DNA of 32,850 nucleotides from Moorena sp. SIO3I8 (GTDB taxonomy: Bacteria; Cyanobacteriota; Cyanobacteriia; Cyanobacteriales; Coleofasciculaceae), in the NCBI RefSeq assembly GCF_010692325.1, contig NZ_JAAHHW010000078.1:1-32850 (forward strand), in the 5' to 3' direction. This document shows positions 1 to 32,850 of this stretch, in pieces. The first letter of the stretch is position 1; every line of letters begins with the position of its first letter. Both the position numbers and the translations under genes were made by a program. A model generated the notes under the pieces. That model had not been told where the DNA came from and searched no databases. It was given only the letters and a program-made list of their open reading frames with translations.

Positions 1-596
1 ATTTCTACTTGTCGGCTGAGTTGCTCTGGGTTTAATCCTTTATTGAGAGCAATTTTTACTCTAAAAAAGTGAGGTAATTCACCACCAATATAACTACCTT
101 TTCCAAGGACTGACTGCGGAGGAAGTTGTTGAGGATTTTGGTTTAGTAGTTGGGAGTCACCAATTTGAAACTCTGCGTCGATAGTTTCGGGAATAGTAGT
201 TTCGGTAATGGTGGGAGTTCCCTCGATAAATAGGTCTAGCAGTGCTTGTAAATTGGCTTTGGTTCCTCGAAAGCGATACCGTTCTACAATATTAGCAATG
301 AAATCCCGTTGTTGTTGGAGAGATAGATCGGCTCTGAGACTCAAAGCTACCCAACTCGCTAACCAGGGTAGAAATTCTTTCGGTGTTTGTTGGGGATCGA
401 AGTATGTATGGATATCGGCAATTTTTTGTTCTAAACCTTTGTCAGAACCTTTGTCGGAAGAGTTGACACCATCTTTTTCAGGACCCAGGAGAATCTTTTC
501 AAAGGCAAGTAAAAATTGCCCGAGGAAAGGTTTGCTTTGATAAATCTCCGGTAAGTATTGTAACAGGTTACTGGGGGCGCTGGTTCTATTTGTCAT
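1..596 (-). CDS. Phage tail protein I-like CIS baseplate protein (3' end outside window)
   Basis: This frame stays open from an ATG at 594-596 to the left edge, giving 198 codons with no stop, so the C-terminus is missing. The protein begins MTNRTSAPSNLLQYLPEIYQ and continues with a segment resembling the phage tail protein domain (TIGR02242 / tail protein I type), including a PFLGQFLLAFEKIL helix and a WLASWVAL segment around residues 70-80. Proteins of this family attach to the outer baseplate of contractile tails. It follows the short baseplate-J-like gene by about 31 bp in the same direction, so it is the last visible gene of the CIS operon. The family call rests on motif resemblance and gene order. 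More CIS genes, such as an AAA+ ATPase, may lie beyond the edge. Confidence 0.7.
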   Translation of the reverse strand, partial: MTNRTSAPSNLLQYLPEIYQSKPFLGQFLLAFEKILLGPEKDGVNSSDKGSDKGLEQKIADIHTYFDPQQTPKEFLPWLASWVALSLRADLSLQQQRDFIANIVERYRFRGTKANLQALLDLFIEGTPTITETTIPETIDAEFQIGDSQLLNQNPQQLPPQSVLGKGSYIGGELPHFFRVKIALNKGLNPEQLSRQVE

Positions 597-627
597 CAGT
601 TTTTGAGATGCAATGCATTGTTAATTG

Positions 628-1620
628 TTAATTCTCCTCAGGGATAACTGGTTCTAAGGGAGATATGATTTCTATGTCCCTGGCTGTAATAGTTAAATTT
701 ACTAGTTCTTCTGGTTTAAGCTGGATGGCACTTAGCTGTCCTGTATCGGTGTAAACTAGGCGTTGTTGGTTGCCTAAAATTGAATCAAGATTAGGCAAAA
801 ATACTTCGTCTTGTTGATTATTTTTGGTGATATAATCCACACCTTCTAGTTTATCAAGTAGTTGATAAATTTCGGAAACATAAACATTCCGACCAAATGG
901 CCAACTTGGTTGTTGAGGATTGTTTCTATCTGGCACAACACGGAAAAATTCTTCTAGTGCATTGTTTATATCTCCCCTAGTGTCTGTTTCTTTAGCTTCT
1001 CGGTTGAGATGTATCGTTAATCTGATACTAATAGTGAGGTAGCGTGGCCTAACAACATGGATTTTAGTAGTGATTAGTCGCCGTTGTTCTAAGTAGTCTT
1101 TTACTTTGTTAATTAGTTCTTGGCTCGGTTGAGGAGTGCTATTATTACTATCCTGACTATGAGGGATAATAATAATACTGACATGACCTGGTTTATCCAC
1201 AGGTTCCCCTAGGGGATTCTCCGAATTAAGGTTACGTCGAGGCAAGCAGTGCGCTCTGGCAATGGTATCATCTGCTTCTAGGGCTAATTCCACAAAGTCG
1301 GCACAGGTGATAGCTCGGTAGCGATCGCGTACCTGATTAATTGCTTCTTTAATCTCTATTTGTAAATCCTTTTTGGGATCGTGCTGCCAACTTTCCCCAT
1401 TAAGCAGCTTTAAAAACATGATAATATTCGCCTCTGTCACCCGATTTTGCCGATAAAGCAGCATCTCGGTCAGGTAGGCAAATAGCTCAATCAAGGTAAT
1501 CCCCGGATCGGAGGGGTTATGATTTGTCCATTGGGGGGCGTAAGTCGGAATCAAGCTAATCGCTTCCGCCACCAAATCATCATAGGTTTTGTCATCTAAA
1601 TTAGGTAATTGTAAAGGCAT
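628..1620 (-). CDS. Baseplate J-like wedge protein, short form
   Basis: This 330-aa protein belongs to the baseplate J / gp6-like group that forms the wedge ring of contractile tails and eCIS particles. The N-terminus (about residues 1-75) has the DDLVAEAISLIPTYAPQW and SDPGITLIELFAYLTEMLLY segments typical of CIS wedge proteins. From about residue 90 it passes directly into the C-terminal J domain (RYRAITCADFVELA, VSIIIIPHS, FGRNVYVSEIYQLLDKLEGVDYI). The C-terminal part is clearly related to that of the neighbouring 1164-aa protein, but the long middle section is absent, so this may be a shortened paralogue. No Shine-Dalgarno sequence is visible: a TTTAGAA tandem repeat begins directly upstream of the ATG. 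It could correspond to Afp11 or Afp12, which cannot be settled by eye. Confidence 0.85.
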   Translation of the reverse strand: MPLQLPNLDDKTYDDLVAEAISLIPTYAPQWTNHNPSDPGITLIELFAYLTEMLLYRQNRVTEANIIMFLKLLNGESWQHDPKKDLQIEIKEAINQVRDRYRAITCADFVELALEADDTIARAHCLPRRNLNSENPLGEPVDKPGHVSIIIIPHSQDSNNSTPQPSQELINKVKDYLEQRRLITTKIHVVRPRYLTISIRLTIHLNREAKETDTRGDINNALEEFFRVVPDRNNPQQPSWPFGRNVYVSEIYQLLDKLEGVDYITKNNQQDEVFLPNLDSILGNQQRLVYTDTGQLSAIQLKPEELVNLTITARDIEIISPLEPVIPEEN

Positions 1621-1862
1621 TTTTAGAATTTAGAATTTAGAATTTAGAATTTAGAATTTAGAATTTAGAATTTAGAATTTAGAATTTGGAATTTGGAATT
1701 TAGAATTTGGAATTTAGAATCGGGAATCGGGAATCGGGAATCGGGAATCGGGAATCGGGAATCGGGAATCGGGAAAACTGATCTTACTCCCCATCTCCCC
1801 ATCTCCCCATCTCCCCATCTCCCCACCTCCCAAACTCCCTACTCCCTACTCCCTACTCCCTA
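1621..1862. repeat. Four concatenated short tandem repeats filling an intergenic gap
   Basis: The whole gap between the two baseplate genes consists of tandem repeats. On the plus strand they are TTTAGAA heptamers (about 1621-1715), AATCGGG heptamers (about 1717-1775), CCCCATCT octamers (about 1787-1828) and ACTCCCT heptamers (about 1832-1874). The last array runs into the end of the upstream gene and supplies its final codons and stop. Such heptanucleotide STRRs are known from filamentous cyanobacteria. No promoter, terminator or ribosome binding site can be recognised within it. Confidence 0.9.
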
Positions 1863-4800
1863 CTCCCTACTCCCTTGGCTATACACAAGATTGATGGTAT
1901 GGTTGCCGGAATAAACCAGAAAGTTACCGGTGACTCTTGCACCTCCTATGTCTTCACATTTTTCTCCTGTGAGACTAACGACGTGATCGACTCCGGGGAT
2001 GGATTCGAGGAGTCTATATAAATCAGAAAGATAGGGTTCTCGACCAAAATCCCATCCTTTTCGGTCAAAACCGCCGGTTAGGGGATGTAAAAAGCGTTCT
2101 AGGGCTTGCTCAATTCCTTGTTCTACTTGGCTGGCTGTTTCTAAGGATGTTACGGCAATGGTAGTGGTGATATTAACACTGACATAGGCTGCTCCAACGA
2201 CGGAAATTCTAACGGTGGGTTGGGCATTGGTTTCTAGATAAGTTTGAACGCGGTTAATTAATTCTTGACTGGGTAAAGGCTTAGCTTCCTTGGAGTGGGG
2301 AACAATAATCACGCTCACCACTCCTGGTACTTTGGCTGGTGCAACAGCAGAATTATTATCGATATCTGTGAGGGGAAAACACTGGGGCTGATTATTAGTA
2401 GGAGCAAGCAATTGGGCTAAATCTACGAGGGGAACACATTTTGCCCTGACTACCCCTGGCAGGGCTTTAGCTAAGTCTTGATAATCGTCTTGGGTAACAG
2501 CACGGTGGCGGTGGCGAATTTCTTTGGGAATGCGATCGCGTAATGAATCGAGGCTTTCTGCATCTGCCCCCCCTGTGGCTGCTGCTGGGTTAATTACCCG
2601 GTCTACATAGGGAATGGTAGTTTTTAACTGCACGATCTTGCCTGCATCTTGGTTACCCTGGCTACCTCCTCCGGTTTGATACTGCTTGAGGCGCAGGTTA
2701 CCTCTACCAATGGCCGGAATTAAGCCATTAATGCCGTCACCAAACTGAATTGTCCCGGTGAGACGATCTAAAACATAGTGGCGATCCCGTGGGCTAGATT
2801 CATAAAAATCCGCTACTTGATGCCAGCGGACCCAAATCTCTTGGGCTCTTCCGGTACTATCGTAAGTAATATTGATCGCGTCTTCCCCTTCTTGCTGTTT
2901 AATTTTTTCTTCTTCCATCCCAGAGGGTAATTCTAGTTCCCGCACTTCCAATTGTTGCCCTTCTAAAATAGGAGTACGGTTAGTAGTAAAGGTTTGTTTT
3001 TTCGAGCCATCACTAGAACCCAGGATTTCGTTACGGATCGTAACTCGTTGGGCTGCCATAGTCGTGTTAAGGAGTACCTGCCCTAAGCGAGGCTCAAAGG
3101 TATAATTGCCACTAGCGTGTTGCACCCGCAGCCAGTAGCGAGGAGATAAGCTAAATTCCTGTTTGGGAGTAATATCTGCTGGTGGTAAAACGATCAGTGT
3201 ACCGGAACGGGTGAGATTGTCGGTATTATCTTGAACTGTTATTTTCCGCCACTGTGAACCATTCCAGTATTGCCAAACGAGTTGGGGGGTTTCATCTGCT
3301 GGTAATTCTGTGTCAGCAAAGGTTTCCATCGTGGCACTGTAAACTAAGTTAGGCTGATCGCTCTTAACTAGCTGGAGAAAAACCCTATCGCTACTTCCCA
3401 AAGCAGCCCCGGCAGGAATAGTTACGTTGATAGCGATGGTTTTAGCTTCACCCGCTTCTAGTTGTAATCGAGCAGATGTGACCTGAACGCTCCATTCAGG
3501 TACACGCTGCATCCCCACAGTAGCAAGTTGGAAAGTAACCGTTTCTGAGTTAGTATTGGTTAACCAAAACCGATGGGTAACCGTTGTACCAGGTAAACCA
3601 GCATTTTTGCTGATAGTAGGAGAAATTGGTATTAAATTTTCTCCATATTTGAATGCAGCTGCACTCACAAAAAGACTGAGAGGAAGATTAGGAAAACTCC
3701 GTTCCACTGGCAAGGAAAAACCTAGATAGGTCGTTGGTTTATCTAAGTCTAGTGACTCAAAAGGAGCGAAGGGGAAATCCTCAATAGTTCGAGTCAAAAA
3801 ATCATTGTCAGTAATTATCTGTTCCGGTGGCTCTGTCAAGGTAAATTCGTAGTCGATGGAGACGGAATTAATTACTGGGGGGACAAACGTTTGCGGATGA
3901 TAGTTATTATCCGTATCAAACCTCGCTTCCTGACCATAATTACCACTAATAATTCGTACCCGAATCCAGAAGCTAGTTACCCCATTAATAGTAGTTTCCT
4001 GGGGTTGGATATCTGCTTCTTCTGGTAGGTAAAATGTGATTTTTGGGTTGAGATTGCCATCGCTGTTATCCAGTAAATTCGTAAAAGCCCTAGTTTCGTC
4101 TACAAATGTGTCTGGAAGTGTGATATCTGGGGTTGAATCTGGGGGTAAAAGCCCTTCCCTGGTAGCGATAAACAGGGCTTGCCAAGATTTACCATTCCAA
4201 AACTCCCACTGTAATCTGGGATTGAAGTGTTCAGATATAGTCTGTAAATTAATACCAATATCCCTAGGATGCGCCAGGTTTAACTTCAGGGTAATTTTTG
4301 CTCCTGACTGGGAAAATGCTTCTGCATTAGCCAGATAAAAGGTGTCGCCAAATTTAGGCTTTTCCCCAAAGGGAAAGATTGACTGATTGATATCTTGGTT
4401 GAGGGAATTGGTAACAGCAGCCTCTAATCTTAAGTCAGTGCGGTTTAATTCTACTTCTAGGCTCAGTTTACTAATGGTGGGTAATTGGTGTTTGCTCACC
4501 ATACCCACAGCATAATTCTCACTAGAACTAATTGGTGTTACTAAACGGCAACGCAGCCAACGGTTAGTAACTCCATCCACTTGAGTCAGGGGTATAGCAT
4601 TAATCTCCTCAAACTTAATTTCCCCCTCACCACTCTTACTAAAGTTTTCAGTAGTATCACTCTTAGGTGTAATTGTCTGCCAAGCTTGTAAATCCTCTGT
4701 TTCTTGCCAAACTTGCCACTCTAACTCAGCTGGATCAGCAAATACTTGGTCTAACTCTATGATTAACTTAAGATTATTAATAGTAGAAAAACTGAGCAGT

Positions 4801-5354
4801 TGCTTATGCCCCACATAAAAAACATGCTCAATCTCTCGATTTCCCCGAAAAATCGGTAAATATGTTGTTGCTGGGCTAATTTTCGTCAGAGAACTGTAAT
4901 CAGCATACTGGTCTTGTGAAGGATTACGCACAAATAGAGAATCTAATTGCGCCCCAGTTACCACCAACTCCTGTTCAGTTTCAAAAATTACCGATTCGGT
5001 TTCTCCTTCTGTGGGGGGTGCAGCCACTTGGGTGCCAGCTGGTGCGATCGCATCCACTGTAGTTCCCGTCGCCAGGAAAAATGTCAGGGGTGCCCTTGCT
5101 GGCTGAGGTGCTAAACGAGAAGCTCCCAACAAATCTAGAAAGGCGAGGAAATTTTTATCTGGCACTTGATTGAGGCGAGAAATAATTATCTCACCAAAGC
5201 GGGCAAAGATTTGCACCAGTGCCTGGGCAACACCTTTATTTTTTAGTGCTGCAGAGGTTGGATACTCGGTGAGATATTTAGCCAGTAGGTCTTGCACATC
5301 TTGAGCAATAATCTCTGCCGTTCTAGAATCAATTTGAGGAGCTTTTCTTGCCAT
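1860..5354 (-). CDS. Large baseplate J-like wedge protein
   Basis: This 1164-aa protein is a putative baseplate assembly protein of the TIGR02243 / baseplate J kind found in CIS clusters. It would form the large wedge subunit around the hub. The N-terminus contains ALVQIFARFGEIIISRLNQVP. The middle contains several beta-rich, Trp-containing segments (for example WEFWNGKSWQ and WQYWNGSQWRK). Around residues 575-675 there is an Ig-like segment resembling NPCBM-associated (COG1470-type) domains. The C-terminal third has the J domain, with FGDGINGLIPAIGRGNL, IRHRHRAVTQDDYQDLAKALPG and WDFGREPYLSDLYRLLESIPGVDHV. It starts on a TAATG junction, sharing one base with the stop of the gp25 gene. Its last four residues (GSRE) and stop codon are encoded by the GGGAGTA tandem repeat, so the natural end may have been altered. 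Confidence 0.88.
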   Translation of the reverse strand: MARKAPQIDSRTAEIIAQDVQDLLAKYLTEYPTSAALKNKGVAQALVQIFARFGEIIISRLNQVPDKNFLAFLDLLGASRLAPQPARAPLTFFLATGTTVDAIAPAGTQVAAPPTEGETESVIFETEQELVVTGAQLDSLFVRNPSQDQYADYSSLTKISPATTYLPIFRGNREIEHVFYVGHKQLLSFSTINNLKLIIELDQVFADPAELEWQVWQETEDLQAWQTITPKSDTTENFSKSGEGEIKFEEINAIPLTQVDGVTNRWLRCRLVTPISSSENYAVGMVSKHQLPTISKLSLEVELNRTDLRLEAAVTNSLNQDINQSIFPFGEKPKFGDTFYLANAEAFSQSGAKITLKLNLAHPRDIGINLQTISEHFNPRLQWEFWNGKSWQALFIATREGLLPPDSTPDITLPDTFVDETRAFTNLLDNSDGNLNPKITFYLPEEADIQPQETTINGVTSFWIRVRIISGNYGQEARFDTDNNYHPQTFVPPVINSVSIDYEFTLTEPPEQIITDNDFLTRTIEDFPFAPFESLDLDKPTTYLGFSLPVERSFPNLPLSLFVSAAAFKYGENLIPISPTISKNAGLPGTTVTHRFWLTNTNSETVTFQLATVGMQRVPEWSVQVTSARLQLEAGEAKTIAINVTIPAGAALGSSDRVFLQLVKSDQPNLVYSATMETFADTELPADETPQLVWQYWNGSQWRKITVQDNTDNLTRSGTLIVLPPADITPKQEFSLSPRYWLRVQHASGNYTFEPRLGQVLLNTTMAAQRVTIRNEILGSSDGSKKQTFTTNRTPILEGQQLEVRELELPSGMEEEKIKQQEGEDAINITYDSTGRAQEIWVRWHQVADFYESSPRDRHYVLDRLTGTIQFGDGINGLIPAIGRGNLRLKQYQTGGGSQGNQDAGKIVQLKTTIPYVDRVINPAAATGGADAESLDSLRDRIPKEIRHRHRAVTQDDYQDLAKALPGVVRAKCVPLVDLAQLLAPTNNQPQCFPLTDIDNNSAVAPAKVPGVVSVIIVPHSKEAKPLPSQELINRVQTYLETNAQPTVRISVVGAAYVSVNITTTIAVTSLETASQVEQGIEQALERFLHPLTGGFDRKGWDFGREPYLSDLYRLLESIPGVDHVVSLTGEKCEDIGGARVTGNFLVYSGNHTINLVYSQGSRE

Positions 5355-5746
5355 TACCCTGCACCCCCTTCCAGATAAAACGGATACACTAAATTAAATA
5401 CGTTATTAGTTGCTCGCACCCGATAGTCAATATTAACCAGCATTTGTTCTGGAGTAGGGGATTGAACGCGCACATCCACAACATCAATGCGGGGTTCAAA
5501 CCGCAATAATGCTTCCTGTACCGCTTCAGAAACTCTAGCCGTAGTGGCAGCAGAATTGGGCTCAAACACCAAATCGTAAATACCGCAACCAAAATCAGGG
5601 CGCATAATTCTCTCACCCCTAGCAGTGCCGAGGATAATTAAAATTGATTGGCGTACACTCTCTTCATATTCCGCAAGTTGGAAATCTCCCTGAGTATCTA
5701 AACTAAGGGGAAAGCCTACACCTACACCTAAAAATGGTTTCGTCAT
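5354..5746 (-). CDS. gp25/GPW-like baseplate protein
   Basis: This 130-aa protein has the length and sequence of the gp25-like lysozyme-fold family (GPW/gp25). The core includes GVGVGFPLSLD, ESVRQSILIILGTARGERIMRPDFGCGIYDLVFEP and a final segment ending in a short hydrophobic YPFYLEGG. In contractile tails gp25 links the inner wedge ring to the sheath and nucleates sheath assembly; the EPR-like core motif here is seen as GERIMRPDFG. It is translationally coupled to the downstream wedge gene through a one-base stop/start overlap. The upstream PAAR gene is separated by about 136 bp that hold only repeats. Confidence 0.93.
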   Translation of the reverse strand: MTKPFLGVGVGFPLSLDTQGDFQLAEYEESVRQSILIILGTARGERIMRPDFGCGIYDLVFEPNSAATTARVSEAVQEALLRFEPRIDVVDVRVQSPTPEQMLVNIDYRVRATNNVFNLVYPFYLEGGAG

Positions 5747-5882
5747 ATAGCGTTTTTAAATTATGTGAGGTACAAATTTTTGGGTTTTAGGGAACAGGGA
5801 ATAGGGAACAGCGGATCTGGGAATAGGCAATCATATCCCCCCCTTATTAAGGGGGGTTAGGGGGGATCCCATCTTCTCCTTT
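5747..5882. repeat. Intergenic repeats including a C6-TTATTAA-G6 palindrome
   Basis: Between the PAAR and gp25 genes lie degenerate GGGAATA/GGGAACA heptamers (about 5788-5825) and, at about 5837-5867, a palindrome of six to seven C, TTATTAA and six G, followed by a further G-rich tract. The same palindromic unit occurs inside the 591-aa CIS gene at about 10246-10276. It could form a hairpin in the operon mRNA, but no U-tract follows it in the transcribed direction, so it is not called a terminator. Confidence 0.75.
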
Positions 5883-6278
5883 TCAGCCTATAAACACCGT
5901 ACCTACTGCGATTACTTGTCCGATTGGTAAATCAGCAGGATCATTACAGGTTTCAGCAATATCCCCATTACGGGCAGCTGCTTTACCGTTAATTTTCACA
6001 GTCTGACTCCCAATTTTGATGGTGCCTCGATTAGCCGGTGGCTTTTGAAAAGAAGTCCCCGGTGGAGTGGGAATATGGGGTGGAGTATTGTCTGCCGTAC
6101 TATCTACCGTAGCGGCTGGCATCCCCATAATGTTGACATCACTGCTCAAATTGCCATTGATAATGCCGGAAAAGGGATGAGGTAATGGAGTCGGTGTCGG
6201 AGGTGTTCCCGGCACGATCACAATATGAGTATCAACTGCGGTAATTTGGTCCCCTTGTTTGGCTGCTGGTTGTCCCAT
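5883..6278 (-). CDS. PAAR-domain spike tip protein
   Basis: This 131-aa protein is a PAAR-family cone that caps the central spike of contractile injection systems. It starts MGQPAAKQGDQI, has a Pro/Thr-rich loop (PGTPPTPTPLPHPF at about 24-37), an INGNLSSDVNIMGMPAA segment and the typical end KINGKAAARNGDIAETC near residues 93-109, followed by a glycine/valine-rich strand. Its place between the spike gene and gp25 matches the usual CIS order (spike, PAAR, gp25). No effector extension is fused to it, so any cargo is probably carried elsewhere in the particle. Metal-binding residues could not be assigned with certainty. Confidence 0.9.
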   Translation of the reverse strand: MGQPAAKQGDQITAVDTHIVIVPGTPPTPTPLPHPFSGIINGNLSSDVNIMGMPAATVDSTADNTPPHIPTPPGTSFQKPPANRGTIKIGSQTVKINGKAAARNGDIAETCNDPADLPIGQVIAVGTVFIG

Positions 6279-6296
6279 AATTAAAGCTGATTGCTG

Positions 6297-6335
6297 ATAG
6301 CTGTTCGCGTAGCGTGCGCGTAGCGCATTTGCTGA
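6297..6335. repeat. Copy of a GCGTAGCG-type interspersed micro-repeat
   Basis: In the 65-bp gap between the spike and PAAR genes there is a GC-rich unit reading TTCGCGTAGCGTGCGCGTAG followed by CGCATTTGCTGATTGC. Related units occur at about 16805-16822 and, disrupting tnpB, at 23384-23405. It belongs to a family of short palindrome-rich repeats dispersed through this window. Confidence 0.6.
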
Positions 6336-6343
6336 TTGCTTAC

Positions 6344-6991
6344 CTAGTTGAGATTAATGATTTGACCTTTAAGATTCATGGTGCTGCTGGCTTTAATATC
6401 CATTCTAGCACCGGATTCAACTTTGGTATCTGCTGAAGATTTGATTTCAATATTCTGTGCTTCTAGTTTAATAGAACCTTGGGATGCTGATAAAGTAATG
6501 TCTCCTTCAGTAGTAATAGCAATAGTGTTGGTAGCCGTATCAAAAACAATGCTGTTTTTCTCGGTTTTATCTACAATTTCAATAGTTTCTTCCCCTTCTT
6601 TGTCATTGAGACGGATAATATGACCACTACGGGATTTAATCATGCGGACATTGTTTTCTCCATCATCATTATTAATAGGAGGTTTCTCCTCACCATTCCA
6701 CAGTGCTCCAATAATGTAGGGAAAACGCACATCCCCGTGTTCAAAAGCCACTAATACCTCATCATTAACCTCTGGGAGAAAATACATACCCCGTTTATCC
6801 CCCGCCATGGTTACAGCTATTCGCGCCCAGTCGCTTTCGTCTTCATCACTTAGCCAGGGGTATTTCACTTTAACCCGACCTAGTCCTTCTGGGTCTTGAT
6901 TGTTGGTAACCACACCAACCACGACACCATAAATACGAGATGCGATCGCTCGCTGGGATTGACTATCCAGAAGTAATTCAGAGAATTTCAT
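6344..6991 (-). CDS. gp5/VgrG-like spike protein (phage baseplate V type)
   Basis: This 215-aa protein is the central spike of the CIS. Residues about 20-100 form the OB-fold typical of phage baseplate assembly protein V / gp5 (VVGVVTNNQDPEGLGRVKVKYPWL, then MYFLPEVNDEVLVAFEHGD and YIIGALWNG). Residues about 125-215 are short repeating beta strands (for example ITLSASQGSIKLEAQNIEIK) expected to form the trimeric beta-helix needle. No lysozyme domain is present, as usual for eCIS spikes. It overlaps the upstream gp27-like gene by four bases (ATGA), which suggests coupled translation. Together the two genes are equivalent to a split VgrG. Confidence 0.93.
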   Translation of the reverse strand: MKFSELLLDSQSQRAIASRIYGVVVGVVTNNQDPEGLGRVKVKYPWLSDEDESDWARIAVTMAGDKRGMYFLPEVNDEVLVAFEHGDVRFPYIIGALWNGEEKPPINNDDGENNVRMIKSRSGHIIRLNDKEGEETIEIVDKTEKNSIVFDTATNTIAITTEGDITLSASQGSIKLEAQNIEIKSSADTKVESGARMDIKASSTMNLKGQIINLN

Positions 6992-8055
6992 TCGGCATTC
7001 CTCCGCACTGTAAACTTGGTCTGATATTGGCTATCACGATAGCGATGTAGGACACTAGTAACATAGTATTGACCGCTAAAGCGCCTGCCCACACCCTCAA
7101 TTTGCACCACTTTGCCAGCTCGTAAATCGGTACGTCCTCGACAAATTCCTTCCCCTGTGATCAACTCTAAATTGAGTTGCCGAAAACGGGCTTGAGCGAA
7201 TTGCTCTGCTTCCGCTAAAGTGATAATCGGGCGATCGCTCAGGGTTTTTACTGCTGTACCAAAAGCATTTTGACTTAGGGCTGCACCGCTAATTTCTCCC
7301 CCCATTTTGCTGCCTTCATCACCAGTGGTTGCGCGTCCGATAATTGCTTGCTTTTCTTTCGGATTCCAACCCTGTACTTTGACTTCATTCACTTGACTTG
7401 CGGAGGACATACAAGGGTAAAATTGCAGTAGGTCATCACTAAAGGTTAGGGTAATAATTTCACTGTCTTGATTAGCCGTAGGTCGAAATACTAAATTACG
7501 ATCCTCCACCATCACCTCATAATTAATTTTTCCTGCCCGTTCTTGCAAAAAATCCATATGGGTTTGATTGGCTTGTAAAATATAGTCATGCACTACCCGA
7601 CTATCTTCCACTTGGGATGAAAGTCCTACCTGCTGGGCAATTTGCCCTGCAATATCACTATCTTTTAGTTGTACAAAAGTCTGGGTATGACGACCACGAT
7701 GTAAGCGATGGCTGCGATCATAACCCCGAATCATTACCTTCGGTAGTCTATCAATAGTAAACTCCGGTTCTATAGCAGTAATTTCCCCTATTATAAGGGT
7801 AGCTAGGTTTTCCCGGTAACCTAATTTTAATTCTACCGTATTACCAATACTAAACAAGGAGTTATCTAGCCACAATACTTCCCCTTCCTGCACATCCAAA
7901 CTGCCAAACGTTAAGGCAAACATGGTGGGTAAATTAACCTGTTCATCTACTGTTAACCCAGTAATATGTAACTGTGCCGACCCTGGTAAACTAGAACCAT
8001 TCACCAGGATTTCATAATCTGCGAATATGGAGGCTTGGGGTTGAGTAAAGGGCAT
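6988..8055 (-). CDS. gp27-like hub protein (phage late control D family)
   Basis: This 355-aa protein resembles phage protein D / gp27, which forms the trimeric hub connecting the inner tube to the spike. Visible features are a beta-rich N-terminus ([21 protein letters not shown]), a [19 protein letters not shown] strand pair, [18 protein letters not shown] near residue 110 and a C-terminal [23 protein letters not shown] stretch. The stop overlaps the start of the spike gene (ATGA). The gap upstream of its ATG is tandem repeat DNA and no Shine-Dalgarno sequence is obvious there. Confidence 0.93.
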
Positions 8056-8324
8056 TTTAAAAAGTTAAAAGGGAGTAGGGAGTAGGGAGTAGGGAGTAGG
8101 GAGTAGGGAATAGGGAACAGGGAGTAGGGAGTAGGGAGTAGGGAGTAGGGAGCAGGCAAGAGGCAATAGGCAATAGGCAATAGGCAATAGGCAATAGGCA
8201 ATAGTAGTGCGTAGGGTGCGTTAGGGGCGGACTTGCCCTTATTTTTTGCCTCGTAGCCAGCCTTGGCATAGTCCGCCCCGTAACGCACAACCCTTGGGCT
8301 TGCTACAGCAATCAATCATAACTA
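8056..8324. repeat. Heptamer tandem repeats plus a MITE-like inverted repeat
   Basis: The gap between the LysM and gp27-like genes holds TAGGGAG-type heptamers (about 8069-8157) and CAATAGG heptamers (about 8164-8206). These are followed by an imperfect inverted repeat with arms at 8216-8231 (GTGCGTTAGGGGCGGA) and 8272-8288, which are complementary apart from one bulged base. Long open frames exist across this block but they only reflect the low-complexity repeats. Confidence 0.85.
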
Positions 8325-9077
8325 TCAACGCAATTTGGGAATAGTTAAGGTTTTACCAGTATCAAGTTCACGGGGATTATCCAATTGATTTTCTTGGGCA
8401 ATCAGTCGCCACAGCTTAGGGTTACCATAGACATCCGCCGCAATGCTGCTGAGGGTTTCACCTCTTTTGACAATACGAGTGGTTAATTCTGGATCGGTAC
8501 GCCGTTTATCATCTTCTGGGTTAAGATATTCCGAAAACGTGATATTAACTTTTGCCCGTATCGGTTTACCATCACTTTTGAACAGGGTGAAGGTTTGGGT
8601 CAGATTAGTAATTACCCCCACAAACGGGAAGTCAGAATTAGTTGGTGCTTTACCCCAGTAAACCTTACAAGCTGGTGGTGGTTGTTCTTTACCCCCAACA
8701 CGTTGAATGCGGGTCAGGGCAACAAGTTTATTGGTTTCCTCCCGTACATCCTCGATGGCGGTACTGTCTATTAAACGATTATTATTTTGATTTTGATTTT
8801 GAAGTCGTGAATTTCTAACCCCTTCGGAAACATCAAATAACAATTCCAGAGTTAGTTCCCGACTTCCCCCGCCACCAAAATCTAAGATGGGCGCATTATA
8901 TTCTTTTTGGCTCGAACCACTCCAACTAACTCCTTTTTTGATAGCATAGGATTCGGGGTTAAACAAAACCGTAATCTCTGGATAATTGGCTCTGTCTTCC
9001 GACTCTACAGCACGGTACTTACTGTCTTGAGTTTTTTCCCACTTCAAAGGGATTATAGTTAGTTTAGCTAATGCCAT
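8325..9077 (-). CDS. LysM-domain CIS tube-baseplate adaptor protein
   Basis: This 250-aa protein corresponds to the CIS tube-initiator / gp53-like family (Afp7/Pvc7-like). The N-terminal part carries VLFNPESYAIKKGVSWSG and FGGGGSRELTLELLFD, which are typical of this family, and about residues 201-249 form a LysM domain (VKRGETLSSIAADVYGNPKLW, ending GKTLTIPKLR). The protein links the hub to the first tube ring in related particles. Whether this LysM contacts peptidoglycan or acts purely structurally is not known from sequence. Its start overlaps the 3' end of the 591-aa gene by ten bases. Confidence 0.92.
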   Translation of the reverse strand: MALAKLTIIPLKWEKTQDSKYRAVESEDRANYPEITVLFNPESYAIKKGVSWSGSSQKEYNAPILDFGGGGSRELTLELLFDVSEGVRNSRLQNQNQNNNRLIDSTAIEDVREETNKLVALTRIQRVGGKEQPPPACKVYWGKAPTNSDFPFVGVITNLTQTFTLFKSDGKPIRAKVNITFSEYLNPEDDKRRTDPELTTRIVKRGETLSSIAADVYGNPKLWRLIAQENQLDNPRELDTGKTLTIPKLR

Positions 9078-10843
9078 TTTTCTATCCCCCGACGTTCTTG
9101 TTCCATCGTTAGCTGACGAGTGAGAATACGACTAACGTGTTCGGCTATTGCCTCGATATCTATATCTACCCCGTCAGCTGGAGTTGTTGGTAGATTTGAC
9201 GTGGCTGTGGTTGAAGTTACTGGTGCTGTCATGGGAATGGAATTAGCTCCAGTTAGATTAGGTTGACGAGCAATCACCCCATTGCTTAACTGTTGCCGTT
9301 TCGATACTTTGGCTACAGAGTCGTTATCAGTTTTGCGCCAAACTAAATCCGGTGTCGAGCTAGTTTTACCTGTCTCGGTATATAAATTAATGTTTCTATT
9401 TGGGCTTGTAGTTGTTGTCGGTAAAGGCTGACTTGGTTTGACAACAACCGATTTGGTTTGAACTAAAGAGATATCATGATTGGGGTTATAATCCGAGAGC
9501 TTAGTTTGTACCAAACTACTGTCTGATTCCTCTTCCTCATGGGAGCGCAAAACCAAATTATCTGCCGAGTTATTGATTGCTTTATCCTTGGTCAGATTAG
9601 TAGTTTTAGTTGGGGTTATAGTTGTTGTCGGTAAAGGCTGACTTGGTTTGACAACAACCGGTTTGGTTTGAACTAAAGAGATATCCTGAGAGGTTGTCTG
9701 AGAAGTCTCATTTGCTACATCCAAGCCCCCTAAATCCCCCAATTTTGGGGGACTTTTACCAGCCAATTGGATTCTTGTTCCCCCCAGAATTGGGGGGCTA
9801 GGGGGGCAAAATTCAGTATCAAAAAAGTTTTCAGATATCCTCTGATTGGGGTTAGAATCCGAGAGCTTAGTTTGTACCAAACTACTGTCTGATTCCTCTT
9901 CCTCCTGGGAGCGCCAAACTAAATCGGGTGTCGAGCTAGTTTTTCCTGTCGCTAAAGGCTGAGTGGGCTTAGCTACAACTAATTTAGTTTGTATAACAGA
10001 AGCTGGATTGACTGGAGAGGGGGAATGGAAATCACCCTCTGTTTTCGGTGGGACAACCTGAGACTGAATACTTTCTGGAGGTGTAAACTGATGGTGGAGT
10101 GCAGATAAGGTTGCCTGACGATTAATCTTGACTTGCCTTGGCAAAGATGTTGGAGGTTGAGCACTAGGGCGTGTCTTCAAACTCGGAGATCCCCCATTAT
10201 CCCCCGAGCGAGCAATCCCTCTCTCGGGGGACTTTGAGTATGGCTCCCCCCTTATTAAGGGGGGCTGGGGGGGATCTAAATCTTGCGGAAAACTTTGAAA
10301 ACACGCCCTAGACCTGGATACAGTTGAAGATTTAATTTGGCTGATAATCGGGACTTTAGGACTAGTTGATGGGACAGATCGAGATGGTGGTTGGGATCTC
10401 CCCTGATGCCCTAGGTGGTCGGGAAATTGGCGAGAATTAGTCCTAGTTGCCATTGACCTTTGCACCCCTTCTCCCCTCCCTGAAAGGGCAACATTAGAAG
10501 GCGCAACATTAGTCGGCTCCAGATAGGTATTACTCACATCAGCAGATTCTACCCTAGGGCGACTAAAACGCTCCAGATTTAACTTGGGTTGTAAACCACT
10601 TGCACCATAACGGGAGTTAATTTGTTCTGGTAGGGTTAATCGTTGGGTCAGCCTTGCCGTGGTTGCTTGGGTAGATTGGTAATGGCGGTGCAGTTGGCGG
10701 GTATTAATTACTCCACCAGACTTTTCTTGTCGCCGTTGCAGACGACTTAGTAAGGGGGAATTTTCTGGACTTCCCGATTCCTGGAAATTATTGGCTTGTG
10801 AAGCTGAATTATCCATCTTATTTAGAAAGGGGAAAATCCCCAA
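9068..10843 (-). CDS. Low-complexity CIS-cluster protein of unknown function with repeat-derived segments
   Basis: I do not recognise a family for most of this 591-aa protein. It is rich in Ser, Thr, Pro and Gln and probably disordered. It contains duplicated blocks: LVQTK followed by VVVKPSQPLPTTT occurs twice, and LVQTKLSD.NPN occurs twice, encoded by near-identical DNA at 9405-9472 / 9612-9687 and 9481-9548 / 9848-9914. Interspersed palindromic repeats are translated in frame, giving DPPQPPLIRGEP (about 10246-10276) and CPPSPPILGGT...KLGDLGGLD (about 9722-9810). Only the C-terminus (IAEHVSRILTRQLTMEQERRGI) looks like an ordered helix. It lies between the tube-side and hub genes, so a tape-measure or linker role is conceivable but unproven. 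Confidence 0.75.
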   Translation of the reverse strand: MGIFPFLNKMDNSASQANNFQESGSPENSPLLSRLQRRQEKSGGVINTRQLHRHYQSTQATTARLTQRLTLPEQINSRYGASGLQPKLNLERFSRPRVESADVSNTYLEPTNVAPSNVALSGRGEGVQRSMATRTNSRQFPDHLGHQGRSQPPSRSVPSTSPKVPIISQIKSSTVSRSRACFQSFPQDLDPPQPPLIRGEPYSKSPERGIARSGDNGGSPSLKTRPSAQPPTSLPRQVKINRQATLSALHHQFTPPESIQSQVVPPKTEGDFHSPSPVNPASVIQTKLVVAKPTQPLATGKTSSTPDLVWRSQEEEESDSSLVQTKLSDSNPNQRISENFFDTEFCPPSPPILGGTRIQLAGKSPPKLGDLGGLDVANETSQTTSQDISLVQTKPVVVKPSQPLPTTTITPTKTTNLTKDKAINNSADNLVLRSHEEEESDSSLVQTKLSDYNPNHDISLVQTKSVVVKPSQPLPTTTTSPNRNINLYTETGKTSSTPDLVWRKTDNDSVAKVSKRQQLSNGVIARQPNLTGANSIPMTAPVTSTTATSNLPTTPADGVDIDIEAIAEHVSRILTRQLTMEQERRGIEKWH

Positions 10844-10997
10844 TTACCGACCTATAGCGTTTATAATCCTGATGAGGTATAGCCCTACGCGCAAGGCAAG
10901 AGGCATGCTAGCAAAAGGCAAAAGTTGACTACAACAGGTTTTCAGCTTTTATCAAAGTCAAACACCTGGGTAGTGCTATACATTCAATTTTCTTACC

Positions 10998-11040
10998 GCT
11001 ACTCCCTGCTCCCTGCTCCCTGCTCCCTGTTCCCTTTTCC
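10998..11040. repeat. CTCCCTG heptamer tandem repeat
   Basis: Several CTCCCTG/CTCCCTT heptamers sit just downstream of the DUF6760 frame in the roughly 200-bp gap before the 591-aa gene. The rest of the gap shows no gene or clear regulatory site. Confidence 0.8.
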
Positions 11041-11042
11041 CT

Positions 11043-11207
11043 TTACGAACTATTCAAACGCTGATTGATTTTGGCGACTTCAGTAACCCATTTTCGGCGT
11101 TCCCGGTGTTCCATGGTCATGATTGATTCATAATGCCAGTGGAAATGATAGGCCAGATAGGCTACCTCCTCATGGATTTGGGTAAGGGGGTAGCCTAGGA
11201 TTCCCCC
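11043..11207 (-). CDS. DUF6760 reading frame lacking a standard start codon
   Basis: This frame translates as IGGILGYPLTQIHEEVAYLA followed by YHFHWHYESIMTMEHRERRKWVTEVAKINQRLNSS and a TAA stop. That is the hallmark sequence of DUF6760, a small protein encoded after the tail assembly chaperone in many CIS clusters. In this frame the upstream in-frame stop is a TGA at 11238-11240. Between it and the conserved GGILGYP there is no ATG, GTG or TTG; the first ATG lies in the middle of the domain. The frame overlaps the 3' end of the chaperone gene in the -1 register at a run of five G. Either a -1 frameshift from the chaperone or initiation at ATC (11208-11210) would express it. Start given here is the first codon after the G-run slip site. 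Confidence 0.75.
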   Translation of the reverse strand, partial: GGILGYPLTQIHEEVAYLAYHFHWHYESIMTMEHRERRKWVTEVAKINQRLNSS

Positions 11208-11560
11208 GATAAATCGAGTTCGACAGCAAAATTTTGCTCACAGTGGGGGCAGCTAATTTGAAGCGATCGCATTCCATTGCCATTGATCCGATTGTACAGA
11301 TCCTGCAAATAAGCTAAATCAGAGGCAAATAAACTTTCGATAATCTTAGGATTAACTACCTCCAGCGAACCAAGGCGAGTGACAACACGGGAGAGCAACA
11401 GCACAATCAGATAGGCTGGGTTGTTTTGCACACGAGGATCTTTGAGGGGCAGAATTTCATCCGCCGCTGTCGCCATCCGCATGACTCCTTCCTGATGCAA
11501 ATTCCCTTCTTTATCTATATACCCTGCTGGTAAGATAAATTCGTATTCCGTCTGTAGCAT
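11195..11560 (-). CDS. Phage tail assembly chaperone-like protein (gp41/gpG type)
   Basis: This 121-aa protein resembles the phage tail assembly proteins found between tube and hub genes in CIS clusters. It begins MLQTEYEFILPAGYIDKEGN, has the motif GVMRMATAADEILPLKDPRV (about 25-44) and AYLIVLLLSRVV (about 49-60), and ends with CPHCEQNFAVELDLSGES. The CxxC pair near residue 104 is common in such proteins and might bind a metal. In tailed phages the equivalent gene guides tube and tape-measure assembly and often yields a longer product by ribosomal frameshifting. Its last codons overlap the DUF6760 frame, which is relevant to that possibility. Confidence 0.8.
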   Translation of the reverse strand: MLQTEYEFILPAGYIDKEGNLHQEGVMRMATAADEILPLKDPRVQNNPAYLIVLLLSRVVTRLGSLEVVNPKIIESLFASDLAYLQDLYNRINGNGMRSLQISCPHCEQNFAVELDLSGES

Positions 11561-11613
11561 TTTGGTTCTTGGTTATGGCTAATTGCTAACTGATTACTGT
11601 TAACTGATGACTG

Positions 11614-12048
11614 TTAACTGACATTAACTCTCTGCAAACGTTCACAGGTAATCGTTAGGGAATCAATCCCAACATCGCTACCCTTAGCATCTAAGCTGGG
11701 TGCTTCATACTTACTCGCCCAAGCATTAAAGAAATCCCAGCGCACTTTTTCTTCCCCATCATCATTGAGCAGGATAATCGAGCCATTTTTGCGCTCAATT
11801 GTCCCATTCACTGCTTGTAAATGCCAATCGTAAAGTTCCTTGGAGTCAGTAATACCATACTTGAGGGCAATATCAGGGTAACTAGCTTTGCCCCGCAACT
11901 TACGTACTGTGGCATCATCTCCCCCCTCTCGATACTCCACAACTTCTACTTCTGAACCAAAACCACTACACTCAGAAAATCCTGCTTGAACAATTCCATC
12001 CAGTTCTACCAGAAAGCGATAATTTTTATACGGATCTACTCTGGGCAT
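11614..12048 (-). CDS. CIS inner tube protein (T4 gp19-like)
   Basis: This 144-aa protein matches the size and sequence of the gp19/Hcp-like inner tube family. It starts MPRVDPYKNYRFLVELDGIV and has AGFSECSGFGSEVEVVEYREGG (about 22-43), KLRGKASYPDIALKYGITDS and a final ITCERLQRVNVS strand. Stacked hexamers of this protein form the rigid tube that the contracting sheath expels. It is the only tube gene in the window, whereas some eCIS encode two variants. It follows the sheath gene by about 170 bp, consisting of TTCTGAC-type repeats and otherwise unassigned sequence. Confidence 0.95.
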   Translation of the reverse strand: MPRVDPYKNYRFLVELDGIVQAGFSECSGFGSEVEVVEYREGGDDATVRKLRGKASYPDIALKYGITDSKELYDWHLQAVNGTIERKNGSIILLNDDGEEKVRWDFFNAWASKYEAPSLDAKGSDVGIDSLTITCERLQRVNVS

Positions 12049-12169
12049 AACTCACATCTCCTTGTTGTTTGGTAATAAGTAAGGTAATGGGTAATTCAAG
12101 AAATATCTATTCTTATAACACTACGCATTTAGATTAGGACATTCCTAAACTCCGAAATCTAGTCATAGC

Positions 12170-12213
12170 TTACTTCTGACTTCTGACTTCTAACTTCTGA
12201 CTTGCGCGTAGCG
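12170..12213. repeat. ACTTCTG heptamers and a short GCGTAGCGC unit
   Basis: Several ACTTCTG/ACTTCTA heptamers are followed by TTGCGCGTAGCGCTATAT directly before the stop codon of the sheath gene. The sheath-tube gap (12049-12219) holds nothing else that I can identify. Confidence 0.75.
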
Positions 12214-12219
12214 CTATAT

Positions 12220-13482
12220 CTATTCTCCAGCCATCTGTTGAATGCGGAAGATGACAAACTCCGCTGGTTTAACAATAGCGACACCAATGAGAGCAACAAC
12301 TTCTCCTGCTTCTCTTACTTCTTTGGGATTAGTTTCTGCATCGCACTTGACAAAGAAAGCTTGCTCCGGAGTTGCTCCAAACAAAGCTCCATCCCGCCAC
12401 TGATTCAACAGAAAGTCACCGACCGTACGCTTAATACGCTGCCAAAGTGCTAGGTTATTAGGCTCAAACACTGCAAATTGAGTACCCTCATCAATGGACT
12501 CTCGCAGGAAATTAAAATAACGACGGGTGCTAATGTACTTATATTCTCCGTTGTCATCCCCTCCCAGGGTGCGCGCTCCCCAAACTTTGATATTGCCTTT
12601 AAAAGAGCGAATGATATTAATTCCTAGAGGATTTAAAATGTCTTGGTCTGCTCTGGTGAGGTTGTATTCCAAATCTAGAGCGCCTCGAATCACTTCATTA
12701 GCGGGCGCTTTAAACACACCCCTTTCTCCATCCACTCGTGCGTAAACCCCAGCCATGTGTCCACTGGGAGGCAGGAATATACTGCCATTGCTTGATGGGT
12801 CTAGAATTTGTTGGGCAGGGTCAAAAACCGTAATCCAGGGGAAGTAAAGAGCCGCATAGTTACTATCTCTAGTACTACCTTTAATGCTGTCTCGGTCAAA
12901 AGTAGTAGGATTTTGTTGCCCATCAAGAATGGCAAACCTGTCTTGGAGGTTTTCACAGTGCTCTATGACAGCTTGTTGTTCTGCTTGGCTGGTAATGCCA
13001 GGAATAGCCACCATAGTAATTTCGTCAATAGCAGCAAAACTATTGAGAGCAGCAGCTAACTCCGTATTAGCACTAATCCGGATCACATAGCACCTGGTGC
13101 CACCATTATTGAAGAAACCGTAGACTGCTTGAGCAAAACGACTCCAGGCGTTGAGTGGATTGGCATCAAAATCAGTTTCATTTACCTCTGTGAGATTATT
13201 AAGAGTCTTATCCCCAACTAAGTCAGCAAAGGTAGTGACGAACTGACTCCAATTAGTTACCAACTTAGGGGTTCCGGCTTCCGGAAGAGTCTTTGCTTCT
13301 ACTTTGAAGGTAACAGTGGTAGTGTCATCACTAGTAGTAGTTTCGACACGCTCGGCAGGGAGTTGGATACTTTGGGGTACGATACCGATAAATCCGGCTA
13401 TACTGGTAGCCACTCCAGCAATAGGTCGAGAGGAGGGCGGAACTTCTTCAACATATACGCCTGGCGAAAAATACTGTGGCAT
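12220..13482 (-). CDS. CIS contractile sheath protein
   Basis: This 420-aa protein is a contractile tail sheath subunit. The N-terminus MPQYFSPGVYVEEVPPSSRPIAG contains the highly characteristic SPGVYVEE motif. The middle has GGTRCYVIRIS (about 125-135), MVAIPGI and YAALYFPWITVFDP. The C-terminus has VWGARTLGGDD, YKYISTRRYFNFLRESID and the conserved end KPAEFVIFRIQQMAGE, which forms the inter-subunit strand of the sheath mesh. Contraction of this sheath drives the tube through the target membrane. The gene follows the DUF4255 gene by about 28 bp and precedes the tube gene, the standard CIS order. Only one sheath gene is present here. Confidence 0.97.
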   Translation of the reverse strand: MPQYFSPGVYVEEVPPSSRPIAGVATSIAGFIGIVPQSIQLPAERVETTTSDDTTTVTFKVEAKTLPEAGTPKLVTNWSQFVTTFADLVGDKTLNNLTEVNETDFDANPLNAWSRFAQAVYGFFNNGGTRCYVIRISANTELAAALNSFAAIDEITMVAIPGITSQAEQQAVIEHCENLQDRFAILDGQQNPTTFDRDSIKGSTRDSNYAALYFPWITVFDPAQQILDPSSNGSIFLPPSGHMAGVYARVDGERGVFKAPANEVIRGALDLEYNLTRADQDILNPLGINIIRSFKGNIKVWGARTLGGDDNGEYKYISTRRYFNFLRESIDEGTQFAVFEPNNLALWQRIKRTVGDFLLNQWRDGALFGATPEQAFFVKCDAETNPKEVREAGEVVALIGVAIVKPAEFVIFRIQQMAGE

Positions 13483-13510
13483 AATCTTTAACTCCTTGAT
13501 TAAACAGAAT

Positions 13511-14383
13511 TTACTGTTGTAGTTGTAGGTTGTAATTACTTGCTGCCGATTCTACTGGGATAGTGATAGTAACCTCCTGTACTGCATCCTCTAACTGCAC
13601 CCGTAAGGTATAAGCACCAGCGGTAATTGCCCCGATGGTGTACTGTCCATCTCTATCAGTGGCTGCGCTGAGATTACGCTCAACCAAAATAACCGTTGCG
13701 CCAACAACAGGTTTATTCTCAGCATCGGTAACTCGCCCACCAATCCGGAAAAATTGTTGTGCGGTGCCTGGCACCAGTTCTTCTGAGGATGGTGAAATCC
13801 GCTGACCTAATTGCCAATCTTGAGTAATGACAATGGGGGTTGGCTCTGGCTCAAATAGTTCCTTGATCGCAATGGTTACTGTGACTGTGATGGAAGCACG
13901 TAATTGATTTCCCAATGCAGTCCAAAACTCAGCAGCGCTTTGTACTCCATCTACTTGAGCAGTTACCATTGGTAAGGCTAGCTCTTGCTCAGCCAGTCGG
14001 GTATTTTCTAAAAAAGGTATTTCTGGAATAGTTGGATAGGCTGAGAATACTTGCAGCACTTGGCTGAGTAATCGGTGTTCTTGCAGGGGTAATTCTTCGC
14101 CACCAATGGGCCAAGCAGTGACTAAATAAGAACAGACTATGCGCTTTGGAGGATTATGAATAATTGCCTGTCCATTGCGCCTCTCGATCGTTGGTTCATT
14201 ATTACGTAGTTCCAGGTGTTCCCGAATATCGTACAGAAATAAATTCACCGTTGTCTGTCCAGGACTAAAGGTTTCTGAGGGACGCTCAAAAGAAATTTGA
14301 GCCTCCGCTAATTCTGGAAACCTCGACGATAGGCTGGTCTGTTCCAAAATTCTTCTCAACACTTGACTCAGATCGCGAATCAT
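13511..14383 (-). CDS. Tail-terminator-like DUF4255 protein with carboxypeptidase-regulatory-like domain
   Basis: The first about 190 residues match the DUF4255 / Pvc16 N-terminal family (MIRDLSQVLRRILEQ, FLYDIREHLELRNNEP, RIVCSYLVTAWP), which caps the distal end of CIS tubes. Residues about 215-285 form a carboxypeptidase-regulatory-like beta sandwich (IGGRVTDAENKPVVGATVIL, DRDGQYTIGAITAGAYTLRV). The start was set at the ATG at 14381-14383 because the family begins with MIRDL; a GTG 39 bases upstream would add 13 unconserved residues. It is the first gene of the CIS operon and is divergent from the gene at 14678. The C-terminal domain could be a surface adhesion or membrane-contact module, which is inference. 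Confidence 0.88.
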   Translation of the reverse strand: MIRDLSQVLRRILEQTSLSSRFPELAEAQISFERPSETFSPGQTTVNLFLYDIREHLELRNNEPTIERRNGQAIIHNPPKRIVCSYLVTAWPIGGEELPLQEHRLLSQVLQVFSAYPTIPEIPFLENTRLAEQELALPMVTAQVDGVQSAAEFWTALGNQLRASITVTVTIAIKELFEPEPTPIVITQDWQLGQRISPSSEELVPGTAQQFFRIGGRVTDAENKPVVGATVILVERNLSAATDRDGQYTIGAITAGAYTLRVQLEDAVQEVTITIPVESAASNYNLQLQQ

Positions 14384-14484
14384 CCTGACTGACCTGGTTG
14401 GATTTACTGAGCAGCCACGCACCAGACTCTCAAAGCCTAAAGCGTGTTTGAAAACTTATTTATTATTAATTCTTTCAGACATCC

Positions 14485-14513
14485 TCTACAAGTCACGTTT
14501 TCTAGCTAGTCAA
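14485..14513 (-). promoter_or_regulatory. Candidate sigma-70-type promoter of the CIS operon
   Basis: On the minus strand TTGACT is followed after 17 bases by TGTAGA, about 100 bases upstream of the DUF4255 start. The -35 is good but the -10 is poor, so this is only a candidate. It lies in the 294-bp divergent region, which otherwise holds no recognisable operator. Confidence 0.3.
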
Positions 14514-14611
14514 GTTAAACTAGCTCATTTGAACTAATCCATTTGGAGTAGCAAGATCCTGTGACTGGTTTTTGAAATCCAAAATTGATAAATTAACGCT
14601 ATTCCTCTGGA

Positions 14612-14670
14612 GATGGGTAAATGGGGAGATGGGGAAATAGAGAGATGGGGAAATAGAGAGATGGGGAGAT
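14612..14670. repeat. GAGATGGGGAAATA-type tandem repeats before a start codon
   Basis: Units of GAGATGGGG alternate with AAATAGA and end about eight bases before the ATG of the next gene. The tract includes several GGGG/GAGA stretches but no well-placed Shine-Dalgarno sequence. Confidence 0.8.
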
Positions 14671-14677
14671 AAAATTG

Positions 14678-15610
14678 ATGGCTAGCCGTAATTTACAGAA
14701 TTGGTCTAAAAACTGCTATTTTAATGGGAGTGACGTCTTTAAAATGCTGATAACTCCCCTTTTCAGCCAACTTGATTCCAAGCAATGGATCTGTGTACTG
14801 GATCCAGCCTTAGCGCTCTCCTATTATGGAGTCCACATCGCTCAGCAGCTAGGAGAAATAATGGAACTCTGGATAGCAAGAGAGCTTTGGCATATTCTCA
14901 ACAATACTAAGTTTTATTTACAACAACCAGAACTACTTATTCCCAAAAGCACTCTCAATGACAAGGCACCTGAACAGGACAGAGCCACTTTAGAGAGTGT
15001 GATTTGGTCACTTCAAGAGTGGAAACGATTACAAAGCGAGAATGATTTGCTAGGACTAAATCTATTCTGGCTGGGGGATAGTCTAAGGGAGTCTTTACTG
15101 CCAAAAGGTACAACTATCAAGCTATTGCCACGATGGGAATATTTAGCACGCTTATTAGATCGATGCATTAATCAGTCACAGGGGACCAATGATACTTTAA
15201 TGGCGTCATTTCGGGATACTATAGCCCTAAGTGCGAGTTTGGGTTCTGCTTTTATACTGAGCTATCAGAAACCTACAGATTTTAGTCATAATCGTCCTCC
15301 AGATATCTGCAAAGCCTTGGAAAACTTGGGAATCTCTTGCGAACTGGTCAGTGCGCAGGATCGAATTGTGGCTTTGGAATCGGAGTACTTACGCCAGTTG
15401 ATGATTTACACCGGACTGGCAAAACTTTTATGGGAAGGGCTTCATCTGTGTGTTATACATCTTGTGACACCTGCAGTGCCAGCATTTGAAACAATGTCTA
15501 AGGGGTCTGGGAGCGATAACTGTGCCGATGATCCTGAAGATTCGGGGAATTTCCCAGAGTTAAAGGGCGATTTATGGATAAATGCTAAAGCGTTCTGGTA
15601 TAAACTATAA
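14678..15610 (+). CDS. Unrecognised protein divergent from the CIS operon
   Basis: I do not recognise this 310-aa protein. It begins MASRNLQNWSKNCYFNGSDV, appears mostly alpha-helical and soluble, and has Trp-rich helices (YGVHIAQQLGEIMELWIARELWHIL around 50-73 and LESVIWSLQEWKRLQSENDL around 108-127). A segment DRIVALESEYLRQLMIYTGLAKLLWEGLHLC lies near residues 233-263, and the end is acidic. The ATG at 14678 is preferred over the adjacent TTG. It is read away from the CIS operon from a shared 294-bp intergenic region, so co-regulation is possible, but there is no direct evidence that it belongs to the system. Confidence 0.7.
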   Translation: MASRNLQNWSKNCYFNGSDVFKMLITPLFSQLDSKQWICVLDPALALSYYGVHIAQQLGEIMELWIARELWHILNNTKFYLQQPELLIPKSTLNDKAPEQDRATLESVIWSLQEWKRLQSENDLLGLNLFWLGDSLRESLLPKGTTIKLLPRWEYLARLLDRCINQSQGTNDTLMASFRDTIALSASLGSAFILSYQKPTDFSHNRPPDICKALENLGISCELVSAQDRIVALESEYLRQLMIYTGLAKLLWEGLHLCVIHLVTPAVPAFETMSKGSGSDNCADDPEDSGNFPELKGDLWINAKAFWYKL

Positions 15611-15984
15611 ATTTTGTTAACAATTTAGTTCCTTTTTGATTGGTATTTCACAGAATGGAAGGGGGGGAAGACCATCAATGGATCTGATATGCCTAAATCA
15701 TTTGTGAATACTTATAGCAATGGGTGTAATGGTGTTGACAAATTCAAGGAACGAAGCTATTCAGCGCGGTCTTGGGGAGCTAAATCATGCCCTGGTCCGA
15801 CGTTCGTCAGCCGTCAGCCGTCAGCTTTTAGCTCACGCTACTTGAGGTGCCGTCAGCCGTCAGCCGTCAGCTTTTAGCTGATAGCTGATAACTGATAGCT
15901 GATAGCTGATAGCTGACTTTTATCCTTCCCCAGGTTGCGGTCACCAATCAAACAGGATGTCTATAGGTACTTGACATTTCTATC
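15611..15984. other. Gene-free stretch with CCGTCAG/GCTGATA repeats
   Basis: This 374-bp stretch lacks a convincing gene. It contains CCGTCAG heptamers and a CACGCTACTTGAGGTGC unit (about 15812-15870), followed by GCTGATA heptamers (about 15878-15917). The CTACTTGAGGTGC unit recurs at about 30068-30082. The 62-codon open frame across it is not supported by any coding feature. Confidence 0.7.
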
Positions 15985-16473
15985 ATGAAAGAGAAACGTA
16001 ATCTTACTCTTTATGGTCAAGATATAGCTAGTGAAGATCTAGAATCAGAGTTAGGAAATCAAGTTATTGGTAAGCTGTTTATCAATAATTCTTGTTTTTT
16101 AGTTTGTGAAACAAACAACGAATTTAAACCTAGTTTAGGGTCTAGCTCTAATTCACCCCCTCAAAGCAGTTGTCCTTTGAATGCAGTTGGTTATCTGGAG
16201 GTAAATGGAAAATTTTATGCAATTACAGAATTCCAAGACAATACTACTTCCGTTACATCTCATCTTGCTAGTATCTTAACAGAACGAGAGTTACAAATTG
16301 TTACTCTTGTTGCTTTAGGTCAGTCTAATAAGCTAATTGCTAAACAGCTTGAAATTAGTGAATGGACAGTTTCTGCTCATCTACGTCGGATCTTCCTGAA
16401 GCTGGATGTAGATAGTCGAGCGGCTATGGTTTATCAATGTGCTCCTTTGATTCAGCAGTTAGAAATGAAGTAG
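15985..16473 (+). CDS. LuxR-family HTH transcriptional regulator
   Basis: This 162-aa protein ends with a GerE/LuxR-type helix-turn-helix at about residues 98-160: LTERELQIVTLVALGQSNKLIAKQL then ISEWTVSAHLRRIFLKLDVDSRAAMV. This is the DNA-binding domain of LuxR-type regulators. The N-terminal about 95 residues show no receiver (no conserved Asp/Lys pattern) or known autoinducer domain. They include IGKLFINNSCFLVCETNN and LEVNGKFYAITEF, strands that could form a small sensory or dimerisation module. This architecture is seen in other cyanobacterial orphan LuxR proteins. It could regulate the neighbouring genes, including the CIS operon about 1.6 kb away, but no target site is visible. Confidence 0.88.
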   Translation: MKEKRNLTLYGQDIASEDLESELGNQVIGKLFINNSCFLVCETNNEFKPSLGSSSNSPPQSSCPLNAVGYLEVNGKFYAITEFQDNTTSVTSHLASILTERELQIVTLVALGQSNKLIAKQLEISEWTVSAHLRRIFLKLDVDSRAAMVYQCAPLIQQLEMK

Positions 16474-16481
16474 CTATAGCA

Positions 16482-16524
16482 GAAGTCAGAAGTCAGAAGT
16501 CAGAAGTCAGAAGTCAGAAGTCAG
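16482..16524. repeat. CAGAAGT heptamer tandem repeat
   Basis: About six CAGAAGT heptamers follow the LuxR-type gene and lead into a TGAGCTGATAGCTGACTGCTG stretch. It is a typical STRR and no terminator hairpin precedes it. Confidence 0.85.
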
Positions 16525-16571
16525 GTATGAGCTGATAGCTGACTGCTGACCCATGATATTGTATGGCACTG

Positions 16572-16794
16572 GATGCGATCGCGTAATCTGGTCGAGCACT
16601 CGATGCGATCGCATTATCTGGCCGAGCACTGGATGCGATCGCGTAATCTGGTCGAGCACTCGATGCGATCGCGTAATCTGGTCGAGCACTCGATGCGATC
16701 GCGTAATCTGGTCGAGCACTCGATGCGATCGCATTATCTTGTACGGGTATTGGATGCGATCGCATTATCTTGTACGGGTATTGGATGCGATGCG
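16572..16794. repeat. 30/31-bp tandem array carrying seven HIP1 palindromes
   Basis: Seven head-to-tail units start with GATGCGATCGC. Five 30-bp units (16572-16721) continue with GTAATCTGGTCGAGCACTC or close variants, and two 31-bp units (16722-16783) continue with ATTATCTTGTACGGGTATTG; a partial eighth follows. Every full unit contains the HIP1 octamer GCGATCGC. Most junctions also form the palindrome TCGAGCACTCGA. There are no unique spacers, so it is not a CRISPR. Several frames on both strands are open across it but the products are pure repeats. Confidence 0.95.
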
Positions 16795-17017
16795 TGAGCA
16801 TTGAGCCGCTACGCGAACGCATTTTATTCTAATGATGTAGACAGGCTTTTTAGTACTTTAACTCTTACCTACTCTATGCTCCCTAATTTTATATCATAAG
16901 CTCCCTTTTTATATCAGTAAATTTAAAAAAAATGTAAAATTAAATTACACATAAATGAGTCTATAAATGGCTAATTATAATAGTTGTAAATAAATTTAAA
17001 CATTATTCATTTAACCC

Positions 17018-17046
17018 TTGCATTTTTTCGAGGAGTTATCTATACT
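17018..17046 (+). promoter_or_regulatory. Strong candidate sigma-70-type promoter
   Basis: TTGCAT (17018-17023), a 17-base spacer and TATACT (17041-17046) form a near-consensus promoter. It precedes a hairpin leader and a small open frame. Transcription would start near 17053. Confidence 0.6.
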
Positions 17047-17071
17047 ATAGAAGGTGACGACCGATACTAAT

Positions 17072-17112
17072 AGCCGCGCTGGTCAGAACCGTTAATAACT
17101 ACCAGCGCGGCT
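17072..17112 (+). terminator. Leader hairpin, possible attenuator
   Basis: AGCCGCGCTGGT (17072-17083) and ACCAGCGCGGCT (17101-17112) form a perfect 12-bp stem around a 17-base loop, followed by TTTCCTCCC. The U-run is short, so it may act as an attenuator, a stability element or the end of a short RNA starting near 17053. Confidence 0.5.
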
Positions 17113-17144
17113 TTCCTCCCAACCAAGTAGGAGTTACTTCCATA

Positions 17145-17288
17145 ATGGCAGAAAAATCAAGATCATCAATCCCAGGATTTCAGCAACCCACCGGTGCTAA
17201 TGATGCTGGTTTGGTTAAGATTTGGAATTTTTTACTCTTTTGCGCTTGCTGCCTTACCCTGTCGAGGGCGCACTCTACAATATCGTAG
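17145..17288 (+). CDS. Small hypothetical protein, possibly a truncated gene
   Basis: A 47-codon frame starts MAEKSRSSIPGFQQPTGAND and ends in a hydrophobic, Cys-containing segment (WNFLLFCACCLTL, about 27-39). It has a TAGGAG ribosome-binding-like sequence 11 bases upstream and lies behind a good promoter and hairpin leader. The N-terminal half looks like real coding sequence; the end runs into DNA that is followed by a GATTAGCCCAAAGGGCTAGG micro-repeat at 17288-17307, so the frame may have been cut short. I do not recognise the family. Confidence 0.45.
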   Translation: MAEKSRSSIPGFQQPTGANDAGLVKIWNFLLFCACCLTLSRAHSTIS

Positions 17289-17433
17289 ATTAGCCCAAAG
17301 GGCTAGGCTTTGCGTAGGCACTAAAACCCAGAACAAAAGTACCTCATCTATTTGGGAAATGCTATACTATTAATTTATAGTAAATTTTGTTCAGCAATAA
17401 ATACTATCTTTAGTAAATAAATTGAAATCAAAA

Positions 17434-17625
17434 ATGAGTCGAGAATTTAATGTAATTATCGAGCGCGATGCTGATGGCTACTTTGTAGCTTCTGTTCCCA
17501 CTCTTAAAGGGTGTCATACCCAAGCAAAATCTTTGGATGAATTGATGGAGCGTATTCGAGAAGCGATTGGCCGTAGGCCACGCGGGGCGCGATCGCCCTT
17601 TGTTTGGAATTTGAATAAAATCTAG
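17434..17625 (+). CDS. hicB: HicB-family antitoxin with repeat-altered C-terminus
   Basis: Residues 1-44 (MSREFNVIIERDADGYFVAS, then VPTLKGCHTQAKSLDELMERIREAI) are a HicB-type antitoxin domain. The C-terminus is unusual: GRRPRGARSPFVWNLNKI replaces the expected end. A 26-bp segment (17568-17593) carrying a palindromic micro-repeat interrupts a HIP1 site; without it the frame reads REAIALCLEFE and stops at 17616-17618, which is exactly the usual HicB ending. The ATG at 17434 is preferred over the upstream TTG. The hicA gene follows 46 bp downstream. The antitoxin core is intact, so function may be kept despite the changed tail; the toxin gene is also intact. Confidence 0.88.
   Translation: MSREFNVIIERDADGYFVASVPTLKGCHTQAKSLDELMERIREAIGRRPRGARSPFVWNLNKI
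17563..17598. repeat. Micro-repeat inserted into a HIP1 site within hicB
   Basis: A 21-bp core (17568-17588; TGGCCGTAGGCCACGCGGGGC) is flanked by direct GCGAT repeats (17563-17567 and 17589-17593). The same core with the same flanks occurs at 17972-18002. Both sites restore a GCGATCGC octamer when the core and one GCGAT are removed. The core begins with the palindrome TGGCC-GTA-GGCCA. Confidence 0.9.
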
Positions 17626-17671
17626 AAAATTCCCTTGACTTCTTTGGTGTACAGCGAGGGGACGTGGAAGT

Positions 17672-17896
17672 ATGAGTCAATTCCCAAATGTAACTGGACG
17701 GGAAATTATCGCAGCACTGGAGAAAGCAGGGTTTACAGTGGCGAGGGTACGTGGAAGTAACCATATTTTAATTCATGATGACGGACGTAGAACAGTTATC
17801 CCGGTACATTCTGGTGAAACCATTGGACGTGGTTTATTGTCCCAAATCTTGCGTGACACTCAGCTTAGTCGTGAGGAATTCAGGGAATTGTTGTGA
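17672..17896 (+). CDS. hicA: HicA-family mRNA interferase toxin
   Basis: This 74-aa protein is a HicA/YcfA-type toxin with a double-stranded RNA-binding-like fold that cleaves mRNA. It has the family pattern TGREIIAALEKAGFTVARVRG, then SNHILIHDDGRRTVIPVHSG with the catalytic His of the SNH motif near residue 32, and GRGLLSQILRDTQLSREEF. Length and motifs are complete. It lies downstream of hicB in the antitoxin-first order common in cyanobacteria, presumably co-transcribed. An intact toxin next to an altered antitoxin is notable; either the antitoxin still works or other copies neutralise it. Confidence 0.95.
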   Translation: MSQFPNVTGREIIAALEKAGFTVARVRGSNHILIHDDGRRTVIPVHSGETIGRGLLSQILRDTQLSREEFRELL

Positions 17897-17921
17897 TGGC
17901 TGTGTCAGTCCACTACAAGAT

Positions 17922-18005
17922 CGGCGATTAGCCCAAAGGGCTAGGCTTCGCGATGCTCCGAGCCGCTAAAAGCGATTGGCCGTAGGCCACGCGGGGCGCG
18001 ATCGC
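17922..18005. repeat. Second micro-repeat cluster downstream of hicA
   Basis: The segment begins with GCGATTAGCCCAAAGGGCTA, which also occurs in near-identical form at about 17286-17310. It ends with a second exact copy of the hicB-interrupting unit (core 17977-17997, GCGAT flanks). Both are palindrome-containing and dispersed. Confidence 0.85.
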
Positions 18006-18034
18006 AAAAATTGAACGTATCTTGGGTAGGCTCC

Positions 18035-18640
18035 TCAATCCCAGATCTGATCCATCTTGAGCACAAACCCAGGTAAAACTGGCTCACCACTCACCGTCGC
18101 TGGATTATCCAGCTGTTCAACTTCCGCCCCAAGACGATAAGTATAAACTTGGCGCTGATCCGGGTCAATCAGCCAACCGAGCAAAGTCCCATTTGACCTA
18201 TACTCTGCCATTTTGTCTTGCAAGTTTTCCAGGCGATCACTCCCAGAACGCAGCTCAATCACAAAATCCGGGCATAGGGGTACAAACTTCTTTCGTTGTT
18301 CTTTAGTCACGGATTCCCACCTCTCTAGCTTGACCCAAGCAACATCAGGAGAACGATTGGCTCCATTGGGAAGTATAAAGCCAGTAGAAGAATCAAAACC
18401 TTTCCCTGTACCATCTTGGCATACCCAATTACCAAACTGAACAATCAAATCAAAATTGCGACCGCCAGTTTCCCCTCCTGTAGGAGTGCTAATAATAAGC
18501 CTTCCATCTTGGTGGCGTTCGATCCGTAACTCCCGATTGAGCTGACAAAAAGCAAAGAATTCCTCATCACTCATATCAAAAGCCGGACGAGTCTTGAGCT
18601 CTAAGGGCGTTGCTAGTTGTGGTGTGATCGATCCAGTCAT
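18035..18640 (-). CDS. Uma2-family (DUF820) PD-(D/E)XK nuclease-like protein
   Basis: This protein of about 201 residues belongs to the Uma2 family, which is strongly expanded in cyanobacteria and has a restriction-endonuclease-like fold. Visible motifs are FDMSDEEFFAFCQLNRELRIE near the N-terminus, NRSPDVAWV with the putative catalytic Asp, and PDFVIELRSGSDRLENLQDKM with the Glu and downstream Lys. The C-terminus has GWLIDPDQRQVYTYR. I chose the ATG at 18638-18640 (MTGSITP) because the upstream ATG at 18676 lies in a dispersed GGCATCTTGGTGGAACC tandem repeat. The biological role of Uma2 proteins is unclear; many are linked to mobile elements. Confidence 0.9.
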   Translation of the reverse strand: MTGSITPQLATPLELKTRPAFDMSDEEFFAFCQLNRELRIERHQDGRLIISTPTGGETGGRNFDLIVQFGNWVCQDGTGKGFDSSTGFILPNGANRSPDVAWVKLERWESVTKEQRKKFVPLCPDFVIELRSGSDRLENLQDKMAEYRSNGTLLGWLIDPDQRQVYTYRLGAEVEQLDNPATVSGEPVLPGFVLKMDQIWD

Positions 18641-18671
18641 AATTATCAGGCGCGATTTGCGTTCCGTAACG

Positions 18672-18720
18672 GGCATCTTGGTGGAACCGGCATCTTGGTG
18701 GAACCGGCATCTTGCCGGTT
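18672..18720. repeat. 17-bp tandem repeat GGCATCTTGGTGGAACC
   Basis: Two full 17-bp units (18672-18688 and 18689-18705) and a variant third unit ending CTTGCCGGTT form a short array upstream of the Uma2 gene. The 262-bp stretch to the next gene otherwise contains nothing identifiable. Confidence 0.85.
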
Positions 18721-18902
18721 ACAATTTCCACCGCAGGCAGGATAGCCACCCCACTCATAGTCATTCCGCCCGTCAGCAATGCTTATCGCTCTACCAAGAT
18801 TTTAGCTCAATTCGCGACAGCTCCATAGCTGCCCATGTCCTCCAACCTCGACCTAGGGAATAGAAACGTTACACTAGAAAAGCTGCTTCACCATCTGCCA
18901 CC

Positions 18903-20972
18903 ATGCCATCTACCAGTCAACCCCTGAACTATCCCAAAAGCCGCAAATCCGACCAAGTCGATGATTACCACGGTACTCTAGTTGCTGACCCTTACCGGTG
19001 GCTAGAAGACCCAGATTCAGAGGAAACAAAGGCTTGGGTAGAAGCACAGAATCAAGTCACCTTTGGTTATCTCAGCGAAATACCAACACGGGAAACACTT
19101 AAGCAGCGCATCACCAAGCTATGGAATTACGAGAAATATAGCACTCCCTTTAAAAAAGGCGATCGCTACTTCTATTTCAAAAACGATGGTCTCCAGAACC
19201 AAAGTGTTCTCTACACCTTGACCTCCCTCGATGCTGAACCAACCCTATTACTTGACCCCAACACCCTTTCAGAAGACGGTACCGTTGCCCTATCAGGTTT
19301 AGCCATTAGTAAAGATGGCAAGCTGCTGGCCTATGGTCTGTCTAGGTCTGGTTCTGACTGGCAAGAGTGGCAAGTGCGGGAAGTAGAAACCGGTCTTGAC
19401 CTCTCGGATCAGATTAAGTGGGTAAAGTTTTCTGGGGCATCTTGGACTCACGACAATCAAGGTTTCTTCTATAGCCGCTTCGATGAACCCAATGAAGCCA
19501 CTAAGTTAGAAGACCTCAATTATTATCAAAAGCTCTATTACCATAAGCTGGGAACACCCCAGTCAGAGGATATTCTCATTTATGAGCGCCCTGACCAGAA
19601 AGAATGGGGTTTTAGTGGTCGAGTCACTGAAGATGGTAATTATCTGATCATTACAGTCTTCCTGGGTACTGACCCCAAGAATCTGGTGTTTTATAAAAAT
19701 TTGCAAGACCCAGATGCCCCCGTTGTGGAACTCATTAAAGAATTTGATGCCAGCTATAGCTTCATCGACAATGATCAATCAGTATTTTGGTTCAGCACAG
19801 ACTTAGATGCCCCTCGCAGTCGAGTGATTGCCATTGATACTAATCATCCTGATCAGGCACAGTGGCAAGAAATAATTCCCCAAGCCGATGAAACCCTAGA
19901 AGCTGTAGGCTTACTTAACAACCAATTTGTGGCCGATTACCTCAAAGATGCTCACTCCTCCATCAAAATTTTTGACCTGGATGGTTCCTTTGTACGGGAA
20001 GTCGAATTACCTGGTATTGGTTCCGTTGGTGGTTTCAATGGCTTACGTTATGATACTGAAACCTTCTACAGCTATACCAGCTTCACCACCCCTGCAACCA
20101 TCTATCGCTACGACATGGTAAGTGGAGAAAGTACCATTTTCCGGCAGCCCCAGGTAGACTTTAATCCCGATGACTACGAGACCAAACAAGTTTTCTACCC
20201 TAGCAAAGATGGCACCCAAGTGCCTATGTTTATCACCCACAAGAAGGGATTGCAGTTAGATAGCAATAACCCCACTTACCTCTATGGCTACGGCGGCTTT
20301 AATATCTCGATAACCCCCAATTTCTCCATTAGCAATCTAGTATGGATGGAAATGGGAGGTGTTTATGCTGTTGCCAATCTCCGTGGTGGCGGTGAGTATG
20401 GGGAAGATTGGCACCAATCTGGCACAAAACTCAACAAGCAAAATGTATTTGATGATTTTATAGCGGCAGCGGAGTGGCTAATTAGTGCTCAGTACACTTC
20501 ACCCAAGAAAGTTGCGATCGCAGGCGGTAGCAATGGGGGATTATTGGTCGGTGCTTGCATGACTCAGCGTCCAGACTTATTCGGTGCAGCCCTACCAGCC
20601 GTGGGAGTACTAGATATGTTGCGCTTCCATAAGTTTACCATTGGTTGGGCCTGGTGTTCCGATTACGGTTCCCCAGATCACCCAGAGGAATTTAAAGCCC
20701 TTTACGCCTATTCCCCATTACACAATCTCAAACCAGGAACCGCTTATCCCCCTACCCTGATTACCACCGCTGACCATGATGACCGGGTTGTCCCTGCCCA
20801 TAGTTTCAAATTTGCCGCAGCCTTGCAGGAGGCCCATGAAGGGGAACAACCAGTGTTAATCCGGATTGAGACCAAAGCAGGACATGGTGCAGGGAAGCCC
20901 ACCAGTAAGATAATTGAGGAGATTGCTGATAAGTGGGCGTTCTTACTCAGAACCCTAGAGGTAGAGGTTTAG
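18903..20972 (+). CDS. Prolyl oligopeptidase (S9A serine peptidase)
   Basis: This 689-aa protein is a full-length prolyl oligopeptidase, which cleaves short peptides after proline. The N-terminus has DDYHGTLVADPYRWLEDPDS and a seven-bladed beta-propeller region follows (about 75-410). The C-terminal alpha/beta hydrolase domain has the nucleophile motif GGSNGG with Ser543, the acid in DHDDR (about 624-628) and the catalytic His661 in AGHGAGKP. YGYGGFN (about 460) and LRGGGEYGEDWHQ complete the family pattern. No signal peptide is visible, so it is probably cytoplasmic. It appears monocistronic, and a weak hairpin downstream may end its transcript. Confidence 0.97.
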   Translation: MPSTSQPLNYPKSRKSDQVDDYHGTLVADPYRWLEDPDSEETKAWVEAQNQVTFGYLSEIPTRETLKQRITKLWNYEKYSTPFKKGDRYFYFKNDGLQNQSVLYTLTSLDAEPTLLLDPNTLSEDGTVALSGLAISKDGKLLAYGLSRSGSDWQEWQVREVETGLDLSDQIKWVKFSGASWTHDNQGFFYSRFDEPNEATKLEDLNYYQKLYYHKLGTPQSEDILIYERPDQKEWGFSGRVTEDGNYLIITVFLGTDPKNLVFYKNLQDPDAPVVELIKEFDASYSFIDNDQSVFWFSTDLDAPRSRVIAIDTNHPDQAQWQEIIPQADETLEAVGLLNNQFVADYLKDAHSSIKIFDLDGSFVREVELPGIGSVGGFNGLRYDTETFYSYTSFTTPATIYRYDMVSGESTIFRQPQVDFNPDDYETKQVFYPSKDGTQVPMFITHKKGLQLDSNNPTYLYGYGGFNISITPNFSISNLVWMEMGGVYAVANLRGGGEYGEDWHQSGTKLNKQNVFDDFIAAAEWLISAQYTSPKKVAIAGGSNGGLLVGACMTQRPDLFGAALPAVGVLDMLRFHKFTIGWAWCSDYGSPDHPEEFKALYAYSPLHNLKPGTAYPPTLITTADHDDRVVPAHSFKFAAALQEAHEGEQPVLIRIETKAGHGAGKPTSKIIEEIADKWAFLLRTLEVEV

Positions 20973-21046
20973 AGAGTAAATAGACCATAATTTGCCTAGG
21001 ATGTTCAGGCTAGGATCTAGGACACAGTTCACGATAGGATATAGGG

Positions 21047-21077
21047 ATCCCTGTAGGGATTGTGAGAATTTTTTTCC
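21047..21077 (+). terminator. Weak candidate terminator after the prolyl oligopeptidase gene
   Basis: ATCCCT-GT-AGGGAT (21047-21060) forms a 6-bp hairpin and a run of seven T occurs about nine bases later (21069-21076). The distance between stem and T-run makes this doubtful. Confidence 0.3.
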
Positions 21078-21079
21078 CC

Positions 21080-21142
21080 TACTCCCTACTCCCTACTCCC
21101 TGTTCCCCTCCTGGGAGGGGTTAGGGGTGGGTTCCTGTTCCC
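21080..21142. repeat. ACTCCCT heptamers plus CCCCTCCTGGGAGGGG unit
   Basis: ACTCCCT heptamers are followed at 21105 by a palindrome CCCCTCCTGGGAGGGG and TTAGGGGTGGGTT. The same unit is tandemly triplicated at 32332-32454. Confidence 0.85.
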
Positions 21143-21177
21143 TTTGCTGTTCTTTTTAACAAGACTGCTGGTCAATC

Positions 21178-22290
21178 ATGGACTTATCTGCTATTTTAAA
21201 CGTTGCCCTTGGCTTATTTTTTGTCTACCTGATCACCAGTCTGTTAGCCTCTGAAATCCAAGAATATCTCGCTAGCGTTTTACAATGGCGGACTAAACAC
21301 TTACAGAGGGCTATCGAAAATTTAATTAATGGTGGGATTCAGTTACAAAATCTAACCCTGAAAGATGTGGTCGATGAGTCAGATGGAGAATCAGTTAACG
21401 TAACCGTTGATCAGATTAACAATTTAAAAAAGACCAAACGGCTTTTAAAAAAAATCTATCAAAATCCGTTGCTTAAATCAGTTAATCACGAAGCCAAAGA
21501 CCTAGATAACAAAAATGAATTAAAGTCAAAATCTAACTCAAAGGTTAGTGGCCCTTCCTATATTCCATCAGATACCTTTGCCACCGCTTTAATCATGACC
21601 ATTGTTCAGCAGGCATCAACCTTCAAAAATAATGCCGAAATTACCCTGGACAATTTTAAAACAGCCCTTGAAGAAGAGAAGATAAAAAATTTACTTCCTG
21701 AAGACTTAAATATAACTCTTTTAACCCTGATTGATAAAGCCAAATTTGAATACTCTGACCGAAACAAAGACCTGAAAAAACTCCAAGAAGAACTAGCAAC
21801 ATGGTTTGACGAATCCATGGCACGAGCTGCCGGGGTATACAAGCGTCAGTCTAAAGCCATATCTTTTTTAATTGGATTAGTGATTTCCCTAGCCTTGAAT
21901 ATCGATACCATCAATATCAGCAATCAATTCTATAAAAACCACAGTGTAAGAGCTGCTGTCAATCAAGTCACTAATAGGATTGTTAATGAAACCGGTGCCT
22001 GTTTACAGCAAGAATCAAACAGTAATGACTGTTATGATAGTATCACCTCAGCTGTAGATGACCTAGCTTTCCTTCCCATTGGCTGGGGAGAAACTAATCT
22101 TGTAGAGCAGTTTGAAGAACCCAATCATCTTCCCAGAGAGCTGGGTTTGACTTGGGTTTACTTCAAATTCGTTGTAGGGATTATTTTGAGTGCGATCGCG
22201 ATCTGTATGGGAGCCCCCTTTTGGTTTGAAGTACTAAATAAGTTGGTCAACGTTCGTAATACTGGAGAAAAACCAAAATCCTCTAAATAG
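21178..22290 (+). CDS. Unrecognised membrane protein
   Basis: I do not recognise a named family for this 370-aa protein. It has an N-terminal membrane segment (LNVALGLFFVYLITSLLASEI, about 7-27), a charged mostly helical middle rich in Lys, Asn and Glu (about 60-215), a second membrane segment (AISFLIGLVISLALNI, about 229-244) and a third near the C-terminus (FVVGIILSAIAICMGAPFWF, about 332-351). The topology suggests that the large central part faces one side and the about 85-residue loop with two to three Cys faces the other. It converges with the unrecognised gene at 22308-22922, with only 17 bp between stops. Confidence 0.8.
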   Translation: MDLSAILNVALGLFFVYLITSLLASEIQEYLASVLQWRTKHLQRAIENLINGGIQLQNLTLKDVVDESDGESVNVTVDQINNLKKTKRLLKKIYQNPLLKSVNHEAKDLDNKNELKSKSNSKVSGPSYIPSDTFATALIMTIVQQASTFKNNAEITLDNFKTALEEEKIKNLLPEDLNITLLTLIDKAKFEYSDRNKDLKKLQEELATWFDESMARAAGVYKRQSKAISFLIGLVISLALNIDTINISNQFYKNHSVRAAVNQVTNRIVNETGACLQQESNSNDCYDSITSAVDDLAFLPIGWGETNLVEQFEEPNHLPRELGLTWVYFKFVVGIILSAIAICMGAPFWFEVLNKLVNVRNTGEKPKSSK

Positions 22291-22307
22291 ACTCCCAACT
22301 GCTAGCC

Positions 22308-22922
22308 CTATTTAGGCTGCAAGGCAAGAACTATAGCCTCGGTCCAGTCTAACTTGATAGGTTTAAACCTACAGGGTAAGTAGCACGAACTGCTTTTTCC
22401 AGTATTTGCTTCCTCTATCTTGAAGTATAATTGGAGATTAAATTTACCACCCTTTTTAATCACATTATTCAAGTCTTTCTCCGGAAATAAGGCATCTTTA
22501 ATCTTTTCATCGCTCAGCTTAAATTCGCAATTTTGACCAGGACGAATTTTACCAACGTCTTGGCTTTTGGGGGCTTCTTCCATATCATCAGAGTTTACCC
22601 AAACCATGGGTCTTCCATTATTTTCTAAGTCAGTTATCAGACTCTTGTCCCAGTCTATTTCAATATAAACAGGATTCTCGTTGGTTTTATTTTTAACAGT
22701 CAGTTTAAGATCCTTTAACTCATCCAATTTATAGCTAGGATCGAAGCCAAAGTTGACTTCCATGAAATCATTAAGTTCTTTCTTTTCCAGTTGCTGATTG
22801 ATAGCATCAGAGTCTACCTCAACGGTTATGAGTTTGTCTATTTCCTGGAAAGCTTTGTACAAAACGTAAGTAACACCGATTATATAAATCGTCAGAATTA
22901 GCAAGTTTTGGTCGTTATCCAT
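22308..22922 (-). CDS. Unrecognised protein with one N-terminal membrane anchor
   Basis: This 204-aa protein starts MDNDQNLLILTIYIIGVTYV; residues about 7-26 form a single hydrophobic anchor. The rest is soluble, with a coiled-coil-prone stretch (about 28-55) and a beta-rich domain (LKLTVKNKTNENPVYIEIDW, KIRPGQNCEFKLSDEKIK, GKFNLQLYFKIEE). The latter pattern is reminiscent of an immunoglobulin-like fold with a charged strand order, but no family can be named. It faces the membrane protein at 21178 tail to tail. The two may be functionally linked, though convergent orientation does not imply it. Confidence 0.75.
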   Translation of the reverse strand: MDNDQNLLILTIYIIGVTYVLYKAFQEIDKLITVEVDSDAINQQLEKKELNDFMEVNFGFDPSYKLDELKDLKLTVKNKTNENPVYIEIDWDKSLITDLENNGRPMVWVNSDDMEEAPKSQDVGKIRPGQNCEFKLSDEKIKDALFPEKDLNNVIKKGGKFNLQLYFKIEEANTGKSSSCYLPCRFKPIKLDWTEAIVLALQPK

Positions 22923-22958
22923 TTATAGTAAACCTCTTAAAAATAGTAGTTGAAGGTT

Positions 22959-24213
22959 TTATTCTTGACACTCCCCGGTCATTAGACGCGGGGATTCTTC
23001 ACTCAACGACCCAGCTTGCTGCTCCTGACCGGAATCAAGAACAGTAGAGGCTAGGTCTCCTGAAGCGTTCGGATCGATGATCCAGGTTCCGGTGTGCCCC
23101 ACCGTACCCAAGGCTCTCTTGAGGATATTGATTGCAGCGTTGTGGTCACGATCTAGTCTGCAACCACATTTGCAGACGTGAGTCCTAGTTGATAATGATT
23201 TCTTGACCACTTCGCCGCACTCAGAACAATTTTGACTTGTATAGGCAGGATTCACTGCGACTGTTACTCTTCCAAATTTCTTGCCAAAATGTTCCAACCA
23301 TTTCCTAAGTTGATACCAACCTGCATCGTTAATAGATTTAGATAGACAGTGGTTTTTAACCAAATTTTTGACTCTTAAATCTTGCCTTACGGCACGCTGC
23401 GCGAACGTAGGCGACCAGATCGTTAGACCGGATTACGCAACGTGCAAGTCTCTTTGCATGTTCTTCACGCTGTCTACTTATTTTAAGATGCTGCCTACCT
23501 AATCTATTGACGGCTTTTTTTCGGTTGGAGGAGCCTTTCTTTTTCCGGGAAACCCGGCGTTGATAAAATTTTAGGCGGTTTTCTCCCTTCCTATAGAATC
23601 GGGGATTGGGTTCGGTGTTCCCGTCAGAATCAGTATAAAAGTATTTCAACCCAACATCTAACCCGATAGTTGTTCTGGACGGCTCCAATTCTTCCTTGAT
23701 ATCAACCGAGACACAAAATTGGACGTAGTACCCATCAGCCCTCTTCACAATCCGAACCCGCTTGATTTGCTTTTTATCAAAGCGCCACAAATCCCACGTA
23801 CCTTTGAGTTTCAGCTTTCCGATTTCCTTTTTATCACTGAAAGTGATTGATTTTTTATCAGGGGATAATTTCCAACCTGACTGTTTGTACTCAACTGATC
23901 TACAGTGCTTTTGAAAGCGAGGAAAACCTTTCTTGCCAGGTACCTTTTTCTTGCAGTTTTCAAAGAAGCGAGAGATTGATGACCATGCTCTTTCAGCGGC
24001 GGCCTGTCGAGCAGTTGAGTTCAATTCATTAGCAAAAGGAAACTCTTTGGCAAGGATTTTGCAGTACTTGCTAAGGTCATATTTACCCGTTCCCTTATTG
24101 TCCATCCATAAACGAATGCAACTATTGCGGATAAATTTAACCGTCCTAATTGCCTCGTCTATAGCTTGATACTGGAGGGGTTTTCCGTATGCCTTGAACT
24201 CTATTATGATCAT
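22959..24213 (-). pseudogene. tnpB: tnpB RNA-guided nuclease gene, frameshifted by a 22-bp micro-repeat
   Basis: Two frames together encode one TnpB. The first (24213-23356) has the N-terminal OB/helical part and the RuvC-I motif TIGLDVGLKYFYTDSDG. The second (read from about 23363 to 22959) has the C-terminal zinc finger (CSEC, then CKCG) and the RuvC-III motif CRLDRDHNAAINILKRA. Between them a 22-bp insertion (23384-23405) changes the frame. Removing it restores DLVAYEDLRVKNLVKNH, including the RuvC-II Glu of the YEDL motif. The gene as read encodes no full nuclease. The insertion resembles the GCGTAGCG/TACGGC micro-repeat family dispersed through the window. Confidence 0.9.
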
Positions 24214-24350
24214 CAGAACTCGACCTCTTCTGTTAGGTTATTACGCTAACATGCTCAGCGAAAACTGTCAACTCAAAATTAAATCTTTTTCACGGCGGCT
24301 AAAGACCGCTGCGACCCTTCATCCCCGCTCGCTTTGAGACGGGGCTTTCG
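22963..24350 (-). mobile_element. Solo-tnpB element of IS200/IS605 (IS1341) type
   Basis: The element consists of one tnpB reading frame flanked by subterminal hairpins. At the right end (low coordinates) CCCCG...CGGGG pairs at 22973-22993, and at the left end a similar CCCCG...CGGGG stem lies at 24323-24344. Hairpins of this kind are recognised by TnpA in this superfamily. No tnpA is present, so movement would require a TnpA in trans. The right-end region overlaps the tnpB 3' end, where omega RNA would be encoded. Exact boundaries are approximate. Confidence 0.65.
23384..23405. repeat. 22-bp micro-repeat interrupting tnpB
   Basis: On the plus strand the insert reads GCCTTACGGCACGCTGCGCG plus AA. 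It contains the imperfect palindrome GCCTTACGGC. Unlike the hicB unit, no clear target duplication is seen. It starts in the codons for the RuvC-II Glu. Confidence 0.85.
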
Positions 24351-24467
24351 GGTATCGGGGATTTTTGTAACGGGGGATAAGTACAGTTTGGATAATTATT
24401 GGTAAATTATACTCCATAAATAAGTTTACCCAAGATTGACTCACGCCATTACTAATGACGAATCAAA

Positions 24468-24497
24468 AAGCAGCTTGTCCTAACGGACAAGCTGCTT
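24468..24497 (-). terminator. Rho-independent terminator of groEL2
   Basis: AAGCAGCTTGTCC (24468-24480) and GGACAAGCTGCTT (24485-24497) form a perfect 13-bp stem around a 4-base loop. In the minus direction the stem is followed by TTTTTG. It lies about 70 bases past the groEL2 stop. Confidence 0.88.
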
Positions 24498-24564
24498 CAA
24501 GGCTTTATGCTAGCAAAGCAAGAGACTAGCTAATGGCACTAGCTAATGGCACTAGATCATGGCA

Positions 24565-26313
<1,749 letters not shown>

Positions 26314-26346
26314 TCAAGAACTTGAAACACCGACGTGCCGGGGGGT

Positions 26347-27111
26347 TCAAGCCATAACCATACCACCATCGACATTAAACACTTGTCCAGTGATATAGGC
26401 AGCAGCTGGATCAGCTGCCAAAAACCTTACCATCCCAGCTACTTCTTCTGGCTGACCGTAACGACCTAGAGGGATCTGCTCGATAATGGCTTCTGACTTA
26501 AGGTCACTGGTCATATCAGTGTCAATAAAACCGGGAGCTACGGCATTGACTGTAATGCCACGACTAGCAAACTCTTTGGCAACGGTTCTGGTCAAGGCAA
26601 TCACACCAGCCTTGGCAGCACTATAATTGGCTTGACCAGGGTTTCCCATCTGTCCTGACACGGAAGCAATATTGATAATCCGACCAGACTTTTGCTTGAG
26701 CATCAGTTTGCTCACTGCTTTGATACATAAAAATACCCCAGTCAGGTTCAGATCAATTACTGCCTGCCAATCTGAGGGTTTCATCCGCAATAACAAGTTG
26801 TCGCGGGTAATCCCAGCATTATTCACTAGCACGTCTATACGACCAAACTTTTCGAGAGTCCCTTTAACTAGGGCATCGACTTGTTCAGCTTGAGACACAT
26901 CAGCCTGAAGTGCTAAGGCTTCACCCCCAGCATCCATGATAGCCCCTACGACCTGATCAGCTGCAGTACTGGAACTGGCGTAGTTGACTACAACCTTTGC
27001 CCCTGACCCAGCTAAGGCCAGGGCCACAGCTCGACCAATTCCTCGCGAGGCACCGGTCACGATGGCTATGCGATCGCTTAATTGTTGCGCAGATGTCTGT
27101 AATGTTTCCAT
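26347..27111 (-). CDS. fabG: 3-oxoacyl-[acyl-carrier-protein] reductase
   Basis: This 254-aa short-chain dehydrogenase/reductase catalyses the NADPH-dependent ketoacyl-ACP reduction of fatty-acid synthesis. It has the Rossmann motif TGASRGIG (about 18-25), NNAG, the catalytic Ser in NIASVSGQ, the YSAAKAG (YxxxK) motif and the typical ending YITGQVFNVDGGMVM. The start METLQTSAQQL at 27109-27111 is preferred; the longer frame would add 21 unconserved residues. The same-strand groEL2 lies downstream but has its own operator, so the genes are probably not an operon. Some FabG paralogues act in PHB or secondary metabolism, but the close match supports fabG. Confidence 0.93.
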   Translation of the reverse strand: METLQTSAQQLSDRIAIVTGASRGIGRAVALALAGSGAKVVVNYASSSTAADQVVGAIMDAGGEALALQADVSQAEQVDALVKGTLEKFGRIDVLVNNAGITRDNLLLRMKPSDWQAVIDLNLTGVFLCIKAVSKLMLKQKSGRIINIASVSGQMGNPGQANYSAAKAGVIALTRTVAKEFASRGITVNAVAPGFIDTDMTSDLKSEAIIEQIPLGRYGQPEEVAGMVRFLAADPAAAYITGQVFNVDGGMVMA

Positions 27112-27274
27112 AAACCTTGAACTGTTTTCTATCCTGCCTGATTTTGTCCTGTGGGCAGTAAAGGTTTCCTCCAAAGTTAACTTTACCGGAATCTTTGGTT
27201 AATCCAGCTATCACACAATCCCAAAGATTTTGGACTAGAATCGAGCAGAAGGACTAGGAAAGGTTTTCTTGCTC

Positions 27275-27592
27275 ATGGCCGTTAAAAAGCAGTTCAAAAC
27301 ATTCCAAGAATTATTATCTGGCTCAGATGTGCCGGTGTTGGTAGATTTCTATGCCACTTGGTGTGGGCCATGTCAGATGATGGCTCCTATCCTAGAACAG
27401 GTCAAGGCTGAGCTCAAAGATCGTTTGCAAGTTGTAAAAATTGACACGGACAAATACCCCCAGCTAGCCTCCCAGTATGGCATTGAGGCGTTACCAACCT
27501 TGGTACTGTTTAAAAACGGTCAGCCTCAACAACGGATAGAGGGGTTCAGACCAGCAGAAGACCTTATTCCACTATTACAAGCTTTGATTTAA
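27275..27592 (+). CDS. trxA: Thioredoxin
   Basis: This 105-aa thioredoxin starts MAVKKQFKTFQELLSGSDVP and has the redox motif WCGPC (about 29-33) in VDFYATWCGPCQMMAPI, the cis-proline in ALPTLVLFKNG and a complete thioredoxin fold. It transfers electrons from thioredoxin reductase, or from ferredoxin in the light, to target disulfides. An AGGAAAGG ribosome binding sequence lies about 12 bases before this ATG; it is closer (about six bases) to an in-frame TTG two codons upstream, so initiation at 27269 is possible. It is divergent from fabG with about 160 bp between starts. Confidence 0.95.
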   Translation: MAVKKQFKTFQELLSGSDVPVLVDFYATWCGPCQMMAPILEQVKAELKDRLQVVKIDTDKYPQLASQYGIEALPTLVLFKNGQPQQRIEGFRPAEDLIPLLQALI

Positions 27593-27635
27593 GATAATTA
27601 GGGGTGAGATTGTCGTTGATAGCAGGACTGAGATT

Positions 27636-27692
27636 ATCAGCTGATTGCTGATTGCTGATTGCTGATTGCTGATTGCTGATTGCTGATTGCTT
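27636..27692. repeat. TGATTGC heptamer tandem repeat
   Basis: About eight TGATTGC heptamers (preceded by GCTGATTGC variants) lie downstream of the thioredoxin gene. No terminator hairpin with a T-run was found between the convergent thioredoxin and thf1 genes. Confidence 0.9.
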
Positions 27693-27798
27693 ACGTACCT
27701 TGCTCTTTGACCTTTTTTCCCAGGGTAATGGGATGAGCCCCCCTGATTTATCTGGGATTTATCCGGGGGATATCAGCGTGCTAGACCAAAAAACCTAG

Positions 27799-28605
27799 CT
27801 AGGAAGATGGGGCTTCATCGGAAGAGGCATCGGAAGAGGCATCGGAAGAAGAATCCGAAGAGGAATCCGAAGAGGAATCCGATTCTTCTTGGGCAGATGG
27901 GGTCGCATCGCTGCTAGGTGTCGCTGATTTTTCTTTCTCTTTAGCACGCTCCTCCCGCTTTTTACGATCAGCTTGAATGGCATCTTCTATCACTACCCGA
28001 GCCTGTGCCATTTTTTCCAGGTTGCTGCGGTACAACTCCAAGTCTTTTTTTAGCTTTTCGGAAGGAAGGTTTAATCCACTGCTAATTTTGTTAAGTACCT
28101 CTTCGAGCTGTTTTTGATCCTGAGCTAACTCCGAGTCCGCCTGCTCTAGTAGTGAAAATAAACCAATGGCAAACAATCTGCTGTACTTAAACTGAGAATT
28201 TTGTGCGATCGCAGCTATAGTGGTAGCCAAATCCCCAGTCCCATTCTCAGAGGTTGGGGCACTTAACCAGGAGATCAAATCTTGCCCAGACATAGACTCT
28301 ACGCTGGTTTTGAGCCTTTGGGCATCTTCCTGGTACTGCTGAGCTTCACCTCCGACTGCTTGACACAGAGCATTAAAAATTGATTCTTTATCATGTTCCG
28401 GTTGATAGCTCTGCATAAACCGGTCAAAGCATGTCACCACACCTAAGCCATAGATGGGGTCGTAGTTAAAATCGACATTAACCGACAGCAAATGCATCTC
28501 TACCATCAACTCTTCCACTACACGTCGGTAAATAGAGTTGATGGGGCGAGTGTGATAGGTGTAAAAATCCCGTTTAGTATCCGAGACTGTGCGAACAGTA
28601 TTCAC
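27799..28605 (-). CDS. thf1: Thf1/Psb29, thylakoid formation and PSII assembly factor
   Basis: This 268-aa protein is a Psb29/Thf1 family member that supports FtsH stability, photosystem II repair and thylakoid biogenesis. It starts MNTVRTVSDTKRDFYTYHTR and has the conserved PINSIYRRVVEELMVEMHLL, FDRFMQSYQPE and KYSRLFAIGLFSLLE stretches. The helical core ends near residue 220. The tail is unusual: residues about 228-268 are Ser/Asp/Glu-rich with SDSSSDSSSDSSSD-like repeats, encoded by 12-bp tandem units at about 27815-27890. The family's usual tail is shorter and less repetitive. The function of this acidic tail is unknown. Confidence 0.96.
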   Translation of the reverse strand: MNTVRTVSDTKRDFYTYHTRPINSIYRRVVEELMVEMHLLSVNVDFNYDPIYGLGVVTCFDRFMQSYQPEHDKESIFNALCQAVGGEAQQYQEDAQRLKTSVESMSGQDLISWLSAPTSENGTGDLATTIAAIAQNSQFKYSRLFAIGLFSLLEQADSELAQDQKQLEEVLNKISSGLNLPSEKLKKDLELYRSNLEKMAQARVVIEDAIQADRKKREERAKEKEKSATPSSDATPSAQEESDSSSDSSSDSSSDASSDASSDEAPSS

Positions 28606-29054
28606 AAGGCAGATCAGAATTGAAGCTTTATATTATTGTTATTGTCTTATTGTCTACCATGAAGTACCTACCACCAAATCCAAGATGATGGTGGGGGTTT
28701 CCAGTTTCATCCGCTGATGCCAGATTGGTCTTAATCAACGTCCGGAGGTTTTGCTCTGTCGCACTCACTCCCGCAGTAGGAGCTAAAGGCTTTGTTCCCC
28801 TACTACCCTGGCTGCAACCCGCCTCCCGCAGGTCGTTTTATTTCTTTGAGTTCAACTTGCTGTGGACTTATTTTTACAAAGCTCAGCCAAGTTCTTTCCC
28901 CGAGCTGCCGCTAGTAGCATCCAAGCCCTTTTAGTCTGTCGGTTCAATAAGCACCTTTGCTATTATAACACCCTCTGATCAGACATCTGTGGAAAAAGAT
29001 TCACCCAAGCCAAGCCCAGCTTAATCTGAAACCTAATCGGTCGCAGATGTCTAT
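28606..29054. other. Gene-free 449-bp stretch
   Basis: No convincing gene is found between thf1 and the STAS gene. A 69-codon plus-strand frame here has no coding support. An inverted element GTAGGAGCTAAAGGCTTTGT followed by TCCCCTAC (about 28776-28803) can form a hairpin and resembles insertion-element ends, so an IS200/IS605-type remnant is possible but not demonstrated. The thf1 promoter should lie near 28606-28680. Confidence 0.5.
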
Positions 29055-29420
29055 TCAGGTGGCGATACTGGATAAACCATCTAAGGCTTCTTCCTCCGTT
29101 TCAAAAATTTCAAACACTGTGTCCATCATAGTGACTTCAAACACAAGCTTGGCGTCTGGATGAACAGAACAAATGCGAAAGCTGCCCTTAATTTTGTCAG
29201 CATCTCGCATTCCAGCCACTAAGGATGTCAAACCCGAACTATCAATAAAGTCAACCTGACTCAGATTAACCACTACATGCCTTCGCAGTTGGGAGATACA
29301 CTCTTGCAATTTCAGACGAAAGGGCCAAGCTGTAGTGATGTCCAGGCGTCCAATCGGTTTCAAAACAATCACATTTGTACCATCTTCAGTAGTATGAGTT
29401 TTCTGATCGATATGAACCAT
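29055..29420 (-). CDS. STAS-domain protein (anti-sigma factor antagonist type)
   Basis: This 121-aa protein is a single STAS domain, as in anti-sigma-factor antagonists that are controlled by phosphorylation. It begins MVHIDQKTHTTEDGTNVIVL and carries the LKPIGRLDITTAWPFRLKL strand-helix and VNLSQVDFIDSSGLTSLVAGM with the Ser-Ser-Gly phosphoacceptor site. It was given this start because AGGAGG lies eight bases upstream of the ATG at 29418-29420. The upstream extension (50 codons) crosses a GC-rich inverted repeat and is unlikely. A partner kinase or phosphatase is not in the window. Cyanobacterial homologues act in carbon- or stress-response partner switching. Confidence 0.93.
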   Translation of the reverse strand: MVHIDQKTHTTEDGTNVIVLKPIGRLDITTAWPFRLKLQECISQLRRHVVVNLSQVDFIDSSGLTSLVAGMRDADKIKGSFRICSVHPDAKLVFEVTMMDTVFEIFETEEEALDGLSSIAT

Positions 29421-29471
29421 CAGCACCTCCTTGTCACAGCTACCGCTGATTGAAACCATACCAAATCTAAT

Positions 29472-29620
29472 CATTAAGATTTCAGAGTGCGTCCCGAACG
29501 ATTCAGGTGCGCGCCCGTTCGCGCCCCGCGTCGGCGAAAGCCGATAGGTGCGACCCAAGGGCGCGAGCAATCCCTCGCGCCCTTGGAGGCGCGCACCTTG
29601 AGCGAATTTAATTCTTAATG
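29472..29620. repeat. MITE-like nested inverted repeat upstream of the STAS gene
   Basis: Outer ends CATTAAGA (29472-29479) and TCTTAATG (29613-29620) enclose arms AGGTGCGCGCC (29505-29515) and GGCGCGCACCT (29588-29598). Inside is a perfect 11-bp hairpin AAGGGCGCGAG / CTCGCGCCCTT (29557-29584). Related parts lie upstream of hemF at 31284-31327. There is no open frame of note within it. Confidence 0.75.
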
Positions 29621-30217
29621 GGTCAAGGGCACCTGTAGGACTATCGCCACCTGTAGTCCCTGACTGCTTCCCAGCCGACTGAAAAAACTCCTCGTGATTT
29701 TTATTAATACGCCCTGACTAACAAATTAAGCCGGGAAGACCTATTCTAAACCAAGCCCTATGTGATTCGGCTCATCGAGCTACTCACTGCAAGCTAGTTT
29801 AGCTTAGAGGGATTGGTGAAATTTAAGGGAGCGTATCCAAATTGTTGCACAAATCTGGTCAGAGGAACTGAGGATGAAGGGAATGATGGCGAGCGAGTGC
29901 ATCAAGACAATGGGAAAAATGACAGGATAGTCGAATGAGGGGGATGAATCCAGGATTTCTATTCTATCTTCCCCCACTGCTCCAGCATTCAGTATTCAGC
30001 ATTCAGCATTCAGCATTCAGCATTCAGCTATTAGCGTGTCGCGTATCAGTCATTGGCCGTAGGCCATGCTACTTGAGGTGCTATCAGCTTGTGAATAAAA
30101 CAGGTAAGCATTGGAATAATGCTGAGTTACTTCAGCTGACGGCTGATAGCTGACGGCTGATAGCTGAATGCGTACGTCGAACCATCCTAGTATTGCCATA
30201 AGTGATCTGACAACAGT
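29621..30217. other. Gene-free stretch with heptamer repeats
   Basis: This stretch holds no convincing gene. It includes ATTCAGC heptamers (about 29986-30027), a TTGGCCGTAGGCCA palindrome with a CTACTTGAGGTGC unit (about 30052-30079) and GCTGATAGCTGACG repeats (about 30134-30168). The 72-codon open frame starting at 29935 is largely repeat sequence. Confidence 0.7.
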
Positions 30218-31252
30218 TTAAGCTGTCCAGTTCGCCCAGTCTTGAGGCTTGAGGAATGTCTCATAGAGTTCGGCTTCTGGTGTATTGGGCTCAGGTTGGT
30301 AACCGTATTCCCAACGCACCAAGGGGGGTAAGGACATCAGGATGGATTCAGTACGCCCGTTAGTTTGCAGACCAAAAATTGTGCCTCGGTCATACACCAG
30401 GTTAAATTCTACATATCGACCCCGACGATAGAGTTGGAAGTTACGCTCTCTGTCTCCATATTCCAGATCGCGACGGCGCTCTACAATCGGTAGATAAGCT
30501 GGTAAAAATGACTCAGAGCAGGTTGTGACAAAGGCAAATAACTCTTCCCAACTGCGAGGCTCTAAATCCCCAACCTTTTCACTGTAAGCTGCTGCGGAAC
30601 CATCTTGATGGGGACCACGATACAGTTTACCCGTGCCATCTTGATAGTCAAAAAATAAGCCTCCAACACCCCGCATTTCTTGGCGGTGTTTCAGATAAAA
30701 ATACTCATCGCACCAAGACTTGAACACTGGGTAATACTCAGGGTGATGAGCATCACAGGCTTCTTTCAATTGGCGATGCAAATGGGCAGCATCTTCAGCA
30801 AAGGGATAGTAAGGGGTCAAATCGATTCCACCACCAAACCACCAGACTGGTCCTGCCTCAAAGTAGCGATAATTCAGGTGAACCGTGGGCACATAGGGAT
30901 TACGAGGATGCAATACTAGGGAGGTACCAGTAGCGAAAAAACCATGTCCAGCTGCCTCGGGGCGCTGCTTCAAAATTGAGGGTGGCAGCTGTTTGCCCCA
31001 AACTTCAGAAAAGTTAACCCCACCCTGTTCCAATACTGAACCATCGCGCATCACACGGGAACGACCACCACCCCCTTCTTCTCTTTCCCAAGCATCTTCT
31101 CTGAAGGTGCCAATCCCGTCCAGTTTTACTAGAGCATCACAAATCGTATCTTGCAGCTGTTGCATCAACTGCTTGACTCTCTCCCTAGAGTCGGCAGGAG
31201 GTAAAGAAGTGGTATTAGTGGTAGTTGTTGTATCGGTCTGTAAAGCTGTCAT
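30218..31252 (-). CDS. hemF: Oxygen-dependent coproporphyrinogen III oxidase
   Basis: This 344-aa enzyme performs the oxygen-dependent decarboxylation of coproporphyrinogen III to protoporphyrinogen IX in heme and chlorophyll synthesis. Conserved segments are [19 protein letters not shown] (about 50-68), [25 protein letters not shown] (about 140-154), [12 protein letters not shown] and [23 protein letters not shown]. The catalytic-type His/Asp/Arg residues are present in these motifs. The ATG at 31250-31252 (MTALQTD) was chosen; the 15 upstream residues come from a dispersed repeat. The Thr-rich N-terminus is variable in the family. A separate anaerobic hemN is not in the window. Confidence 0.97.
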
Positions 31253-31655
31253 AACAAATCCTAGTGGGTTTGGAAACCTTAGGTGCGCTCTTACCATTAA
31301 GAATTAAATTCGCCACGGGTCGCACCTCTGGTTTTTTAGGCTGGGGAGCAAAAACGAGCCGGGGTCTTTCTTTAGTCCCGGTCCCTCGAATGGGGGTGGG
31401 AAGATGTTCAGTTCCTACCCATTCCTGGTTAAGCCCCTAGAAGCGCCTATCGAAACAAAACCTTAAGTTGGCCTTGCCAATGTTATTGGTTGGTCGTTAT
31501 TCGTTAGTACGATCGGGTACCTTCAGGGGAAACCCTGGGGGTTGGTAAAATTTCCAGGCAGTTGAGATCATATCCTAAATAGAGAGGGATTTTTCAACCA
31601 AAGCCATTTGGGGAAGATCATAAATCTGCCTGAGCATAGCTGCGGGAGGCGTGTA
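31253..31655. other. Divergent intergenic stretch with a small inverted repeat
   Basis: Upstream of hemF the inverted repeat AGGTGCGCTC (31283-31292) / GGGTCGCACCT flanks a CATTAAGAATTAAATTCGC unit (about 31295-31313) shared with the STAS upstream element. Beyond that no gene or obvious regulatory site is seen up to the SRPBCC gene. Confidence 0.6.
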
Positions 31656-32138
31656 GTGATTCTTAATTTTTCTTTCAAGTTAATTGCTGGTCACGAGGGG
31701 GTTTGGTGTAAGTTTTCCCTCTTCAAGACCTATCGCGCCCTGAGTACTGCCCCAGTGGAAGTTCTCTGGCAAAAACTGATCAACTTAGCAGATGTGTCTT
31801 GGAATCCTCTGCTGTCAAGTACCAATGCTCCAAAAGGTTTAATGGCTAAACCTGGTTTAATTTATCAGGTAGTCACTCGCTTGATCCCCATTCCGGTGCG
31901 AATTTTTGTAGAGCGTGTCTTACCCGGTGAGCTACTCAGTATAAGATTTCTGGCAATTCCTGGAGTTGAAAATCGCGTCACTTACCAGGTAGAGTCCACC
32001 CTTTGTGGTACTTATATTTCCTACTCAGTTACTTTAAAAGGCTGGTTATCACCCTTAATCTGGTGGATGATTCGCCCCTACGTGGCGCGGGTGGTATTTG
32101 AATTAGCCCAGGCTGCCGAGCAGGTCGGAGCAATCTAA
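31656..32138 (+). CDS. SRPBCC-superfamily (START-like) protein
   Basis: This 160-residue protein has the polyketide-cyclase/START-like pattern: APVEVLWQKLINLADVSWNP near residues 33-52, PGLIYQVVTRLIPIPVRIFV, LPGELLSIRFLAIPGVENRVTYQVE and GTYISYSVTLKGWLSPLIWW with a C-terminal amphipathic helix. The fold forms a hydrophobic pocket for lipids or other small molecules; the ligand is unknown. The GTG at 31656 was chosen because GGGAGG precedes it by about seven bases; a TTG 48 bases upstream is less well placed. A strong terminator follows. Confidence 0.8.
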   Translation: MILNFSFKLIAGHEGVWCKFSLFKTYRALSTAPVEVLWQKLINLADVSWNPLLSSTNAPKGLMAKPGLIYQVVTRLIPIPVRIFVERVLPGELLSIRFLAIPGVENRVTYQVESTLCGTYISYSVTLKGWLSPLIWWMIRPYVARVVFELAQAAEQVGAI

Positions 32139-32200
32139 ACTTATAGCCGTTGACCCTTGGGAGAGGTAGACACCAACAATCCACCAGTGCCAAAGCTGGT

Positions 32201-32228
32201 CTACCCTCCTTACAAGGGTAGGTTTTTT
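32201..32228 (+). terminator. Rho-independent terminator after the SRPBCC gene
   Basis: CTACCCT (32201-32207) and AGGGTAG (32215-32221) pair around a short loop and are followed by GTTTTTT. This is a convincing intrinsic terminator. Confidence 0.85.
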
Positions 32229-32331
32229 ACAAAGGGGCGAGTATTTACTTTTATTAGGTATAAATTCTTAAGAAAATATGTATCAAAATACACAATTATT
32301 TCCGGGATAATTCTCCCCATTTCCCGCTCTT

Positions 32332-32454
32332 CCCCTCCTGGGAGGGGTTAGGGGTGGGTTCCGATTCCCGTTCCCCTCCTGGGAGGGGTTAGGGGTGGGT
32401 TCCGATTCCCGTTCCCCTCCTGGGAGGGGTTAGGGGTGGGTTCCGATTCCCGAC
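32332..32454. repeat. Three tandem 41-bp units with CCCCTCCTGGGAGGGG palindrome
   Basis: Units beginning at 32332, 32373 and 32414 each contain CCCCTCCTGGGAGGGG, TTAGGGGTGGGTT and CCGATTCCCG. A single copy lies at 21105. The remainder of the gene-free stretch 32139-32800, apart from the terminator, has no recognisable gene. Confidence 0.93.
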
Positions 32455-32800
32455 TCCCGACCCAAATGTAAAAAACCTACCCCTGTGAGGTTCCCCCCAC
32501 TCGCGCTTTGGATCAAGACAGGGACAAGAGTTTCAGGTTTTTTGTCCTGATTTAATAAAAGGTCGTAATAATACCACTTTAATAGAAGTTTATTGATTAC
32601 TGACACACCTATCCGGACTTAATCGATAAATATTGAAAATGTTAAAGTACGAGGCTCCTAGCAGAGCCTAACTTTAGGATAGGCTGTAGCCAAATGAGTG
32701 ACTTTTTTCAGTATACCTGTGGTCTCAGTACAGGACAAAAGTTGCAAAAAGTGCCAGGGAGAGGGTTTGATGGAAATTACCACAAAGACCACAAACCCTC

Positions 32801-32850
32801 ATGGAACAGATTAACCAACTTCGAGCCAAATTGCGACCCCACCTGGGCTG
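32801..32850 (+). CDS. Start of a probable IS4-type transposase (3' end outside window)
   Basis: An ATG at 32801 opens MEQINQLRAKLRPHLGW and runs off the window. This N-terminus resembles cyanobacterial IS4-family transposases, which continue with a WHGARLTFLA-like segment. Only 16 full codons are visible, so the call is weak. The preceding region has a GTGGTCT...AAGACCAC complementary pair (about 32719-32790) that might be part of an element end. Confidence 0.4.
   Translation, partial: MEQINQLRAKLRPHLG

Follow-up and report, generated by a model that had tools for sequence, protein, structure and literature searches.

In the cyanobacterium Moorena sp. SIO3I8, the hicB antitoxin gene of a hicB-hicA pair is interrupted by 26 bp that recur elsewhere in the same stretch of DNA, which raises the question of what this sequence is, how it entered hicB, and what it did to the gene. 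An earlier note on the window (the whole stretch of 32,850 nucleotides analysed here) had taken it for a very small mobile repeat that targets HIP1 octamers, leaves a 5-bp GCGAT duplication, and created an altered antitoxin beside an intact toxin. Our analysis indicates that it is very probably an SDR5-like mobile micro-element, a hairpin unit inserted at GCGA^TCGC or GCGAT^CGC without a 5-bp duplication, of which one 26-nt copy frameshifted hicB.

The insertion in hicB

The hicB-like gene (positions 17434 to 17625, forward strand) encodes 63 amino acids, the last 18 of which come from the insert and the sequence beyond it, and its product matches the PF15919 profile with 26.9 bits, just under the cut-off of 27. 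Positions 17563 to 17596 consist of GCGAT, TGGCCGTAGGCCACGCGGGGCGCGAT (26 bp), and CGC. GCGAT (17563 to 17567) and CGC (17594 to 17596) are the left and right parts of a target of the very common 8-base motif HIP1, which is an empty octamer in the relative G002. Between them, likewise on the forward strand, lies the putative mobile unit (17568 to 17593, its left boundary possibly one base further left), with the hairpin TGGCC-GTA-GGCCA (17568 to 17580), CGC, the tail GGGGC, and the end GCGAT, which together with the CGC that follows re-forms HIP1.

The orthologous hicB of G002, whose product has 71 amino acids, carries an intact GCGATCGC and is exactly 26 bp shorter, and the hicB-hicA region is 90% identical between the window and G002. 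This matching empty, perfect octamer bears out the claim that 26 bp were inserted within a HIP1 octamer of hicB. A similarity search found no match to the hicAB part in G001 or G003, and the apparent gain, rather than loss, of the unit at hicB rests on G002 as the single empty relative. The HicB products were compared across 30 loci, from a search of 148 genomes of the order, 108 of which gave matches. The C-terminal motif F-[VI]-G-x-[QE] is kept in all 29 others, while the window copy alone ends in a foreign stretch that none of the 29 orthologues carries. As the earlier note had stated, excision of the 26 bp restores REAIALCLEFE and a stop. This is not the standard HicB ending, since the other products run on to the conserved motif and the stop results from a separate nonsense change (17616 to 17618, forward strand) that lies in the ancestral reading frame of hicB and is not in G002. 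The frameshift in the window and the usual C-terminus in its orthologues agree with the view that the end of HicB was rewritten, and the comparison supports the entry of a 26-nt unit into the HIP1 site of hicB, by which the HicB C-terminus was replaced.

The hicA toxin gene (17672 to 17896, forward strand) retains an open reading frame, and its product matches PF07927 with 68.5 bits, so that the HicA domain is present. At residue 30, the window has Asn, against His in all 28 of the other aligned homologues that have a residue at this position; one more has a gap. A passage in one account of HicA describes a catalytic histidine in beta-2 as needed for RNase activity (PMC7180214), and because residue 30 is otherwise invariant, we infer that it may correspond to that histidine. 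The substitution contradicts the description of the toxin as intact. The locus resembles type II HicAB toxin-antitoxin systems in its gene order (hicB-hicA) and family domains and is unlike them in that both partners are changed.

Compared with G002, the window differs at 5 of 129 sites in hicB before the insert (all synonymous), at 9 of 83 sites from the octamer to the start of hicA, at 6 of 55 sites in noncoding DNA upstream, and at 5 of 225 sites in hicA (four of them nonsynonymous). The rate of change after versus before the insert in hicB (P = 0.09, or P = 0.004 with hicA pooled) is suggestive only. Both hicB and hicA look decayed, as judged from one assembly in which base-calling error is possible. 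The C-terminal segment of hicB and hicA may have decayed after the frameshift, or decay of hicA may have come first.

Further units in the window

The 34-mer at 17563 to 17596 recurs, identical, at 17972 to 18005. The earlier note had reported this second exact copy in a HIP1 octamer; a HIP1-type context was indeed found, and a lone insertion was not, as two less perfect unit-like stretches, recognised by eye, precede it. On the forward strand, the group begins with GCGAT (17924 to 17928), followed by a stretch with a TAGCCC/GGGCTA hairpin, a nonstandard tail, and the end GCGAT (17929 to 17954) and a degenerate stretch of 22 nt that also ends in GCGAT (17955 to 17976), both missed by the script. 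The exact copy of the hicB unit (17977 to 18002), detected by the script scan, and CGC as the right part of the second target (18003 to 18005) complete the group, and the alignment with G002 resumes at 17998. The window lacks ∼13.9 kb that G002 has between hicA and the uma2 gene (window 17945 to 17998 compared with L259), and the edge of this extra DNA falls within the stacked units, as if recombination had passed through them. Both G001 and G002 have an empty HIP1 octamer by the uma2 gene. In G003, another, inversely oriented 26-nt unit precedes the matching right flank, and the left flank is unaligned.

Another 26-nt unit-like insert, GCGAT...GCGAACGC, with a weak 3-bp hairpin, is located at 16787 to 16820 (forward strand). 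Three further units lie outside HIP1, at 6304 to 6327 (reverse strand), 23383 to 23405 (forward strand), and 29518 to 29544 (reverse strand), and all have the end GCGAA. The window also contains a tandem array of period 30 (16566 to 16770; 6.8 copies) with seven HIP1 octamers and a perfect CAGAAGT heptamer array (16480 to 16524; 6.4 copies). A search of Rfam gave no match at an E value of ≤1 within positions 16500 to 18700.

A family of hairpin units

The 21-bp core, for which no occurrence is expected in shuffled windows, has 110 copies with up to 3 mismatches in the genome of Moorena sp. SIO3I8, and the reversed pattern has none. A fixed-gap pattern (GCGATT, 20 free bases, and GCGATCGC) gave 51 matches in four Moorena genomes (20, 6, 4, and 21 per genome) and 0 in the reversed control. 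These matches represent 16 distinct sequences, in 15 of which the standard stem was found by script; the sixteenth (6 matches) has a 4-bp GCCC/GGGC stem. Among the 100 of 130 matches listed for HIP1-embedded inserts of the SIO3I8 genome, 37 are 24 nt and 11 are 26 nt long, with 0 to 5 for each other length.

The units are built of a hairpin (a 4- to 6-bp stem, usually with a 3-nt loop), CGC, a tail of 3 or 5 nt (TAC, TTC, TGC, GGGGC, TAAAA, or CAAAG), and GCG followed by AT, AA, or TT, giving 24 or 26 nt. Stems vary widely, e.g., TGGCC/GGCCA, TGACC/GGTCA, ACTCC/GGAGT, TCTCT/AGAGA, TCGGC/GCCGA, and GCTCC/GGAGC. Across 57 distinct 24-nt units, a set whose SIO3I8 part was prefiltered for the hairpin, 275 of 285 stem cells pair, compared with a mean of 174 and a maximum of 203 after shuffling of the 3' arms. 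When the count is confined to the other genomes (32 units), 152 of 160 cells pair, compared with 112 (maximum, 127) in the shuffled sets. Units of other lengths, including four 21-nt units from genome G136 that have no hairpin by eye, lie outside this set. Folding of single units was no better than that of shuffled sequences (z scores of −0.95 and −0.01), and the case for the hairpin is therefore one of covariation.

Unit density per 0.4 Mb is 62 in G001, 24 in G002, and 56 in SIO3I8. In a sample of the phylum, the pattern GCGAT N9-17 CGCTACGCGATCGC is present in 16 of 292 genomes, one of which (G170) agrees with plasmid pn1 of Nostoc sp. UHCC 0926 in sequence and coordinates.

Empty and filled alleles

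Sites for comparison were all preselected as HIP1 type: 21 of 72 were skipped for repetitive flanks, 30 of the remaining 51 were taken, and 29 were queried. Regions were taken for the 20 sites that were spanned by a match from one or more relatives, giving 40 aligned regions from three sister genomes. An exact absence of 24 or 26 bp was found in 17 of the 40 comparisons (one with a degenerate octamer), the element was in place in 16 (some with an altered tail or end), an extra or nested unit was present in 2, and 5 were unclear. Orthologous empty sites, which the earlier note had proposed looking for, therefore exist in related genomes, with an exact empty allele at 10 of the 20 sites and a perfect GCGATCGC in one relative at 8 of these 10; sites 12 and 31 lie in multicopy sequences, where orthology is uncertain. 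Such pairs place the cut at GCGA^TCGC or GCGAT^CGC, with at most one shared base (T) ambiguous.

HIP1 as a context

A strict scan of 1.2 Mb of unselected DNA (0.4 Mb from each of three genomes, G001, G002, and SIO3I8) gave 142 units. Alone or stacked, 29 of these lie between GCGAT and CGC, while 13 have one of these sides and 100 have neither GCGAT on the left nor CGC on the right; the end TAC-GCGAA is found in 94. As the same DNA contains 546 HIP1 octamers, the HIP1-type context is far above chance, yet it is a minority context. Where a unit is in HIP1, its hairpin side always adjoins GCGAT. The exact core had 17 matches, 1 of which (L044, one exact 21-mer in Enterorhabdus, an unrelated bacterium) was omitted, and GCGAT is present on the left in 11 and absent in 5 of the 16 Moorena loci that remain. 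Entry at the HIP1 octamer of hicB is in keeping with a very small mobile repeat that targets HIP1, whereas these counts do not agree with HIP1 as its only target, and core copies lacking the GCGAT or HIP1 context, which the earlier note would have counted against its proposal, make up part of the set. A version of the unit starting with AGGCC (several of loci L017 to L038) is often found in GGGAGCAGGGA-type repeats rather than HIP1, and most of its copies end in GCGTTC.

Stacking and exchange of tails

Units also follow one another directly. An open-junction pattern (CGCTACGCGWW, 10 to 13 bases, CGCTACGCGWW) had 71 matches in four genomes, of which 69 have the junction GCGAT and the other 2, including one without a hairpin, have GCGAA; the last unit ended in GCGAA in 44 and in GCGAT in 27. 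In the unselected DNA, the end GCGAT was found in 6 of 6 units with another unit after them, compared with 16 of 136 without. Arrays may mix hairpins, as at locus L024, where four units of three types lie in a row; a looser case, L051, has a GCGTT junction.

Two readings fit this pattern. First, a unit that ends in GCGAT would rebuild HIP1 and so accept the next unit. Second, the unit would start with T and enter after GCGA, including in GCGA^ACG, and the junction GCGAT would then arise by construction. Site 33 favors entry after GCGA over the rebuilding of HIP1: a lone unit with the end GCGAACGC is present in G002, and the difference in G001 is a 24-nt unit placed after GCGA.

At the orthologous filled sites 41, 64, and 20, the 3' tail differs as a block. 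Block-wise differences in tails, e.g., GGGGCGCGTT versus TACGCGAA, were seen in L182, L195, L198, and L203 relative to SIO3I8 sites 41, 20, 64, and 4, respectively, with L203 and site 4 aligned on the right side only. We infer that the 3' tail differences at orthologous sites may reflect stacking followed by loss between hairpins. A more far-reaching reading, which we put forward as speculative and consider unlikely as a whole, is that units of 24 to 26 nt, recognised by shape and not by sequence, dock both at HIP1 octamers and at the 3' ends of other units, where they stack head to tail into mixed arrays without multibase duplication and where losses between stacked hairpins swap the 3' tails. 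In integrons, attC sites are recognised by folded shape while their sequence varies, and cassettes stack at one place. Shape recognition and stacking would be the points of likeness to Moorena, whose units are without cassettes, and the docking reading, if true, would make them a scaled-down counterpart of integron cassette arrays, well under the size of known mobile DNA.

Mechanism of insertion

The preferred reading is that the units are copied by way of a single-stranded, hairpin-shaped intermediate of RNA or DNA, which would enter at GCGA^T or GCGAT^C. In this Moorena lineage, the frame of hicB was shifted by the arrival of a single 26-nt unit, and members of the same family also occupy many non-HIP1 places and short stacked arrays.

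Insertion through RNA, by reverse transcription or directly, is a reasonable possibility, although we give it somewhat less than an even chance. The covarying hairpin would suit an RNA, and the original SDR authors reportedly favored RNA intermediates, but the present evidence does not tell RNA from single-stranded DNA.

Rather less likely is a REP-like element that travels as single-stranded DNA with the help of a RAYT- or IS200/IS605-type Y1 (HUH) transposase, with a hairpin next to a fixed cleavage pentamer and no target duplication. The architecture of the Moorena units would suit such an enzyme, with GCGAT on the left, a hairpin at its foot, and a motif resembling GCGAT where the unit itself ends, and the genome has 13 Y1_Tnp matches. 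Like RAYT-moved REPs and REPINs, the Moorena units are dispersed, high-copy-number hairpin repeats in the size range of ∼20 to 40 bp, and most copies are outside HIP1; the authors of a REPIN study suggest, in one passage, that their approach may help to explain SDRs (PMC3116915). However, a limited pattern scan of up to 1.5 kb on each side found no unit adjoining the Y1 gene at any of the 13 loci, although at one of them a unit lies toward the distal end of the scanned stretch; no gene that would mobilise the units was found. Moreover, most REPs are defined by GTAG or CGTC end tags, according to a statement in one source (PMC3733652), while the Moorena units end in GCGAT, GCGAA, or GCGTT.

Classical transposition that duplicates 5 bp of the target, GCGAT, would explain why GCGAT is found on each side of both window copies, which is how the earlier note had read them. 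At site 8, however, the empty allele is GCGATCGC and the filled allele is GCGAT...GCGTTCGC, with GCGAT on the left and GCGTT on the right. The end GCGTT is also found in 4 of 8 exact copies in the SIO3I8 genome and in copies outside HIP1. Given the empty octamer and the nonmatching right end at site 8, the 5-bp duplication is rejected, and classical transposition of this kind is highly improbable.

We give still less credence to repeats that are not mobile and have spread locally by microhomology or replication slippage; homogeneous arrays do occur, but single exact insertions are found at unlinked sites in coding genes that are empty in relatives, and different hairpins are mixed within arrays.

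Effects on interrupted genes

Where a relative has the empty allele, a single open reading frame spans the site; this holds for the genes of a beta-helix/SLH protein, a Na/H exchanger, a NACHT NTPase, a DUF4058 protein, and a DUF29 protein, all of which are frameshifted by 26-nt units in SIO3I8. A TPR gene with a 24-nt unit keeps its frame. The beta-helix/SLH gene (L256, on G000:C124) has two 26-nt units 587 bp apart with identical cores and different last bases and, relative to G002, also a 605-bp loss and one stop.

For the DUF4058 gene (site 13), pN/pS between three filled genomes and G002 is 0.60 to 0.75 after the unit and 0.07 to 0.12 before it, which indicates that constraint on the segment after the unit is lost and that the unit is not bypassed. 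In the NACHT gene (site 12), a frameshifting unit is present in SIO3I8 and G003, and the 391 codons downstream are stop free, with a pN/pS of 0.35 between the two. Restart of translation within the gene could account for this constraint, as could independent insertion, paralogy, or exchange of DNA among strains. The SIO3I8 copy of the NACHT gene contains a second insert of 23 bp (comparison of L258 and L242). That inserts are silent at the protein level through ribosome bypass or removal by RNA processing, as the stop-free NACHT codons might suggest, is barely credible in view of the DUF4058 values, the nonsense codon in hicB, and the changes after the insert in hicB, which are as frequent as in noncoding DNA and unlike those before the insert, and internal restart or uncertain orthology would account for NACHT.

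Relation to SDR5 and significance

SDR elements are 21 to 27 nt long, and the SDR5 of Nostoc, the subject of Elhai et al. (2008, Genome Research), is reportedly small, with a hairpin that shows compensatory changes. The Moorena units agree with this type in size, with peaks of 24 and 26 nt among HIP1-embedded inserts, and in their covarying hairpin, as seen in the units from other genomes only. To our knowledge, SDR5 is found exclusively within HIP1, which the Moorena units are not (29 of 142 between GCGAT and CGC; 5 of 16 exact-core loci without GCGAT), and they are for this reason filed as SDR5-like rather than as SDR5. According to a passage on SDR5, its point of insertion lies exactly between the third and fourth bases of HIP1 (PMC4390886). 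HIP1-embedded Moorena copies match this insertion point when read on one strand, since GCGAT^CGC is GCG^ATCGC on the other (GCGA^TCGC is also possible). In contrast to SDR5, Moorena has 26-nt forms (with GGGGC, TAAAA, and CAAAG tails), ends in AA or TT, stacked arrays, and many non-HIP1 copies. The units would accordingly be an SDR5-like variant and not SDR5 itself, a distinction drawn from the description of SDR5. Nostoc sp. UHCC 0926 and NIES-3756 plasmids have HIP1 units that share the tail CGCTACGCG with Moorena.

The units rank with the smallest mobile elements so far proposed, and they interrupt genes, including those for HicB, a NACHT NTPase, an S-layer-domain protein, and an exchanger. 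Moorena offers many pairs of empty and filled alleles in recognisable genes, an insertion point placed within one base, and nearly uniform stack junctions, which make the mechanism of insertion, and any role of HIP1 in it, testable.
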